From positions 1-64,000 of the forward strand of contig JAHHIH010000016.1 in the NCBI GenBank assembly GCA_019358835.1: a DNA stretch of 64,000 nt. The letters run 5' to 3'. The translations under genes and the position numbers were made by a program. The number at the start of each line of letters is the position of its first letter. The first letter of the stretch is position 1. Below are positions 1-64,000 of the stretch, one piece after another. The stretch is from Tildeniella torsiva UHER 1998/13D (GTDB lineage Bacteria; Cyanobacteriota; Cyanobacteriia; Phormidesmidales; Phormidesmidaceae). The notes below the pieces were generated by a model. The model saw only the letters and a program-made list of their open reading frames with translations, did no database searches and was not told the DNA's origin.

Positions 1-62
1 TGCGGCGAAGATAGTGAGGGGGTTGCCCCTTGTCAAAATAGCTCGATGCCAGGTTCCTCTTT

Positions 63-106
63 AACAACCCTCTCGACCCCCTAAGGTCGAGAGGGTTGTT
101 TTTTTT
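63..106 (+). terminator. Rho-independent terminator of a gene upstream of the window
   Basis: A 16-bp perfect stem (63-78 paired with 85-100) with a 6-nt loop is followed directly by a T run (101-106). This is a textbook intrinsic terminator reading on the plus strand. It should end a gene lying left of the window; positions 1-62 show no recognisable coding end. Confidence 0.9.
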
Positions 107-191
107 CCATGTCTACGGGCAATCGGAAACTGAGGAACGATAACGTGAAGGTTAGCTACGAGGTCATCGATAGTAGACTTGTTGTGAATCA

Positions 192-692
192 ATGGCACAG
201 GTTTCTTTTGAATTTGATTTGTTGACTGTCGCAGCAACGCGGAGACTTGGGTACTGTCTTGGACAGTATTGTCAGCCAGGGACAGTTTTGTTGCTGTCTG
301 GCAACTTGGGCAGTGGCAAAACGACTTTGGTTCAGGGGCTAGGATATAGCCTAGATATTGGTGAACCGATCAGTAGTCCTACGTTTACTTTGGTGAATGA
401 GTATTTGGAGGGGCGTATTCCTCTTTATCATGTGGATTTGTATCGGCTTGAGCCGTGTCAGGTTGGATCTTTGGAGTTAGAGACTTACTGGGACGGAGAA
501 GAAACTGCTCATGGGGTGGTCGTAATTGAATGGGCTGAGCGGATGATGGAATATCCTAAAGAGTCTATTCACTTGACGTTAAGCCATAGGTTGGGTGGTG
601 GCCGACAGGCTACGGTAACAGCTAGCACGGAACCTCAAATTGCTCTCTTGGAAAAGGTAGTTGGCGATGGCCTACTGGTTGATGAAGTCTGA
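192..692 (+). CDS. tsaE: tRNA threonylcarbamoyladenosine biosynthesis ATPase TsaE
   Basis: P-loop ATPase that works with TsaB and TsaD to make the t6A37 modification on ANN-decoding tRNAs in the cytoplasm. The Walker A motif GNLGSGKTT is near residues 37-45, followed by the family's SSPTFTLVNEY switch segment and a HVDLYRL segment. The C-terminal VVIEWAER stretch is also typical of the family. Length (166 aa) is slightly above the usual 150-160. The start is an ATG. The 3' end overlaps the next gene by about 26 nt, which suggests translational coupling. No TsaB or TsaD partner is nearby. Confidence 0.95.
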   Translation: MAQVSFEFDLLTVAATRRLGYCLGQYCQPGTVLLLSGNLGSGKTTLVQGLGYSLDIGEPISSPTFTLVNEYLEGRIPLYHVDLYRLEPCQVGSLELETYWDGEETAHGVVVIEWAERMMEYPKESIHLTLSHRLGGGRQATVTASTEPQIALLEKVVGDGLLVDEV

Positions 693-1125
693 ACCGGATG
701 TGTATAGCATTGATGATTTAGAACGCGATCGCACAGATATCTGGGATGGGGTTCGCAATTACCAGGCGCGCAATTTTCTCACCAGTGTGACGGTGGGCGA
801 CAAAGCTTTTTTCTACCACTCAAATACGAAGTCGCCAGGGATTGTGGGATTGATGGAAATTGTAGAAATTAATGTTGTTGATCCTACCCAGTTTGACTCA
901 GCCAGCAAGTATTACGACCCAAAGTCCTCTAGAGAAGAACCACGCTGGTACACGGTGACCGTGGGCTACCTAGAAACCTTTGAGGTTAGTATGAGCTTAG
1001 AAAAACTTCGAGAGACGTTTTCTCCTGATGATTTATGGGTGGTACGACGGGGGAATCGGCTATCTGTGATGCCGGTGGCTAATGCGATCGCTGAAAAGCT
1101 TTTGTATATGGCTCGTGCCGTCTAG
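667..1125 (+). CDS. EVE domain-containing protein
   Basis: Small soluble protein of the EVE family, a PUA-like fold thought to bind modified bases in nucleic acids. The N-terminal signature MAYWLMKSEP, the WDGVRNYQARN segment (residues 28-38) and FFYHSN (49-54) are diagnostic. I chose the ATG at 667 rather than the upstream TTG at 661 because the family almost always begins at the WLMKSEP stretch. The start lies inside the end of tsaE in another frame, so the two are probably co-transcribed. The substrate is not evident from the sequence. 152 aa is normal for a stand-alone EVE protein. Confidence 0.92.
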   Translation: MAYWLMKSEPDVYSIDDLERDRTDIWDGVRNYQARNFLTSVTVGDKAFFYHSNTKSPGIVGLMEIVEINVVDPTQFDSASKYYDPKSSREEPRWYTVTVGYLETFEVSMSLEKLRETFSPDDLWVVRRGNRLSVMPVANAIAEKLLYMARAV

Positions 1126-1166
1126 TTCTTTAAAAATATTGCTTTTTATTTGGGATTCTTTAAATT

Positions 1167-1574
1167 ATGCATCTCCCTGAAGATCCGGAGGCACCCGTAC
1201 AGATCAATATCGTGCCGATGATTGATGTGGTGTTTGCAGTATTGGCATTTTTTATTCTTTCTAGTCTTTTTTTGACTCGCAATGAAGGTCTGCCGGTGAT
1301 TCTGCCAGGGGCTGAGACGGCTGAGACCCAGGCTCTGAGACAGGTGGTGGTAACGCTGAATGCAGAGGGTGAGTTGTTTGTGGGGAATAGGGCAGTGAGT
1401 GATGAACAGCTTCTGGAGGCCATTCAAACTCTGGGTACGCTGACGGATGGGGGCTTAGTGGTAATTCGTGCAGACCAATCGGTGCCCCACGGGCGTGTGG
1501 TGACGGTGATGGATCGACTGCGGACTCTGCCGGGGGTTCAGTTGGCGATCGCGACTGAGGGCAGACAACCTTAG
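1167..1574 (+). CDS. ExbD/TolR-family biopolymer transport protein
   Basis: Inner-membrane stator-type protein. The N-terminus carries the INIVPMIDVVFAVLAFFIL segment (about residues 13-31): one membrane span containing the conserved Asp that couples proton flow in ExbB/ExbD and TolQ/TolR. The rest (about 90 residues) is the periplasmic domain. The 135-aa length fits ExbD. Partner ExbB/TolQ is not in the window, so this copy is either an orphan or works with a distant partner. No clear Shine-Dalgarno precedes the ATG; the start is supported by the LPEDPEAPVQINIVPMIDV N-terminus that such cyanobacterial proteins share. Confidence 0.88.
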   Translation: MHLPEDPEAPVQINIVPMIDVVFAVLAFFILSSLFLTRNEGLPVILPGAETAETQALRQVVVTLNAEGELFVGNRAVSDEQLLEAIQTLGTLTDGGLVVIRADQSVPHGRVVTVMDRLRTLPGVQLAIATEGRQP

Positions 1575-1704
1575 TCGATCTGGGTGTTAGGTTTAGCTAG
1601 CGCTCTGTTGCAGAACGTCTAGATTCAATAATTTGTGGGGCGGCTGGGTGCTAAATCTAAGGTAATGGCCGAAGCTGTAGGGACACAATTTCAGGCTTTG
1701 AAGT

Positions 1705-1995
1705 ATGGTGCTACAACTCATGGCACTGCCAGCGGGGCTGGTGTTGGTGGTGCGGTCTGTGCTAGGGCCGGTCTGCTTTGTTGTGGCTTGGGGATTGATG
1801 GGATTGATCGCTTGGAATTTAGTGACATCGGTGAGGGATGGGATGGATAGGGCATCAGCGATGCATAAAATTCCCTGTGCGAATTGTCGCTACTTTACCA
1901 ATGATTATCGGCTTAAATGTCCTATACATCCCAAAAGTGCTCTATCAGAATCTGCTATTGATTGCACCGACTTTGAACACTCAGGGTTGATGTAG
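1705..1995 (+). CDS. Small membrane protein with C-terminal cysteine cluster
   Basis: 96-aa protein of unknown function, which I believe is conserved in cyanobacteria. Residues about 8-43 are strongly hydrophobic and could form one long or two short membrane spans. The C-terminal part holds PCANCRYFTNDYRLKCPIHP and a further Cys in AIDCTDF. The CxxC, C and C spacing resembles a small metal or Fe-S site exposed on the cytoplasmic side (inference). It follows the ExbD-like gene by 130 bp on the same strand and may be read with it. Its stop is followed by a hairpin oriented for the opposite strand. Confidence 0.7.
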   Translation: MVLQLMALPAGLVLVVRSVLGPVCFVVAWGLMGLIAWNLVTSVRDGMDRASAMHKIPCANCRYFTNDYRLKCPIHPKSALSESAIDCTDFEHSGLM

Positions 1996-2011
1996 AAGCA
2001 TGCAGTCTTGT

Positions 2012-2058
2012 AAAAAAGTCAGCCCTACCTACCGGTAGTAACCGGGATTAGGGCTGAC
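2012..2058 (-). terminator. Rho-independent terminator for the minus-strand GTPase gene
   Basis: Stem GTCAGCCCTA (2018-2027) pairs with TAGGGCTGAC (2049-2058), with an inner ACCGGTAGTAACCGGG loop region. On the minus strand the hairpin is followed by six T (complement of 2012-2017). It lies about 107 bp beyond the stop of the minus-strand GTPase gene. On the plus strand there is no T tract. Confidence 0.8.
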
Positions 2059-2164
2059 GAGGGTAATAGATATGGCTATCCTGCAGTATGCCCGGAAGAG
2101 TGAAGCTGCTTCGGTTATTGAGCTGTTGGAGATTTAATCTTTGGGTTTTTTCCCAAAATTGCCC

Positions 2165-3652
2165 CTATACCATGGGAACAACTCGAGCAATTGCTTCTCT
2201 GATGAAGGCTTTCATGACAGTATCACGCTGATTAAGGCGAAACTGCTGCTCGACAACGGCACTCATGCCGCCATCACCCCAGCTTTGGTTTTCACGAAAG
2301 TACTCTACAAAGCTTTTGCCAGCGATGCGGGTCAGATAGGCACCGCTAGCACCTTTGAGGGCACGCCCAGCTACTACAGTGGCCAGGTTGGTTTGCAGAC
2401 CTAAGGCTAGGAGGTCTAAAGTACCTTTGACTAACCCTAGACCGGTTAGTGTTTTAGCAACTGACAGAGCCAGGGCTTTGCCTTCTTCTAGGCTGACCTC
2501 GCAGCCGTATATCTGGCTGAGTTCGACGACCATTTGGGCATTGATGGCGGCGGTGGCTAAAAAATCGAGGCCGGGTAAGGGGGTAATGGCGATCGCCCCG
2601 GCCCCTAGCCACTGGTAGCGATCGATAATAGCGTCGGCCTGGGTTTGGCGTTGCCCATCAATCAGCTGCCGGGCGGCTTCTCCGATCTGCTGGCTTTGGA
2701 GTAACAGGTTATCGGCAATGAGGGTTTCGCCCTCTTGACGGAGCAGGTCGGCGAGGCGTGTCTGGAGGGGGAGTAGGTTGGGCTGCATTTGCAGCCAGCC
2801 ACCCCCTAGCCGAGGTAGAGGTTGGGGTAAAGCAGCTACTGCAACGACGTCATCAGAGCTTAGGGGCGGCACGACGCGCGATCGCAGGCGGTCTAGCAGT
2901 GCCTCTAAGTCAGATTCAACGTAGCGATCGGCCTTGTTGAGCACCAATAGTAATCGTTTGCCTATTTCTACCAGCGATTTCAAGACGGCATATTCTGCCT
3001 GCCGCAGGTCGTCGTCAATAACAAATACGATCAAATCGGCGGCGGCGGCGGTTTTGCGAGCCCCTGCTTCTCTTTCGGTGCCCGCGATGCCGACCTCAGC
3101 AATGCCAGGAGTATCAATAATGTGTAGCTCCCTAGGGCTGTTTGCAATCGTCCATGGGTAGGTTTGCTGAACTTGGGTTGTGCCCATAGACGCGCCTATC
3201 TCGCCTACGGATTGCCCTAAAAGCCCATTAATAAGCGCCGTTTTGCCCGCTGACCCCACCCCAAATACGGCAATAGTTAGGGCACGGGTATTTCGATCGG
3301 ACTGTAGATCTAGTGCTTTTTGCTGTAGCGCTTGACGGGCCACCTGATCCTGAATCTGTTCGACCTGGCTTTGTACGGCGCGTAAATTGACCGTTGCTGC
3401 TTCTCCAGAATGGCGGGGGGACTGAAGGCGGCGGTGGCGGCGAGGACGTAGAAATGGCCAGAGACGGTAGATACCCACTCCGACGGATGCTAGGCCAAGG
3501 AGTACTATTGCGCCCAGCGTTGCTCGGGCCAGTAGGGGTGACAGCAGGGCTAGAACGGTATAAAGGCGCAGCAGTGAATCGGCTAGCAGCAGCAATGCCC
3601 CTAAGCTAACCAATAGCCCTAGCGGGAGAAACACCCATCGCCACCGTGCCAT
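2165..3652 (-). CDS. Membrane-associated Era-like GTPase with DUF697 domain
   Basis: 495-aa protein with two hydrophobic segments at the N-terminus (about residues 5-30 and 36-66), a TRAFAC-type GTPase domain and a C-terminal DUF697 region. G1 is GVGSAGKT (about 131-138), G3 is DTPG in IIDTPGIAEVG, and G4 is NKAD in LVLNKADRY. DUF697 proteins are related to YcjF. The cellular role is unknown; membrane remodelling or stress roles have been suggested for relatives, but nothing here proves one. It is monocistronic, with a terminator downstream at 2012-2058. Confidence 0.88.
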   Translation of the reverse strand: MARWRWVFLPLGLLVSLGALLLLADSLLRLYTVLALLSPLLARATLGAIVLLGLASVGVGIYRLWPFLRPRRHRRLQSPRHSGEAATVNLRAVQSQVEQIQDQVARQALQQKALDLQSDRNTRALTIAVFGVGSAGKTALINGLLGQSVGEIGASMGTTQVQQTYPWTIANSPRELHIIDTPGIAEVGIAGTEREAGARKTAAAADLIVFVIDDDLRQAEYAVLKSLVEIGKRLLLVLNKADRYVESDLEALLDRLRSRVVPPLSSDDVVAVAALPQPLPRLGGGWLQMQPNLLPLQTRLADLLRQEGETLIADNLLLQSQQIGEAARQLIDGQRQTQADAIIDRYQWLGAGAIAITPLPGLDFLATAAINAQMVVELSQIYGCEVSLEEGKALALSVAKTLTGLGLVKGTLDLLALGLQTNLATVVAGRALKGASGAYLTRIAGKSFVEYFRENQSWGDGGMSAVVEQQFRLNQRDTVMKAFIREAIARVVPMV

Positions 3653-3707
3653 AGCTATCCTGTTTAACCAACGGCAGTGGATGAAGAATAGCGTAAAACC
3701 AGGACCA

Positions 3708-3753
3708 CGGTTCAGGACAGATAGCTTTGAGCAGAGCTACCTATCCTGAACCG
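3708..3753 (-). terminator. Long hairpin downstream of the RRM gene
   Basis: Arms 3708-3724 and 3737-3753 pair at 15 of 17 positions around a 12-nt loop. It begins 27 bp beyond the stop of the minus-strand RRM gene. There is no clear T tract, so it may act as a 3' stabilising hairpin or a weak terminator rather than a classic one. Confidence 0.55.
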
Positions 3754-3779
3754 TAGCCTGACGTGGGAGATAGGAAAGG

Positions 3780-4082
3780 CTAGAGAGGATTATGGGAGAA
3801 CCGATTGCTGCGGTTAGGGCGATCGTCACCGCCATTTTCAGTGCGAGGGCGAGCCTTGTTGACCCGCAGTTCGCGCCCTAGCCACTCAGCTCCATCTAAC
3901 TCAGAGATCGCCTGGTCTTCTTTAGCTTCGTCGGCCATATCGACAAAGGCGAAGCCTCGCTTTCGACCGGTTTCTCGATCTATGGGGAGGCTAATTCGGG
4001 TGACCTCACCATATTCGGCGAAAATACTTTTAATATCGTCCTCAGAAGCCTGAAAGGACAAGTTCCCAATGTAGATAGTCAC
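3780..4082 (-). CDS. RRM-type RNA-binding protein (cyanobacterial Rbp family)
   Basis: Single RNA recognition motif protein of 100 aa. RNP2 is IYIGNL (residues 3-8) and RNP1 is KRGFAFVDM (about 42-50). The short C-terminal tail is Arg/Asn-rich. Cyanobacterial Rbp proteins bind RNA, and several are cold-induced or help localise mRNA. The start is GTG at 4082 with GGAGAG about 5 nt upstream. The upstream gap to 4402 could hold a regulated 5' leader, but no motif was recognised. A second RRM gene lies at 39827-40276. Confidence 0.92.
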   Translation of the reverse strand: MTIYIGNLSFQASEDDIKSIFAEYGEVTRISLPIDRETGRKRGFAFVDMADEAKEDQAISELDGAEWLGRELRVNKARPRTENGGDDRPNRSNRFSHNPL

Positions 4083-4282
4083 GAGTCTCTCCGAACCAAA
4101 ATGCCAAGGGGTTAGGTATCGTACCCACGGACTAGGAAGCTAAACGCTTTATCCTTAAAAGTCCTCAAGCACAATATTTTTTGCCATGATAGCCGATCAG
4201 CAAATCGATAGCAGTAGCCCACCTCACACCTAGACGGCTTTTTGTGACTCTTTCTTAGGGATATTTCTTGCTGTTCTACGGC

Positions 4283-4319
4283 GGATGGCGATGATTGATT
4301 TGGTGAGTCATCGCCATCC
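4283..4319. repeat. Perfect 12-bp inverted repeat between the RRM and GT25 genes
   Basis: GGATGGCGATGA (4283-4294) pairs perfectly with TCATCGCCATCC (4308-4319) across a 13-nt loop. It lies between two minus-strand genes, 84 bp beyond the GT25 stop. There is no T run on either side. It could end GT25 transcription by another mechanism or be a regulatory stem. Confidence 0.6.
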
Positions 4320-4402
4320 CACGCCTTTGGATAAAGACGCTAGCTCCAACAGTCGTTTCTCTGGGAACTGGGTATGCCAGAGAAGACAGCGCCTAGTTAG
4401 TG

Positions 4403-5197
4403 TTAGTCGTTAACCAGACGGTTGACCGCAGGTGTCAACCCGTGCTGGACAAAGTCGGCGGTCTCTAAGCAAAAGTTTTTGGTTCCTCGAACAACCTGTA
4501 ATGCTGAAGACACCCCAGGAATGCGGTCTAGTTTGCCTGGGTTCAGGTTGCTGGCACTGCTTAGGGGCCAGCCTAAGTTTGGGGCGGCGGCTAAGGTGAC
4601 TAATTCTGGATTGCGGTAGCGAATTTCGTTCATGTACCCATCAAAGTACATAGGCCCGTAGTCTGGGTGATCCATGGGGCGATCGAAAGATGCCTCCATG
4701 AATTCGGCAAGTTTTGGAATAGCCCGGCCTTGACAAGCCCAAAAATGGGTTTCACGAACGTTTTGCCGCAGTCTAACCCGAGAAAAGAAACGATCGGGCG
4801 TAGGGTCAAGAGAGGTCTTTTTGCCATTGGCCTGATCGTTGGAATAGGGCTGACAACCAAGGTAGGCAAAGTCCCAGCTGCGGTTGGCCAGTTCGTCTAA
4901 GATTGCCGACTCTTGACGGATGAGCCGCTGGCTCAGTACACAGTCTTCCTGAAACAGCAGGAGGCGTTCGACATTGTCGTCAGCAGCTTTGCGAAGTAGC
5001 TCGTAGTTGCTCATAACGCAACCTCTCACACTGGCTTTAGGAAACGGCCCAGCATCTTTGAACTTTAAGCCCTGGAACCATTGCACTTTGTTTTCTATGC
5101 TTAGGCGCTCAACTTGGCGCTGAATACTTCTAAACCGTCGCTTTCGCTCCGGCAAATAAACGATCGCAATGCGGTCAAAATAGTCGGTGAACTTCAT
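4403..5197 (-). CDS. Family 25 glycosyltransferase (LPS biosynthesis type)
   Basis: 264-aa protein resembling GT25 enzymes, which transfer sugars to lipopolysaccharide or other glycans. The N-terminal DRIAIVYLPERKRRFRSI is the family's opening (IxLxxRxxR), and LLLFQEDCVLS (about residues 85-95) corresponds to the LEDD acceptor/metal segment, here with Cys where a second acidic residue is common. Start chosen at 5197 (MKFTDYF) because the ten residues encoded upstream look non-native. It is isolated, with an 815-bp gap upstream and no other glycan genes beside it, which suggests an isolated or acquired gene. Substrate unknown. Confidence 0.75.
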   Translation of the reverse strand: MKFTDYFDRIAIVYLPERKRRFRSIQRQVERLSIENKVQWFQGLKFKDAGPFPKASVRGCVMSNYELLRKAADDNVERLLLFQEDCVLSQRLIRQESAILDELANRSWDFAYLGCQPYSNDQANGKKTSLDPTPDRFFSRVRLRQNVRETHFWACQGRAIPKLAEFMEASFDRPMDHPDYGPMYFDGYMNEIRYRNPELVTLAAAPNLGWPLSSASNLNPGKLDRIPGVSSALQVVRGTKNFCLETADFVQHGLTPAVNRLVND

Positions 5198-5227
5198 GGA
5201 ATTATCCCAATGAGACAACATTAACAA

Positions 5228-6042
5228 ACGGTAATGACGCTTCTACGGCGCTCATCAAGGTTTATCGGGAACAATGACAGGCTATGGTGGTGTGCTCATT
5301 CTCAAACCATGAATGCGCTTTTCAATCAGACAAAAGCTGTGTCTAGACTAACGCTACAGTCAGATTAGGTCGAACGATAACTACCTTTAGGATGAGACTT
5401 TTGGTTCCGTAAAAATGCTTTCTTTTGCCTGCTAGCTAGCAATTTTATGCAACAAGTCTGGCTTAAGCAATGTTGCTAAGCAAGAACGTAGCTATTGCAG
5501 ATGCCTAATGCTTAAATAAGCCGCTTAGTGCTTAAAAAAGAAAAGAGCTAGGGCCTGGCATGGAATTCCAAAAACCTGGATCGGGTAGAACGGTCATGGT
5601 TTAAGAACTAACGACTCGCTATTCGAGTGACCACCGCGAAAAACGGCAGTCATATTTAGAACACGGGCAAGTTAGAAGTTAAGTTGACTCACCAATTGCC
5701 TGAAGTCAACAGCAAATCCTGAGCCCGAAAAAGCGATGCTGAAGTAAGTTTGCTTTACGGTGGTTTAGCACAAATAACATGACTGGCTGAGTGTTATGCA
5801 GTACAGGAACTGTTTGAAATGTCAGTGATGTTTAGCGATTTCAGGTTGGTGTCACTGGCCCTGTAGAAGCGATCGCGTATGTGCTAAGACCTAGAGACGG
5901 GCTGGGAGATAGGTTGTTCCCGCTGGCCCCTGCCCGTCGTCAAAATGTTAATCAGCGTACAACCGCCGCCGCCTCGCATTATCTTGCGGCGGGGCTACGG
6001 CGGCTCGCAGTTTTGGTTCTTTCAGAGACAGGTTGCCTGGAG
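5228..6042. other. 815-bp gap with no convincing gene
   Basis: Stretch between the GT25 and pepA genes. No ORF here has family features or a supporting ribosome binding site; the one long frame entering it (from 5881) is an antisense shadow of pepA. The left two thirds look more AT-rich than flanking genes. A short GCGGCGG-type inverted repeat lies near 5966-5992, just beyond the pepA stop, without a T tract. No tRNA or known RNA motif was recognised. Confidence 0.6.
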
Positions 6043-7536
6043 CTATGCCCCTTGGCTGAGTACCCAGTGCACCAGGGTTCGTACTCCAAACCCTGTGCCA
6101 CCAGGGTTGTTGTAGCCGCTTTCTTTCTCGGTCCACACCGGGCCAGCTACGTCGAGGTGAACCCAGGGGGTGGAGGTAACAAACTGCTTGAGGAAAAGAG
6201 CGGCGGTGATCGAGCCACCGGGGCGAGGGCCGGTGTTTTTCATGTCGGCCACAATGGACTTGAGCCCGTCGAAGTATTTTTCTTCCATGGGCAAGCGCCA
6301 GAACTTTTCGCCAGCGGTTTCGGCGGCGGCGGCGATCGCCCCCGCTAGCTCCTCGTTTTCGCTGAACAGCCCGGCGATATCGTCGCCCAGAGCAATAATG
6401 CAGGCCCCGGTGAGGGTAGCTAAGTCAACGATCGCATCGACGCCGAGCTTTTCAGCAAATACCAGGGCATCGGCCAGGGTGAGACGGCCTTCGGCATCGG
6501 TGTTGTTGACTTCGATAGTTTTGCCGTTGGAGGCGGTGAGAATGTCGCCGGGGCGCATGGCGCGACCGCTGATCATGTTTTCGGCGGCGGCGCTGATGAA
6601 GTGAACTTCGGCGCTGGGCTTGAGCTGGGCGATCGCTTTAGCAGCCCCGAGCATTGCTGCCGCCCCGCCCATGTCAATTTTCATCATCTCGATGCCGCTG
6701 CCGGTGGGCTTGATGTTGAGGCCCCCGGAGTCGAAGGTGAGACCCTTGCCCACGATCGCCACCTTGCGGCTAGGCGTACCCGCAGGCTTGTAGATGAGGT
6801 GAATGAACTTGGGCGGCAGATCGGAGGCCTTGGCCACTCCCAGATAGGCCCCCATACCCAGGGCTTCGCACTGGGCTGGTTCTAGAATCTCCAGCTCTAG
6901 GCCGTGGGCGGTGGCAATGTCTTGGGCGGCTTGGGCCAGGGCTTCTGGGGTGACCACGTTGGCCGGGGCCGACACCAGCTCGCGGGCGAGAATAACGCCG
7001 TCGCAGATGGCCTGGGCGGTTTGGAGTCGGCTTTCTTGCCCGCCTAGGCCCAGCAGATGAATGTGCTCGACCGTGGCGCTGCCGTTCTTCTTGCCGGTTT
7101 TATCCTCTGACTTGAAGCGGTTGTCTTGGTGGAGGGCTAGGCTGGCCCCTTCGGCTAGAACTTGGGCAGTAAGTGCCGGATCGCTGTGCACTAGAGGCAT
7201 GCTCAGCCCCAGAGAGGCCGATTTTTCTTTTTTAGCCAGACGGGCGGCGGCGGCGGCGGCGCGGCGCAGGGTCTCGGGGGTCATGGCGTTGCTAGCCCCC
7301 AACCCCACCAGCCCCAGCTTGCGAAAGCTGGCCCCACTGCCCACCCGGGTGATAGCGGTAGACCCGTCTTTGCCGGTAAATTCAACGTCGTCAATTAGAT
7401 CTTGCAGTAGCCCAGAGACGCGGCTGTTAAGTTCAGCCAGGATGCCCGTGAGGGGCAGGGCGTCTTCGCTGAGGCCGATGATCAGGGCGTCGCCAGACCA
7501 GTCTAAAAGGGGGGTGTTAGAGGCGTGAAATTCCAT
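6043..7536 (-). CDS. pepA: Leucyl aminopeptidase (M17 family)
   Basis: Cytosolic dinuclear metal aminopeptidase that removes N-terminal residues from peptides. The M17 signature NTDAEGRL is present at about residues 343-350, with the metal-ligand stretches [16 protein letters not shown] and [10 protein letters not shown] before it. It has an N-terminal macro-like domain (about 1-170) and a C-terminal catalytic domain. 497 aa is the expected length. ATG start at 7536. No co-directional partner; it diverges from the transglycosylase gene over a 200-bp gap that should hold both promoters. Confidence 0.96.
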
Positions 7537-7740
7537 TCGACCTTGGGGCTAATTTGCTCTGTTTACTATAAACCTTGGGCAGCCTTCGGCGGGGGAAGGC
7601 AGAGGAAGTCAATCAATCCTGAATTGGCTAGGTAAGATAGAACGGCACGGGTCAGCTGGGCAGATAACTACCTCGGCTTTCCCGTTGCGCCACGGGCTGA
7701 CTTTTCGGCTCACCCCCTATCTAGAGTGCATGGGCGTGCC

Positions 7741-9951
7741 ATGGTGAAATGGTTGAAGGCAAAGCTGCCCCTGGTGGCGATCGCGGGGCTCAGCGCCCTG
7801 TCGTTGGGCATGGCGGCTGCCCTGGTGAATACGTTGTCCTCCACGGGCGACTCCTCGGTGATTTTGGAAGAATCGCTGCTGCCAGGCTTGGGCCGACCCC
7901 AGGCCTTGGATGCCGACGACCCGGTGCTGGCGGTGGCGCTACAGCCCGCCGAGCAGCGCCAGGAGGCCCTGCAGGTGGCGACCGATGGAAAGGATACCCT
8001 CAGCCAGAGCCGGGCTCGGTATCTGCTGGCGCTGGATTTAATCAGCCAGGATCAGGGCGGCAGCGCTATTCCCTTGCTGGAGGGGCTGGAAGGAGAGTAT
8101 CCGGCGATGGCCCCCTACGTGGCCCTGGCGCTAGCCCAGGCCCAGCGGGCGGCGGGGCAGCCAGAGGCGGCGCTGCAAACCCAGCAGCGTCTGTTAAAAG
8201 ATTACGAGCAGAATGGGGCGATCGCCCCGCTGCTCTTTGAGCTGGGCCAGCAAGACCCGGCCTACTGGGATCGGCTGGTGCAGCAGTTCCCCAACCACCC
8301 CAAGGCAGTGGAGGTGGCACACCAGCGGCTGACCGCCGACCCCAACCGGGCGGATGCCCTGCCGCTGCTGATGATTATGGCGCGGGCCGGGCTGCACCAC
8401 CCCAATGCCGGGGCCGCCCTGCTGCGGCTCAAGACAGAGTTTGCCAGCCAGCTTAGCCCCGAAGATTGGCAGACTGTGGGCTTTGGCTTTTGGCGCATTG
8501 ATAGCTATGGCGATGCGGCGGTGGCCTACGCCCAGGCCCCGCCGTCGCCCCGCAATCTGTATCGAGCGGCGCGAGGATCCCAGGTAAGTGGCAAGCGCGA
8601 TCGCGCGATCGCCCTCTACAGCCAGCTCGATCGACAGTTTCCCGACGCGCCCGAAACCGCCACGGGGCTGCTGCGCCTGGCCCAGAGCGTACCCGGTGAA
8701 GCCGCTCTGGGGGTGCTCGATCAGGTAGTCAACCGCTTCCCTGACCGAGGTGGTGAGGCGCTGCTGGCGCGGGCTGAAACCCTCGACAAGTTGAACAGTA
8801 CTGAATCGGCCCAGGGCACCCGCGAGCTGATTCTAAAGGAGTATAAAGACTCCGATGCGGCGGCGGATATTCGTCTGAAAAATGCCCTCAATGCGGCTGA
8901 GCAGGGCGACCTAGGTATGGCGCTGAGCTGGGGCAGCGATGTGCTCAAGTACAGCCCCGACAGCGATCTGGCCGCCGATGCCGGGTACTGGGTGGGCAAG
9001 TGGGGCCGACAGCTGGGCCAGGCCGATGTCGCCCAAAAGGCCCTAGAAAGCGTGATTGCCCGTCACCCTGAGTCGTACTACGCCTGGCGATCGGCGGTGG
9101 CCCTGGGCTGGAATGTGGGGGATTTTCAATCGCTGCGATCGCAGACTCCGGCGGTCACCCCGCCTGCCCAGCGCACCCCCCTACCCACCGGCTCCGCCAC
9201 CCTCCAAGAGCTGTACCTGCTGGGGCAAGACCAGCGGGCCTGGGAACAGTGGCAGATGGAGTACGCCAACTACCAAGACCCCACCCCCGAAGAGCAGTTT
9301 GTCGATGGGCTGATGCGCCTCGGCACCAACGACAACATCAACGGCATTTATCAGGTGTCGAGCCTCAGCCTGGCCGACGATCCAGCGGATATTGAGGTGG
9401 TTCACGACCTCAAGCAGCGCCCCGACTTTTGGCACGGGGTGTATCCGCTGCCCTACAAAGATTTGATCACTACCTGGTCGGCTGAGCGACAGCTCAACCC
9501 GCTGCTCGTAACGGCGCTAATGCGGCAGGAATCGCGCTTTGAAGCCAAGATTCGCTCTGGGGTAGGGGCCGCTGGCCTGATGCAGGTGATGCCCGCCACC
9601 GCCGATTGGATCAAGGGCCGCGCCGGACTCGACACCTACGACCTCAACAACCCTGAGGACAACGTCAAGCTGGGCACCTGGTACCTCGACTACACCCACT
9701 CGGAGTACGACAATCACTCCCTGTTTGCGGTGGCCAGCTACAATGCCGGGCCGGGCGCTGTGGCGGGCTGGATCAAAAAGGGCGGCTTTGTGGATGCCGA
9801 CGATTTTGCCGAGAAGATTCCCTACCCCGAGACCAAGGGCTATGTGCAATCGGTATTTGGCGGCTACTGGAACTACCTGCGGCTGTACGATCCGGCGATC
9901 GCCGAGCAGGTCGAAACCCTGCAAAAGCGCGATCGGAACTTTGGGGGATAG
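7741..9951 (+). CDS. TPR-rich soluble lytic transglycosylase (Slt70-like)
   Basis: Periplasmic enzyme that cleaves peptidoglycan glycan strands to 1,6-anhydroMurNAc products. The N-terminus has a signal anchor (about residues 9-28), then a long alpha-helical TPR-like superhelix (about 60-540) and a C-terminal SLT domain with ALMRQESRF (catalytic Glu) and GVGAAGLMQVMPATA. About 736 aa, near Slt70 plus extra repeats. I chose ATG at 7741, which gives MVKWLKAK; a GTG at 7726 is possible. The next gene is a PBP4-type carboxypeptidase in the same direction, 33 bp away, so the two likely act together in wall turnover. Confidence 0.92.
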   Translation: MVKWLKAKLPLVAIAGLSALSLGMAAALVNTLSSTGDSSVILEESLLPGLGRPQALDADDPVLAVALQPAEQRQEALQVATDGKDTLSQSRARYLLALDLISQDQGGSAIPLLEGLEGEYPAMAPYVALALAQAQRAAGQPEAALQTQQRLLKDYEQNGAIAPLLFELGQQDPAYWDRLVQQFPNHPKAVEVAHQRLTADPNRADALPLLMIMARAGLHHPNAGAALLRLKTEFASQLSPEDWQTVGFGFWRIDSYGDAAVAYAQAPPSPRNLYRAARGSQVSGKRDRAIALYSQLDRQFPDAPETATGLLRLAQSVPGEAALGVLDQVVNRFPDRGGEALLARAETLDKLNSTESAQGTRELILKEYKDSDAAADIRLKNALNAAEQGDLGMALSWGSDVLKYSPDSDLAADAGYWVGKWGRQLGQADVAQKALESVIARHPESYYAWRSAVALGWNVGDFQSLRSQTPAVTPPAQRTPLPTGSATLQELYLLGQDQRAWEQWQMEYANYQDPTPEEQFVDGLMRLGTNDNINGIYQVSSLSLADDPADIEVVHDLKQRPDFWHGVYPLPYKDLITTWSAERQLNPLLVTALMRQESRFEAKIRSGVGAAGLMQVMPATADWIKGRAGLDTYDLNNPEDNVKLGTWYLDYTHSEYDNHSLFAVASYNAGPGAVAGWIKKGGFVDADDFAEKIPYPETKGYVQSVFGGYWNYLRLYDPAIAEQVETLQKRDRNFGG

Positions 9952-9984
9952 GGTGGACTGCTGGCATAGCGTTTTGGGTTGCTC

Positions 9985-11448
9985 ATGGTGAAACTTCCAC
10001 CGGTTAAGTCTGTAGGCCTAGGGTTTGCTTTGGGCCTGCTGGGGGCGCTGGTGCCCGATGCCGATGCCGTTGCTGCCCTGTGCCCGGCTCAGCTGGTCAC
10101 TCAGCTCGATACCGCCTTTAGTCAGGCTCCTTTAGACACGGCCTACACGGGGATGGTGCTGCAAACCCAGGGTTCCAACCGCCGCACGCTCTATAGCCGC
10201 AACGGCGATCGCCTCTTTACCCCCGCGTCGAACATCAAACTGCTCACCACCGCCGCCGCCGCCCATACCCTCGGGGCAGACTACCGCCTGCGCACGTCGG
10301 TCTATGGCATCCCTGACTTAGATGAGAGTACGGTGCTGCGGGTGGTGGGGCGGGGCGACCCCACCCTGACCACGGCCCAGCTCGAATCCTTTGCCCAGCA
10401 GCTTGCTCAGGCTGGGGTGAGCCAGGTCAGCCGCCTCATTCTCGATGACTCGTATTTCCCAGGGTTTGCCACCAACCCCACCTGGGAGTGGGAAGACGCC
10501 CAGTACGCCTACGCGGCCCCGGTCAACAGTCTAATTCTCAACCGCAATGCGATCGCCCTACAGATAGCCCCCACCCAGGAGGGCTATCCCCTGAGCGTGG
10601 TTTGGCCTCAGCCATTACCCGCTGGCCCCCTGCCGGTGGTGAATGATTCGATGACCGTAGCAACGGGCACGCCCGCCATGCCGTTGGCCCTTTGGCGCAG
10701 GGGAGATTCGCCTACGGTGCGGCTGACGGGGCATTTGGTACAGGGCAGCAGCGCCCAGATCATAACTTTGGCGGTGCTCGATCCGGCTCAACAGTTTGCA
10801 GCGGCGATGGAGCAGGCCTTGCAACGGCAATCCATTGCGGTGAGGGAAACCGCAATTACGCAAAACCTATCCCTCCCGGCGGGCCAAGAGTTGGCGGTGC
10901 TGGAGTCGCCCTCGGTGGGGGAACTGATGCTGGTGGCCAATCGCGATAGCGATAACCTCTACGCCGAGGCGCTGTTCAAAACCCTGGGGGTGACGGCGGG
11001 CGGCAATATTACTGAAGCCAGCCAGGCGGGGGGCGAGGCCGTCAAAAATTCTCTGACGGAGCTGGGGGTAGATGCGTCGGCACTGCGGCTGGCGGATGGC
11101 TCTGGCCTATCGCGGCACAATCTGGTGTCGCCGATCGCCCTAGTAGACACCCTCCAGGTGATGACTACCCATCCCCAGGGGCGGGCCTTTCGGGCGTCGC
11201 TGGCGATCGCCGGCCAGAGCGGTACCCTCAGCAATCGGTTCCGGGGTACGGCCCTAGAGGGACGGTTGCAGGGCAAGTCGGGGGCTCTGACCGGCAATGT
11301 GGCGCTGTCGGGCTATGTGCAGCCCCCCAATTACGAACCGTTGGTGTTTAGCATTGTGATTAACCACTCGAACCAGCACGCCAGCGTTTTGCGGGAGAAG
11401 ATCGATGAACTTTTGCTGCGGATAGCGCAGCTCAGCGATGACTGCTAG
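9985..11448 (+). CDS. dacB: D-alanyl-D-alanine carboxypeptidase/endopeptidase (PBP4, S13 family)
   Basis: Penicillin-binding protein that trims D-Ala from stem peptides and cuts cross-links in the periplasm. The three active-site motifs are present: SNIK (about residues 82-85), SxN-type SGLSRHN in the C-terminal half, and KSG in LQGKSGALTG. An N-terminal hydrophobic signal (about 10-30) supports export. ATG at 9985 was preferred to TTG at 9979. 487 aa matches the S13 family. It follows the lytic transglycosylase closely, forming a peptidoglycan remodelling pair. Confidence 0.94.
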   Translation: MVKLPPVKSVGLGFALGLLGALVPDADAVAALCPAQLVTQLDTAFSQAPLDTAYTGMVLQTQGSNRRTLYSRNGDRLFTPASNIKLLTTAAAAHTLGADYRLRTSVYGIPDLDESTVLRVVGRGDPTLTTAQLESFAQQLAQAGVSQVSRLILDDSYFPGFATNPTWEWEDAQYAYAAPVNSLILNRNAIALQIAPTQEGYPLSVVWPQPLPAGPLPVVNDSMTVATGTPAMPLALWRRGDSPTVRLTGHLVQGSSAQIITLAVLDPAQQFAAAMEQALQRQSIAVRETAITQNLSLPAGQELAVLESPSVGELMLVANRDSDNLYAEALFKTLGVTAGGNITEASQAGGEAVKNSLTELGVDASALRLADGSGLSRHNLVSPIALVDTLQVMTTHPQGRAFRASLAIAGQSGTLSNRFRGTALEGRLQGKSGALTGNVALSGYVQPPNYEPLVFSIVINHSNQHASVLREKIDELLLRIAQLSDDC

Positions 11449-11669
11449 CGGTCAGGCCCAAAGGCGGTCGAGCAGCTGCCGGTAGAACGGTGCCTGGAAC
11501 CCTGAAGCCTATGCCCTAGTGGGGATAGCAGGGACTATCCCTCGGTGTGAAAATAATACTGGGGATAGTATATAGCGCTTGTCGCTCGGCCCAGGGAAGG
11601 CTGGTCAGAGCTTTCGTCTATACTCATTTCATTCCAGAATCGATTGAGCGATCGCGAGGGGTAGTCAGA

Positions 11670-13265
11670 ATGGTGACGGCGAAACAGGCGGCTATGGCTA
11701 CGGACTCGGTGCGACGGTTAACGCCTGACTCAGAAGAGTCATCTCAGGCTGCGCCTAGTTTTCAAGAATTGCAGCAGACGCTGCGCGATCGCTGGTCTTC
11801 CACCGATGAGTTTGACACCGAGGAGCGGTACATCGTCGTCGTGCCCTCCCTTAGCCTTGACCAAGAAGAGCTACAAAAAATTGAGGGAGTCAACCACTAC
11901 GAAGAGCGGCTCCTATTTTCGCTGATTCGGCTGCGCAACCCCAACACACACCTGGTCTATATCACCTCCCAGCCGCTGCACCCCAGCATCGTTGACTACT
12001 ACCTAGAGCTGCTGCCGGGGATTCCCAGCTCCCACGCGCGCGATCGCCTCACTCTGCTGTCGGCCTACGACAGCTCGGGCAAGCCCCTCAGTCAAAAGCT
12101 GCTCGAACGCCCTCGCCTGCTCAACCGCATTCGTAAGGCGGTGAACCCCGATCGCGCCTACATGACCTGCTACAACTCCACGTCTTGGGAGCGCGACCTG
12201 GCGCTGGCGCTGGGCCTGCCCCTGCTGGCCCTTGACCCCGACCTGCTGCACTGGGGCACCAAGAGCGGCAGCCGCGAAATCTTTAGGCGCTGCAACATTC
12301 CCCACCCCATCGGCAGCGAGCTGGTGTTCGATGAAGCGTCCCTCGCCACGGTGACCGCCGAGGTGTGGGAGCAAGACCCCAGCCTCCAGCGCATGGTGAT
12401 CAAGCTCAACGAAGGATTTTCGGGGGAAGGCAATGCGATTCTAGATCTGCGGAAATTGTCGGAGGTGGCCCCGGGAAGCGCGGGACATGGCGATCGCGTT
12501 CAGGCCCTCACCGAAGCCTTCCACCACCTGAGCTTTCAGAGCGATATCGAAACCTGGGAGCACTTCTCGGCCAAAATTCCGGTCCTGGGGGCGATCGCCG
12601 AGGCCTTTGTCGAAGGTGACCACAAAGAATCCCCCAGCGTGCAGGGCCGCATTACTCCCCTGGGCGAAGTCGAAATTCTCTCCACCCACGACCAAGAGCT
12701 AGGCGGCCCCGATGGCCAAATCTTTCTCGGCTGCTCTTTCCCTGCCCGGCCCGACTACCGCCTCGAAATTCAGGCAATGGGCCAGCGCATTGGCGAAGAG
12801 CTGGCCCGCCAAGGGGCTCTAGAGCGCTACGGCGTAGACTTCATCGCCGTGGCCAAAGGTGACCCCAAAGCCCCCGAGTGGGATCTCCAGGCCATTGAAA
12901 TCAATCTGCGCAAGGGCGGCACCACCCATCCCCTGATGGCCATGAAAATGCTCACCGAAGGGCGCTTTCACCAAACTGATGGGCTGTTTTACACCAAGCA
13001 AGAGCAGGTGCGCTACTACCGCGCCTCTGACAACCTGCAAAAGCCCCACTATCGCGGCCTGCTGCCCAGCGACCTGATGGATATCATCGTCACCAAGCAG
13101 CTGCACTTCAACTCCATTAGTGGTGTAGGGGCCACTTTTCACCTGATGGGCTGCCTGTCGGAGTACGGCAAAGTGGGCCTCACCTGCATTGGCACCAGCC
13201 CAAACCACGCCCGCGAAATCTATCAGCAGGTGGTAGAGGCTTTGGATGAATCAACTCAAGTCTAA
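11670..13265 (+). CDS. PGM1-related ATP-grasp peptide ligase-like protein
   Basis: 531-aa protein resembling the carboxylate-amine ligases related to PGM1, an ATP-grasp enzyme of pheganomycin biosynthesis. Visible elements are an N-terminal domain with YIVVVPSLSLD, a central ATP-binding part with MVIKLNEGFSGEGNAIL (likely the nucleotide-binding Lys and Gly loop), and a C-terminal metal-binding stretch DLQAIEINLRKGGTTHP. Start 11670 was chosen because GAGGGG lies about 10 nt upstream and sequence before it is not protein-like. Relatives are, as far as I recall, widespread in cyanobacteria as single genes without biosynthetic clusters. The substrate is unknown; ATP-dependent amide bond formation is inferred from the fold. 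Confidence 0.8.
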   Translation: MVTAKQAAMATDSVRRLTPDSEESSQAAPSFQELQQTLRDRWSSTDEFDTEERYIVVVPSLSLDQEELQKIEGVNHYEERLLFSLIRLRNPNTHLVYITSQPLHPSIVDYYLELLPGIPSSHARDRLTLLSAYDSSGKPLSQKLLERPRLLNRIRKAVNPDRAYMTCYNSTSWERDLALALGLPLLALDPDLLHWGTKSGSREIFRRCNIPHPIGSELVFDEASLATVTAEVWEQDPSLQRMVIKLNEGFSGEGNAILDLRKLSEVAPGSAGHGDRVQALTEAFHHLSFQSDIETWEHFSAKIPVLGAIAEAFVEGDHKESPSVQGRITPLGEVEILSTHDQELGGPDGQIFLGCSFPARPDYRLEIQAMGQRIGEELARQGALERYGVDFIAVAKGDPKAPEWDLQAIEINLRKGGTTHPLMAMKMLTEGRFHQTDGLFYTKQEQVRYYRASDNLQKPHYRGLLPSDLMDIIVTKQLHFNSISGVGATFHLMGCLSEYGKVGLTCIGTSPNHAREIYQQVVEALDESTQV

Positions 13266-13847
13266 CCATTCTGCCAGCCGATGCTCTAGCTTTGGCAGTC
13301 TTCCTCAAACTGAGTTGCCTGAGTCTGTTTGAGGCCGCTTCTCCCAATAATCTGTCAGCCGCGATCGCCAACGGGGGTTCTTGGCTAACGGGAAAAGATC
13401 AAGCCAATTTAACACAGCTTTGGTACAGCTTTGCCATACCCGAACCCGAAGATGGGTTGAGAAATCCTCGAGTTTTCTAGAAGCCTAGCGTCCCCATCCG
13501 CATCCGGTGCATGCCTCTACGAAGAGGTCAGTTTTCTCGTAGTTTGAATTATTGATCAACAGCCCCTGTGCCAGGCTGAAGAATAGCCCTAAGAGCAGTC
13601 AGCGCAGTCAGCCAAGACCCGCTTTTTCCGTGAAGGCTTTTGAAAGGCGTGGCGTAATTTAAAGGTTTTTTCTGACGAAGAGATGGTCTAAATTCTCTCT
13701 TCCCAGGAAAAGGCTTTCTCCCCTTACCTATGGTGATGGGAATTTGATTCTGTCTGAATTCTGGTTTAGACAAAAAAGCTCGGCTTCGCTTTTGTCTTTT
13801 TAGACCAGACCCTAGTAATTATTGATGCCTCGTAGGGTAGGTTCGTA
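13266..13847. other. 582-bp gap with no convincing gene
   Basis: Region between the ATP-grasp gene and the GMC oxidoreductase gene. Two short frames (13292-13480 plus, 13549-13773 minus) have no family features or clear ribosome binding site. The right end contains an imperfect inverted repeat just before the GMC gene (listed separately). Otherwise nothing was recognised. Confidence 0.55.
13761..13807. repeat. Imperfect inverted repeat upstream of the GMC gene
   Basis: CTGGTTTAGACAAAAAAGC (about 13761-13779) is partly complementary to the stretch ending TTTTTAGACCAG at 13807, with a compact inner hairpin (GACAAAA..AGC with GCTTTTGTC). A T-rich tract lies within the right arm. It may work as a terminator or a leader stem ahead of the GMC gene, whose ATG is 40 bp further on. 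Confidence 0.45.
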
Positions 13848-15575
13848 ATGATAATTGATACTCGCGAAATCTCGGCAGATCACGTCTTAAAAGCTGACAT
13901 CTGTATTATTGGAGCTGGCCCGGCGGGGGTAACGCTGGCTAGGGAGTTTCTGGGTACAGAAAACCATGTCTGCTTACTAGAAAGCGGTGGTATTAGTCAA
14001 GATTTAGATATTCAAGACCTCAGCTATGGCGACAATATTGGGGAAGAGTTCTTGCCCCTAAAAGACATTCGCAATCGGCAATTTGGGGGTAACTCCAATA
14101 TTTGGTCAATTAAGCTGGGGCGCAAAGAAGATCGGCAGTGGGAGATTGGGGTTCGCTACGTTCCTCTGGATGACATTGACTTTGAGCAGCGAGACTGGGT
14201 GCCCTACAGCGGCTGGCCCATCCGCTATGAAGAATTGGTTCCCTACTACGAGAAGGCCCAGGAGGTGGCCCATTCTGGGCCTTTTGCCTATAATCCTGAG
14301 CCTTGGGCTGATGCTCAAGCAAAGCCCTTTAACTTTGCTGACAATACGTTTACCTCAAAGGTTTTTCAGTTTGGTGAGCGAACTGTATTTCATCAAAACT
14401 ATCTCACCGAGTTGGGCGCTGCACCCAATGTGGATATCTATCTCTACGCAACGGCTGTTGAGCTAGAGGTTCCCCAGGACAACAACGCTGTGCAGCGGGT
14501 TCGAGTCAGCAACCTGACGGGAAAAAGCTACTGGGTAGAGGCTAAAACCTTTGTTTTGGCCTCGGGTGGCATTGAAAATGCCAGGCTCATGCTGGCCTCG
14601 AATCGGCATCAACCTGGCGGCGTGGGTAACGAAAATGACTTGGTTGGTCGCTTCTTTATGGATCACCCGATGCTGGATATTGGGCGACTTTTGCCAGGCG
14701 ATCGAGGTACCTTTGCTCAAGCTGCTTTTTACGACCTGCGGCGGGTTGAGGGAAGCCCGGCAATGGGTCACATTACCCTGACCAAAGAAGCGATGGCTGA
14801 GCAGGAATTGCCTAATAATGCTGTGGTTTTGCTCCCTCGACCCACTGGGCGACAAACTCAGGCCGTGCTCGCGCTGAAGGATCTGTCTGAGAATGGCTAT
14901 CTCAAGCATCCTAGCCCTCAGCATTGGCCTGCGATCGCCCAAAAGCTGCTCAAAATAGCGGGTGGTTTAGACTACATTGCTCGTGTCGTCTACGACGCTC
15001 GAAAATACGATCAGTCTCTCCTCCACGGCTTGGGGCGGGGAGGATGGTCGGAGAGCCCTCAAATCTACGATCGCTTCAAGTCTTACGAAGTTTTACTCGT
15101 CACCGAACAGACGCCCGATCCAAATAACCGAGTTCAGCTCAGCCGCAAGCTCGACTCCTTGGGCATGCCCCGCATAGAACTCGACTGGCGGTGGGGCAGA
15201 TCTGATCGAGATAACGCGAAGCAAACCCAGGATTTGTTTGCGGCGGCGGCAAAAGAATCAGGCTTAGGGCGCTACGTCAGTAACTTTGGAGACGGCGAGC
15301 TGACCATGCCGGGGCCAGCGGGCATAGCTCATCACATGGGCACAACGCGCATGAGCTCTGATTCAGCTTCGGGAGTCGTCAACGAGAACTGTCAGGTGCA
15401 TTCAGTGCCAAATCTGTATGTGGCCAGCAGTTCTGTCTTTCCCACCGGGGGCTATGCGAACCCCACGTTGACAATACTAGCGTTGACCTTGCGCCTCGCT
15501 GACCACCTGAAAAAAACGCTGCTTAACGAAGCAGCGGTTGTTGTTCAAGATAGGCAGAGGTCTTACTCCTCCTGA
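13848..15575 (+). CDS. GMC-family FAD-dependent oxidoreductase
   Basis: Flavoenzyme of the glucose-methanol-choline oxidoreductase family, 575 aa. The FAD-binding Rossmann motif GAGPAGVTLAREF is at about residues 23-35, ending in the acidic residue of CLLESGG. The C-terminal GMC domain shows HHMGTTRM and a second conserved block NLYVASSSVFPTGGYANPT, which holds the usual catalytic His/Asn region. The substrate, probably an alcohol or sugar, is not readable. No signal peptide is seen. It stands alone, with the terminator at 15610-15652 shared with the convergent SPFH gene. Confidence 0.92.
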   Translation: MIIDTREISADHVLKADICIIGAGPAGVTLAREFLGTENHVCLLESGGISQDLDIQDLSYGDNIGEEFLPLKDIRNRQFGGNSNIWSIKLGRKEDRQWEIGVRYVPLDDIDFEQRDWVPYSGWPIRYEELVPYYEKAQEVAHSGPFAYNPEPWADAQAKPFNFADNTFTSKVFQFGERTVFHQNYLTELGAAPNVDIYLYATAVELEVPQDNNAVQRVRVSNLTGKSYWVEAKTFVLASGGIENARLMLASNRHQPGGVGNENDLVGRFFMDHPMLDIGRLLPGDRGTFAQAAFYDLRRVEGSPAMGHITLTKEAMAEQELPNNAVVLLPRPTGRQTQAVLALKDLSENGYLKHPSPQHWPAIAQKLLKIAGGLDYIARVVYDARKYDQSLLHGLGRGGWSESPQIYDRFKSYEVLLVTEQTPDPNNRVQLSRKLDSLGMPRIELDWRWGRSDRDNAKQTQDLFAAAAKESGLGRYVSNFGDGELTMPGPAGIAHHMGTTRMSSDSASGVVNENCQVHSVPNLYVASSSVFPTGGYANPTLTILALTLRLADHLKKTLLNEAAVVVQDRQRSYSS

Positions 15576-15609
15576 ACCTGGGGGCTCCAGATTCTCCCCT
15601 ATTCCCCTT

Positions 15610-15652
15610 ATCAAAAGAGCCTGACACACCTTATGTGTCAGGCTCTTTTGAT
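15610..15652. terminator. Bidirectional terminator between GMC and SPFH genes
   Basis: A 19-bp perfect inverted repeat (15610-15628 with 15634-15652) with a 5-nt loop, carrying AAAAGAGCC at one side and GGCTCTTTT at the other, so each strand ends in a short T run. It sits between two convergent genes, 35 bp after the GMC stop and 22 bp after the SPFH stop. Confidence 0.9.
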
Positions 15653-15673
15653 CATCAGGAACCTACGCTGCGC

Positions 15674-16630
15674 TTAAGCCTGCCCCTCACCGACGATCGC
15701 CCGCATACCCTCTAGCGTTGCCGGAATGCTGCGAGGGTCCATAAACATTACCTTGCTGCTATCGCTGCTGCCGATCTTCAGGCCCATTTCCATGTAGTGC
15801 TGGGCGATGATAAATTGCAGCGCCTCGCGAGTGCCAGGGTCGGCGGCGAGGGTTTTGGCAATTACCTGCATGGCCTCGGCGGTGCCCTGGGCCTGAAGCA
15901 GCTGCTCTTGGCGCATGGCCTGGGCTCGCAGCACAATAGATTTCTGCTCGGCTTCGGCATCTAAGAGGGCGGCTTTTTGGCGAGCTTCGGCATCTAACAC
16001 CGACGACTCGGCTCGCCCTTTAGCCGAGTTGACCGCAGACTCTCGCTCCCCCTCAGAGGTGAGTACGAGAGCCCGCTTTTTGCGCTCGGCAGCCATTTGT
16101 AGTTCCATCGATTCTTGTACCGCTTTAGAGGGCACAATATCGCGCAGTTCGACCCGAGTTACCTTAACCCCCCACGGGTCAGTAGACACATCGAGCTCCC
16201 GCAGCAGCATTTCGTTGATCTCGGAGCGGGCGGTAAAGGTTTGATCGAGCTCAAGCTGGCCCATCTCAGCGCGAATTTGGGTGAGCACTAGGTTGACCAT
16301 GGCCGCTTGCAGGTTTTCGACCTTGTAGTAGGCCTTCTCCATATCCACAATCCGCCAGTACACCACCGCATCCACCGTGATGGAAACGTTGTCGCGGGTG
16401 ATGCACTGCTGGGGCGGAATGTCGAGCACGCGCTCGCGAATGGTCTGCCTAAACACCACCTTGTCGAGGAATGGAATTAAAAAATTGAGGCCGGGGGTGA
16501 GCTTCTTGCCGTTGTATTTGCCTAGAGTTTCGACTAAAGCCTCGTCGCTCTGGTTGATAATTTTGACGGAGCCGGCGGCGATCGACCCGCCAAAAATCAG
16601 CACAATCAGAAAACTAAAGAAGCCGCCCAT
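15674..16630 (-). CDS. SPFH/band 7 (stomatin-like) membrane protein
   Basis: 318-aa stomatin/prohibitin-family protein similar to QmcA. It has one N-terminal membrane span (about residues 4-22), the SPFH domain (about 25-200) with [17 protein letters not shown] and [20 protein letters not shown], and an Ala/Glu-rich coiled coil (about 195-265). Such proteins form large ring assemblies that organise membrane patches and regulate proteases. The NfeD-like gene is directly upstream in the same direction (63-bp gap), the standard pairing for this family. Confidence 0.93.
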
Positions 16631-16693
16631 AGCTGTAATTCCTTAAAGGGTTTGCGGTAGTGGTTGTATCGGTGTGGGGCAACGCCTGCCCAC

Positions 16694-17119
16694 CTAGGCC
16701 CTCAGAGCGCTTTCGGGGATGACGTACAGAGTGTTGCCCTTGCGGCGCACCACAACGACCGGCTGATCGGCACCGATGGTGATGGTCTCGTCGTCGCAGC
16801 GGGCCTGCCAGGAGTTGCCTTCGTAGATGACCCGCCCGGTCTGTCCGGGGGCGATCGCAGTGAGGGTGCGGGCTTCGGTTGACTCTTGCAGGCTGTAGGG
16901 GGTGCGCTTGGGCACAAACCTCAGCAGCAAGAAGATAAATAAGAGAGACAGCGCCACCCAAACCACAATCTGAACGCTAAAGGAGGGCACCGCAAGGGCC
17001 ATAAAGGCGACGACAAAGGCGCTCAGGCCCAGGGTAGACTCCACAAAGCCCGTGGGCAAAAACAGCTCCATGAGGCAAAAGACGGCCCCAAGAATGGCCC
17101 AAAACAGGGGGTAGTTCAT
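16694..17119 (-). CDS. NfeD-family membrane protein
   Basis: 141-aa protein with three or four hydrophobic N-terminal segments (about residues 5-72) and a C-terminal OB-fold domain (about 82-141) with GQTGRVIYEGNSWQARCDDE. This is the short NfeD form, which lacks the ClpP-like protease domain. NfeD proteins pair with stomatin-like proteins, and here the SPFH gene follows by 63 bp. The two probably form one membrane complex; the role is inferred from the gene pairing. Confidence 0.9.
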   Translation of the reverse strand: MNYPLFWAILGAVFCLMELFLPTGFVESTLGLSAFVVAFMALAVPSFSVQIVVWVALSLLFIFLLLRFVPKRTPYSLQESTEARTLTAIAPGQTGRVIYEGNSWQARCDDETITIGADQPVVVVRRKGNTLYVIPESALRA

Positions 17120-17333
17120 AGCAGCCCATAAGAAACGTTCAGCCTAGAAGAAAATGAACCCGATATAGATGCCCATTGAGATCGCTGATCCATGAAACCC
17201 AACCCAGGTTACCCTTCTGAAAGTCTCGCTATCCTCTAGGATTAATCTATCTTTAGGCCCAGGCCTTCTGGGGGCTTAATTACGTTGTTTTAAGAGATTC
17301 TCTGCCGCGTGCCCGTAACCGTCCGTAAACGCT

Positions 17334-19127
17334 ATGAACCGTGTTGAGCGTCGCCCCTCTCGCTATAAGCCCTATCTTTGGGTAATCGGCACCGATATTG
17401 AGACCCTGCCGGTCGATGAGCTAGTGGGTCAACGCTATCGCATCGTAGGCCCGCGCATTTGGCTAGACACCGAGCCCGACCAGCGGCCCAGCGCCCCCGA
17501 TACCTTTACTGGGGCGGCGCTGCCCTACCTAAAAGCCCACCCCCACCGGCTGCACGTGCCGGGGCTATACGGTGTGCTAGAGCGTACCGGGGCACCCCCT
17601 ATTTTGCTGCTAGAAAATGCCCCAATCCATCCCCAGGCGGGGGAGCTGCTGCCGGAGCTGGCGGCGGGGTTGTTTAGCGCACCGCCCCTGCGCCAGGCCA
17701 ACTGGCTCTGGCAGCTGTGGGAGCTGTGGGGAACGCTCGGCGAGCTGGGCTTGGCCAGAAGTCTGTTAGAGCCCGGCAACATGCGGGTAGATGGCTGGCG
17801 GCTGCGCCTGGTAGAACTGTGGCCCGATGCAGAGCCGCCGACTCTGCCGGATTTGGTGGAGCTGTGGCGATCGCTCCTGTCTCCCCTGCATCTATCTGTG
17901 TCAGAGCCGCTGCGATCGCTCGTCAACCGCATCGACGCTGGCACCTTTGACCTTGACACCGTATCGCTAGAACTCAACCAAATTCTGCTGCGCCAGGCGG
18001 CCACGACCACGACCCGCATCGCCCTGTCGGGGGCCACCGCCCAGGGGCCAACCCAGCCCCGCAATGAAGATGCCTGCTGGCCCCAGGGCACCCAGGGCGA
18101 AACCGCCCAAGGCGTTCAGGTGGCCATGGTGTGCGACGGGGTGGGGGGGCATGACGGGGGCGAAGTCGCTAGCCAGCTGGCGGTGCAGGCGATGCAAATT
18201 CAGCTGCCGGTGCTGCTGGCCGAAACCCAAAACGAGCTGGGGGTGCTGCCGCCCCAGGTGATCATCCAGCAGTTAGAGGCGGTGATTCGCATTGTCAACG
18301 AGCTGATTAGCTTTCAAAACGACAACCACGGGCGAGCGGGTCGCCAGCGCATGGGCACCACCCTGGTGATGGCTGTGGTGATTCCCCAGCGGGTGCAGAC
18401 CGACGACGGCTGGGGCCGGGTCAACGAGGTGTACCTGGCCCACGTCGGCAACAGCCGCGCCTACTGGATTACCCCCGACTACTGCCACCCCCTGACGGTG
18501 GACGATGACATCGCTGGGCGCGAGGTGATCGCCTGCCGCCAAACCTGGCCCCAGGCCCTAGAGCGTAGCGATGCCGGAGCGCTCACCCAGGCTCTGGGCA
18601 CCCGCAGCGGCGATCATCTTCAGCCCCACATTCAGCGGTTTGTGTTCGACGAAACGGGAATTTTGCTGCTCTGCTCCGATGGCCTCAGCGACAACTACCG
18701 CATCGAAGACGCCTGGGCCAACTACATCGGCTTAATTATCAAAGACATTGTCACCCTCGACTCGGCGGTGGCCTCGTGGATTGAGCTGGCCAACCAAAAG
18801 AATGGCCACGACAACACCGCCGTAGTGCTGATGCAGCACAAGCTTCTGGTTCCCACGCCGACGGGGCAAGAGCCTTCCGTGGGGGTCGGTGCCCAGCAAG
18901 AGTCGGCCATCCCCGCTGGGGCCAAGCTCTACGGGGAGAACCTACCGCACGACGAGTTTGTGTCCACCCCGGCGGAACGCAAACCGCCGCGAGGGGTGCC
19001 CCGCTGGGTGCTGGCGGTGTCGGGGTCTGCTCTGCTGCTGGGGCTGCTGGGCTGCTGGCTGCTGGCCAGTCGATCGCCAGAGCCGCCGGAGCCGCCGAGG
19101 ACGCCGCCTGTGGCTCCGGCCCCCTAG
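17334..19127 (+). CDS. PP2C-type serine/threonine phosphatase with C-terminal membrane anchor
   Basis: 597-aa protein in three parts. Residues about 1-215 form an N-terminal region that reads somewhat like a degenerate kinase or accessory domain (GQRYRIVGPRIWLD, LLLENAPI). The PP2C metal-dependent phosphatase domain (about 220-505) has RNEDACW, CDGVGGHDGGE, CSDGLSDNYR and GHDNTAVVLM, covering the Mg/Mn ligands. A single membrane span lies at about 560-583, followed by a Pro/Glu tail. It probably dephosphorylates Ser/Thr in two-component or kinase signalling near the membrane; the substrate is unknown. The kinase resemblance of the N-terminus is a weak inference. Confidence 0.9.
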   Translation: MNRVERRPSRYKPYLWVIGTDIETLPVDELVGQRYRIVGPRIWLDTEPDQRPSAPDTFTGAALPYLKAHPHRLHVPGLYGVLERTGAPPILLLENAPIHPQAGELLPELAAGLFSAPPLRQANWLWQLWELWGTLGELGLARSLLEPGNMRVDGWRLRLVELWPDAEPPTLPDLVELWRSLLSPLHLSVSEPLRSLVNRIDAGTFDLDTVSLELNQILLRQAATTTTRIALSGATAQGPTQPRNEDACWPQGTQGETAQGVQVAMVCDGVGGHDGGEVASQLAVQAMQIQLPVLLAETQNELGVLPPQVIIQQLEAVIRIVNELISFQNDNHGRAGRQRMGTTLVMAVVIPQRVQTDDGWGRVNEVYLAHVGNSRAYWITPDYCHPLTVDDDIAGREVIACRQTWPQALERSDAGALTQALGTRSGDHLQPHIQRFVFDETGILLLCSDGLSDNYRIEDAWANYIGLIIKDIVTLDSAVASWIELANQKNGHDNTAVVLMQHKLLVPTPTGQEPSVGVGAQQESAIPAGAKLYGENLPHDEFVSTPAERKPPRGVPRWVLAVSGSALLLGLLGCWLLASRSPEPPEPPRTPPVAPAP

Positions 19128-19129
19128 GG

Positions 19130-19172
19130 AGAGTGGGTGGGTAGATGGGTGGATGGGTGGGTGAGTAGGGGG
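19130..19172 (+). repeat. Short TGGG-type tandem stretch after the phosphatase gene
   Basis: A run of GTGGGTGGGTAGATGGGTGG followed by GATGGGTGGGTGAGTAGGGG, made of repeated 4-bp TGGG units with variants. The G-rich strand is the plus strand and could form a G-quadruplex in RNA or DNA (inference). It lies just past the phosphatase stop. Confidence 0.6.
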
Positions 19173-19240
19173 GATGAATCTTAGGTTTGGCGGAACAGGG
19201 GAGAGATGGTATCTCCTGAAGGTTGGGAGGTGGGCGCAGC

Positions 19241-19663
19241 ATGGGAGGGTTGACGGATACCTGGACGAATTCTTGGGGGGATGCGGCTCAGTCGGCATTG
19301 CTGAGGCCGTTGCAGGGCTGGCTGGCGGAGCATCCGGTGATGGGGTGGCTGGTTGGGCATCCGCTGTGGGCGATCGCGCTGGTCGTGGTGGGTCTGCTGC
19401 TGTTTGCGGGGCTGTGGAGTGCGATCGCCCGGCTTACCGAGGGCTTTTGGCTCTCTCTGGTAAAGCTACCGTTTCGGCTCAGCGGCTGGATTTTTGGTGC
19501 AGTGTCGGCGCTGCTGGTGCGGCAGTGGGCCAAACCAGCAAAATTAGAGGCTGGGGAAAATCGGCTGAGCGAGATCCTTAGCCGTCTGGAGACGCTGCAA
19601 ACGGAGCAGGAGAGTTTGCTGGAGGAGATGAGGGGGCTGTTGGGGAAGAGGGGTGAGGGGTAA
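19241..19663 (+). CDS. Small membrane protein with C-terminal coiled coil
   Basis: 140-aa protein of unknown function. There are two hydrophobic spans (about residues 40-60 and a longer amphipathic stretch around 72-96), then a charged coiled coil of about 30 residues (SEILSRLETLQTEQESLLEEM). ATG at 19241 was chosen over TTG at 19223. It lies about 110 bp after the PP2C gene on the same strand. No family was recognised. Codon use is similar to neighbouring genes, so it is likely real. Confidence 0.65.
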   Translation: MGGLTDTWTNSWGDAAQSALLRPLQGWLAEHPVMGWLVGHPLWAIALVVVGLLLFAGLWSAIARLTEGFWLSLVKLPFRLSGWIFGAVSALLVRQWAKPAKLEAGENRLSEILSRLETLQTEQESLLEEMRGLLGKRGEG

Positions 19664-19712
19664 GGGAATGTAGACGCGCAGTGGCTTCCCATAGGGTGGA
19701 GATGGATGAATT

Positions 19713-19793
19713 GAAAGTGCAAAGTTCAAAATTTTGAATTTTCAATTTTGCACTTTGCACTTTCCGCCGCGTGGGAGTGTAGACGCGGCGGAA
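19713..19793. repeat. Composite repeat of two adjacent inverted repeats
   Basis: The first hairpin has arms GAAAGTGCAAAGTTCAAAA (19713-19731) and its complement with one mismatch (19746-19764) around a 14-nt AT-rich loop. The second has 11-bp perfect arms TTCCGCCGCGT (19762-19772) and ACGCGGCGGAA (19783-19793). The two units abut and share three bases. The GTGCAAAGT/AATTCAAAATT style is common in dispersed cyanobacterial repeats. It may act as a terminator or be a mobile repeat; copies elsewhere in the window were not found. Confidence 0.7.
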
Positions 19794-19851
19794 CTGCCTA
19801 AAGGTTAGGTTTGATGGGTGAGTTAGGGGTAGGTGGTGGAGAGCGGAGTTA

Positions 19852-20646
19852 ATGTTTTTATTTTTGTCTAAGCTGCTGCCGCTGCTGATCTATCCGCTGG
19901 GGTTGGCCTGTGTGCTGCTGGTAGTGGCGCTGATTTGCCTCAAACGGCGGCCTCGGTGGGCGGCGGGGGCGATCGCCTTAGCCCTAGCTCTACTGCTGGT
20001 GAGCAGCAATAACTGGGTCTCGACGGCAGTGATCCGCTCGCTGGAGTGGCGCTACCAAGACACGGTGAATTTGCCCGAGGCAGAGGCGATCGTGGTGCTG
20101 GGGGGCGCAATTAAGCCTCAGTTTCCACCCCGACCCTGGATTGATGTGGCTGAGGAGGGCGATCGCGTGCTCCACGGGGCGCGGCTGTATCTGGAGGGCA
20201 AGGCACCGCTGCTGGTGTTTAGCGGCGGGCGCATTACCTGGGGCCAGGGTCAGAGTCGTTCTGAAGCGGCAGATATGGCCGAGCTGGCTGAGGCCTTGGG
20301 GGTGCCACCCAGCGCCATTCTGCTTGAACCCGACTCGCTCAACACCTTTGAAAATGCCGCCTACACCCAGGTATTGCTGACCAATCTTGGCATTGAGCGA
20401 ATTTTGCTGGTGACCTCAGCGATGCACATGCCCCGTTCCCTGGCGATCTTTAGAAAGCAGGGGTTTGAAGCTATTCCAGCCCCGACGGATTTTCATGTGG
20501 CCCGCGACCCCGCTGACCCCACGCTGAACACCTGGCAGGGCCGCACGCTCAGCCTGGTGCCCCAAACCGACAATCTGCACTATTTCACCCGCGCCTTTAA
20601 GGAATATATTGGCATGGGCATCTATTGGTTCAAAGGCTGGCTGTAG
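19852..20646 (+). CDS. YdcF/ElyC-like DUF218 membrane protein
   Basis: 264-aa protein with two N-terminal membrane spans (about residues 5-27 and 36-55) and a DUF218 domain starting at EAIVVLGGAI (about 77-86), with LVFSGGR and LLVTSAMHMPRS further on. The relative ElyC/YcbC in E. coli helps envelope and peptidoglycan assembly, and SanA and YdcF are others. Function in cyanobacteria is unresolved. ATG start at 19852 is weakly supported by GGAG about 10 nt upstream (GGAGAGCGGAG region). Confidence 0.88.
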   Translation: MFLFLSKLLPLLIYPLGLACVLLVVALICLKRRPRWAAGAIALALALLLVSSNNWVSTAVIRSLEWRYQDTVNLPEAEAIVVLGGAIKPQFPPRPWIDVAEEGDRVLHGARLYLEGKAPLLVFSGGRITWGQGQSRSEAADMAELAEALGVPPSAILLEPDSLNTFENAAYTQVLLTNLGIERILLVTSAMHMPRSLAIFRKQGFEAIPAPTDFHVARDPADPTLNTWQGRTLSLVPQTDNLHYFTRAFKEYIGMGIYWFKGWL

Positions 20647-20707
20647 GCGCAATCATAAGCCTTAGACAATCTCAGTAGATCGAAAAAACGTACCTGGCCG
20701 CAGAATT

Positions 20708-20752
20708 GCCCTCACCCCAAACCCCTTTCCCAATTTTGGGAGAGGGGCTTTG
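20708..20752 (+). repeat. Dispersed cyanobacterial repeat of the CCCTCACCCCAAACCCC type
   Basis: Contains CCCTCACCCCAAACCCC followed by an 11-bp near-perfect hairpin (arms 20722-20732 and 20737-20747, one mismatch, 4-nt loop). This sequence style (ccctcacccc..aaccccttctccc) is, from my knowledge, a dispersed intergenic repeat in many filamentous cyanobacteria. It sits before the ROK kinase gene and could form a leader hairpin in its mRNA. Confidence 0.75.
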
Positions 20753-20810
20753 TGATCTACTGAATCTGGGACAATGGCCCTGGCATGATTTTGCAAGGTT
20801 GGGGTTAGCT

Positions 20811-21713
20811 ATGGGCACGACAGAGCAGCAGGTGATCGGCGTTGATTTGGGCGGGTCTGCGATCAAGCTGGGGCGCTTTACCCAGTCGGGGCAGTGCCTG
20901 GCCGATCTCGCTGTGCCGACGCCCCAGCCCTCAACGCCAACAGCCGTGATTGAGGCTATGGGGGCTGCGATCGCAGCCCTTGACCCCAACCATGAAGCGG
21001 TTGCCATCGGTGTCGGCACCCCCGGCCCCGCCGATGCCGCAGGCCGCATTGCCCGCGTCGCCATTAACCTAGCTGGATGGCATGATGTGCCGATCGCCGA
21101 TGCGCTGGAAGCGAAGACGGGGCGATCGGTCACGGTGGCCAACGACGCCAACTGCGCCGGTCTGGGGGAAGCCTGGCTGGGGGCCGGGCGCAATTTTAGG
21201 GATGTGCTGACCCTCACCCTGGGCACGGGGGTCGGCGGTGCGATCATTCTCGATGGCAAGCTATTTGTGGGTCGCAATGGCACCGCTGGGGAACTGGGGC
21301 TAATTACTCTCAACCCCGAGGGGCCGCCCTGCAACAGCGGCAACCGAGGATCGCTGGAGCAGCACTGCTCGGTGCAGGCGGTTCGGCGAGAGACAGGTTT
21401 GTCCCCGGCGGTGCTGTTTAACCAAGCTAAGGCGGGGAATGAGGATGCGATCGCATTTTGGCAAACCTATGGTCGCTGGCTGGGCGCGGGCATTGCCAGC
21501 CTGGTATACGTGCTGACCCCAGAGGCGGTGATTCTCGGCGGCGGCATTAGCGCGGCGGCGGAGCTGTTTTTACCGACGACCCTGGCCGAGCTAGAGACTC
21601 GCGTGCTGCTTAGCTCTCGCGAGGGCATGCAGGTGCTGGTGGCAGAACTGGGCAACCAGGCGGGGATTGCTGGGGCCGCGCGGCTGGCGCTTCAGCAGTA
21701 TGGTGAGCGCTAA
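20811..21713 (+). CDS. ROK-family sugar kinase (glucokinase-like)
   Basis: 300-aa ROK protein, cytosolic, transferring phosphate from ATP to a sugar such as glucose. The N-terminal phosphate loop is IGVDLGGSAIKLG, catalytic VANDANCAGLGEAW is in the middle, and GTGVGGAIILDG follows. The usual zinc motif CxCGxxGCxE is replaced by CNSGNRGSLEQHC, so the zinc site is partly lost. ATG at 20811 begins at MGTTEQQVIGVD; the longer frame upstream runs through a dispersed repeat and is not coding. Substrate specificity cannot be read. Confidence 0.9.
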   Translation: MGTTEQQVIGVDLGGSAIKLGRFTQSGQCLADLAVPTPQPSTPTAVIEAMGAAIAALDPNHEAVAIGVGTPGPADAAGRIARVAINLAGWHDVPIADALEAKTGRSVTVANDANCAGLGEAWLGAGRNFRDVLTLTLGTGVGGAIILDGKLFVGRNGTAGELGLITLNPEGPPCNSGNRGSLEQHCSVQAVRRETGLSPAVLFNQAKAGNEDAIAFWQTYGRWLGAGIASLVYVLTPEAVILGGGISAAAELFLPTTLAELETRVLLSSREGMQVLVAELGNQAGIAGAARLALQQYGER

Positions 21714-21742
21714 GATGGGGCTAATTCAAACTGGCGATCGCC

Positions 21743-22318
21743 ATGGCTCAATCTATTCTCAAAATGCCTGCGACGGCAGGGTTTACGTCTGACCAGTTCT
21801 ACGATCTGTGTCGGGCAAATCCAGATTGGAAGCTTGAGCGAACAGCCTACGGAGATTTGGTGGTTATGGCTCCAACGGGTGGCGAGACTGGGGCACGCAA
21901 TGCCAATCTGCTGATTCGCTTGGGCATTTGGAATGAACAATCTCAGCTAGGCATTGTGTTTGATTCATCCACGGGGTTTCACTTGCCCAATGGGGCCGAT
22001 CGCTCGCCGGATGTGGCCTGGGTGAGGCGAGAGCGGTGGCAGATCCTAACGCCTCAACAGCGGGAGAAGTTTCCTCCCTTGGCCCCAGACTTTGTGATGG
22101 AGCTGATGTCGCCCAGCGATAACTTGGCCGAGGCACAAGCCAAGATGCAGGAATATCTGGAGAATGGCGTGCAACTCGGATGGTTGTTTAACCGGGTTGC
22201 TAAGCAGGTGGAGGTCTATCGCCCTGCCCAACCGACAGAAGTTTTGCAGCAGCCAAGTCAGCTCTTGGGCAGCCCCGTCTTGCTCGGTTTTATCCTCAGC
22301 CTAGATGGGTTTTGGTAA
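21743..22318 (+). CDS. Uma2-family (DUF820) PD-(D/E)XK nuclease-like protein
   Basis: 191-aa protein of the very expanded cyanobacterial DUF820 family. It shows the typical YDLCRANPDWKLERTAYGDLVVMAPTGG opening, SPDVAWVRRERW (about residues 92-103) with the first acidic metal ligand, and DFVMELMSPSDNLAEAQ, where Glu stands in the DxxExxS core. Proteins of this family have a PD-(D/E)XK restriction-like fold; their targets are not established and many copies sit near mobile DNA. ATG is preceded by CGATCGCC but no strong Shine-Dalgarno. Confidence 0.9.
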   Translation: MAQSILKMPATAGFTSDQFYDLCRANPDWKLERTAYGDLVVMAPTGGETGARNANLLIRLGIWNEQSQLGIVFDSSTGFHLPNGADRSPDVAWVRRERWQILTPQQREKFPPLAPDFVMELMSPSDNLAEAQAKMQEYLENGVQLGWLFNRVAKQVEVYRPAQPTEVLQQPSQLLGSPVLLGFILSLDGFW

Positions 22319-22370
22319 ATCAGCTTAGAGAAATGTCTCGCACTACCTAAAAGCTTAGATGACTCGATAT

Positions 22371-22631
22371 CTAAGCTTGCTTGCGATGTTCAGCTTGGTC
22401 GCGCAACCTGCTTGCATGTTCTTGACTGTCAGCGATATCAGGTCGAGAGTTGATTACCCCAACGCTTTCCCAGTAGGTAACTAGTTCGATCCCTGTTGTA
22501 GGAGGATTTTGCAGAAAAGGGCGAAAGGAGAGAACGCGAAGAATGTACTCTGACAAAGGCAATTTAAGCTGAGATGCCTCAGTGGAGAGTTCATTTTCTA
22601 GCTCAGAAGGCAATTCTATACTGACGTTCAC
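22371..22631 (-). CDS. Small RHH-like antitoxin-type protein
   Basis: 86-aa protein whose N-terminus (NVSIELPSELENELSTEAS) has the beta-strand plus helix pattern of ribbon-helix-helix antitoxins, followed by KLPLSEYILRVL and a variable tail. GTG start at 22631 with GGAGGGG upstream. No toxin gene (PIN, RelE, MazF) was seen directly beside it. It lies 53 bp from the end of the convergent DUF820 gene and is part of the AT-rich patch. Assignment rests on pattern only. Confidence 0.6.
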   Translation of the reverse strand: MNVSIELPSELENELSTEASQLKLPLSEYILRVLSFRPFLQNPPTTGIELVTYWESVGVINSRPDIADSQEHASRLRDQAEHRKQA

Positions 22632-22809
22632 TATCCCCTCCTACACTAACGCCTTAATTAAACTGATCATAGCTGATGCACAAGCTGCTTTGTTTTGCCT
22701 TGATAACTTGACCTTTTTTGCTTAACTCAGTTATGGAATGAGTTCGTCACGGTAGGATTCAAACGCGGGGAAGTTCAGGCGTACATTCATAAGCCAAGAC
22801 GACTTCCGG

Positions 22810-22953
22810 CTACTTTGAAGTGGCGATCGCGGTTGATTGAGTTATGTGGCGTAAAGCTTGCAAAATGAGGGTTTGAAGCGGAACGTTAGATTGAGCCGCT
22901 TGTCGAATCAAGTCTTGTTCTAAGCCTGGTGGTAAGTCGATCTTGATTTGCAT
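22810..22953 (-). CDS. 47-residue RHH-like antitoxin-type protein
   Basis: Short gene read directly from the sequence. It encodes MQIKIDLPPGLEQDLIRQA then AQSNVPLQTLILQALRHI and a short tail ending TSK. The MQIKIDLPPGLEQDL strand plus NVPLQTLILQAL helix fits a ribbon-helix-helix DNA-binding protein. A very strong AAAGGAGG lies about 7 nt before the ATG, the best ribosome binding site in this part of the window. No toxin gene is adjacent; it lies between the 86-aa antitoxin-like gene and the HNH gene, all minus. Confidence 0.65.
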   Translation of the reverse strand: MQIKIDLPPGLEQDLIRQAAQSNVPLQTLILQALRHITQSTAIATSK

Positions 22954-22999
22954 GGAATGCCTCCTTTCATTATTGTAAATTCCCTAACTGCACTAAGGT

Positions 23000-23935
23000 T
23001 TATTCTGTACTTTTAGTATTTTTGTTAGAAGCCCTGTCCTCCCAGACTTTTGGTAACTTAAAGTCATCAATAAGGTCGGGTTCATCATGATCGCCAGTGC
23101 CAATGAAAATGTGCGCTGGCTCAAATTCAGACACTATCTTTTGTACGATCTGTGTTGCCTGAGTTCTCACACTTGGCTTTCGTCTAATTCTTACACGTTC
23201 ATTATAATAATCGCAAGAGTAATGAAGGTGACTCCCTTCGCAAAGGTGAAGATTTCCTGAGTATAAGTGTTTGTCAGGTAAGCTCAATGAAATTGCAAGG
23301 CTTGGATTGTCGGGATTAATATAAATAGACAAAATTGAGTGAGTTGACCAATTTGGGTCAGTAGCCTTAAGGACTAACGCTTCTTTTATAGTATTACTGA
23401 AGCCTGTTCCACAGCAGGGGCAGTATTCAACTGGAAGGGGTTTGTCAATTATCGTTAGCTTAATGTTCTCTCCAATACTCTGAACTTCATTAAGCATTTC
23501 ATCAGCCCAGTAATTAAAATCTCCTTCTAGTAAGTGGAAGGTTCGTTCGAATTCTATTTTTTCATTAGGCCACTGGAAGATTATTTTTGCAGCGTGTATG
23601 TGATCTAGATCGCCAAACACATTCACCACGGCAATAACTTGGGGGGATTCCTTTTGTGCCTCTATCACAAATGATTCCCAAGAGTTCTTATATTCCCTTA
23701 TCTGATTTTCGCTAAGTTCAGTGTGACGGACCTTAACGTATTCAGTTGGACGGTGATGATGATCGTGATCCTCCACACAAAGCACAGCAAGATTATCATC
23801 TACAGTATTAGAATTATCTCCGTCAACATGATGAAGATGAAGGCCTACACCTTTGCGCTTGCAAACACAACATCTACCAGCGTTCGCCGAGATCAGCCTG
23901 GAGTGTTGTTTTGCTGATGGTCGTACTCTTGCCAC
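23000..23935 (-). CDS. HNH endonuclease-like protein with unknown C-terminal domain
   Basis: About 311-aa protein. Residues about 20-70 hold an HNH/zinc-type nuclease module: CCVCKRKG, then LHLHHVDGDNSNTVDDNLAVLC followed by EDHDHHH, which includes the conserved His-His-Asp/Asn elements. The remainder (about 100-311) is a domain I do not recognise, with a CPCCGTGF metal-like motif near residue 170. GTG at 23935 was chosen as start because AAGGA lies 6 nt upstream; a TTG at 23941 is possible. The DNA is visibly more AT-rich than neighbours, which suggests transfer. Could be part of a defence or mobile element; not proven. Confidence 0.75.
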   Translation of the reverse strand: MARVRPSAKQHSRLISANAGRCCVCKRKGVGLHLHHVDGDNSNTVDDNLAVLCVEDHDHHHRPTEYVKVRHTELSENQIREYKNSWESFVIEAQKESPQVIAVVNVFGDLDHIHAAKIIFQWPNEKIEFERTFHLLEGDFNYWADEMLNEVQSIGENIKLTIIDKPLPVEYCPCCGTGFSNTIKEALVLKATDPNWSTHSILSIYINPDNPSLAISLSLPDKHLYSGNLHLCEGSHLHYSCDYYNERVRIRRKPSVRTQATQIVQKIVSEFEPAHIFIGTGDHDEPDLIDDFKLPKVWEDRASNKNTKSTE

Positions 23936-23990
23936 TATCAATCCTTAGGATTTTAACGAATGAAGTTGAGCCGCGAACACCGTGGAGCAA

Positions 23991-24026
23991 TGTCGTCTCT
24001 CTAACAGTCTTGTTAGAGAGACGACA
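23991..24026. repeat. Perfect 16-bp hairpin upstream of the HNH gene
   Basis: TGTCGTCTCTCTAACA (23991-24006) pairs perfectly with TGTTAGAGAGACGACA (24011-24026) with a 4-nt GTCT loop. It starts about 55 bp upstream of the HNH gene start and could be an operator, an mRNA or sRNA stem, or a repeat. No T tract follows on either side. Confidence 0.8.
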
Positions 24027-24126
24027 CTGGCTTATCTGCCCTTATTTGAGCGGATAGGCCGAAACTTTTTGTATATCCAACCTGAATTGGACAAATCACA
24101 AGATGCTTTCCGCATACTATCTCACC

Positions 24127-24172
24127 AGCAGCATCCAACAAGCACAAGGCTGTTGGGTGCTGCTTCGTTTTA
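24127..24172 (+). terminator. Terminator-like hairpin in the accessory patch
   Basis: AGCAGCATCCAACA (24127-24140) and TGTTGGGTGCTGCT (24151-24164) pair at 13 of 14 positions around a 10-nt loop. On the plus strand TCGTTTTA follows, a weak T tract. Together with the 23991-24026 hairpin it could bracket a small plus-strand RNA of about 170-200 nt; otherwise it is a repeat. Confidence 0.55.
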
Positions 24173-24229
24173 CTCGGCCTATGGCATCTGTAGAGTCATG
24201 GCTCTAGAGTTAGAACGGTTGCTTGGCTC

Positions 24230-24375
24230 CACAACAGTGTTGCCGCGATCGCAAACTCAATGCGATCGCCTCACAATACTGTTTCCCCTCGCTGCAACCT
24301 AATTGTCATCTCCTGCAACATCGTTGTCACTGGTCACAACGCCATTGTCCTCAGCTGCAACAGCATTGCGATCGC
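24230..24375 (+). repeat. Degenerate 21-bp tandem repeat
   Basis: About seven units of 20-22 bp with consensus near yGCAACnnnATTGyC, the clearest being at 24292-24312, 24313-24333, 24334-24354 and 24355-24376. In the frame beginning at 24260 they read as a heptapeptide pattern CNxIVxx (CNLIVIS, CNIVVTG, HNAIVLS, CNSIAIA). HIP1 octamers are built into several units. No gene with clear ends covers it; it is reported as a repeat. Confidence 0.6.
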
Positions 24376-24516
24376 CCCCAGGGCCGTTCTCAATCACTAC
24401 AACTCGGTTTGCCCCTGGGCGAAGCCCCTATCAACTGGGCATTGTGAATCTAGGCGAGACAGCACCGGGTTAACGGGGTGCGTTTTGCCGCATTCCCACC
24501 ACCCACCCCAACCGCC

Positions 24517-24897
24517 ATGACCGATACCACCCGTCGCCTCGCACCCAAGCGCATTGCCCAAGACGTTCAGGCCCTAAACAGTTTGAGGACGATTGCCAAC
24601 TATGCGCCTATGCGCCCAGAGGCGTCGCCTCAAACCTTGCAGCAGGCCTACCAGGCCATGGAGCAGAGTCGACAAGACGAAGCTTTGATGGAGGCGACAT
24701 TAAAAGCCAGCCGCGACCATGCCCGCCAGGCCGAGTGGGACTTTCACAACGCCGTCTTGGCCATGAAGCAGTCCATACTCGGTCAGTTTGGGCCAAACAG
24801 TGACGAAATTCAGGCCATTGGCTATACCAAAAGCTCAAAACGCAAGCCATCCTCCCGCCAAAAGCCCCTGGTCACGGGCGAAGATCTATCCCAGTAG
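24517..24897 (+). CDS. Small helical protein of unknown function
   Basis: 126-aa soluble protein, mostly helical, with the motif FGPNSDEIQAIGYTKSSKRK at its C-terminal side (about residues 92-112). I believe this SDEIQAIGYTK block recurs in related small cyanobacterial proteins of unknown function. ATG at 24517 (MTDTTRRLAPKR) is chosen over an upstream frame that is Pro-rich and unlikely. It follows the 21-bp repeat patch. It has no visible metal or catalytic motif; a structural or DNA/RNA-binding role would be speculation. Confidence 0.65.
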   Translation: MTDTTRRLAPKRIAQDVQALNSLRTIANYAPMRPEASPQTLQQAYQAMEQSRQDEALMEATLKASRDHARQAEWDFHNAVLAMKQSILGQFGPNSDEIQAIGYTKSSKRKPSSRQKPLVTGEDLSQ

Positions 24898-25004
24898 CCT
24901 CAAAGGGGAGAAGAGGTATTTGAGCAGCACAATATCCCTGTAGCATAGGCAAAGCTTGCGCCCCATCAGACGTTAAGCGATCGCCCCTCGCCCCACCCCC
25001 CGCC

Positions 25005-25667
25005 ATGGCCCCCTCGCCCGATGCCCGCCGCTATGCCCCCGCCACCGAGCGCAACCGCCAGCCCATCTTAGCGGTGCTCCAGCGGGTGCTGCCCCCCACC
25101 GGCACCGTGCTCGAAGTGTCGAGCGGCACCGGGGAGCACGCGGTGTTCTTTGCGCCCCGGCTCACCCCTCGGCAGTGGTTGCCCTCCGACCTCGACCCCG
25201 GTGCCCGCGCCAGTATTGCCGCCTGGCGAGAGGCCGCTTCTGCCAAAAACCTGCACCCGCCGATCGCGCTGGATGCCGCTGCCCCCCTGTGGCCGGTCGA
25301 ATCTGAAAACTTCAGCGATTTGCTCTCACTACTCGACTTGCAGCAGCACCCGATCACCGCCCTGGTCAACATCAACATGATTCACATTTCTCCCTGGGCC
25401 GCCTGCCTGGGGCTGCTGGCAGCAGCGGGGCGCATTTTGCCAACCGGCGGCATTTTGTATCTCTACGGGCCTTACCAACAGAACGGGCAGCACACCGCCC
25501 CCAGCAACGCGGCCTTCGACGCCAGCTTGCAGGCCCAAAACCCCGAGTGGGGCGTGCGCGATTTAGATGCGGTGGTGGCTAGCGCCAAAGTCCACGAGCT
25601 GGCGCTCGTCGAAACCATCTCCATGCCTGCCAATAATCTTTCGGTGGTGTTTAGAGCGATCGGTTAA
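25005..25667 (+). CDS. DUF938 family SAM-dependent methyltransferase
   Basis: 220-aa protein with the DUF938 opening (RRYAPATERNRQPILAVLQ) and a methyltransferase motif I VLEVSSGTGEHAVFFA (about residues 37-52), followed by WLPSDLDPGA, where the acidic residue would bind the SAM ribose. A later NMIHISPWAA stretch is characteristic. The target is unknown. It is a single-domain cytosolic enzyme. ATG at 25005 follows a C-rich stretch with no clear Shine-Dalgarno. Confidence 0.9.
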   Translation: MAPSPDARRYAPATERNRQPILAVLQRVLPPTGTVLEVSSGTGEHAVFFAPRLTPRQWLPSDLDPGARASIAAWREAASAKNLHPPIALDAAAPLWPVESENFSDLLSLLDLQQHPITALVNINMIHISPWAACLGLLAAAGRILPTGGILYLYGPYQQNGQHTAPSNAAFDASLQAQNPEWGVRDLDAVVASAKVHELALVETISMPANNLSVVFRAIG

Positions 25668-25731
25668 CCTGATGGCCGCTTCGCTCGGGCGGTTTCGTTA
25701 GACTGTGGCTAACCTGCGTTCTGAGGTCGCC

Positions 25732-25998
25732 ATGATTGTCAGCAGCCTTCAGTTGTTAACCAGCGATGCCACCTATCACGACCTAGCCCTGCGCTGCCAA
25801 GAGTATCTGCACTACCAGCAGCGGGGCTGGGCCGACCAGCGAGAACTGGCCGAAGACATGCTGTTTAACCTGCTGGTGGAATATTTGGTGAACACCGGGG
25901 TGCCTCGACCCAAAGCCGAGCAATTTTGCACCGATAGCGACCACCTGACCGAACTGGCAATGCGAATTTCATCGACCCTTGGCCCTGTGGCAGCCTAG
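25732..25998 (+). CDS. Small conserved-type hypothetical protein
   Basis: 88-aa protein with no recognised domain, mainly helical (LALRCQEYLHYQQRGWADQ and DMLFNLLVEYLVNTG). The ATG at 25732 was chosen; a GTG at 25705 would add nine residues. It lies tail to tail with the convergent dehydratase gene, the two stops separated by one base. Coding bias matches neighbours, so it is probably real, but function cannot be inferred. Confidence 0.55.
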   Translation: MIVSSLQLLTSDATYHDLALRCQEYLHYQQRGWADQRELAEDMLFNLLVEYLVNTGVPRPKAEQFCTDSDHLTELAMRISSTLGPVAA

Positions 25999-25999
25999 T

Positions 26000-26971
26000 C
26001 TAAAGTCCGGCTGTCCCGGTGCCGCAGATCAACGCGCAGACCACTTCGCCAGGCTGCGGTTGATATTGGTGGGTCATCAGGGCCGCGATCGCCGCTCCCC
26101 CGCTCAGCTCCGCCGCTACCCCCAGCTCAAACCACAGCCAGCGGCAGGCCTCGGCCATCGCCTCATCGCTCACCAGCACAAACTCATCCACGTAGTGGCG
26201 AATAATCTCAAAATTCAAGGGCTCTGTTTTGCGGGGGGCCAGGGTGTTGGCCAGGGTGGGGGTGGCCTCTAGCTCAAGAATTTTGCCCGCTTCGATGCTG
26301 GCTTTGAGCGTAGGTGCTCCCACCGGCTCAATGCCCACAATGCGAATATCGGGCTTGAGCGCCTTGGCCGCCAGGCTGACCCCGCTCATTAAGCCGCCGC
26401 CGCCGATGGCAACCAGCAGCGTATCGACCTGGGGCAAGTCGGCCAATATCTCCAGGGCCAGGGTGCCCTGACCGGCGATGACTCGCGGGTCGTTAAATGG
26501 GTGGATGTAGGTGAGCCCCTGGGTTGCGGCCACGGCCATAGCGGCCTGGTTGGCATCGTCCCAGTCGTAGCCTTCAAACACCACCTGGGCACCCCACTGC
26601 CGCAGCTTCTCGGCCTTGGCCGGGGGCACGTTGCTGCCTAGATAAATGGTGGCGGGCACCTGGGCGAGCCAGCCAGCGTAGGCCACCGCCAGCCCGTGGT
26701 TGCCCCCCGAGGCGGTGATAATGCCCCGCTGTAGCTCTGCTTTCGAGAGGCTTTTCAGGGTATTCACCGCCCCTCTGGCCTTAAAGGAACCCGTCACCTG
26801 CAAGCAGTCGAGCTTAAGCCACAGGTGAGGGCAGCCGGGGATAGCGTCTTTGAGGGCGATCGCAGGTATCAGAGGCGTGTGCCTGATGTAGGGAGCAATG
26901 CGATCGCGCGCGGCCTCAATTTCCTCTAGTGTCGGGGGCTCATTCAGCGGATGGGGCGAATTGGGGGTCAC
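26000..26971 (-). CDS. PLP-dependent threonine/serine dehydratase-like enzyme
   Basis: 323-aa fold-type II PLP enzyme. The PLP lysine lies in VTGSFKARGAVNTL (SFKARGA, about residues 51-57), a Gly-rich phosphate loop in VAIGGGGLMSGVS, and SGGNHGLA binds the substrate carboxylate. This short form lacks a regulatory ACT domain, so it resembles catabolic threonine dehydratase, serine racemase or hydroxyaspartate dehydratase rather than IlvA. The start is GTG at 26971. A 38-codon ORF ends 9 bp upstream, so the two may be co-transcribed. Confidence 0.88.
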   Translation of the reverse strand: MTPNSPHPLNEPPTLEEIEAARDRIAPYIRHTPLIPAIALKDAIPGCPHLWLKLDCLQVTGSFKARGAVNTLKSLSKAELQRGIITASGGNHGLAVAYAGWLAQVPATIYLGSNVPPAKAEKLRQWGAQVVFEGYDWDDANQAAMAVAATQGLTYIHPFNDPRVIAGQGTLALEILADLPQVDTLLVAIGGGGLMSGVSLAAKALKPDIRIVGIEPVGAPTLKASIEAGKILELEATPTLANTLAPRKTEPLNFEIIRHYVDEFVLVSDEAMAEACRWLWFELGVAAELSGGAAIAALMTHQYQPQPGEVVCALICGTGTAGL

Positions 26972-26980
26972 AGAATTGCT

Positions 26981-27097
26981 CTAAATAATCTGCTGGCTAT
27001 GGAGAAAAAAATACACCAGTCGGGCCAGGCTGAGACCAATAAACGACACCAAAATAACGGTAATTGAGACACTGACAATATCGCGGACGGCTTTCAT
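26981..27097 (-). CDS. Putative 38-residue single-span membrane protein
   Basis: Short ORF read by eye: MKAVRDIVSVSITVIL followed by VSFIGLSLARLVYFFLH and a polar tail. About 22 residues form one clear hydrophobic span with a positively charged N-terminus, like other small thylakoid or plasma membrane proteins. Its stop is 9 bp before the start of the dehydratase gene. No good Shine-Dalgarno is seen, so reality is uncertain. I cannot match it to a known small photosynthetic subunit. Confidence 0.45.
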   Translation of the reverse strand: MKAVRDIVSVSITVILVSFIGLSLARLVYFFLHSQQII

Positions 27098-27163
27098 GGG
27101 CGTAGACTAAAGCGCTATGGTTTAGATCAGTATTCTCCCCCGGCACGGGGGCGCGGGGGCCAA

Positions 27164-28279
27164 ATGCTCATGAATCGTCGCAGCTTTTTGGCAGGGGCCA
27201 GCGGGGTCACCCTGGCTACTCTTCTGGCTGGGTGCCAGCGGGCTAGCTCTGCCAACCTGCGGCTGGCCATGGTAGTCAACTCGGTGCCTGCTCAGCTGCT
27301 TGATGCATTTCAGCAGTTGCCCGAGCGGGGCAGCAGCGTAGCCGTGACTCCTCAAGAGTCGCTGCTGGGGCTGTATCGGCTGCTGCAAGATTGGCAGGGT
27401 CAGGTGGAGGGGGCCGCGCCGATCGCTGACTGGGTGAGTTTGGCCGACTATTGGCTGGCTCCCGCCATTCGCCAGGAGCTGGTGCAGCCCATTGAGGTGG
27501 CGGCGCTCTCGCGCTGGGGAGACCTGAATCCGGTGTGGCCAGAGCTGGTGCGCCGCGATCGCAGCGGCATCCCTAGCCCCGAGGGCAATATCTGGGCCGT
27601 GCCCTATCGCTGGAGCCACCTAGTGCTGCTCTACGATTCCACCCGGTTGCCCAAGAATGCCGCTCAGCTCAAGACCTGGGCTGATTTGCTGCGCCCTGAA
27701 CTGGCGCGGCGGGTGGTGCTGCCCGACCATCCCCGCCTGGTGCTGGGGCTGGCCCAAAAGGCGCTAGGGTTCTCGGCCAACGGCGCAGACCCGGCGACCA
27801 TCGCGGGTCTCGATACCTTTCTGGCCGACCTGCATCAGCAGGTGCGCACCTACGACTCTAACCACTATCTAGAAAGTTTGATTGTTGGCGACGTAACGGC
27901 TGTTGTGGGTTGGTCAGACGACGTGCTGCCGCTGCTGCGTCAGTATCGCCATTTGGCGTTGGCAGTGCCCCCCGAGGGGACGCTGCTCAGCGCTCAACTG
28001 TGGGTGAGGCCCAAGCCCTTGCCTGCCCCTGCACCCGCCGCCATCGACTGGCTCAATTTTTGCCTGGGCGATGACTTTGCGACTCAGCTCGCCATCTTTG
28101 GCCAGACCCCCTCGCCGCTGCTCTGGGGAGGCACGCTGCCGCAGTGGCCCGAACCGCTGCAAACGCCGCCGGAGATTGTGCTCACGCCAGCGATCGCCAA
28201 CCAGAGCGAGTTTCTGCTTCCCCTCAGTGCCGAGGCTGAAGCCCGCTACGGTCGTCTGTGGCAAAGCCTACGCGCCTAG
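27164..28279 (+). CDS. Solute-binding lipoprotein of an ABC transporter (polyamine/spermidine-type fold)
   Basis: 371-aa protein with a Tat-like signal NRRSFLAGASGVTLATLL and a lipobox LAGC (Cys at about residue 24). The body has the periplasmic binding fold typical of class I/F extracellular solute-binding proteins, with WAVPYRWSHLVLLYDSTRLP matching the spermidine/putrescine-binding group. The ligand is not certain. No permease or ATPase gene is adjacent, so it is an orphan binding protein here. Start ATG at 27164 or 27170; both give the same signal. It is read away from the dehydratase gene. Confidence 0.82.
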   Translation: MLMNRRSFLAGASGVTLATLLAGCQRASSANLRLAMVVNSVPAQLLDAFQQLPERGSSVAVTPQESLLGLYRLLQDWQGQVEGAAPIADWVSLADYWLAPAIRQELVQPIEVAALSRWGDLNPVWPELVRRDRSGIPSPEGNIWAVPYRWSHLVLLYDSTRLPKNAAQLKTWADLLRPELARRVVLPDHPRLVLGLAQKALGFSANGADPATIAGLDTFLADLHQQVRTYDSNHYLESLIVGDVTAVVGWSDDVLPLLRQYRHLALAVPPEGTLLSAQLWVRPKPLPAPAPAAIDWLNFCLGDDFATQLAIFGQTPSPLLWGGTLPQWPEPLQTPPEIVLTPAIANQSEFLLPLSAEAEARYGRLWQSLRA

Positions 28280-28449
28280 GTCAAGGGGCCAAGATCTAAA
28301 CCGGAGCGGTATGGGTATTGGGCCTGCATAGGGATTGATATTAAATCCGAATCGCATAGCCTCGGTTCTAAATAGGCAGCTTGCGTAGGGGCAAACGGTG
28401 TTTGCCCAGCCCAACCGGGGCAGCCAAGGCGGATTCAGTATGAGATGAG

Positions 28450-29307
28450 CTAGGGGCTTTCAGCAGGCGCTACGGCCTGGGCGGTGGGTTGGTAACGGCG
28501 CTCTCCCTCCGCCAGCAGATTGCGCTGAAGCTGCACAATTAGCGCCGAGTCGAGGTTGGCCGAGCAAGCATACACGTCATCCTCAGTGCCCAGGGGCAGC
28601 CCCGGCTGATCGACAAAATCGCAGGCGTAAAGCCCCACCATGCGGGCGTTGCGAGGATTGCCCTGGAAGAAGCGCAGGTTGTACCCAAAGTCTCGGGCGG
28701 CGGTGCCGAACTGGTTGAGCACCGCGTAGCGCTCGTTGTAGGTCAGCACCGACCACATTTGGGGGTTAACCATCACGTCAACCACGGTCGTGCCCGAGTC
28801 TTCAATTTGGTAAGAAATCCAAGACTCCACCAGGCGACGCCCGCCTAAATGCGAGGTCAGCGAGTCGCGGTTCCACCAGAGGCTGGGCAGGGTCATGGTG
28901 TCGGCAGAGGCCCGGCGGCTATCGCTGGACAGCGAGCCATCGACAATGCGATCGGTAAACTCGTCGCCGTTGCCCAAGGTGGCGGTAGGAAACACCAGCA
29001 GCTGACAAAACGTTTGGTTGAGCTGGGGCGATCGCCCTGGCCAGTAGGCGGTGAGCAGCTCGTCAGGGCAGCAGGCGGCATCCAGGATGGCCACTTCCCC
29101 ACCTCCCTGAACGGCGCAGGCCTCGGACGACTGCGCCTGAGCGCGGCTGGCACCCCCGACTATCAGCAGACCTGCCCCAGCGATCGCCAACCAGAGCCTC
29201 CGATACCTCAGCTTGGAACAATGCACCCTAGACACAGCCTGGGCACTGGAGTCCCCGATCTGCCCCTTCACTGATACCCGTGGTGAATGGCCTGGTGCTC
29301 CGTCCAT
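28450..29307 (-). CDS. Exported protein of unknown function with Cys-rich N-terminal region
   Basis: 285-aa protein with a signal sequence (RYRRLWLAIAGAGLLIVGGA followed by an AQA-type cleavage site) and a secreted body rich in aromatic residues and Cys (CAVQGGG, DAACCPDELL, CQLLVF, YACDF, CSAN). I do not recognise the family; it looks like a cyanobacterial envelope protein. The start is uncertain: ATG at 29307 or GTG at 29226, which begins 8 residues before the signal core. It precedes the radical SAM gene's stop in the same direction but likely has its own promoter. Confidence 0.65.
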   Translation of the reverse strand: MDGAPGHSPRVSVKGQIGDSSAQAVSRVHCSKLRYRRLWLAIAGAGLLIVGGASRAQAQSSEACAVQGGGEVAILDAACCPDELLTAYWPGRSPQLNQTFCQLLVFPTATLGNGDEFTDRIVDGSLSSDSRRASADTMTLPSLWWNRDSLTSHLGGRRLVESWISYQIEDSGTTVVDVMVNPQMWSVLTYNERYAVLNQFGTAARDFGYNLRFFQGNPRNARMVGLYACDFVDQPGLPLGTEDDVYACSANLDSALIVQLQRNLLAEGERRYQPTAQAVAPAESP

Positions 29308-29329
29308 GGTGGTGTCCCCTCAGGGTTTT

Positions 29330-32002
29330 TTAAAGAAATATGAGTCGGCTGCGGTGCACGTGCTGTAGCGCTAGTGGCTGGTTCGCTACCTTCTCTACCA
29401 TAGAGACGACGTGCTCCGGGCGCAGCAGGTTCCCGTCGTTGCGACAGAGACCTACGGCTCTGAGCCAGACTCCAAGGCTATCTTTAGGATACTCCAGACC
29501 CACGGGTAAGGGGTGGTCTGGGCTAACCACCGCTAGCTCGTGCAGGCGCTCTCGCAGGTTAATTAGCTGTGTCTTCCCAGACTTAGTTTTCTTTTCCCAC
29601 AGCACTTCATCGAGGGCTAGGATGCCCTCAATCCAGGTCTCCCAGGTTGGAGCTGCTGCGTCAATGTCTTCTAAGCTCACGTGCAGGTAGTATTCGGCCT
29701 GGTCGAGGAGCTTAGTCGCCGAGGGCTCGTCTAGGGGTACTTCAGCAATGGTGTAGAGCGGAATTTCGGGCGGCAGCTGGGCCGCGAGCTGCTGGAGAAA
29801 GTCGGCGGGGGCGATCGCCCGAGTCAGCTCAAAATCCACCACTTCACCGCTGCTGGTGGCCCCCAGCGGTAACGCGTTGGCAGGCGACAGGCGCGGCCCC
29901 GGATGGAAGCCGCCGGTAAAGGCAATGGGCAGCCCGGCCCGCCGTAGGGCGCGATCGAACAGGCGCACCATGTCCAGATGACCCAGCAGAGCCATCGACC
30001 CCAGCTTGCCCAAGGTCAACCGCAGGCGCTGCACCCGCTCAGAGCTGGGCTGGCCGTGGCCCAGGAAGGCGGGAATCGGCGGCGGCGGCACGACTACGTT
30101 ATGGCCAAAGTCGGGGCCGCAGACGCCGCAGTGGCTACAGCCCTCAAAGGAGCAGTCCGGCACGGTGGCCGCCTCTAGGGCACGGAGCAAATCGTCTTTC
30201 AGCCAGGTCTTGTCGATGCCGGTGTCCAGGTGATCCCAGGGCAGGGGAGCATCGAGGCTTTGGTGTTCACTCAGGGTCCACGCAGGAGAATCGCCCCTGG
30301 GTGCGGTCCCATCGGTGTCCATCACGTTCCATTCGCCCTGCTCTACCTTGCGGTACTTCCAGGTCAGATCGGCCTCGTCAATGGCCTGGGTCCAGGCGTT
30401 GAAGGCATTTTCCAGGTTCTCCCACCAGCTGTCCATACCGGCCCCCAGTTCCCAGGCGCGGCGCACAACCGTGGCCAAGCGGCGATCGCCCCGGCCCACA
30501 AAGTCTTCCATCGCCGAGATCCGCACATCGGTAAAGTTGACCTTGGCCCAGCGCAAAACGCGAAATTCCTCCCGCAGCAGCCGCTGCTTGTGACGAAACT
30601 CCTCCGTTGAGACCGAGTGCCACTGGAAAGGGGTGTGGGGTTTTGGGGTGAAGTTAGAAATGGTGATGTTAAACGCCAGGGGCCGCCGTCCCGGCTGGGT
30701 GCAGGCCTGGCGCAGCCAGCGCACGGTTTCGGCAATGCCCAGCACGTCGGCATCGGTTTCGCCGGGCAGGCCAATCATAAAGTACAGCTTGACTCGGCCC
30801 CAACCCTGCTCGTGGGCGGTTTTGATGCCGCGCAGCAGCTCTTCGTTGGTTAGCCCTTTGTTGATGATGTCGCGCATGCGCTGGGTACCCGCCTCGGGGG
30901 CAAAGGTGAGCCCAGTGAGGCGGGTGCCGCCAATGATGTTGGCGATATTTTCGTCGAAGCGATCAACCCGCTGGCTGGGCAGCGACAGCGAAATATTTTC
31001 GTCTTTGAGGCGGTTTTTGACCTCGACTCCCACCGCTGGCAGGGCTAGGTAGTCAGAGCAGCTCAGCGACAGCAGCGAAAACTCGTCGTAGCCGGTCTTG
31101 CGCATGCCGGTCTCAATGGCCTCGACCACGGCCTCGGGCTCTACATCCCGAGCGGGGCGAGTCAGCATGCCAGGCTGGCAGAACCGACAGCCCCGGGTGC
31201 AGCCCCGCCGAATTTCTACCGTCAGGCGATCGTGGACGGTTTCCACGTAGGGCACCAAACCCATGGCGTAGGCTGGAATTGGGGTGGCCACCCGGCGCAG
31301 CACCCGAACCGGCACATCGGGCCGATTGGGGTGCACAGAGCCATCCTCAGCCATGTCATAGAACCGGGGCACGTAGACCCCCGGCACCTGGGCCAAATCA
31401 AGCAGCAGCGCTTCGCGGCTGAGGCCAGCGGCTTTGCCCTCTTCCATCACTAGGGCAATCTCTGGGAGCAGTTCTTCGCCGTCGCCCAGGGCCACAAAGT
31501 CAAAGAAGTCGGCGTAGGGCTCGGGGTTAGAGGTGGCGGTTTGCCCCCCGGCAAACACTAGTGGCCAAGCGCCCGACTCTGGGGCGAAGGCCTGGGCGCG
31601 TTCCTGCCAAGTCAGCGGGATGCCAGCCAGGGAAAGCATTTCGAGAATATTGGTGGCCCCAAGTTCATAGCTGAGGCTAAAGCCAAGAATGTCAAAGTCG
31701 CTCAGCGATCGCTGCGACTCTACCGCAAACAGCGGCGTCTGGGTGTCTTTGAGCTTAGCTGCCAAATCTGGGGCCGGTAGATAGGCGCGATCGCAAAGCT
31801 GCCGGGGCTGGGCATTCAAAATGCTGTAGAGAATGATATGGCCCAGGTTAGAGGCCCCAACCTCATAGACCTCAGGGTAGGTCAACACCCAGCGGACTGC
31901 CGCTTCAGACCACGGCTTATGGACAGCACCGAGTTCGTTACCTAGATAGCGACCCGGCCGGGAAATCCCGGCATTGACCAATGTATTAACTGATACAGAC
32001 AC
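29330..32002 (-). CDS. B12-binding radical SAM protein with C-terminal TIGR03936/DUF2344 domain
   Basis: 890-aa protein. The N-terminal part (about 1-240) is a cobalamin-binding-like domain. The radical SAM cysteines C268, C272 and C275 are in RRGCTRGCRFCQPGML. A TIM-barrel region follows (about 276-560), and after a Cys cluster (CSFEGCSHCGVCG, about residue 645) there is a DUF2344-type domain (about 670-870). This matches the TIGR03960 family. In several bacteria the family gene lies beside RNase E/G genes; here it does not. The substrate is unknown; radical chemistry on RNA is only a hypothesis. Confidence 0.92.
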   Translation of the reverse strand: MSVSVNTLVNAGISRPGRYLGNELGAVHKPWSEAAVRWVLTYPEVYEVGASNLGHIILYSILNAQPRQLCDRAYLPAPDLAAKLKDTQTPLFAVESQRSLSDFDILGFSLSYELGATNILEMLSLAGIPLTWQERAQAFAPESGAWPLVFAGGQTATSNPEPYADFFDFVALGDGEELLPEIALVMEEGKAAGLSREALLLDLAQVPGVYVPRFYDMAEDGSVHPNRPDVPVRVLRRVATPIPAYAMGLVPYVETVHDRLTVEIRRGCTRGCRFCQPGMLTRPARDVEPEAVVEAIETGMRKTGYDEFSLLSLSCSDYLALPAVGVEVKNRLKDENISLSLPSQRVDRFDENIANIIGGTRLTGLTFAPEAGTQRMRDIINKGLTNEELLRGIKTAHEQGWGRVKLYFMIGLPGETDADVLGIAETVRWLRQACTQPGRRPLAFNITISNFTPKPHTPFQWHSVSTEEFRHKQRLLREEFRVLRWAKVNFTDVRISAMEDFVGRGDRRLATVVRRAWELGAGMDSWWENLENAFNAWTQAIDEADLTWKYRKVEQGEWNVMDTDGTAPRGDSPAWTLSEHQSLDAPLPWDHLDTGIDKTWLKDDLLRALEAATVPDCSFEGCSHCGVCGPDFGHNVVVPPPPIPAFLGHGQPSSERVQRLRLTLGKLGSMALLGHLDMVRLFDRALRRAGLPIAFTGGFHPGPRLSPANALPLGATSSGEVVDFELTRAIAPADFLQQLAAQLPPEIPLYTIAEVPLDEPSATKLLDQAEYYLHVSLEDIDAAAPTWETWIEGILALDEVLWEKKTKSGKTQLINLRERLHELAVVSPDHPLPVGLEYPKDSLGVWLRAVGLCRNDGNLLRPEHVVSMVEKVANQPLALQHVHRSRLIFL

Positions 32003-32082
32003 AATCTAGATATCCCAAACACTCGCCAGCTTGACCACCATACTATAAGCGGGCAAGGGGGCGGGCTTGGCCGAGCCTAGGG

Positions 32083-32400
32083 CTAGGCGGCGGCGGGTAG
32101 CTCATCGACCATTTCAAAGGCGCGATCGAGCTGGGTGAGCTCAAACACAATGCGAATGGCCGGGGGCACAGAGCAAAGGCAGAGCCGCTTTTGCAGCTGA
32201 CGAGCGTGCTTGAGCGCCGACACCAGGGAGATCAGCCCGGCGCTGTCGAGGGACTCGACCTGGCTCATGTCTACGAACAGGCCGTTGGCCTGGTCAGACT
32301 GAATTTCTTGTACCAAAGACGAGTGGAAATCGTGGGCATTAGAGGCGTTGAGCGAGCCCTGGGCTTGAAAAATAGCCATTTCCTTAGTCATAGTCTGCAT
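32083..32400 (-). CDS. STAS-domain anti-sigma factor antagonist-like protein
   Basis: 105-aa single STAS domain. The phosphorylation-site region is VESLDSAGLISLVSALKHAR (Ser in DSAG at about residues 54-57), as in SpoIIAA and RsbV. Such proteins are switched by phosphorylation from a kinase/anti-sigma partner; no partner is adjacent. ATG at 32400, with an in-frame ATG three codons later possible. The upstream 317-bp region has a CRP-like box and a long palindrome, listed separately. Confidence 0.88.
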   Translation of the reverse strand: MQTMTKEMAIFQAQGSLNASNAHDFHSSLVQEIQSDQANGLFVDMSQVESLDSAGLISLVSALKHARQLQKRLCLCSVPPAIRIVFELTQLDRAFEMVDELPAAA

Positions 32401-32597
32401 ACTCGGTACACTCCAATAATTATGGATAATGTTAAGAACTATTAAAGCCAGTTTGCTACATCCCGAAGGTAATCGGAATTACGTCATTTTGGATATGTCT
32501 AGGGGCAGAGTTGGTCGTATCTTGATATAGATTCAGACCTGGTTCATTTAACGCTTCCGTGAATCTACCGAACATATCCCCAACACTTGAATCATTT

Positions 32598-32613
32598 TGT
32601 GATTTGGATCACG
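32598..32613. promoter_or_regulatory. CRP-like binding site (TGTGA-N6-TCAC)
   Basis: The sequence TGTGATTTGGATCACG matches the CRP half-site consensus TGTGA and TCACA on 9 of 10 informative bases, with six spacer bases. Cyanobacterial SyCRP1-type regulators use this consensus. It lies 105-120 bp upstream of the 77-aa gene's ATG and about 200 bp from the STAS gene start. A possible -10 TAGAGT for the plus strand is at 32625-32630. Binding is inferred. Confidence 0.5.
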
Positions 32614-32644
32614 AATTACTGTGGTAGAGTTCACACCTTTTTCG

Positions 32645-32678
32645 GGGTGTCATCACGCCCTAGGGCGTGATGACACCC
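32645..32678. repeat. Perfect 34-bp palindrome
   Basis: GGGTGTCATCACGCCC (32645-32660) and its exact complement (32663-32678) flank a TA centre, so the 34 bases read identically on both strands (central CCCTAGGG). There is no T tract after it on either strand, so an operator or attenuator is more likely than a terminator. It lies 39 bp upstream of the ATG at 32718. Confidence 0.85.
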
Positions 32679-32717
32679 GACAATGGCAGTAGTCAAAGCA
32701 CGTTCAGGTAATGGTTC

Positions 32718-32951
32718 ATGGCCCCCACATTTTCCATTCGTCGACTGGTAGAAAAAGCACTCCACAGCGGACTGCTAACCCCTGATATTGAACAGGGCAT
32801 CAATGCTGAACTGTCTCGCCTCGGGTATTTGCCCATTGGTGACTCCGAAGCCTTGGAACTCCTTATGTACGAGATGGACGAAGGGCGCATCCGACTGGTT
32901 CCAAGTGGGCTATCCTACGGCGGTTCGCTACAGCAGACGGTATTGGGCTAG
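32718..32951 (+). CDS. Small conserved-type cyanobacterial protein of unknown function
   Basis: 77-aa acidic protein starting MAPTFSIRRLVEKALHSG, with IEQGINAELSRLGYLPIGDSEALELL (split here) forming two helices and MDEGRIRLVPSG at the end. No domain is recognised. I believe close relatives exist in other cyanobacteria, which is why I keep it. ATG at 32718 is in-frame; an out-of-frame ATG is at 32711. Its promoter region contains a CRP-like box and a perfect palindrome, so it may be tightly regulated. Confidence 0.7.
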   Translation: MAPTFSIRRLVEKALHSGLLTPDIEQGINAELSRLGYLPIGDSEALELLMYEMDEGRIRLVPSGLSYGGSLQQTVLG

Positions 32952-33110
32952 ATAATTGGGGGGGATGTCTCCCTTGGTTATCCCCGTAGGACTTGGATCC
33001 CAAGCATTGTCAGGGCATCTCAGGAATTTCCCCAAGCTGGTTTCGTCGTCTTTATAAAAGCTTTATGAAATCTGTCCGGATCGCTACGGAGTCTCGGTAC
33101 GTGAGATATC

Positions 33111-33494
33111 TCAGGACTGCGGTTGGCGATCGGCCCAGAGCCAGCGCACAAATTCGCTGACGGTGAGTTTGTGGAGGTCACTGTCTAAGGCTGGTGTGGT
33201 TCCTAAATCATCGGCTTTAGCCGAGAGGGTGGCGAGCAGCGGAATGACCTCAGTATCTAAGGCCGGCTGGAGCTGATCGAGGGGCCAGAGCATGTCAGGC
33301 ACCGTTGCTTTATTGCCCGCTAGGGCTGAGGGGTCGAGCTCTGTTCCCAACGCGATTGTTTGGGTTTCGCTGACCATCGCCAGGGGGCGGATCCATCCCA
33401 CGGGACGGGGCTCTAGCACCTGAATCACTTCGGCATAGAGTCGGGTCTGGCGACTCTCTAAAAAGACGATTTGGCCTGCAACCAGAGAGGTCAT
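33111..33494 (-). CDS. Small protein of unknown function
   Basis: 127-aa soluble protein. The N-terminal half (residues about 1-45) is beta-rich with AGQIVFLESRQTRLYAEVIQ and RPVGWIRPLAMV, and the C-terminal half is helical, ending in VSEFVRWLWADRQPQS. No known family recognised, though the style is typical of conserved cyanobacterial proteins. ATG at 33494. Between here and clpS is a 327-bp gap. Confidence 0.6.
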   Translation of the reverse strand: MTSLVAGQIVFLESRQTRLYAEVIQVLEPRPVGWIRPLAMVSETQTIALGTELDPSALAGNKATVPDMLWPLDQLQPALDTEVIPLLATLSAKADDLGTTPALDSDLHKLTVSEFVRWLWADRQPQS

Positions 33495-33821
33495 AGACAG
33501 TAAAACAGGGAAACAACGAAAGGCTAGCGATCGCTAGTCTGTTTCCTATGGTAGCCACTGCATAGAGCCGGCGGTTAAAGCCAGGATTGGAATAGGCGAG
33601 CCTGGGCCGATTGGCGTAACCCTAGGCCGGTGCTGCGAGGGTGTTTGTATCGGTCGAAAGGGCTACCCACCGTCAAGCCACTGATCAGCGGCTGAGATTT
33701 TCTGAGCCAGCCCCTGGGGTCATGCCAAAATCATCGTGAAGTTTTATGATGAGAAGGTTAGCCCAAGCAGAGGTGTTTCTGAAACACTGTTTGCCCTGGA
33801 GCTTCGCAAAGAGGTATTGCT
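33495..33821. other. 327-bp gap between the minus-strand 127-aa gene and clpS
   Basis: Divergent region. It contains a perfect palindrome CTAGCGATCGCTAG (around 33524-33537) built on the HIP1 octamer, about 35 bp upstream of the 127-aa gene start. No ORF with support and no tRNA or RNA motif was seen. It should hold promoters for both neighbours. Confidence 0.5.
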
Positions 33822-34109
33822 GTGTCAGTTGAAACCATCGAGCGGACTACGACATCCACCGTTCGCAAGCCAGCCCCCCGCTACCGGGTGTTACTCCACA
33901 ATGACCCCGTCAACTCAATGGAGCACGTGGTGGAATCGCTGCTGAAGGTAGTGCCCAGCTTGACGATGCCCCAGGCGGTTGACATTATGATGCAGGCCCA
34001 CACCGCTGGGGTGGCTCTAGTGATTACTTGCGCCCTTGAACATGCTGAGTTTTACAGCGAGGGACTGTGTAATCTGGGGCTGACCAGCACCATTGAGCCG
34101 GATGAATAA
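33822..34109 (+). CDS. clpS: ATP-dependent Clp protease adaptor ClpS
   Basis: 95-aa adaptor that delivers N-degron substrates to the ClpC/ClpP machine. The core RYRVLLHNDPVNSMEHVVESLL (about residues 21-42, in parts YRVLLHNDPVNSMEHV) carries the conserved HNDPVNSMEHV, and the C-terminal part has HTAGVALVITCALEHAEFY. GTG start at 33822 (MSVETIERTT). The stop (34107-34109) overlaps the start of the next gene at 34102, suggesting coupling. Cyanobacteria often have two ClpS proteins; this one has a short N-terminus like ClpS1. Confidence 0.95.
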   Translation: MSVETIERTTTSTVRKPAPRYRVLLHNDPVNSMEHVVESLLKVVPSLTMPQAVDIMMQAHTAGVALVITCALEHAEFYSEGLCNLGLTSTIEPDE

Positions 34110-34974
34110 CTTCTTTGGGGTTAAGCTCCCCGGGGCCAAGCTTGCCCAGTATCCACCCCTGATGCGGGTAGTCGTTTTCTTACTAATCGTCGTGGTGCTC
34201 TGGGCACCCTTCGCGCTACCACTGTACGGCCTGGCCGGGCGTGGCTTGCTGCCAGGGGGCGATTTATTCCCAACGGCGCTGCTGTACGTTGTGTTTTTGC
34301 TGGTGCTGCCCCGCTGGGAACGGGCGGTGCGGGCCGAACCTCATCCCTGGGCCAAGATCGGGTTTGCTGGTGATAGGGCGCTGGCTCGGGGCATGGCAAC
34401 CGGTGCTCCCCTCGGGGCCGTGAGCATAGCCATACTCGCTGGGGTGCAGTTGAGTTTGGGCTGGGCGCAGCTTGACCCAATCGGGGCACGAGGCTTTAGT
34501 CTGCTGCAAATTGCTCTGGTTGGGGCTTTAGCGGCTACGGCCGTCGGTTGGTCGGAAGAGGTACTGTTTCGAGGTTGGCTGCTGCGGGAGCTAGGGCAAG
34601 GTTGGTCGCCAGCCGTGGCCCTGGGGGGAACTAGCCTGATCTTTGCGATCGCCCATTTCATTAAGCCCCTCGACGCCATCTTGGCACTGCTGCCCCAGTT
34701 TGCTGGGCTGTTATTGCTGGGATTAGTGCTGGGCTGGGCTCGCCGCATACCTGTAGGAACCGACAAAACCGGATTGGGCCACCCGGTAGGGCTCCACGCC
34801 GGGCTGGTGTGGGGCTACTATCTGCTGGAGGTGGGTAACTTGATTCAGCCCACAGGGGTAGTTCCCGCCTGGGTGACGGGCCTGGACGGCAACCCCTTAG
34901 CCGGGCTGCTGGGGCTGACGCTGCTGTCAGGGCTGGGGGTGCTGGTGTTCCGCTGGAGCCGTTCACCTCGTTAG
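34102..34974 (+). CDS. CPBP-family intramembrane glutamic endopeptidase
   Basis: 290-aa membrane protein with about seven hydrophobic segments. The CPBP/Rce1-like active-site motif EExxxR is in SEEVLFRGWLLREL, with later FAIAHFI and a second His in LHAGLVWGYYL. Such proteins cleave membrane substrates or act in prenyl-protein processing and bacteriocin immunity; substrate unknown. ATG at 34102 overlaps the clpS stop by 8 bp, so translation is coupled. It ends overlapping the ppk stop by 12 bp (tail to tail). Confidence 0.88.
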   Translation: MNNFFGVKLPGAKLAQYPPLMRVVVFLLIVVVLWAPFALPLYGLAGRGLLPGGDLFPTALLYVVFLLVLPRWERAVRAEPHPWAKIGFAGDRALARGMATGAPLGAVSIAILAGVQLSLGWAQLDPIGARGFSLLQIALVGALAATAVGWSEEVLFRGWLLRELGQGWSPAVALGGTSLIFAIAHFIKPLDAILALLPQFAGLLLLGLVLGWARRIPVGTDKTGLGHPVGLHAGLVWGYYLLEVGNLIQPTGVVPAWVTGLDGNPLAGLLGLTLLSGLGVLVFRWSRSPR

Positions 34975-37131
34975 AGAATGGGCCGCGTTTGTGATTAGCT
35001 GCTCCTGAACGCTGCGGGTCTCCTCATCGACCCCAGGACGGCGTTGGCGATAGCTCCCATCAGCGGCCATGTCCCAGGCCTGACGGTTGTCTTTGAGGCA
35101 TAACTCGAGAATGGCCTTGAGTTTCTCTTGCAGGGTTGGATCGGCGATGGGCACCATGACTTCTACCCGGCGATCGAGGTTGCGCGGCATCCAGTCAGCG
35201 CTGCCCAGTAGTACCACCTCTTGGTACCCCTGCTGAAAATACAGAATGCGCGAGTGCTCTAGGAGCTGTCCCACGATGCTAATGACGCGAATAGTTTCGC
35301 TGATCCCCGGTATCCCTGGCCGCAGACAGCAGATTCCCCGCACAATTAAATCGATCGACACGCCCGCCTGGGAAGCTCGATAGAGCAGCGCGATGAGGTC
35401 TGGATCCACTAGAGAATTCATCTTGAGGATGATACGCCCCCCCTTGTCCTTTTGTTGGCAAACGATTTCCTGCTCGATCAGACTTACCAACTGCTGGCGC
35501 AGGGTAACCGGGGCTACGAGCAGCTGTCGATAAACCTGCTGACGCGAATAGCCAGTGAGGTAGTTGAACAGATCAGAGATGTCAGCACCCACGTCATCTC
35601 GAGCGCTAAGCAAGCCGAGATCCGTGTAGACCCTGGCGGTTTTAGAATTGTAGTTGCCGGTGCCGATGTGGTAGTAGCGGCGAATATGCTGGTCTTCGCG
35701 ACGCACCACTAGGGTGACCTTGCAGTGGGTCTTGAGCCCCACGAGGCCATAGACGACATGCACCCCAGACTGTTCTAACTTGCGGGCCCAGTTAATGTTG
35801 TTTTCTTCGTCAAAGCGCGCCTTGATCTCGACTAAGACCGTTACCTGCTTACCGTTTTCAGCCGCAGAAATTAGAGAATTAACGATTGGAGAATCGCCGG
35901 AGGTGCGGTAAAGCGTCATTTTAATGGCCAGCACCTGGGGGTCGTGGGCGGCCTGGGTAATAAAGCGTTGCACCGTTGCTGAAAACGAATGGTACGGATG
36001 GTGCAACAGCTGATCCTGTCGCCTCAGCAGGGAGAACAGATCTTCGGCTGTTTCGAGGGTGGTGTCGTCGTCATCTACCCCTGGGGGGCTGAGGCTGTTG
36101 AGAGCTGGGGGTACGGTGGCTGTCCAGCTTGGGGCTTTGAGGTCAGGCAGAGGCAGGGCCATAAAGGTCATCAAATCCCCTAACCCGAGCAGTCCGTCAA
36201 TATCGTATACATCGGTCTGGGCCAGGCCCAGTTCTTCCACCAGCATGGCCCGCACCGGGCCTGGGGTGGTTCGCTGAATTTCTATGCGTACCGCTGATCC
36301 GCCCCGGCGGCGCTTGCGCAGCTCTTGCTCAATGGCCAGCATGAGATCGTCGGCTTCGTCTTCTTCCACAGCTAGATCGGCGTTGCGAGTGATGCGAAAG
36401 CTGTAGTGCTCTTGCACCGCCATACCCGGAAACAGGGTGGCAAGGTTAGCGGCAATCACCTGTTCAAGGGGAACCCCAAGCCAGTGATAGGTTTTGGGTT
36501 TCCGTGTTTTGGCCTGCGGCTCTGGCAGAGGAATAAACCGGGGCAGCACCCGAGGTACTTTAACGCGAGCAAAGTGGGACTGCTGGGTGCGGGGGTCTTG
36601 CACGACGACCGCTAGATTTAGGCTGAGGTTCGAAATGTGCGGGAAAGGGTGGCCCGGATCGACGGCTAGGGGCGTCAAAACCGGGAAGATTTGCTCTTCA
36701 AAGTAATTGTGGCAGTAGGTTTGCTGGGCCGTCGTCAGATCGGCATAGTCGAGTAGCCAGATGCCCTGGTCGGCCATCTGCTGCCGGAGGTCGGTGCTAA
36801 AGGCCAGGTGCTGCTGCTCGACAATGGGGCGCAGGGCGGCACTGATGGCGTCGAGATGCGCTTGGGGCGATCGCCCATCGGGCGATCGCCGGGTGACCTG
36901 AGCCTCGATCTGCTGCTTGAGGGCGGCTACTCGCACCATGAAGTATTCGTCCAGGTTGGTGCTAAAAATCGCCAAAAATTTCAGCGCTTCTAGGAGCGGA
37001 GTGCGCTCATCTAAGGCCTCGTGGAGCACCCGTCGGTTAAATTCTATCCAGCTCAGCTCGCGGCTGATGTAGTACTGAGGGTCGCTGAGATTGGCCGCTG
37101 GTTTACTACTGCGACGCTCTGCCGTGGCCAT
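34963..37131 (-). CDS. ppk1: Polyphosphate kinase 1
   Basis: About 722-aa membrane-associated enzyme that makes inorganic polyphosphate from ATP. PPK1 features are YYISRELSWIEFNRRVL near the N-terminus, GLKTHCKVTLVVR (the catalytic His region), RRYYHIGTGNYNSKTARVY, and HSRILYFQQG in the last third. ATG at 37131 (MATAERRSS) was preferred to the ORF start at 37167. A HIP1 pair GGCGATCGCC sits inside. It is convergent with the CPBP gene and overlaps it by 12 bp. Confidence 0.95.
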   Translation of the reverse strand: MATAERRSSKPAANLSDPQYYISRELSWIEFNRRVLHEALDERTPLLEALKFLAIFSTNLDEYFMVRVAALKQQIEAQVTRRSPDGRSPQAHLDAISAALRPIVEQQHLAFSTDLRQQMADQGIWLLDYADLTTAQQTYCHNYFEEQIFPVLTPLAVDPGHPFPHISNLSLNLAVVVQDPRTQQSHFARVKVPRVLPRFIPLPEPQAKTRKPKTYHWLGVPLEQVIAANLATLFPGMAVQEHYSFRITRNADLAVEEDEADDLMLAIEQELRKRRRGGSAVRIEIQRTTPGPVRAMLVEELGLAQTDVYDIDGLLGLGDLMTFMALPLPDLKAPSWTATVPPALNSLSPPGVDDDDTTLETAEDLFSLLRRQDQLLHHPYHSFSATVQRFITQAAHDPQVLAIKMTLYRTSGDSPIVNSLISAAENGKQVTVLVEIKARFDEENNINWARKLEQSGVHVVYGLVGLKTHCKVTLVVRREDQHIRRYYHIGTGNYNSKTARVYTDLGLLSARDDVGADISDLFNYLTGYSRQQVYRQLLVAPVTLRQQLVSLIEQEIVCQQKDKGGRIILKMNSLVDPDLIALLYRASQAGVSIDLIVRGICCLRPGIPGISETIRVISIVGQLLEHSRILYFQQGYQEVVLLGSADWMPRNLDRRVEVMVPIADPTLQEKLKAILELCLKDNRQAWDMAADGSYRQRRPGVDEETRSVQEQLITNAAHSLTR

Positions 37132-37259
37132 AGTGTCAAGATTCCCGTGAAAACGATTCCTGGTCACCCCATCCAGGGTGCTTTTGTCCTGGCCGTCAGT
37201 TTCCTAAGCCCATGTCTTGGGCCAGTCCTGGCTGTCCCTGGCGGTTGCTGTCAGGAGGG

Positions 37260-37284
37260 CACACCTGCTCCGAAGGCAGGTGTG
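37260..37284. repeat. Small perfect hairpin upstream of ppk1
   Basis: CACACCTGC (37260-37268) pairs with GCAGGTGTG (37276-37284) with a 7-nt loop. It lies about 130 bp upstream of the ppk1 start and 90 bp downstream of the channel gene stop (both minus). It could be an mRNA leader hairpin of ppk1. Confidence 0.5.
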
Positions 37285-37316
37285 TTAAGGCTAAGTTAAC
37301 AATACTAGCGCGACAA

Positions 37317-37345
37317 AAGGCCGGAGGGAAAACCCCCCGGCCCTA
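37317..37345 (-). terminator. Terminator after the CmpX-like channel gene
   Basis: GGCCGGAGGG (about 37321-37330) pairs with CCCCCCGGCC (37336-37345, with one mismatch) around an A-rich loop. On the minus strand four T follow (complement of 37317-37320). It lies 30 bp beyond the stop of the minus-strand channel gene and ends its transcript. Confidence 0.75.
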
Positions 37346-37374
37346 GATGGTTATGAGATGGTCAAGGGCTGTGG

Positions 37375-39036
37375 CTACTGGCGTTGCTTAAAGGCCGCCA
37401 GCCATTCTCGCAGCTGGTCGGCGGCGACATCGCGCCCACCCAAGCCAAAGGCGATCGCGATCGCCACCGCGATCGCCCCCAGCAGTAGGCCAAAGGCCAG
37501 GTTGACGATGTCGGGGGCCACGCCCATCTGCTGGAGGGCCATGGCCCCCACAAAAATCAAAATGGCGATGCGGGCGGCCTGGGCCAGCACCCTGGCCTGC
37601 CCGGTGCCCATGGCGTTAACCAGGCGAAAGGCTAGGTTAGCCAGGTAGAGGCCTACCGCAAACACTACCACGCCGCTGAGCACCCGCGCCCCAATCCGCA
37701 GAATCGCCCGCACAATTTCCGTCAGCCCGGCAAAATTGAGAATTTCGGTGGCGGTCACGGCCCCAAACAGCACGATCGCCACCAGGGTGACAATGCCGAC
37801 AATTTCTGAAGGGGTGCGGCTAGGGGTCTGCACCGTAGCCATGGGGCGACCTTCGGCATCGAGCCCTGGCTGTACCGTGGCCCCTGTGCTCAGGGTTAAC
37901 TCCGGTAGCCCCAAAATGCCCATGATGTTGTCAAAGCCCGCGCCCCGCAGCACGCTGGTGACCAGATCGGCCACAAATCGCCCGACTACGTAGGCGGCGG
38001 CGATTACCACCCCGGCCATCAGCACCTGGGGAATGGCCGTCAGCACCCGCTCTAGCATGACAATGGCGGGGGTCGAAATGGCCTCGATATTGAGTTCGTT
38101 AAGGGCGGCTACCACAGCGGGGATGAGTACCAGCACGTAGGCTAGGGTGCCCGCCAGATTTGCTAGGGAAATGCCCCCTGTCGCGCCAGTCTGTAGCCCC
38201 ATACGCCGACCCAGCTGATCGACCCCGGTGGCCAGCAGCAGATTGGTGACGACCCCGCGCACAATCCGAGCAATTACCCAGCCAATTGCCAGCACAATCC
38301 CGGCGGTGACAATGCGGGGAATGGCCTGGAGGAACGAGTTAATCAGCTCCTCCACTGGAGCCAGCAGTCCGGGCAGCTGCAGGGCACTCAAAATCAGCGG
38401 AATAAACAGCAGCAGAATGAACCAGTACAGCACGTTGCCGATGGTTTCATTCAGCACCACCGGAGAGCTGCCCTGGTCTAGGCCCGCCTGCTGGGCCAGA
38501 CGATCGTCTAGATTAAAGCGGCCTAGGCCATTGACAACCAGCGATCGCACCAGAGTCGCAGCCAGCCAAGCGAGCCCCAGCAGCAGCAGCGCGCCGCCAA
38601 TGCGAGGCAGGTAGAGAAAGATCTGGTTGAGAAAGTTGTTGAGCGGGGCGGACACCCCAGCCAGGTTAAGGGCATTGAGCGACGCCACAATGGCGAATAG
38701 GAAAATCACCCAATATACGAGAGTCGAGACCCATTTCTCAATGGGTATGGGCTGATCTGATGGACGACCCAGCGCCCAGTTAGCAATGCGGTTATCGATG
38801 TCGGTGCGCCGCAGTAGACTGCGCACCACTAGAGCCGCCACCGTGGCCACAAGCCAGCCCAGCAGCAGCAGTGCGATCGCCCCAATTAAGCTGGGTAAAA
38901 ATCGCCCCAGTTGCCCAGTTGCCTCTTGCACAAAGCGGCTGGAAGACTCCACAGGGCTAGTTAGCGGCCCAGGGTCGGTAGGTTGAACCCTAGGCTCTGT
39001 AACCTGAAGCAGCGTTAGGGAGAGAAAATCTATCAT
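37375..39036 (-). CDS. CmpX-like multi-pass membrane protein with five TM-helix repeats
   Basis: 553-aa protein containing five copies of the TM_helix/CmpX repeat (about residues 46-88, 143-183, 239-280, 335-375 and 448-493), each with a xLPRIxGALxxLGLAWxxAxLVRxLV-like hydrophobic helix. Such repeats occur in mechanosensitive ion channel-related proteins. The repeats are spaced by about 97 residues. ATG at 39036 has AAGGA about 5 nt upstream; the earlier ATG at 39057 is less likely. Role in osmotic response is inferred from the family. Confidence 0.85.
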   Translation of the reverse strand: MIDFLSLTLLQVTEPRVQPTDPGPLTSPVESSSRFVQEATGQLGRFLPSLIGAIALLLLGWLVATVAALVVRSLLRRTDIDNRIANWALGRPSDQPIPIEKWVSTLVYWVIFLFAIVASLNALNLAGVSAPLNNFLNQIFLYLPRIGGALLLLGLAWLAATLVRSLVVNGLGRFNLDDRLAQQAGLDQGSSPVVLNETIGNVLYWFILLLFIPLILSALQLPGLLAPVEELINSFLQAIPRIVTAGIVLAIGWVIARIVRGVVTNLLLATGVDQLGRRMGLQTGATGGISLANLAGTLAYVLVLIPAVVAALNELNIEAISTPAIVMLERVLTAIPQVLMAGVVIAAAYVVGRFVADLVTSVLRGAGFDNIMGILGLPELTLSTGATVQPGLDAEGRPMATVQTPSRTPSEIVGIVTLVAIVLFGAVTATEILNFAGLTEIVRAILRIGARVLSGVVVFAVGLYLANLAFRLVNAMGTGQARVLAQAARIAILIFVGAMALQQMGVAPDIVNLAFGLLLGAIAVAIAIAFGLGGRDVAADQLREWLAAFKQRQ

Positions 39037-39278
39037 GATCCTTGCAGTTGGGAGCATCCTGAAAGAGCATCGTATCGGGGGCCAGAGCGCGATCTCGACT
39101 GTTGGACGTTGACTACAGGCAAATAAACTGAGAGCCAGATCATGTCATCCCATGCATCACCGCGTCAGCTTAGAAACGAGACCGCCCAGGGCAGGTACGA
39201 TAGAAACTTCCCAAAAATACAAGTTTTTGAGGATTTTGGTACCTTCACCCGGGCTGATTCTCTCAGGAGACCGCCAAG

Positions 39279-39734
39279 ATGTCTACCCGTCAAGTCTTTG
39301 AGCACAGCATTTCTATTGACGCTAGCACCAGCCAGGTAGAGCAGTGTTTAACCCGCCAAGACCTCATGCACCGCTGGCTTAACCCGGCCCTGCGCTGTGA
39401 CCCTATCGGCGACTGGAGTACAGAACTGGGAGCCAAGAGCCGATTTGTCATTCAGGTGCCGCTGTGGCAGCCCGCGCTGGTGAGCACGGTGGTTGAGCGC
39501 GGCCCAGGGCTAATTGTATGGGCGTTTGAAGGATTTTTTGACGGCTGCGATCGCTGGGAATGTACTCCTGAACCCGCTGGCACCCGACTGTTAAACCGGT
39601 TCGAGTTTGAGATTCCCAACCCGCTGGTGCAGGCTGGGTTCAACTGGTTTGCCGCCGCTTGGACTCAGCGGGATATGGCCGCCCAACTGCGCCGCCTCAA
39701 ACAGGTGGCCGAAACCCAAACAAATCAGTGCTGA
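39279..39734 (+). CDS. SRPBCC-family (START-like) protein
   Basis: 151-aa soluble protein with an SRPBCC/coenzyme Q-binding-like fold, starting STRQVFEHSISIDASTSQVEQCL, then LMHRWLNPALRC and a C-terminal long helix (AAAWTQRDMAAQLRRLKQV). Proteins of this kind bind lipids or hydrophobic molecules, and ligand is unknown. ATG at 39279. It ends near a hairpin terminator (39763-39794) shared with the convergent RRM gene. Confidence 0.8.
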   Translation: MSTRQVFEHSISIDASTSQVEQCLTRQDLMHRWLNPALRCDPIGDWSTELGAKSRFVIQVPLWQPALVSTVVERGPGLIVWAFEGFFDGCDRWECTPEPAGTRLLNRFEFEIPNPLVQAGFNWFAAAWTQRDMAAQLRRLKQVAETQTNQC

Positions 39735-39759
39735 CTCTGAGAATTCAACTGAGCCAACT

Positions 39760-39794
39760 AAAAAGGCCACAGAGACAACCGTCTCTGTGGCCTT
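39760..39794. terminator. Hairpin terminator between SRPBCC and RRM genes
   Basis: AAGGCCACAGAGAC (39763-39776) pairs perfectly with GTCTCTGTGGCCTT (39781-39794) around a 4-nt loop. On the minus strand it is followed by T5 (complement of 39760-39764), the better direction, so it mainly ends the RRM transcript; it is 29 bp after the SRPBCC stop and may serve both. Confidence 0.85.
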
Positions 39795-39826
39795 AGAAAA
39801 ATTGGAGATCAACCTCCCTGTGGAGC

Positions 39827-40276
39827 TTAGCTGGAGGTGGTTTGAGCCGCTAGCATCTGCTTCAGCTTTTCTAGCTCACCGGCCCAACGTGGATCGGGCT
39901 GCACTGAGGTACTGGTGGCAGCTGCCGCCGGAGTAGATGACTTACGAGTGCTTCCCTTGGCCGAGCGCTTGACGCTGCTGGGCTCACCGCCGCTCGGGCG
40001 TGTATCGCCTTCACCCTCTGGCTTGGTGCGGGGCAACGCCTTCTCAATTTTAATTGGCAGTTCCGCAAGGATTTGGCCGTTTAGCTTGTCTACGATCTCA
40101 TCGGCCTTTTCGTCGGTTTTTACGGTTACAAAGCCGAATCCTCGGCATTTGCCGGTTTTTTTGTCAGCAATCAGCTTGACAGAAACTAGGTCATCGGTAA
40201 ATTCAGCGAAAACGCTTTCAAACTCCTGCCGCTCTAGATCCTTAGAAAGGTTACCAACGTAAAGGCGAATTGACAT
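39827..40276 (-). CDS. RRM RNA-binding protein with long C-terminal tail
   Basis: 149-aa protein. One RRM at the N-terminus has RNP2 LYVGNL (residues 5-10) and RNP1 CRGFGFVTV (about 44-52). Unlike the shorter RRM protein at 3780, it has a 65-residue low-complexity tail rich in Ser, Thr, Pro and Lys, with an end helix WAGELEKLKQMLAA. RRM proteins in cyanobacteria can be regulated at the mRNA level. ATG start with AGAGGT about 6 nt before it. The upstream gap of about 680 bp could hold a long leader. Confidence 0.9.
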   Translation of the reverse strand: MSIRLYVGNLSKDLERQEFESVFAEFTDDLVSVKLIADKKTGKCRGFGFVTVKTDEKADEIVDKLNGQILAELPIKIEKALPRTKPEGEGDTRPSGGEPSSVKRSAKGSTRKSSTPAAAATSTSVQPDPRWAGELEKLKQMLAAQTTSS

Positions 40277-40792
40277 TTGAGATACCTCTGGTGTTCTAAA
40301 ACAAAGGGCAAAAATTTAGACCGATAACCTTGCCAAAAGAAATCTGAATAGCAAGTCAACCGACGCCTTTGACAATTCTATTCGCGCAGCCGACTCCTAC
40401 TAGGATCGCAGATTCTGCCCCAAAAAACCCAGCGAAGTAGCATTAAAACGTCAAATCTAAATCCTTTGGCAGCTTTATAAATGTCTACTGTGGGCAACTG
40501 CTTCTGGGTCTTATTTACCGTCGGAGCTGACTCTAAAACCTCAAATTGCAGGTGGATGACTCTAGAGGTCGCCGTGGGAAGAATTGGTGTAGAAAACATC
40601 CTGAGTTTCTCAGAAGCCGTCTGTCTTAATCATCTTCCTAAGGAAAGACCTAGTATCCATAGGGCCATCAATCAGGCACCCTAGGTGACGAAAAACTAGC
40701 GCTCTATCCCACTGTTCAATCTTCTATCAAGGTAACACGTTAGACGCCCTGCAACTGGCAGTGCCGCGAACCATACTCAGTTCCTAAATAAA
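40277..40792. other. 516-bp gap upstream of the second RRM gene
   Basis: Between the RRM gene start and the terminator of the M48-like gene. Short frames on both strands (40378-40599, 40481-40684) have no recognisable features or ribosome binding sites. It probably carries the RRM gene promoter and leader. Nothing else recognised. Confidence 0.5.
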
Positions 40793-40814
40793 AACCAGCC
40801 GACAAGGGCTGGTT
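40788..40814 (-). terminator. Terminator downstream of the M48-like gene
   Basis: AACCAGCC (40793-40800) and GGCTGGTT (40807-40814) form a stem with a short loop. On the minus strand the hairpin is followed by TTTTTATTTA. It lies about 144 bp beyond the stop of the minus-strand M48-like gene. Confidence 0.8.
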
Positions 40815-40957
40815 CATTTGCTGTGTTGAGAGTAGGAGAACCCATTACCTAACAACCCCATACATCAACCTTAGTTGGCCGATCAGGGAACCCAGGAATG
40901 TGTTTCTGTAAATTAATGTAACATCGAAGCGCTTTTGTTGCAACATAACTTCATTGG

Positions 40958-43459
40958 TTAGCCCCCTCTGAAAATAGTGAAAATCCCTAGCAGGCTGATG
41001 GAGAGGCTCAAAAGCGTCGCCCAGATCGGCCCATAGGCTGAAAAACTGCGGCGAGAATCGATCTGCACTTGGTGAATGTCAACCCATAGCATGCCGCCAC
41101 CGTAGCGACTCCAGCCAGTGACCGTTGCGGCCTGTCCAATCCAGTGCAGTGGATGGCGGGAATGTTGCAACAGCCCCTGTAGACTGCCTAGGGGGACGGG
41201 GTTAGTTAGCTTTACCAGTCCTGAGCCATCGTCGAGATACAGGTCTTGGCAGCCCCAGTTTCCCAAGTCTGCGCGACCCGATAAGCGGCCCTGCAAGGTT
41301 ACCGGCTTGCCCTGAACTGGTAGTGTCGAATTGCGGTGCAGTAGGCCTGAAATAGTGTCTGGGGCAGCAGCGCTGGTTGGCCTGGTAGCCGTTGGGCTAC
41401 CCAGGTCGGGAAATAGCGCATTGATCCGCAGAAGGAGACCTAGCCCCAACCCCAGCCACAGGCCTCCCATCAGAACACTGGGGTCTTGGTAGAGCCAGCT
41501 CAACCGTTGCCAGCCCAGTCGATTGACGATGCCGCCGACAAACCAGAGCCCCATGGCAATGCCGCCCCCGAGCAGTAGCCCCGCTAAGGGCCCTTTTTGC
41601 AGTAGCAACAGAGACGGTGAAAGACGGCTGGATGGCGGTGACTCCAGCGATCGCGCGACTGAGGTGGGCTGCTGTCGCAGGCTTGCCTGCCGGTCTAGCT
41701 CGACTAGGCGCTCTCCCAGGGATGGATGGGAGGCGCTGACGCGCAGCCACTGGCGGTAGGGATTTAGGCTGTCTAGAGCTACCAGCGTAGCGACCGTGGT
41801 GGCGCGATGGGCGATGGTATCTTGGGGAATTCTTTCCGCTGGGTCAGGTTTTGGTCTGCCTCCAGCATTTGCCAGCAGACTGCCTGGGGTAATCGCCTGG
41901 CGACCGCTGACGGGCATCAAAACTTCCAGACTCGTATGGAGAGGGTGGAGGGTACCTCGCTGTTGCAGGTCGGCGGCGATCGCCTCAGTAAATTGCAGCA
42001 ATCCCTCAGCCAGGTGGTCGGGGTGTTGGGTGAGGGCAATGGCGCGGCGATCGCCCCAGCTACAGCATAGCCGCGACAGCCACAGCACCAGCTGCCGCAG
42101 CAGCCAAAACAGGCCATAGAGCCCGCTGGCCTGTATTCCTAAAATATTGTGCCCGAGGGGCTGAGTTAACCGGTTCCCAACCTGGGCTAGGCGGTGGTAG
42201 CCCGTGTGAAGCAACAGCAGCAGTAATCCTATCGATGAGAGAACGGGTAGGCTGCCGTTTACCACGCGGGCGAGCTCATACCCGTACAGCGCTGTCAGGA
42301 CTTCATCGGAGTGCTGGTCTAACATTCCCTGGCTGACGACGATGCGGCTATTGCGGGCCAGCCAGCCATAGCTAAAGCACAGGGGGGCTGGGTCAGGAAT
42401 AACCCGCAGCTCGGGCAACTGCCAACCTCGCTGGCGGCAAACCTGGCGCAACAGGCGCAGGGCACCTGGGCTGTGCCCCTGGAGCTGGCGGGTTGACAAA
42501 GGCTTTTGGCCGTACCAAAGCGCCAGGGCAAAATCCATGATCCACGGGCTGGCCAAGGCCAATATCACCAGCCCGCTGACCACCCACGGCGTGTAGGTCT
42601 GGTAGGCCCCCGGCAGACTGAGCTGCACCGGCCACCGAATCCATCGCAGGGAGATATCCGCAGTTCTGAGGGTAAAGTGGAAGGCCCAGTTGATCAGCCA
42701 GAGCAGGGCGATCGCCGTGAAGCCCTGTCCTAGCCACAACCCCAGTGGGTACTGAGGTAAAGGAATCTGAGGATGCAGTTGAGCGGCTGGGCGAGGGCTA
42801 GCATCAGGAGGTCTTGACTCGCCAGGGGCAGCAATAGGGTGATAGTCATCGTTTGCGCCTCCGCCCGGCGGTTGGTTGAGCTGCTGAAAGTGAAACAGCG
42901 ATTGGTACGTCTCCTCCGGCATCTTCGCGGTGTCTTGTTTCCTGACTTCCTGACCTGACCTAGTCGCTTTTCCCTGGGTTGGGCGCGAGGTGGGGCTGGG
43001 GGAGTCCGCAGCTTTGGGTGCCGAAGCGCCGGGTGGCTGGAAGGACTGAGCGGCGTTTGTCAACGGCACAAAACCGCTTAGGTCTGCTCCAGATGAGTCC
43101 GAAGCGGGTTCATCCTTTGAAGAAGACTTTGCCTCGGTCACCTCGGGCAGCTGGCAGAGCACCTGGCGAGCCCACGCTTGGGCCTGGGGCGAGGCACTTG
43201 CCGTCAAAGCTTGGCAACTGATCCGCGCCTGGTCAACCTGATTTAGTCGTTGATGCACCCGCACCTGGCCCATCAAAGCTTTGAGGTGGTAGGGCGAACT
43301 CGGCGGCAGCTGTTCCAAGCGCTTAAACAAATCCAGGGCCTGGGCATACTTTTGGGCTCTAAAGGCCGCCACTGCCCGTTGATAAACGCTCTCTACTGAT
43401 GGAGTTGGGAGATTTTCAGGTTTTGGGGCATGAATTTTAGGGTCTATGGGCTGAGCCAT
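40958..43459 (-). CDS. M48-like (Ste24/HtpX-related) membrane protein with lost metal-binding motif
   Basis: About 833-aa protein. Residues about 20-105 are TPR-like, followed by a long linker, membrane spans (about 243-267 and 293-317), the M48-type core, and further spans. In M48 peptidases the active site is HExxH in ALxHELxH; here the aligned stretch is ALYGYELARVV, so both His are replaced by Tyr and Arg, and the third ligand region (usually ExxAD) reads SWGDRRAIAL. Thus it is predicted not to be a zinc protease. A scaffold or regulatory role is inferred. ATG at 43459 gives MAQPIDPK; 43471 is also possible. Confidence 0.75.
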   Translation of the reverse strand: MAQPIDPKIHAPKPENLPTPSVESVYQRAVAAFRAQKYAQALDLFKRLEQLPPSSPYHLKALMGQVRVHQRLNQVDQARISCQALTASASPQAQAWARQVLCQLPEVTEAKSSSKDEPASDSSGADLSGFVPLTNAAQSFQPPGASAPKAADSPSPTSRPTQGKATRSGQEVRKQDTAKMPEETYQSLFHFQQLNQPPGGGANDDYHPIAAPGESRPPDASPRPAAQLHPQIPLPQYPLGLWLGQGFTAIALLWLINWAFHFTLRTADISLRWIRWPVQLSLPGAYQTYTPWVVSGLVILALASPWIMDFALALWYGQKPLSTRQLQGHSPGALRLLRQVCRQRGWQLPELRVIPDPAPLCFSYGWLARNSRIVVSQGMLDQHSDEVLTALYGYELARVVNGSLPVLSSIGLLLLLLHTGYHRLAQVGNRLTQPLGHNILGIQASGLYGLFWLLRQLVLWLSRLCCSWGDRRAIALTQHPDHLAEGLLQFTEAIAADLQQRGTLHPLHTSLEVLMPVSGRQAITPGSLLANAGGRPKPDPAERIPQDTIAHRATTVATLVALDSLNPYRQWLRVSASHPSLGERLVELDRQASLRQQPTSVARSLESPPSSRLSPSLLLLQKGPLAGLLLGGGIAMGLWFVGGIVNRLGWQRLSWLYQDPSVLMGGLWLGLGLGLLLRINALFPDLGSPTATRPTSAAAPDTISGLLHRNSTLPVQGKPVTLQGRLSGRADLGNWGCQDLYLDDGSGLVKLTNPVPLGSLQGLLQHSRHPLHWIGQAATVTGWSRYGGGMLWVDIHQVQIDSRRSFSAYGPIWATLLSLSISLLGIFTIFRGG

Positions 43460-43632
43460 ACGCCAGGACAAGGGTAGAAAAGTTCAAGCATAACCAACTA
43501 TGCCCGTTCTGTTTCTTCCGACTTGTCTCAAGGAGAAAGACAACAACCCAAGACAATCGGAGAGATCAACTCTGGCAGACGGCTATAGCTGCACTCTAGA
43601 CTAAAAATCATTGCCAAAGGTGCCCCTGCCCC

Positions 43633-44379
43633 ATGATTGCTCTCAGCCTGTTTGTTGCCAGTTTTCTGGCTTGGTTTCTCAGTATGCTGGCCGGGGGCGG
43701 CAGCCCGTTCATTCTGATTCCTATAATTTCGCTGCTGTTGGGAACCCCGGCGGTGGCCCCAGTAATTACAACGGGGCTATTGATCGGCAATACCCAGCGG
43801 GGGATTTCCTTTTGGCAGTATGTGGACTGGCAGGTCACCGCCTGGTACGTACCGGGGGCCACCGTAGGTGCGCTGATCGGCTGCTATGGGCTGACCCAAA
43901 TTCATGTGGAAGGGCTGCAACTGCTGCTCGGTATGGGGTTGCTAATTATGGTAGCCAACTACCTTCTGGGCCCGAAGGATAATCAGTTTGCGGTCAAAGC
44001 CTGGTACTTTTTGCCGCTGGCCTTTGTCAATGCGATTGGGTCCGGGTTGATTGGCAGCACTGGCCCAGTCATGAACCCGCTGTATCTCAACTACGGGCTA
44101 GAAAAAGAAGCCATGGTGGCCACCAAGGCCTTTAATAAGGCGGTGCTGCACCTGGTTAAGCTAACGGCCTATGCCGCCTTTGGCAGCCTGAATTCTGAGT
44201 ACTTAGCCTACGGCTTGGTGATTGGGTTGGGTGCCATACCGGCTAACTGGCTGGGGAAGATGGTGCTAGCCAAGCTGTCGGCCCAGCAATTTAGGCAGCT
44301 GGTCTTTACCTTTGTAGCAGTTAGCGGCGTGGCCATGATTTGGCAGCAGCGCCACTTTTTGACTGTCTGGTTGATGTAA
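43633..44379 (+). CDS. TSUP-family (TauE/SafE) membrane transporter
   Basis: 248-aa protein with about eight hydrophobic helices, characteristic of the sulfite exporter TauE/SafE family. The first span holds SLFVASFLAWFLSMLAGGGSP-type Gly-rich loop (LAGGGSPF), and a repeat of it is later (IGSGLIGSTGP). The substrate is a small anion or organosulfur compound but cannot be fixed. ATG at 43633; it ends five bases from the convergent sbcD stop. Confidence 0.88.
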   Translation: MIALSLFVASFLAWFLSMLAGGGSPFILIPIISLLLGTPAVAPVITTGLLIGNTQRGISFWQYVDWQVTAWYVPGATVGALIGCYGLTQIHVEGLQLLLGMGLLIMVANYLLGPKDNQFAVKAWYFLPLAFVNAIGSGLIGSTGPVMNPLYLNYGLEKEAMVATKAFNKAVLHLVKLTAYAAFGSLNSEYLAYGLVIGLGAIPANWLGKMVLAKLSAQQFRQLVFTFVAVSGVAMIWQQRHFLTVWLM

Positions 44380-44384
44380 ACCGG

Positions 44385-45704
44385 TTATGTAGGCAGCGGA
44401 TCGTTCAAGGTATCCTGAACCGTTTCTACCTGCTCAGGGTGTTCTGCCTGGCTATCTAAGCTCAGCAACGTTTCGACCAATCCATAGAGCGCAATTTCAT
44501 CGGCTCCGGAGAGCTGGCGGTCTTTGAGGTCGGTGAGCCCCTGAGCCAGTTCAGGGGCTCGGCTTCTGTAGTCGCGGCGGGCGGTGAGCATATCCTCAAA
44601 GATGGATTGCTCAATTTCAACTCGATTTTGGCCGTCGTTGAGGGGCGTTTGGTAGGCGACATCTTCGACATCGTACTTAACCAGCACTATCAGGGCATCA
44701 CTGGCGGCTTTAATGGCCTCCTGCAATCGGCGCGTGTCGAGTTCGAGACGGTCAAAACCAACCTGACCCGTGATTTTTAGCTCTACAATGGGCGGGATAT
44801 CGTTCTGGTGCTTGGTGGCGGCGGCGATCGCCCGCTCCGTAGCCAATTCAGTCAGCTCATCCAAACTCTCTTGTCCCTTGGCCACCACCTCAACGCGCTC
44901 AATGGGCCGCTGGAAGTAGTCGCTCTTAAGCTGCGCGTCAACGCCCTGGGCCGAAAGCTCCACCAGGTAAGCCCCTCGCTGAAAGCGGCTCTCGTCCACA
45001 TTATTGGCCTCGAGCGAGCCGGGGTTAAACACCCACCCCTCAGCGGTGTAGTTTTTATGGATATGACCCAGGGCTAGGTAATCTACCCCAGCTGCCTTGA
45101 GCGGCAGCAGTTCGCTGTAGCGCAGCGCCCCGGCGTAGCGAGAAATTTGCCCCTCTAGACCATGGTGAAACAGTAAAACAGTATGATCGGGGCCGGTAGG
45201 GAGGTCTTGAATGGCCTCGGCTAGCAGCTCAATGGCGCGGGGAGCTGTGGCCCCATACCAGCTAGAACCGATGACTCGTACGCCGCAGGGCAGGTCGATG
45301 TAGCCGCCGGAGCGGGTGCTATCGTCCCAGGGGGTGAGCCGATTTTCAGCATTAGCTCCATCGTTAGGCTCTAGCAGCTTGAGCAGATCCCACTCGGAGA
45401 GGTACTTGAGCCAGCTAGTGCGGGTGCCGTAGGGGCGATTGTCGTGGTTGCCCTCAATGGCCACCACCGGAATGTCGGCCTCCTTCAGCATCTGGAGACA
45501 CACCTGGGCCTGGTTGAGGGTGGCAGGTTTGATGTTGCGGTGCTCGAACAGATCGCCTGCGATCGCCACAAAATCCACCCCTTCTTCAATGGCGTAGCGC
45601 TGCAGCACCGTTTGCAGGGCGCGAAAAAAGTCTTTGGTTCGCTCTGGAGTATCGTAGCGGTCAAACCCCAGATGAATATCGGCAATGTGGAGAAACTTGG
45701 CCAT
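44385..45704 (-). CDS. sbcD: DNA repair exonuclease SbcD/Mre11-like
   Basis: 439-aa protein with calcineurin-like phosphoesterase motifs: HIADIHLGFD (residues 6-15), GDLFEH, and EGNHDNRPYG, later LFHHGL and LGHIHKNY, giving the full set of metal ligands of SbcD/Mre11 nucleases. It would cleave DNA ends or hairpins with an SbcC/Rad50 ATPase, but no SbcC gene is adjacent. The C-terminal 130 residues form the capping domain. ATG at 45704. Divergent from nothing on the plus strand; prfA follows upstream on the same strand at 125 bp. Confidence 0.92.
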   Translation of the reverse strand: MAKFLHIADIHLGFDRYDTPERTKDFFRALQTVLQRYAIEEGVDFVAIAGDLFEHRNIKPATLNQAQVCLQMLKEADIPVVAIEGNHDNRPYGTRTSWLKYLSEWDLLKLLEPNDGANAENRLTPWDDSTRSGGYIDLPCGVRVIGSSWYGATAPRAIELLAEAIQDLPTGPDHTVLLFHHGLEGQISRYAGALRYSELLPLKAAGVDYLALGHIHKNYTAEGWVFNPGSLEANNVDESRFQRGAYLVELSAQGVDAQLKSDYFQRPIERVEVVAKGQESLDELTELATERAIAAATKHQNDIPPIVELKITGQVGFDRLELDTRRLQEAIKAASDALIVLVKYDVEDVAYQTPLNDGQNRVEIEQSIFEDMLTARRDYRSRAPELAQGLTDLKDRQLSGADEIALYGLVETLLSLDSQAEHPEQVETVQDTLNDPLPT

Positions 45705-45829
45705 CGGGCAATCCGCAGCGCTACTTGCTCAGCCTAGTCTTAATTTTGGATTTTGGAATGGCGATTTTGGGTTGAAAAGACCTGGCTGGCAGCTTGATTG
45801 GCCTCAGCAGCCAGTATCGATCCTAACCT

Positions 45830-46930
45830 TCAAACCGCCGAGGACTCTGCTGCCAATTCTTCCAGGCGATCTTGCTGGTCGCGGCTCACGCAAGACTGAA
45901 TCAAATCGTCAATATCCCCTTCTAAAACAGGGGTAAGGGTAAAGTTTTGGTTGAGGCGGTGATCGGTAACCCGATTGTCTTTGTAGTTGTAAGTGCGGAT
46001 TTTTTCTGACCGCGATCCGCTGCCCACTTGAGACTTGCGCATCGACGATACCGCTTCTTGCTGCTCACGCATCTTGATGTCAAAGAGCTTAGCCCGCAGA
46101 ATTTGCATGGCTCGTTCGCGGTTTTTGAGCTGCGATCGCTCCTCGGTACAAAATACCCGAATGCCCGTCGGCTTGTGGATCAAGTCAACCGCCGTTTCAA
46201 CCTTGTTGACGTTTTGGCCGCCTGCACCGCCCGATCGCGCCGTGGTCAGCTCAATATCTTTAGGGTCAATCTGAACTTCTACCTCATCCACCTCAGGCAT
46301 GATAGCTACGGTAGCCGTGGAGGTGTGAACCCGTCCACCCGCTTCCGTTACCGGAACGCGCTGGACGCGGTGAACCCCGGCCTCAAACTTAAGCTGGCTG
46401 TAGACGCGATCGCCCGCAATCTCTAGAATCGCTTCTTTAAAGCCACCCATGTCCGCCGCTGATTCGCTCAGCAGCTTTACCTTCCAGCCCTGGGTCTCGG
46501 CATACCGTGAATAAAGCCGCACCAAATCCCCAGCCCAAATGCTAGCTTCATCCCCGCCAGTACCGGCACGAATCTCTAGCATGATGTTTTTGTCATCGTT
46601 GGGGTCGCGAGGTAGCAGCAGCAGCTTCAACCGAGCTTCTAACCCCGCCAGCTTCTCTGCCAAGGTGTCTACCTCTAGGCCAGCCATTTCCTTCATTTCA
46701 GGATCGCTGTTGGCTTCCTTGTAAATTTCCCGTGCCTCAACTAACTCTTCCCCAGTAGCTTTCCACTCGGCATAGGTGGTAACCGTTTCTTCTAACGAAG
46801 ACCGTGACTTGGCGATGCGCTGAAACTCATCCGGATCCTTAGCGACATCAGGGTCAGCCATCCTCCGGGTCAACTCTTGGAACGTTTGCTCCACAGAATT
46901 AAGCTTTTCAATCAGATACGCCTCAGCCAT
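45830..46930 (-). CDS. prfA: Peptide chain release factor 1
   Basis: 366-aa release factor that ends translation at UAA/UAG. The GGQ motif is in [13 protein letters not shown], and the codon-recognition tripeptide is PVT in [14 protein letters not shown] (PxT type, confirming RF1). Length is normal. ATG at 46930. It is the last gene of the ribosomal block that runs from rpmJ, as usual in cyanobacteria, with a 60-bp gap to rpmE. Confidence 0.97.
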
Positions 46931-46990
46931 GGTCTCCTTATATCCGCTGCCTAGCCAGAATGGTTTGCCCTATGCACTACCGCAGCTAGG

Positions 46991-47251
46991 CTAAGCGTTG
47001 TCAGCATCCGTTTTGTCGGTACTGGTCTCCTGAGCTGCAGAGGCATCAGCCATCCCATACTTGCGCAAAAAGCGCTCTACGCGGCCCTCAGTGTCAATAA
47101 TTTTCTGAGTTCCAGTGTAAAAGGGGTGATTGCCTGACCAAACATCTACGCTCAACTGAGGCTTAGTAGAGCCCACAGTCATAATTTCTTTACCGTCACA
47201 AAAAACCTTGGCTTCGGGGTACCAAGTAGGGTGAATGTCAGGCTTTGCCAT
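46991..47251 (-). CDS. rpmE: 50S ribosomal protein L31
   Basis: 86-aa L31. It starts AKPDIHPTWYPEAKVFCDGKEI and has WSGNHPFYTG in the middle. Only one Cys is present (VFCDG), so it is the zinc-free (C-) form rather than the four-Cys type. The C-terminal extension is Asp/Thr-rich. Lies in rpsI-rpmE-prfA order within the minus-strand ribosomal half. Confidence 0.95.
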   Translation of the reverse strand: MAKPDIHPTWYPEAKVFCDGKEIMTVGSTKPQLSVDVWSGNHPFYTGTQKIIDTEGRVERFLRKYGMADASAAQETSTDKTDADNA

Positions 47252-47370
47252 AGCAGTGGGTTAAAACAACAACATCAACAACAGAACACAAACAGTGATT
47301 AGACAGAGCGAAAACCGAAAATCAAACCTGGATCTCCGGTCAGCAAATGTCTGAACCCAGCCAGATAAGT

Positions 47371-47784
47371 CTAACGCTTGGAGAACTGAGGTGCCTTACG
47401 GGCTTTCTTCAGACCGTACTTGCGGCGCTCCTTGGCTCGGGGGTCGCGGGTGAGATATCCCTCAACCTTTAGAGGCTTGCGGTTTTCAGGGTCAAGTTCA
47501 CATAGGGCACGAGCCACTCCCAAACGAATGGCATCAGCTTGCCCCGTGAGTCCACCACCCTTAACATTCACCAGAATGTCGTAGGCATTCTCCAAACCCA
47601 GAACCTCTAGGGGCGCTTTAGTGGCATTGAGATAGGCCGGGTTGAACTGTAAATAGTCGTCGCCAGGGCGCTTATTAATTACCAACTGGCCGTTGCCGGG
47701 AACGAGGCGCACCCGCGCAATTGAGGTTTTACGGCGACCGGTACCCCAGTACACAGCTCGTTCAGATTGATCGGTAGCCTGCAT
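47371..47784 (-). CDS. rpsI: 30S ribosomal protein S9
   Basis: 137-aa S9. The conserved [18 protein letters not shown] and the basic C-terminal tail ending FSKR (the tail contacts P-site tRNA) are present. Its start overlaps the rplM stop in a TAATG arrangement, so the two are translationally coupled, as is common for L13-S9. Confidence 0.97.
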
Positions 47785-48242
47785 TATTTCGCTTCTCCAG
47801 GAATAGTGTTGACAACGTGAATTTCAGGGTTCTGAGCCTGGTGGGAATGCTCCGGCCCAGCGTACACCTTGAGCTTGGTGAACTGCTTACGGCCCAAAGA
47901 AGTTTTCGGCAGCATGCCTTTTACAGCCTGCTCAATAATCCGCTCAGGGATACGGGCCTGAAGCTTTTCAAAGGTCTCAACCTTCATGCCGCCGGGGCGA
48001 CCCGAGTGCCGCCGATAGAGCTTGGTGCTGGCCTTGCGACCGGTAACCACTACTTTCTCGGCGTTCACGACGATGACAAAGTCACCGGTATCCATATGAG
48101 GCGTAAACGTAGGCTTGTTCTTGCCGCGCAGAATGGTGGCAATTTCGGTGGCCAGCCGTCCCAGGCGCTGACCCTCAGCGTCGATCACATGCCACTGCCG
48201 CTGAATAGAATCGACAGGAGGAACATAAGTCTTAGTAGTCAT
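47784..48242 (-). CDS. rplM: 50S ribosomal protein L13
   Basis: 152-aa L13. ATG at 48242 ([20 protein letters not shown]) fits the family; the longer reading frame upstream is antisense or leader. Core segments [21 protein letters not shown] and [21 protein letters not shown] (shown in parts [17 protein letters not shown]) are conserved. Overlaps rpsI by one base (TAATG). Confidence 0.96.
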
Positions 48243-48313
48243 AGCGCTTGAGCTGCCTTTCTTGAATGAACCACACGAATGAAACAAACGATCTAAACAA
48301 AACTGAACAAACC

Positions 48314-49186
48314 TCAGGCTACAGCTGAACCCCAAAAGAAATGGGGCTGGGTGTCGAACCAGACCTCTTGAGCAAAGGGAGGATCGTCGTAGCCGACCCG
48401 CAGTAGGCACAACCCTTGGGCCGGGGCCGCATACTTCACCCGATGGCGCTGACGCTGCTGCCACAGTTGACCAAATTCTGAGGGAGTGAGTTCACCACTG
48501 CCTACCTTTACCACTAGCCCCATAATGAGCCTCACCATGCCGTACAAAAACCCTTTAGCTTGAAGCTCAACGGTCAGGAATGTATCCTGTCGGCGGCACT
48601 CGGCAACCTGTAGATCTACCCAAGAATGGCTCTTGCCCGATCGCGCTCGATGAAAGGCCGTCATATCATGGTGGCCTACCATGGCATCAAGCGCAGTCTG
48701 AATCTTGCCCTGATCTAAGTATTGACGATAGTAGTGCCACACAAAGGGACGTACGAACAAGTTGGGCCGTTGTCCGGTGTAAAGGGTATAGCGATAGCGC
48801 CGCCAGCAGGCCGAAAACTGGGAATGCCAGGTGTCAGCTACCGCCGCCGAAGCCCGAATCAAAATATCCTCCGGTAGTCGAGCGTTGAGCACATCAGCCC
48901 AGCGGTGCGCCGGGATAAAGTCAGGAGCGTCGAAATGAGCCACTTGCGCTGCTGCATGCACCCCGGTATCGGTGCGCCCAGCGCCGCTGAGGCGTACATC
49001 GTAGCCCAATACCGATCGCACCGCTGCCTCAACCTCTCCCTGTACCGTCCGGGCATTGGGCTGCCACTGCCAACCGTGGAGATGGGTTCCTACATACTGC
49101 ACCACCAAAGCGACCCGCTGAGTTGACTCTGCAAACTCAGCGGGCTGGCTTTCTAGGCTGTGCTGTATGGGCGACGGCTTCTCCAT
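48314..49186 (-). CDS. truA: tRNA pseudouridine(38-40) synthase TruA
   Basis: 290-aa enzyme that makes pseudouridine at positions 38-40 of tRNA. The catalytic Asp is in the motif [18 protein letters not shown], and [17 protein letters not shown] precedes it. Start taken at 49186 ([10 protein letters not shown]), but a later start near [15 protein letters not shown] would also fit the family. Placed between rplQ and rplM, its normal position in the cyanobacterial ribosomal cluster. Confidence 0.95.
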
Positions 49187-49232
49187 GGAATATGGGCAGA
49201 TATTAGCTAACAAGTACAATGGGACAGCGGAA

Positions 49233-49583
49233 CTAGGTCAACTCAATAATAGCCATCTCAGAGTTGTCGCCCCGGCGACGAACCGTCTTGACAATCCGGG
49301 TGTAGCCACCGTTGCGGCTACCGTAACGCTCAGCTGCCTGACTAAACAGAGCGTGGACGAGTTGTTTGTCGTAGATGTAGCCCATAGCCTGGCGACGGGC
49401 AGGTAAAGACCCATCTTTGGCGAGGGTAATCATACGGTCAGCTTCTTCACGCACGGCTTTAGCCCGAGTTTTAGTCGTGGTAATCCGACCGTGGCGAATA
49501 AGCTCTGTGGTCAGGGAACGCAGCAGAGCTTTGCGCTGGTCTGCGGGTTTCCCAAGTTGATGAACGCGACACTGGTGACGCAT
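49233..49583 (-). CDS. rplQ: 50S ribosomal protein L17
   Basis: 116-aa L17 with the typical [21 protein letters not shown]-type start ([17 protein letters not shown]) and [20 protein letters not shown]. It is downstream of rpoA by 107 bp, same strand. Normal bacterial length. Confidence 0.97.
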
Positions 49584-49690
49584 GGCACTGAACTCAGATG
49601 AACAACAAAATGAAAGAACGAATGCATCAAAGAAAAAAGTGGGGCGTCAACGCATTTCCCTATATTTCCCGATGCTTGCCCTCAAGCCAA

Positions 49691-50638
49691 TTAAGCGGTC
49701 TTAGAGGCTTTCTCGAGTGGTAGGGTGATGCCTAAGCGCTCTTGAAGAGCCTCGATCACTTCTTCGGCGGATTTTTGGCCGAAGTTTTTTATCTCCAGCA
49801 GGTCCTCCTGACTAAAGTCGAGCAGATCGGCCACAGAGTTAATCTGAGCTCGCTTCAGACAGTTGTAAGCTCGCACCGAAAGCCTCAATTCCTCAATAGG
49901 AATCTGATTGTTCGGATCTTCCTCCTTGACCTCTTCGTCAAACTTAGGCTCTAGGGTGACATCCTTCAGGGGCATAAACAGGCTCACCAAAATATCAGCG
50001 GCCTGGCTCATGGCCTGCTGCGGGGTGATGCTGCCGTTCGTCCAGATGTCCATAATCAGCTGATCACGCTGCATAGACCCAGAAACCACAACCTCTTCAA
50101 CGGTGTAGTTGACCTTTTTGACCGGCATAAATACCGAGTCAATTTGAATGAAGTCAAGCGCAGTGGCGTCATCTTTGCTGCGCACCACAGCTCGATAGCC
50201 CTGACCCCGCTCGACCCTAAACTCCATCTCGAGGGTATGGCCGTCGGCCACCGTAGCCACATACTGCTCCGGATTGACGACTTCTACTTCAGACGGTAGT
50301 TCGAAGTGACCCGCCGTCACCCGAGCCGGTCCCTGAACCAGAAGACGGCCAATTTGAGGCTGGCTGGTGTAGCTTCGCAGCACAATTTCCTTCATGTTGA
50401 GGAGAATGTCGAGAACATCTTCCCGCACCCCAACAATGGTTGAGAACTCGTGGGTTGCCCCAGCGATTCTCACCGCCGTAATCGCAATGCCTTCTAGGTT
50501 AGATAGAAGCACCCGTCGTAGGGCATTGCCTACGGTGGTACCCTGGCTGCGCTCTAAAGGCTCGATGACAAATCGACCGTACTGGCTTTGGTCGTTTTCA
50601 ACGACAGACTCTACGCAATCAACATGAAACTGTGCCAA
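49691..50638 (-). CDS. rpoA: RNA polymerase alpha subunit
   Basis: 315-aa alpha subunit. The N-terminal domain (about 1-225) has SQGTTVGNALRRVLLSNLEG, which dimerises and binds beta/beta-prime; the C-terminal domain (about 245-310) carries LSVRAYNCLKRAQI and KNFGQKSAEEVIEAL for promoter UP elements. I chose the TTG at 50638, which gives MAQFHVDCVES, the standard cyanobacterial N-terminus and length; AAGGGAGA lies a few nt upstream. The nearest ATG upstream would add 14 unrelated residues. Confidence 0.95.
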   Translation of the reverse strand: MAQFHVDCVESVVENDQSQYGRFVIEPLERSQGTTVGNALRRVLLSNLEGIAITAVRIAGATHEFSTIVGVREDVLDILLNMKEIVLRSYTSQPQIGRLLVQGPARVTAGHFELPSEVEVVNPEQYVATVADGHTLEMEFRVERGQGYRAVVRSKDDATALDFIQIDSVFMPVKKVNYTVEEVVVSGSMQRDQLIMDIWTNGSITPQQAMSQAADILVSLFMPLKDVTLEPKFDEEVKEEDPNNQIPIEELRLSVRAYNCLKRAQINSVADLLDFSQEDLLEIKNFGQKSAEEVIEALQERLGITLPLEKASKTA

Positions 50639-50707
50639 AATCCTATCTCCCTTAAACCTCGCGATACCCTGCCCGCCCACTGAGCTGACGACACCAATAA
50701 TAAATGC

Positions 50708-51100
50708 CTAAACCCGACGGCGCTTGGGTGGCCGACAACCGTTGTGGGGAATAGGAGTCACATCTCTAATCAAGGTGATTTCTAGACCAGCTCCCTGCAG
50801 GGCACGAATGGCGGTTTCACGACCAGCGCCAGGGCCACTTACCATCACCTCAATCTGACGCATGCCCTGATCCATCGCTCGACGGGCAGCGCCATCGGCG
50901 GCCGTTTGAGCGGCGAAGGGCGTCCCTTTCTTAGCTCCCTTGAATCCGCTAGACCCTGCCGACGCCCAGGAAATCGCTTCCCCCGACTGGTCGGTAATGG
51001 TCACAATGGTGTTGTTGAAGGTCGAACGAATGTGGGCTACACCACTGGGTACGTTCTTCTTACTCTTGCGAGGTCCAGTCTTTCGGGTCGGTTTGGCCAT
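50708..51100 (-). CDS. rpsK: 30S ribosomal protein S11
   Basis: 130-aa S11 with a basic N-terminus ([18 protein letters not shown]) and the conserved [19 protein letters not shown] and [15 protein letters not shown] segments, ending [11 protein letters not shown]. Part of rpsM-rpsK-rpoA, its conserved order. Confidence 0.97.
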
Positions 51101-51270
51101 AGCGTTGTCACTAAATTCAATTCGAGAAAACTTGATTCAATGGGGTTGTCGATGAGCGGCTAACGCTAAAAAACATCGGCAAACAGTCAGAAAAACTCGC
51201 TACGAAGCCTAGCGAGCTTTCTGCCTTTAAATCTCCAGGGCTAGCCGGAGGCTCAAGAAGCGAAGCAGCT

Positions 51271-51654
51271 CTACTTGCGAGGTGCCTTCTTCTTGCCAGC
51301 AACCGTGCGACGAGTACCGCCTCGACGGGTGCGAGAGTTTGTCCGGGTGCGTTGCCCCCGGACTGGTAGCCCAGCCCGATGCCGACGTCCACGGTAGGAA
51401 CCGATGTCCATCAATCGCTTGATGTTCATGCTCTCAAGCCGCCGCAGGTCGCCTTCCACCTGGTAGTCGCTTTCGACGGAATCACGCAGCTTTGCCACGT
51501 CAGAATCAGTCAGGTCTTTGACGCGAATGTCAGGATTGACCCCAGTTTTAGCCAGGATCTCCTTAGAACGGGTTAGACCAATTCCATAGATGTAGGTCAA
51601 ACCAATTTCAACTCGTTTGTCGCGTGGCAAATCCACGCCTGCTATCCGTGCCAC
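51271..51654 (-). CDS. rpsM: 30S ribosomal protein S13
   Basis: 127-aa S13. It begins [20 protein letters not shown] and has [18 protein letters not shown], then the Arg-rich C-terminus ([19 protein letters not shown]) that contacts tRNA. Order rpmJ-rpsM-rpsK-rpoA is standard; the rpmJ-rpsM gap (212 bp) is longer than usual. Confidence 0.97.
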
Positions 51655-51828
51655 CTTTAACTATCTCCCCCAGTGTGTGGTTTTAAACCCTGCAGCCCAA
51701 TTGCGGCTACCTAGTCTATTCAGCTGGGCCGCTGCCCAAACCATCAAAAGCCCTATACAAAAACTAGAACAGCGAGTTTAGTCAGTTGTTCTTGGTCGTA
51801 TACTCAGCATCATTTGGCACATTAAGAT

Positions 51829-51852
51829 GGCATTCACAACGCTGTGAACGCC
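51829..51852 (-). repeat. Hairpin just after rpmJ
   Basis: GGCATTCACA (51829-51838) pairs with TGTGAACGCC (51843-51852) at 9 of 10 positions, 4-nt loop, 15 bp past the rpmJ stop. There is no T tract, so it may be an mRNA processing or attenuation stem between rpmJ and rpsM. Confidence 0.45.
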
Positions 51853-51866
51853 CTGCCAATTCAATC

Positions 51867-51980
51867 TTACCCCTGACGTTGCTTATGCTTGGGGTTTGAA
51901 CATATCACCATGACCCTGCCACGGCGGCGGATCACACGACACTTATCACACATCTTGCGCACAGACGCACGGACTTTCAT
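51867..51980 (-). CDS. rpmJ: 50S ribosomal protein L36
   Basis: 37-aa L36, read directly from the sequence because it is too short for an ORF scan. It starts [20 protein letters not shown] and ends HKQRQG; C11, C14, C27 and H32 form the zinc site (C+ form). It is the first gene of the minus-strand ribosomal half. Its own promoter (52011-52039) lies just upstream, and infA and adk, normally before it, are absent. Confidence 0.96.
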
Positions 51981-52010
51981 GTCCAACTCGCACTTCACTA
52001 CAGAATTGCT

Positions 52011-52039
52011 ATGCTAGCAAACTGACGCCAGCCCGTCAA
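52011..52039 (-). promoter_or_regulatory. Predicted sigma-70 promoter for the rpmJ-prfA half operon
   Basis: On the minus strand TTGACG (52039-52034) and TAGCAT (52016-52011) are separated by exactly 17 bp, close to the TTGACA/TATAAT consensus. Transcription would start near 52004, about 24 nt before the rpmJ ATG. It lies directly after the terminator at 52071-52101, so the genes downstream are insulated from psb27 transcription. Confidence 0.7.
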
Positions 52040-52070
52040 ATTAAATTTATCTTTAGGGTTGCTCTAGAGC

Positions 52071-52101
52071 AAAAAAGGCCGCCCCTAGGACGGCCTTTTT
52101 T
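52071..52101. terminator. Bidirectional terminator between psb27 and rpmJ
   Basis: AAAAAAGGCCG (52071-52081) and CGGCCTTTTTT (52091-52101) form a perfect 11-bp stem with a 9-nt loop and T runs on both strands. It is 34 bp beyond the psb27 stop (minus) and ends that transcript before the rpmJ promoter. Confidence 0.93.
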
Positions 52102-52134
52102 GGAAAATTGTCTAAAAACAAGCCTGTTTTGGCC

Positions 52135-52536
52135 CTAGGCTCCGCGTTTGAGGGCAGATTCTACCTGCTTGAGCTCCTGCTCAACTCGGGTCTTGAGCTT
52201 TTCGGGCAGGGGTCGGTTGGGGTAGCTGCTGTAGTGGCCTGCGATCGCATTCAGTGCCGTCCGCATGGTCGTAAACGAGCTCAGATTAGCCACCGTGGTG
52301 TCCCGGCGGTAGCGGGAGGCAAAGTCGCTGATTACGGCTTTGGCCTCAGCCTGGGCTTCAACCTTAGCGGGGTCATCGTCGGCTAGGTTGATAGAGGTTC
52401 TGAGGCTATCTACTAGCATCAGCGTGTCTTGGCGATAGTCGCCAGTGAGCATGCCGCTGGTGCCTGCACTGCACCCTGTCAGGCCAATGAAGGCTACTAG
52501 TACTAGGGCAAAAAGACGGGCAATTAAAGATTTCAT
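52135..52536 (-). CDS. psb27: Photosystem II assembly lipoprotein Psb27
   Basis: 133-aa thylakoid-lumen lipoprotein that binds CP43 in assembling or repaired photosystem II. A signal peptide with lipobox FIGLTGC (Cys at about residue 22) is followed by the four-helix body with GDYRQDTLMLVDSLRTSINL and ISDFASRYRRD. Length is as expected. ATG at 52536. It has its own terminator and lies next to the R3H ATPase gene on the same strand. Confidence 0.95.
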   Translation of the reverse strand: MKSLIARLFALVLVAFIGLTGCSAGTSGMLTGDYRQDTLMLVDSLRTSINLADDDPAKVEAQAEAKAVISDFASRYRRDTTVANLSSFTTMRTALNAIAGHYSSYPNRPLPEKLKTRVEQELKQVESALKRGA

Positions 52537-52672
52537 AGGATTCTTTGAAAGAGATCAGTCGAACGACAGGCACTCAGTCCCGCGCTAAAGCCGCGCTGGT
52601 GTCATTTCGGTGTTTTTATTCTATAGCGCCCGGTGTTCATAGTATTCTCTGTCTGGCTCGGGGCTCTCTGCC

Positions 52673-54559
52673 TCAGGCTGGATAGATCCGCAGCCGTCGG
52701 TTTGGTTCTTCGCCACAGCTGAGGGATTTGAGCCGGTAGTGCTCGGCTAGCTCGTGCTGCATTTTGCGAATGTGGGCAGAGCGTGGCAGCAGCTCTACCG
52801 GCTGGCCCTTGGGAATCACAATCTGCTCTACGGCTAGACGGGCTTCTTCTAGGGCCTCGAGTTCATCGTCGCCGCCGCTGTGGCTAAACAGCCCTAGATC
52901 GATGGCGGCAGGGTTGTCGTCCAGATCCAGCAGCCGCTGCAGGGCGCGGGTGATCTGAGGGATACTGTTGGACTTAACCAGATGGACTGGAATGTGGCGT
53001 CCTTGGGCCATGTGCTTGAGCTTGGCCTGGGCTTTGGCGTGCGATCGCAGCGCCAGCACCGCATCGGCGTTGTCTAAATCCTTCGTAATCACTACGGGCA
53101 TGTGCAGGGTTTGAATCACCCGCTCGATCTGGTGACGACTGAGGCCGTAGGGATAGAGGCGCATAGCATCTTCCCCGTTGGGGCCGACGATGTCGTCCTC
53201 GGGGGTCGTCTCCAGCAGGTGGGCAAAGATGGGGTCGGTAGTGGGCTCTGAGCTATAGACCTGGCCCAGAGGCCGAACGTTGCTGCCGTTGCCCAGGGTG
53301 CGCTGGGCGATCGCTGAGCTAGCTGGCGGCACCATCTGCCCGGCGGCTCGCCAACCCATGCCGGTGCGCGACGGCTTAGAGACCTCACGCCCAGAGCCGG
53401 GTAGCTCATGAGTCACGATCACTTTCTGGTTCTCATCTACGGTGCGAATTTGCAGCCCTGGCTGTCGCCCCCGCAGCAGATTGTCGATAGTGACGGTGAC
53501 ATCTTCATGGATAGCCCAGCGCTGTCGCTCCAGCATTTCCACGGCGATGTCGAAGGTAGGGGGAGCCTTGCGCTCCAGCACGCTTTTTTGGCTACCTCGG
53601 CGGCGCGCTTCTTCATCCCCTAGGGTGACGGATTGAATGCCGCCAATTAAGTCTGAAAGGGTGGGATTTTTAATCAAGTTCTCAAGCTGGTTGCCGTGGG
53701 CGGTGCCCACCAGCTGTACGCCGCGCTCGGCGATGGTGCGGGCGGCCAAAGCCTCTAGCTCGGTGCCAATCTCATCGATGACGATAACTTCGGGCATGTG
53801 GTTTTCCACCGCTTCGATCATCACCCGATGCTGTTCTTCGGGACGGGCCACCTGCATGCGCCGGGCTCGACCAATAGCGGGGTGAGGAATGTCGCCGTCG
53901 CCAGCGATCTCGTTAGACGTGTCGATAATCACGACCCGCTTTTGCAAATCGTCGGCCAGTACGCGGGCAATTTCTCGCAGGGCCGTGGTTTTACCCACCC
54001 CAGGACGACCCAGCATTAGAATTGACCGGCCTGTTTCCACCAGGTCGCGAATCATGCCGATGGTGCCGAATATGGCCCGACCCACGCGGCAGGTGAGGCC
54101 AATCACTTCCCCAGAGCGATTGCGAATGGCGCTAATGCGGTGCAGGGTTTTCTCAATGCCGGCGCGGTTGTCCCCGCCAAAGATGCCCACCCGTTTGATG
54201 CAGTGGTCTAGATCGGCGTGGGTCACAGGGTCTTCAGACAGGTACTCAACGCTGCCGAAGAATCTGGCCTCGGGTAGACGACCCAGGTCTAAAACGACCT
54301 CAATCAGGCTCTGGCGCTGGGGGTGTTGCAGCAGCTGGGCACGAATAGAGGGGGGCAAAATGCTGAGAATTTGATCGAGGTCATCAATAGGTTGTTCTCG
54401 AGATTGGTCTTGGGCAGGGGCAGGCTGATGTTGGGCTGTCCCTTCAGATTCAGTGGGTAAAAAGTCCACGGCGAGGTTATTGAGGGCAAAAATGTCGTCG
54501 GCAGGGGCGTTGCTGCTCGATCCGTCACTCATCGAGCGGTCGTCGCTATAGCTAACCAT
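52673..54559 (-). CDS. Ycf45-like P-loop ATPase with R3H domain
   Basis: 628-aa protein related to Ycf45 and to the sporulation ATPase SpoIIIAA. The Walker A motif is LGRPGVGKTTALREIARVL (about residues 182-200), with Walker B VIVIDEIGTELEA and a conserved AHGNQLENLIKNPTLSDL. The C-terminal part carries an R3H single-stranded nucleic acid-binding domain (AEHYRLKSLSCGEEPNRRLRIYP). Role unknown. ATG at 54559 overlaps the ldpA stop by 8 bases, so the two are coupled; an in-frame ATG at 54532 is also possible. Confidence 0.9.
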   Translation of the reverse strand: MVSYSDDRSMSDGSSSNAPADDIFALNNLAVDFLPTESEGTAQHQPAPAQDQSREQPIDDLDQILSILPPSIRAQLLQHPQRQSLIEVVLDLGRLPEARFFGSVEYLSEDPVTHADLDHCIKRVGIFGGDNRAGIEKTLHRISAIRNRSGEVIGLTCRVGRAIFGTIGMIRDLVETGRSILMLGRPGVGKTTALREIARVLADDLQKRVVIIDTSNEIAGDGDIPHPAIGRARRMQVARPEEQHRVMIEAVENHMPEVIVIDEIGTELEALAARTIAERGVQLVGTAHGNQLENLIKNPTLSDLIGGIQSVTLGDEEARRRGSQKSVLERKAPPTFDIAVEMLERQRWAIHEDVTVTIDNLLRGRQPGLQIRTVDENQKVIVTHELPGSGREVSKPSRTGMGWRAAGQMVPPASSAIAQRTLGNGSNVRPLGQVYSSEPTTDPIFAHLLETTPEDDIVGPNGEDAMRLYPYGLSRHQIERVIQTLHMPVVITKDLDNADAVLALRSHAKAQAKLKHMAQGRHIPVHLVKSNSIPQITRALQRLLDLDDNPAAIDLGLFSHSGGDDELEALEEARLAVEQIVIPKGQPVELLPRSAHIRKMQHELAEHYRLKSLSCGEEPNRRLRIYPA

Positions 54560-55856
54560 AACGTGTTGGTAAAAAATGTCTATGGGATTTGAGCGGCCCT
54601 ACCAGCTGTCGAGCCAGCGCTAGGCATTGGCCTAGGGCACTGCTATCTAGCCGCTGCCAGGGGGGGGATTTAGAAAGTCTGGCACCGGTTTGCGATAAGT
54701 CGCTTTGACCGTCGAAAGGCTGGTCTAGGGAGTCATTCCCTAGCCAGGATTGAATCTCTTGGTCTACGGCGTCGAGTAGCGGCAGCACCTGCGATCGCGC
54801 GTAGCTACCGTAGGCAATACCGGCAATGGTTTGGGGGGCTAACGCTAAATCAGGGTTGACGACCCCGGCACTCCAGAGAGAAGACCGCGCCTCACCCTGA
54901 GGCGCACTGGGTTGAAAAGGAGGCAATGCTGGATTGACCAAGCCAAGATTGAGCAGCTTATCTACAGTGTAGCCATTGGTACCGCCAGCGGGTTGCACGT
55001 AGCCCGGCGGCCCAGCTTCAAGCATCTTTTGGGTCAGGCGGATGGTGGCATGGGTGGTGCCTTTGCCCAGATCACCGCTCATGGGGCGACCGTCGGTTTG
55101 CCAGATCAGCGGCACTTCCAGCGGGGCCATGAGGTGGTAGAGATCCCATAGGTAGGGCACCACCTGATCGTGATCGGGGCAGCTAATGGAAACCAGCTTG
55201 AGGTAGGGTCGCCACGGTTGAAGCCGTTGCCAAAGCTGCGCAAACTGAGCCTGATGCCCGGTTTGAGTGTGAATTTCTACCGCGTCGATGGGGGAAAGTT
55301 GCTCGATTGAGAATGATTCGGGGCTAGCCAGATAGGGTTGGGCTTCGATATTGCCAATAGGGCAGACAGCAATGCAGCGACCGCAGCCGTAGCAGAGATC
55401 TGAGGCTACATTCCCCTGGGCAGGAGCCTGAAACTGAATGGCGGCGGTGGGGCAGATGGGCTCGCAGGGGCGATCGCACTCCGGTGGGCAGTGGGCCGCA
55501 TCAAAGTGGGCCTTGCGAAAGTGGGGATCTTCGCTGTCATTGAGGCTAACCATCAGCCAGGGCAGGCCGGGAATCAGGTGGCTGCGATTACCCAAGTACC
55601 CTGCCAACCGGATCGCATCTTCTAACCCCTGACGGGCGGCGGCTACCACCGCCCCGTCGAGGGCCACATCCAGGCAATCTACCCCAGCCAGGGCGTAGAT
55701 CATCACCAGCCGCCGTATTGTTGGCATGTCTTGGTAGCTGGCACCGCAAATTAGCTTAACCCACTGCCCCAGCTGTAGCGATTGATGGGGAAACGGCAGT
55801 GAGCTTTCTCGACGTTGGCTCCCAGATGCAGCTCCAGGGGCGATTTCAATGTCCAT
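54552..55856 (-). CDS. ldpA: Circadian input iron-sulfur protein LdpA
   Basis: 434-aa protein with two ferredoxin-like 4Fe-4S motifs: CPPECDRPCEPICP and CYGCGRCIAVCP (about residues 123-166). In Synechococcus elongatus LdpA senses redox state and adjusts clock period with light. The N-terminus (about 30-115) has VKLICGASYQDMPTIRRLV and LAGVDCLDVALDGAVV. It is longer than the S. elongatus protein by about 80 residues, mainly at the C-terminus. Overlaps the R3H gene by 8 bp. Confidence 0.9.
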   Translation of the reverse strand: MDIEIAPGAASGSQRRESSLPFPHQSLQLGQWVKLICGASYQDMPTIRRLVMIYALAGVDCLDVALDGAVVAAARQGLEDAIRLAGYLGNRSHLIPGLPWLMVSLNDSEDPHFRKAHFDAAHCPPECDRPCEPICPTAAIQFQAPAQGNVASDLCYGCGRCIAVCPIGNIEAQPYLASPESFSIEQLSPIDAVEIHTQTGHQAQFAQLWQRLQPWRPYLKLVSISCPDHDQVVPYLWDLYHLMAPLEVPLIWQTDGRPMSGDLGKGTTHATIRLTQKMLEAGPPGYVQPAGGTNGYTVDKLLNLGLVNPALPPFQPSAPQGEARSSLWSAGVVNPDLALAPQTIAGIAYGSYARSQVLPLLDAVDQEIQSWLGNDSLDQPFDGQSDLSQTGARLSKSPPWQRLDSSALGQCLALARQLVGPLKSHRHFLPTRYG

Positions 55857-55921
55857 ACGGAACTTCCGGCGGGATAAACCCAGCTTTTATGCCAGCTAGC
55901 CTTATAGACTCATCGCGGAGT

Positions 55922-56389
55922 CTAAATTAAGTTGGCCAAGGGCTCCCAGCTAAAGGCGCGATCGCCACCCATCTCCACCACCACCTTCACTCGCGGTTCA
56001 AGGGTGGGCAGGTTGACCAAGTAGGCCAGCTCCTGGCGCGACAGAATATGCCCCTCAATTAGCCATAGCACCATGCCCTTGGCCTTGGTTGACATCGTAT
56101 CGAGGCGATAGGTGAGCATGGGTGGAATAAAGTAGGTATAGCCCACCGCTGCGCCGCTGCCCAGGCTTTTTTTGCCCAAGTGGGCCGGGCGCACGCCGTG
56201 AACAGCGGTGAGATAGGACGATACATCCCCCAACCCACGGGCGGTGAGGTTCATGGTTTCGTAACCAGTAGCCTTCAGCCGACGCTCGTAGCGACCTTCA
56301 AACCCTCCCTCTAGGGGCATGCGCACGGCGATCGCGCCGTTACTCTCCAGAGCCTTAATAAAAGGTTTGCCCGTTGTCAGCAGCGCCAT
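55922..56389 (-). CDS. ndhN: NAD(P)H-quinone oxidoreductase subunit N
   Basis: 155-aa subunit of the cyanobacterial NDH-1 hydrophilic arm, needed for respiratory and cyclic electron flow. It starts ALLTTGKPFIKALESNGAIA and has GFEGRYERRLKATGYETMNL and ARGLGDVSSYLTAVHGVRP. Its position beside ldpA and divergent from rplC is, as I recall, conserved in cyanobacteria. ATG at 56389, head to head with rplC across a 467-bp region. Confidence 0.95.
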   Translation of the reverse strand: MALLTTGKPFIKALESNGAIAVRMPLEGGFEGRYERRLKATGYETMNLTARGLGDVSSYLTAVHGVRPAHLGKKSLGSGAAVGYTYFIPPMLTYRLDTMSTKAKGMVLWLIEGHILSRQELAYLVNLPTLEPRVKVVVEMGGDRAFSWEPLANLI

Positions 56390-56532
56390 AATTACCTCAG
56401 CCTTTGGCTATTCAGGTGACATTGTACTGTGTTGAAGTTGAGAGTAAACCCTATTATCAGGCGCGTTTGTCCGGCAATATCCCCGCCTGTGCTGCACCGC
56501 AGCGAGCCCTGGAACTTTTCTGAAAATAGGTG

Positions 56533-56561
56533 TGGACATGGGCCGATAAGGGGTGTACTAT
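56533..56561 (+). promoter_or_regulatory. Predicted sigma-70 promoter of the rplC operon
   Basis: TGGACA (56533-56538) and TACTAT (56556-56561) are separated by 17 bp, near the sigma-70 consensus. Transcription would begin near 56568, giving a leader of about 290 nt before rplC. The leader contains G/C-rich stems (for example 56722-56734, CCGGTTTAGGCCGG) and a CCCCC..GGGG pairing near 56739-56764, which could support regulation of ribosomal protein synthesis (inference). Confidence 0.6.
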
Positions 56562-56856
56562 GGTAAATCGCCGACAAAGAAGGATACTGAGTAGTCCAGC
56601 GGGTTACCCAAGTCCTGGCATTTGACTGTTCTGATGCCCTAACACCAAGGTGTTTGCGGTTCTGGCCCAAGAGTCAGCTTTCATCGGAGCAAGTTAACTT
56701 TCTTTTGAATAGTGACCGGTTTAGGCCGGCAACGCTTACCCCCGGAGAGCTTTTTAGTCTGGGGTGTTCAAAAGTTGATGTCGTTGTAGATGCGCAAAGC
56801 TCTCCATTTTAGAGAGGCCTGCGCATTTCGTAGTGTGTTAGTAGGGAGACAGGACT

Positions 56857-57492
56857 GTGGCAGTCGGTATTCTCGGCAAAAAGCTGGGCATGACCCAAGT
56901 ATTCGATGAGGCAGGCAATGCTATCCCCGTTACGGTGGTGCAGGCCGGTCCCTGTGTTGTTACTCAGATCAAAACCTCGGATACCGATGGCTATGCGGCT
57001 ATCCAACTAGGTTTTGACGAGGTGACCGAAAAGAAGCTCAACAAGCCTGAGCTGGGCCATTTGGCTCGCTCAAGCAGCGCTCCTTTACGTCACTTAAAAG
57101 AGTATCGGGTTGATGCCGCCGATGGGTTTGAACTGGGGCAGTCTGTGACCGCTGACACCTTTACCCAAGGCCAGCTGGTGGATGTCACTGGCAAGAGCAT
57201 GGGCCGTGGTTTTGCGGGCTATCAAAAGCGTCACAACTTCCGTCGTGGCCCCATGGCCCACGGTTCTAAGAACCACCGCGCTCCGGGTTCTACTGGTGCG
57301 GGCACAACACCCGGACGAGTTTACCCTGGCAAGCGTATGGCTGGTCAGATGGGCAACGCCCGAGTGACCATTCGCAAGTTGGAAGTGATTCGGGTGGATG
57401 GCGATCGCAACCTCCTGCTGATTAAAGGCGCAATCCCCGGTAAGCCCGGTGGATTGCTGAGCATCGCTCCAGCCAAGTGGGTTAAGGCGTAG
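56857..57492 (+). CDS. rplC: 50S ribosomal protein L3
   Basis: 211-aa L3, first gene of the plus-strand ribosomal cluster. It starts at GTG 56857 ([18 protein letters not shown]) with AGGGAGA upstream. The conserved long loop [23 protein letters not shown] and [15 protein letters not shown] (given in parts [12 protein letters not shown]) is present. In cyanobacteria the operon starts at rplC because rpsJ is in the str operon. Confidence 0.97.
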
Positions 57493-57569
57493 ATTTTAGG
57501 GTTGCAGTAAGCGGTTTAAGCCTTTGACTTTCGGGCATCCAAAGCTTTTTACAGAGATAGGTTCAGACA

Positions 57570-58202
57570 ATGGTTGAGTGCGTCGTAAAAAACTGGGAGG
57601 GCCAAGAGGCGGGCACGGCATCCCTAGATCTTCAGGTTGCCAAAGAAGAGTCTGCCTCCCACATTGTTCACCGCGCCCTAGTGCGCCAGATGAACAATGC
57701 CCGTCAGGGTACGGTCTCGACGAAGACCCGTGCTGAAGTCAGGGGCGGTGGCCGCAAGCCCTGGCGTCAAAAGGGAACTGGTAGAGCTAGAGCTGGTTCC
57801 AACCGCTCTCCCCTGTGGCGTGGTGGCGGCGTTATCTTTGGCCCTAAGCCCCGCGACTACAGTGTCAAAATGAACCGCAAAGAGCGGCGGTTGGCACTGC
57901 GCACTGCGCTCCAAAGCCGGGTGGATGACTTGGTTGTGGTGGAGGGGTTTGAGGATAAGTTTTCTCGGCCTAAGACCCGCGATCTGCTCGATGCGATCGC
58001 CCGCTGGGGCATTGACCCCAACGCCAAGATTCTGCTGATCATTGCCGAGCGGCAAGAGTTGGTCTATCTCTCAGCCCGTAACCTTGAGAACGTCAAGCTA
58101 ATTACCGCTGTCAATCTCAATGTTCACGACCTGCTAAATGCTGACCATCTTGTCATTACATCCCCTGCCCTAGAGGCCATTCAGGAGGTTTACAGTGATT
58201 AA
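57570..58202 (+). CDS. rplD: 50S ribosomal protein L4
   Basis: 210-aa L4 with the exit tunnel loop region [20 protein letters not shown] followed by [21 protein letters not shown], which is diagnostic. The C-terminal [21 protein letters not shown] is normal. ATG at 57570; its stop overlaps the rplW start by 8 bp. Confidence 0.97.
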
Positions 58203-58500
58203 TGCCGCTAACACCCCGTCTTTAGCTGATCTTATCCGTCGGCCCCTGATTACCGAAAAGGCCACTCTTCTGTTAGAGAACAATCAGTACGTCTTTGAGG
58301 TTGACCCTCGGGCCAACAAGCTGCAAATCAAAGCAGCGATCGAGGAATTGTTTGACGTGAGAGTTGTCTCGGTCAATACCTACAATCCTCCTAAGAAAAA
58401 GCGACGGATGGGTCGTTTTGCTGGGCATCGTGCCCACTACAAGCGTTCTGTGGTCACGTTAGCCCCCGGAAGCTCCATCCCCCTCTTCCCTGATCTTTAG
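58195..58500 (+). CDS. rplW: 50S ribosomal protein L23
   Basis: 101-aa L23 at the tunnel exit, where trigger factor and SRP bind. It has [20 protein letters not shown] and [23 protein letters not shown] start at 58195 overlaps the rplD stop, so the pair is coupled. Confidence 0.96.
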
Positions 58501-58553
58501 AATCCAGGGTTTCACTGTTCCGACCTTTAGCCGTGTAGCCAGCAAGTATTCCC

Positions 58554-59417
58554 ATGGGCATCCGTTCCTATCGACCTTATACCCCTGGTACTCGTGAGCG
58601 AACCGTTTCTGAGTTTGCCGAGATTACCCGTAGCGAGCCTGAGAAGTCGCTAACGCACTCTACCCATCGCCCTAAAGGGCGTAACAACCGAGGGGTAATC
58701 ACCTGTCGCCACCGGGGCGGCGGTCACAAACGCTTATATCGCGTCATCGATTTCCATCGCAACAAGCTCGGCGTGCTGGCTAAGGTCGCTTCCATTGAGT
58801 ATGACCCCAACCGCAATGCGCGTATTTCCCTGCTTCATTACGAAGACGGTGAGAAGCGCTATATCCTCTGTCCTGCCGGGCTCTCGGTAGGGGCAACGGT
58901 TGTGGCTGGCCCCGATGCGCCTCTAGAGGTGGGCAATGCCTTGCCGCTTTACAAAATCCCCCTGGGCACCACGGTTCATAACGTGGAGATGCAGGCTGGG
59001 AAAGGCGGACAAATGGTTCGCTCTGCTGGTACTGGTGCCCAGGTTGTAGCCAAGGAAGGTGACTATGTCACCCTCAAGCTGCCCTCAACCGAAGTTCGCC
59101 TGGTGCGCCGTGAGTGCTACGCCACTATCGGGCAGGTCGGCAACGCTGATATCCGCAACGTCAGTCTTGGCAAAGCTGGCCGCAAGCGCTGGCTGGGGCG
59201 TCGTCCTGAAGTACGCGGCAGTGTGATGAACCCGGTCGACCACCCCCACGGCGGTGGTGAGGGTCGGGCTCCCATTGGGCGCTCTGGCCCTGTAACTCCT
59301 TGGGGTAAGCCGGCTTTAGGCTACAAAACCCGTAAGAAGAACAAGGACAGTGACAAGTACGTGGTACGTCGTCGCCGTCGCGTATCGAAGCGGGGTCGTG
59401 GCGGGCGTAACGCTTAG
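58554..59417 (+). CDS. rplB: 50S ribosomal protein L2
   Basis: 287-aa L2. Conserved parts include [19 protein letters not shown], the peptidyl transferase region [19 protein letters not shown] (with the essential His) and the basic C-terminus. ATG at 58554. Confidence 0.98.
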
Positions 59418-59479
59418 TTGGCATTTATTGGCTGTTTCTTGATTGTTGCTGTTGTGACTTTTATGGGGGCTGAAGCACC

Positions 59480-59758
59480 ATGTCTCGCTCATTGAAAAAA
59501 GGGCCGTTTGTGGCCGATCATCTTCTCTCTAAAATCGAAGCCCTAAACACCAAGGGTGATAAGCAGGTGATTAAGACCTGGTCACGGGCATCGACAATTT
59601 TGCCCCAGATGATTGGTCACACCATTGCGGTGCACAACGGTCGCCAGCACGTGCCGGTCTACGTCACTGAGCAGATGGTGGGTCACAAACTGGGTGAATT
59701 TGCCCCCACGCGAACCTTTCGCGGCCACGCTAAATCCGATAAAAAAGCTCGTCGTTAG
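59480..59758 (+). CDS. rpsS: 30S ribosomal protein S19
   Basis: 92-aa S19, starting [19 protein letters not shown], with [20 protein letters not shown] and a basic tail [11 protein letters not shown]. Standard order between rplB and rplV. Confidence 0.97.
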
Positions 59759-59782
59759 GTATTAGGTAGAGGAACTGGAGAA

Positions 59783-60139
59783 ATGGCTGTGGATACCTCA
59801 GAGCAGGTTAAGGCGGTAGCCCGCTATGTGCGCATGTCGCCCCGCAAGGTGCGTCGGGTGCTAGACCAAATTCGTGGCAAGAGCTATCGGGATGCACTGA
59901 TCATCTTGGAGTTTATGCCCTACAAAGCCTGCGAACCCATTATTAAAGTGTTGCGCTCTGCTGTGGCTAATGCTGAGCACAACAACGGTCTTGACCCTGC
60001 GGGCTTAGTGGTGAGCGAGGCTTTTGCCGATGCGGGGCCAGCCCTGAAGCGATTTCGCCCTCGGGCCCAGGGCCGGGCTTACCAAATTCGTAAGCCGACT
60101 TGCCATATCACTATTGCCGTGGCTCCTGCTGCCGAGTAG
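59783..60139 (+). CDS. rplV: 50S ribosomal protein L22
   Basis: 118-aa L22 that lines the exit tunnel with its beta hairpin. Conserved [20 protein letters not shown] and [20 protein letters not shown] are present. ATG at 59783, with GGAG about 9 nt upstream. Confidence 0.97.
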
Positions 60140-60205
60140 CTTGCCGGATTGATTCCATTGTTCAAACACCAGTTGCTCAAACACCAATTTCCAGAGGATT
60201 AGTTC

Positions 60206-60940
60206 GTGGGACACAAGATTCATCCAACCGGGTTTCGCCTTGGCATCGTTCAAGAGCACCGCTCTCGCTGGTTTGCAGAGGGCACTCGCTACCCTGATTT
60301 GCTTCAGGAAGACTATCGAATTCGCGAGTATGTTCAGAAAACTTTGAACAATGCTGGTATCGCCGATATTCGCATTGAACGCAAAGCGGATCAAATTGAT
60401 CTTGAGTTGCGCACGGCTCGTCCTGGAGTTGTGGTAGGCCGGGGTGGAGCGGGTATTGAGTCTTTGCGGGTGGGTGTACAAAAGCTACTCAAGGACTCCA
60501 ACCGTCAAATCCGCGTCAATGTGGTGGAAGTGAGCCGGGTTGATGCCGATGCGGCTCTGGTGGCTGAATATATTATTCAGCAGCTTGAGCGCCGGGTCTC
60601 CTTTCGTCGAGTAGTGCGCCAGGCCATTCAGCGAGCCCAGCGTGCTGGTGTAGAGGGTATCAAAATTCAGGTAAGCGGGCGCTTGAACGGTGCAGAAATT
60701 GCCCGTACTGAGTGGACTCGGGAAGGTCGGGTGCCTCTCCATACCCTGCGGGCTGATGTTGACTACGCCTACACCACGGCTCAAACTACCTACGGAATTT
60801 TGGGCGTCAAGGTTTGGATCTTCAAGGGCGAGATTATTCCAGGCCAAGAAGAAGCTCCGGCTGCGGCCCCCAACGCCCAACCTCGTCGCCGTCAGCCTCG
60901 CCGCCGTCAGCAGTTTGAAGACCGCTCTAACGACGATTAG
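60206..60940 (+). CDS. rpsC: 30S ribosomal protein S3
   Basis: 244-aa S3. Starts at GTG 60206 ([14 protein letters not shown]). The KH domain includes [20 protein letters not shown]; the C-terminal domain ends in an Arg-rich extension ([16 protein letters not shown]). Preceded by AGAGGA at good spacing. Confidence 0.97.
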
Positions 60941-60996
60941 ACTGTCCCCGCGTTTCCTTGATTGATTTTGACCTGTGACTTCAAGAGTGCCGATCC

Positions 60997-61416
60997 ATGC
61001 TTAGTCCAAAACGAACTAAATTTCGCAAGCAGCACCGCGGGCGTATGCGCGGAATGGCTCAGCGGGGTAGCGATATCAACTTTGGGGATTTTGCCCTTCA
61101 GGCAACTGAGCCTTGTTGGCTGACTGCGCGTCAGATTGAGGCGGCTCGTCGCGCCATGACTCGCTATGTACGGCGGGGCGGGAAAATATGGATTCGTGTT
61201 TTTCCTGACAAGCCTGTGACCATGCGCCCGGCAGAAACCCGCATGGGTTCTGGTAAGGGTAACCCTGAGTTTTGGGTAGCTGTGGTTAAACCTGGCCGCA
61301 TTGTTTTTGAAATTGCTGGGGTCCCTGAAGCGACCGCTCGGGAAGCAATGCGGCTAGCTGCCTTCAAGCTGCCGTTTAAGACTAAGTTCATTGCGCGCGA
61401 AAGCAAGGAGGCATAG
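60997..61416 (+). CDS. rplP: 50S ribosomal protein L16
   Basis: 139-aa L16 with [20 protein letters not shown] at the start and [20 protein letters not shown], the segment near the A-site. Stop is followed 4 nt later by the rpmC ATG. Confidence 0.97.
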
Positions 61417-61420
61417 GTCA

Positions 61421-61693
61421 ATGGCACTAACCAAGATCACAGAGGCGCGCAGCCTGAGCGATGAAGAGCTGTTAACTGCGATCGCTGAGACCAAACGCGA
61501 GCTGTTTCAACTGCGGTTTCAGAAAGCTACTCGCCAACTCGACAAGCAGGTACACCAGTTTAAGCATCTCCGTCATCGTCTGTCTCAGCTTATGACGGTT
61601 CAGCGGGAGCGCCAGCTAACTGCCCTGGAGGCAGAGGCAGAGGCCCAAGCCACCGCCGTGGCAGCAGCCACAACAGAATCGGTAACAGCGTAG
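61421..61693 (+). CDS. rpmC: 50S ribosomal protein L29
   Basis: 90-aa L29. Start at ATG 61421 ([12 protein letters not shown]), preceded by AAGGAGG in the end of rplP, rather than the longer upstream frame. Core [20 protein letters not shown] is conserved. Slightly longer than usual because of an Ala/Glu/Thr-rich tail. Confidence 0.95.
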
Positions 61694-61709
61694 GGAATAG
61701 GTGAATTAG

Positions 61710-61961
61710 ATGGCGGTTAAAGAACGAGTGGGAATGGTCGTTAGTAACAAGATGGATAAAACCGTCGTAGTTGCTGTGGAAAGTCGCACCTCCCATCCTA
61801 AGTACGGCAAGATTGTGGTGCGGACAAAGCGCTATAAGGCCCATGACGAAGAGAATACGTGCCAGGAAGGCGATCAGGTGCGAATTCTTGAAACTCGTCC
61901 CCTGAGCCGAACCAAGCGCTGGACGGTGGCTGACATTGTTAATCGCGCAGCGGACGCATAG
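61710..61961 (+). CDS. rpsQ: 30S ribosomal protein S17
   Basis: 83-aa S17 with [20 protein letters not shown] and the [20 protein letters not shown] segment. ATG at 61710, between rpmC and rplN as expected. Confidence 0.97.
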
Positions 61962-61969
61962 GGGGAATT

Positions 61970-62335
61970 GTGATTCAGCAGGAATCGTATTTAAATGTGG
62001 CGGATAACAGCGGTGCTCGGAAGCTAATGTGCATCCGTGTCCTGGGTGGTAACCGCCGCTACGCCGGAGTTGGCGATGTCATCATTGCCGTTGTCAAAGA
62101 TGCACTGCCCAATATGGCTGTGAAGAAGTCAGATGTGGTACGGGCCGTAGTCGTGCGAACCAAGAAGGGTCTGCGCCGCAGTAGCGGTATGAGCATTCGC
62201 TTCGATGACAATGCTGCCGTGATTATCAACCAAGACGGCAACCCCAAAGGCACTCGCGTGTTTGGGCCGGTAGCCCGTGAGCTGCGCGACAAAAACTTTA
62301 CCAAGATTGTGTCGCTGGCACCGGAGGTTCTCTAA
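61970..62335 (+). CDS. rplN: 50S ribosomal protein L14
   Basis: 121-aa L14. Starts at GTG 61970 ([20 protein letters not shown]), family-typical. Contains [15 protein letters not shown] and [20 protein letters not shown]. The stop overlaps the rplX ATG by one base (TAATG). Confidence 0.97.
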
Positions 62336-62682
62336 TGGCAACAACATCGAAACAGCCCGTGCGCCACAAGGTGCATGTGCGTAAAGGCGATACCGTGCAG
62401 GTGATTGCTGGGCGCGATCGCGGCAAAGTGGGGGAAGTACTAACCGTCATCCCCAAAACTAGCCAGGTGATTGTGCAGGGCGTCAATATCCGTACTAAGC
62501 ACGTTAAGCCCCAGCAGGAAGGAGAATCGGGTCAGATTGTGACCCAAGAGGCTCCCATCCACAGCTCTAACGTGATGCTTTACTCCGAGAAGGAGAAGGT
62601 GGCCAGTCGAGTTGCCTACACCTTTACCGATGACGGTCGCAAGGTGCGAATGCTGAAAAAGACCGGTGAAATCATTGATTAA
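62335..62682 (+). CDS. rplX: 50S ribosomal protein L24
   Basis: 115-aa L24. The KOW motif region [20 protein letters not shown] and [20 protein letters not shown] are conserved. ATG at 62335 overlaps the rplN stop; coupled translation is likely. Confidence 0.97.
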
Positions 62683-62746
62683 GGCTTTTAGTCTTACGCT
62701 CATCCTCTAGTCCTGACCAAGCCCAGGAAAGCGATAGAAACGACCC

Positions 62747-63292
62747 ATGACCGACCAGTTAAAGACTATATACAAAGACACTGTTGTACCTAAGCTGATG
62801 GAACAGTTTAAGTACGACAACATTCACCAAGTGCCCAAGGTTGTTAAGGTAACCGTCAACCGAGGTTTGGGTGAAGCGTCTCAGAATGCCAAAGCGCTGG
62901 AGTCTTCTCTGAGCGAACTGGCTTTAATCACCGGTCAGCGCCCGGTGGTAACCCGCGCCAAAAAGGCGATCGCAGGGTTCAAAATTCGTCAAGGCATGCC
63001 CGTGGGGGTGATGGTCACCCTGCGTTCTGACCGCATGTACGCCTTTCTAAATCGCCTTATCAACCTGACCCTGCCTCGTATTCGTGACTTTCGCGGCATT
63101 AGCCCCAAGAGCTTCGATGGCCGTGGCAACTACACTCTGGGTCTACGGGAGCAACTGATTTTCCCTGAAATTGATTACGACACCATCGATCAAATCCGCG
63201 GTATGGATATCACCATTGTGACTACCGCCAGCACCGACGAAGAAGGCCGAGCGCTACTCAAGGAATTGGGTATGCCGTTCCGTGACAACTAA
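62747..63292 (+). CDS. rplE: 50S ribosomal protein L5
   Basis: 181-aa L5 with [39 protein letters not shown] and [15 protein letters not shown]. It is followed directly by rpsH; rpsN (S14), which lies here in many bacteria, is absent, as in other cyanobacteria. Confidence 0.97.
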
Positions 63293-63318
63293 CACAGGTT
63301 TATACGCGTACTAGAACT

Positions 63319-63720
63319 ATGGCTGCTAACGACACAATTGCGGATATGTTGACTCGCATCAGAAATGCGAACCTGGCGCGGCACCAAACTGTGGGTATTC
63401 CTTCTACCCGGATGACCCGGAGTATTGCCAAGGTGCTCAAGGAAGAAGGTTTCATCACGGACTACTCCGAGACCACTGTCGAAGAACGTCCTCAGCTAGT
63501 GGTTGCCCTTAAGTACAAGGGCAAGACTCGTCAGCCCATCATTCGCAACCTTACTCGCGTTAGCAAGCCCGGTTTGCGCGTGTATTCCAATCGGAAAGAA
63601 CTGCCTCGGGTACTGGGTGGTATCGGCATTGCGATTGTTTCCACCTCTAGCGGCATCATGACCGACCGCGATGCCCGTCGGCAGGGAATCGGTGGCGAAG
63701 TGCTTTGCTATGTCTGGTAG
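63319..63720 (+). CDS. rpsH: 30S ribosomal protein S8
   Basis: 133-aa S8 starting [20 protein letters not shown], with the C-terminal [20 protein letters not shown] region and GGEVLCYVW end, as expected. ATG at 63319. Confidence 0.97.
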
Positions 63721-63802
63721 ATCAGTCCAATAGCGATGTTACTGATCTATCGCTAGGAATCAAGGGCGTTATCGAGTGCTAAGGATTTAGGAGTTTTGCA
63801 TC

Positions 63803-64000
63803 ATGTCACGTATTGGCAAACGGCCAATTCCAGTCCCGGCTAAAGTGTCAATCACGATTGACGGTCAGGACATTCAGGTTAAAGGGCCTAAGGGTGAGCT
63901 ATCTCGTACCCTGCCCAGCGGAGTAGTAGTGCTTCAGGACGGGGAAACGCTGCTGGTCAACCGCAAAGATGACTCACGCCTCGCTCGCGAGCGTCACGGT
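63803..64000 (+). CDS. rplF: 50S ribosomal protein L6 (partial, runs off the window)
   Basis: First 66 codons of L6, read directly: SRIGKRPIPVPAKVSITIDG then QVKGPKGELSRTLPSGV. TAGGAG about 10 nt before the ATG. The coding frame continues through the last base; the expected next genes rplR and rpsE lie beyond the window. Confidence 0.95.
   Translation, partial: MSRIGKRPIPVPAKVSITIDGQDIQVKGPKGELSRTLPSGVVVLQDGETLLVNRKDDSRLARERHG

Follow-up and report, generated by a model that had tools for sequence, protein, structure and literature searches.

Phased CRP-type sites in the putative promoter of a CdgR-related small protein of Tildeniella torsiva

The intergenic region upstream of the gene encoding a 77-aa protein (hereafter P77) in Tildeniella torsiva UHER 1998/13D most probably (we estimate about 70%) represents the promoter of this gene, activated in the class-II manner by a protein of the CRP family through three phased sites and carrying a palindrome that is private to this lineage and recent. 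The window, by which we mean the whole stretch of 64,000 nucleotides analysed, is part of contig C47 of the 5.84-Mb genome (G000:C47). The original prediction had described a CRP-like box and, 31 bp after it, a flawless 34-bp palindrome, both located between a STAS regulator and the 77-aa gene; box, gap, palindrome and flanking genes are all found as described. The site is more interesting than first noted, though less so for its palindrome than for its other half. The features of the region are, in positions of the window:

32083-32400, minus strand: STAS-domain protein of the anti-sigma-factor-antagonist type, divergent neighbour of P77
32518-32579, no strand assigned: second conserved non-coding block of the genus alignment, with the inverted repeat AGATTCA...TGAATCT
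32598-32613, plus strand: rung 1, full CRP-type site TGTGATTTGGATCACG, predicted centre about -85.5
32620-32635, plus strand: rung 2, degenerate site TGTGGTAGAGTTCACA, predicted centre about -63.5, with a 22-bp step from the rung-1 TCAC to its own
32642-32657, plus strand: rung 3, with the conserved right half TCAC (32653-32656) inside the palindrome's left arm, predicted centre about -41.5
32645-32678, no strand assigned: perfect 34-bp palindrome, seen in this genome only, its right arm (32662-32678) in the spacer between rung 3 and the -10 hexamer
32679-32684, plus strand: putative -10 hexamer GACAAT, lying exactly 22 bp downstream of rung 3
32718-32951, plus strand: P77, 77-aa protein, a stand-alone relative of the CdgR N-terminal helical domain without a ComFB domain

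CRP-type sites in phase with a putative -10 hexamer

The box at rung 1 agrees with TGTGAN6TCACA at nine of the ten fixed letters and is therefore classed as a CRP-type site. It had been taken for the only one, but the region holds three in phase, with TCAC rungs starting at 32609, 32631 and 32653. In the genus alignment, which comprises the DNA upstream of P77 orthologues from 22 genomes including the window (the named genomes with orthologous loci being Nodosilinea and close kin), the rung-1 box is present at all 22 loci, rung 2 appears as GTGG-N6-TCACA or a GCACA variant at most of them, and TCAC stands at rung 3, about 22 bp beyond rung 2, in 22/22. A named-locus set was formed from the best 80 of 383 loci found, where a full site lies at most 220 bp upstream of P77 in 80/80, a raw count which, like the other locus counts given here, overstates independence, since the loci share descent. 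The box is an exact GTGAN6TCAC at 68 of these best 80 and differs at one of its eight core letters at the remaining 12; among the 68 exact-box loci, TCAC recurs at +22 or +23 from the TCAC of the box in 40 and at +44 to +46 in 27. Counted by exact rungs, 19 loci have three, 33 have two and 28 have one, i.e. two to three rungs are seen at 52 of the best 80, compared to 0.8% in shuffles (two rungs in 0.8% and three in 0 of 4000 shuffled downstream sequences). The number of rungs varies by lineage, while the spacing from rung to rung and from the last rung to the -10 hexamer is kept; the close kin L091 and L099, for example, have one rung and GAGAAT at 22. Variants of the box itself were also observed: in Tychonema/Microcoleus-type loci (L103, L105, L112, L116, L119) it reads GTAA, and in Laspinema and kin (L107, L109, L110, L113, L120) GCGATCG, which we take to be HIP1-like, rung 2 being kept in both groups.

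The last rung ends at 32656 and GACAAT begins at 32679, which is the class-II spacing of about 22 bp before a -10 element. The hexamer is found at 20 of the 22 genus loci; it is devoid of the usual T at position 1, and a sigma-70-type promoter scan of 32400-32760 found none. Among the best 80 named loci, a hexamer of the class [GT]ANNNT follows the last rung after 22 bp in 39 and after 23 bp in 10 (49/80 together), against a chance expectation of about 3.5 loci at each gap. With the start placed about 7 nt after the hexamer, transcription would begin near 32691, rather than near 32637 as had been predicted, and the site centres of -85.5, -63.5 and -41.5 follow from this position. TAGAGT (32625-32630) was also considered as a -10 element and was dropped, those bases being the variable centre of rung 2.

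Read in this way, three CRP-type sites would follow each other head to tail in 22-bp steps on one face of the DNA, the distal one as a full palindromic site and the two proximal ones as degenerate sites with a conserved downstream half TCAC. Since rung 3 ends 22 bp before GACAAT, a protein bound there would be centred near -41.5 and could contact RNA polymerase, and cooperative loading probably starts from the full site at the distal end. In the available part of the study of Xu and Su (2009; PMC2633013), known cyanobacterial CRP sites are described as being followed at about 22 bp by a -10 element TAN3T; the P77 promoters share this spacing, as well as the site sequence TGTGAN6TCACA, with class-II CRP-dependent promoters and the SyCRP1 regulon of Synechocystis. 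Unlike that regulon, they possess one to three sites in a 22-23-bp register, usually with one full palindromic site, and a single target gene, P77, is kept across many cyanobacteria. We found no published description of a tandem or phased CRP architecture in cyanobacteria, which is weak evidence of its absence from print.

The layout of one to three rungs recurs not only at P77 of many cyanobacteria, but also at two or more other putative promoters of the same genome. The box pattern alone yields 20 matches per strand compared to 10 for a reversed control, i.e. only twofold; the three-rung pattern gives 8 matches compared to 2 for the reversed pattern. In six of these eight, that of the window among them, [GT]ANNNT stands at precisely +22; this hexamer class had been fixed on the named P77 loci before the genome-wide matches were scored. 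The other two are C-rich tracts. A full box is present in three matches (the window, C34:18639 and C4:57790), and judging by these patterns, two or more further putative promoters of this kind exist in the genome besides that of P77. The ladder at C34:18639 lies upstream of a 36-aa ORF, and its full box, two rungs and TACNAT at +22 are kept in 17/17 loci examined (25 fetched, own genome included), with a third rung at +44 in some loci and at +45 in others. This microprotein ORF (MANPCSKPLKNNPFTTQRDPHTGEWQVVKTHPRSRR, L264:1646-1756, G000:C34) is present in 22 of the 23 loci read, own genome included. The gene downstream of C4:57790 reads, by eye, like a malate/lactate dehydrogenase; in the 15 distinct promoters examined (16 loci, two of them of one genome; 25 fetched) the rungs lie at -44 and -22 in 12, at -45 and -22 in one, and a single rung is left in two, TAGCAT at +22 is kept in just 7, and in 13 ATGA replaces GTGA at the start of the box. 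At L232, L233 and L237 (G000:C4, C5 and C34) three-rung patterns were also noted that lack a full box but are followed in each case by [GT]ANNNT at +22.

Candidate regulator and target gene

A Crp HTH model matched eight loci in the genome, six of them above the cut-off. Among these six CRP-family proteins the recognition helix reads RETVTR in one only, L135; in four it reads RVTVTR, and in one it is degenerate. L135 matches Pfam PF00027, PF13545 and PF00325 and thus combines a cyclic-nucleotide domain with a Crp HTH of the RExxxR type; its score against the NCBIfam CRP equivalog (73.3 bits, cut-off 266) is too low for CRP proper, and it is therefore filed as CRP-like. By eye, it has V and N at what we take to be the positions of T127 and S128 of E. 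coli CRP. The RETVTR helix was read in 29 of 30 loci of L135 orthologues, own locus included, the remaining one not being parsed. P77 itself was matched in 44 of the 57 genomes searched, and an L135 orthologue of at least 65% identity is present in 42 of these 44 (the exceptions being G007 and G043) compared to 6 of the 13 genomes without P77, a co-occurrence with a Fisher p of 1.9e-4 that ignores phylogeny and genome size. Outside the family, orthologues of at least 73% are found in 14/15 genomes with P77 vs 1/8 without. These data make L135 a candidate regulator of the ladder. A paralogue of L135 (L139, G000:C36:212200-212838), likewise of the CRP family and with a degenerate recognition helix, is situated about 17 kb from cdgR, and a distance of 16-18 kb between the two is also seen in several relatives.

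Another CRP-family protein could bind the ladder instead, be it the NtcA-like protein, one of its relatives with the RVTVTR helix or a DevH orthologue; we regard this as rather unlikely, albeit with a real chance of being correct. The NtcA site is GTAN8TAC, and the GTAA left half seen in some Oscillatoriales favours NtcA-like binding there, while the invariant GTGA and TCAC halves fit an RExxxR helix better than they fit an NtcA site. Four members with an RVTVTR helix are at hand in this genome, but RExxxR occurs in L135 only. DevH is a known CRP-family factor of Anabaena, the regulon of which overlaps that of NtcA according to the accessible part of PMC13075795, and L135 could itself be the DevH orthologue.

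The original prediction assigned the region to one or both of the flanking genes, and it is P77 that stands out as the main target, because the box stays before P77 where a STAS homologue is undetected: this is the case in 15/15 loci that have the radical-SAM gene and lack a STAS homologue detected by tblastn, the box being exact in 10 of them and carrying one core mismatch in 5. The gene order radical SAM - STAS - box - P77 - 127-aa gene - ClpS - CPBP is found in many of the best 80 named loci. Six genomes without P77 were searched for STAS, five of which were examined, the sixth (G040) giving weak matches only; the distal box remains beside STAS in three of these five relatives and may for this reason also serve STAS. 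A reading in which the main role of the distal box is to control the divergently transcribed STAS gene, its place before P77 being coincidental, would draw on the same three relatives, yet we consider it improbable: besides the 15 loci already mentioned, the rungs and the -10 hexamer are oriented and spaced towards P77, and none of the three relatives, where P77 is missing, has a -10-like hexamer in register, though one of them retains a TCAC at +44. The conserved non-coding block at 32518-32579, which sits between STAS and the ladder and is kept across the genus, is possibly a STAS promoter or operator.

The 34-bp palindrome

The palindrome (GGGTGTCATCACGCCCT/AGGGCGTGATGACACCC, 17+17 bp, loop-free) is the sole zero-spacer palindrome with arms of at least 10 bp in the window, the next longest arm being 9; in 602 kb of the best 80 named loci there are three of this kind, with a longest arm of 15 and all about 1 kb or more away from P77. 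As single-stranded DNA it folds with -19.5 kcal/mol (z -6.85). The lack of terminator features that had been remarked upon is borne out, since 32400-32760 contains no terminator-like site, and a terminator is rejected because a GC-rich hairpin with a T run is missing. In the 5.84-Mb genome, the 16-base half was matched, at most 2 mismatches being allowed, by the two arms and by two further places, both with 2 mismatches; the palindrome is single-copy, and a dispersed REP- or MITE-type repeat, which would show a many-copy pattern, was rejected as well. At the gathering threshold of Rfam, applied to the whole window, it matches no family.

It is absent from all 21 other aligned genus loci, and near P77 in the best 80 named loci there is no zero-spacer palindrome with arms of at least 10 bp. 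Self-complementarity at this site in 19 relatives does not exceed that of shuffles (p 0.05 to 0.91), and a conserved quasi-palindrome was accordingly not found. The palindrome overlies the third TCAC rung and the spacer up to the -10 hexamer, and despite it the spacer length of 22 bp, rung 3 and the hexamer are intact. Comparison with 17 relatives of equal spacing gave a similarity of 0.64 for the left arm (0.66 among the relatives) and 0.38 for the right arm (0.47 among the relatives), the latter being a modest drop; since the right arm is the less similar one, it is mainly this arm that seems to have been overwritten, so as to match the left one in reverse complement. On these comparisons the palindrome appears as a recent, lineage-private event, and a template switch during replication, rewriting the spacer at constant length, would be its most likely origin, although a switch from an L054-like ancestor leaves three changes in the left arm unexplained. 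In quasipalindrome template-switch mutations, as far as they are described in the accessible parts of PMC7202029 and PMC8794818, one arm is likewise turned into an exact reverse-complement copy of its partner; in the present case the length is kept too and, unlike in those cases, the relatives are without a quasi-palindrome above shuffles.

The notion of a two-input region has to be divided accordingly: the conserved CRP-type site in an intergenic control region is supported, the palindrome as a second input is not. That the palindrome serves, next to the CRP site, as operator of another dimeric regulator of P77 and/or STAS would agree with a repeat that is perfect, hardly due to chance and placed across the core promoter, yet it is very unlikely given that no other copy within 2 mismatches per half exists in the genome except the two weak places, and that the palindrome is absent from the aligned genus loci and from the best 80 named loci, although the surrounding box, rungs and -10 hexamer are kept in the genus alignment. 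Equally little credence is given to the idea that the palindrome forms a cruciform or hairpin in the DNA and, acting in cis, renders this one promoter sensitive to supercoiling: the zero spacer, the 17-bp arms, the strong single-strand fold and the position between activator site and -10 hexamer would suit it, but the palindrome is seen in one genome only, extrusion is conjecture, and a start near 32691 would leave the repeat outside the transcript. Under the class-II promoter reading, which we prefer, the palindrome shows how a core promoter can acquire a perfect inverted repeat and still keep its spacing.

P77 and the CdgR receptor

P77 has no match in Pfam or NCBIfam. A profile of 35 P77 sequences hit PDB 8hja, a c-di-GMP receptor, over residues 2-54 (E 0.0036 for the chain, 0.015 for the stretch), and hhalign of P77 with nine CdgR orthologues gave a probability of 93.7. 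The AlphaFold2 model of P77 consists of three helices (mean pLDDT 79.7), with which Foldseek ranked 8hja (Synechocystis CdgR) first at a probability of 0.99 and E 0.072; VIA-align gave Z 4.1 for the next structure and 8.0 for 8hja, the latter being a middling value below the approximately 13 advised for helical bundles. By profile, profile alignment and predicted fold, P77 thus resembles the N-terminal helical domain of CdgR, the CdgR/ComFB receptor of cyanobacteria, and would belong to the CdgR family in this respect; unlike that receptor, it shows no Pfam match to the c-di-GMP-binding ComFB domain. The genome's own CdgR is a separate full gene, with ComFB at residues 63-142. An identity of P77 with ssr2848, a predicted SyCRP1 target, was considered and dropped, as the available part of PMC4836186 gives 72 aa for it and a match only in Synechocystis PCC 6714.

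In Anabaena, CdgR works partly via DevH, an essential CRP-family factor, as stated in the accessible portions of PMC13075795 and PMC13001216, and P77 might touch the same class of CRP-family factor as CdgR. A more far-reaching idea, which we regard as speculative and unlikely as it stands, is that P77 is a miniature CdgR, which would bind the very CRP-family factor by which its ladder promoter is driven and would compete with or mimic CdgR, so that a three-site cooperative switch and a feedback adaptor would couple CRP-type and c-di-GMP control of cyanobacterial cell size. The link of P77 to CdgR, together with an output of CdgR that runs partly via a CRP-family factor, makes this feedback hypothesis directly testable.

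The available part of PMC2633013 describes cyanobacterial CRP regulons as lineage-specific and without a clearly common target set, and reports that no set of genes shared by most of the 12 genomes studied could be identified. The box kept at P77 across many cyanobacteria is a candidate for such a common CRP target, and the phased ladder offers a searchable signature of the regulon. If P77 truly acted as a miniature CdgR, CRP-type and c-di-GMP control of cell size would be joined across cyanobacteria.
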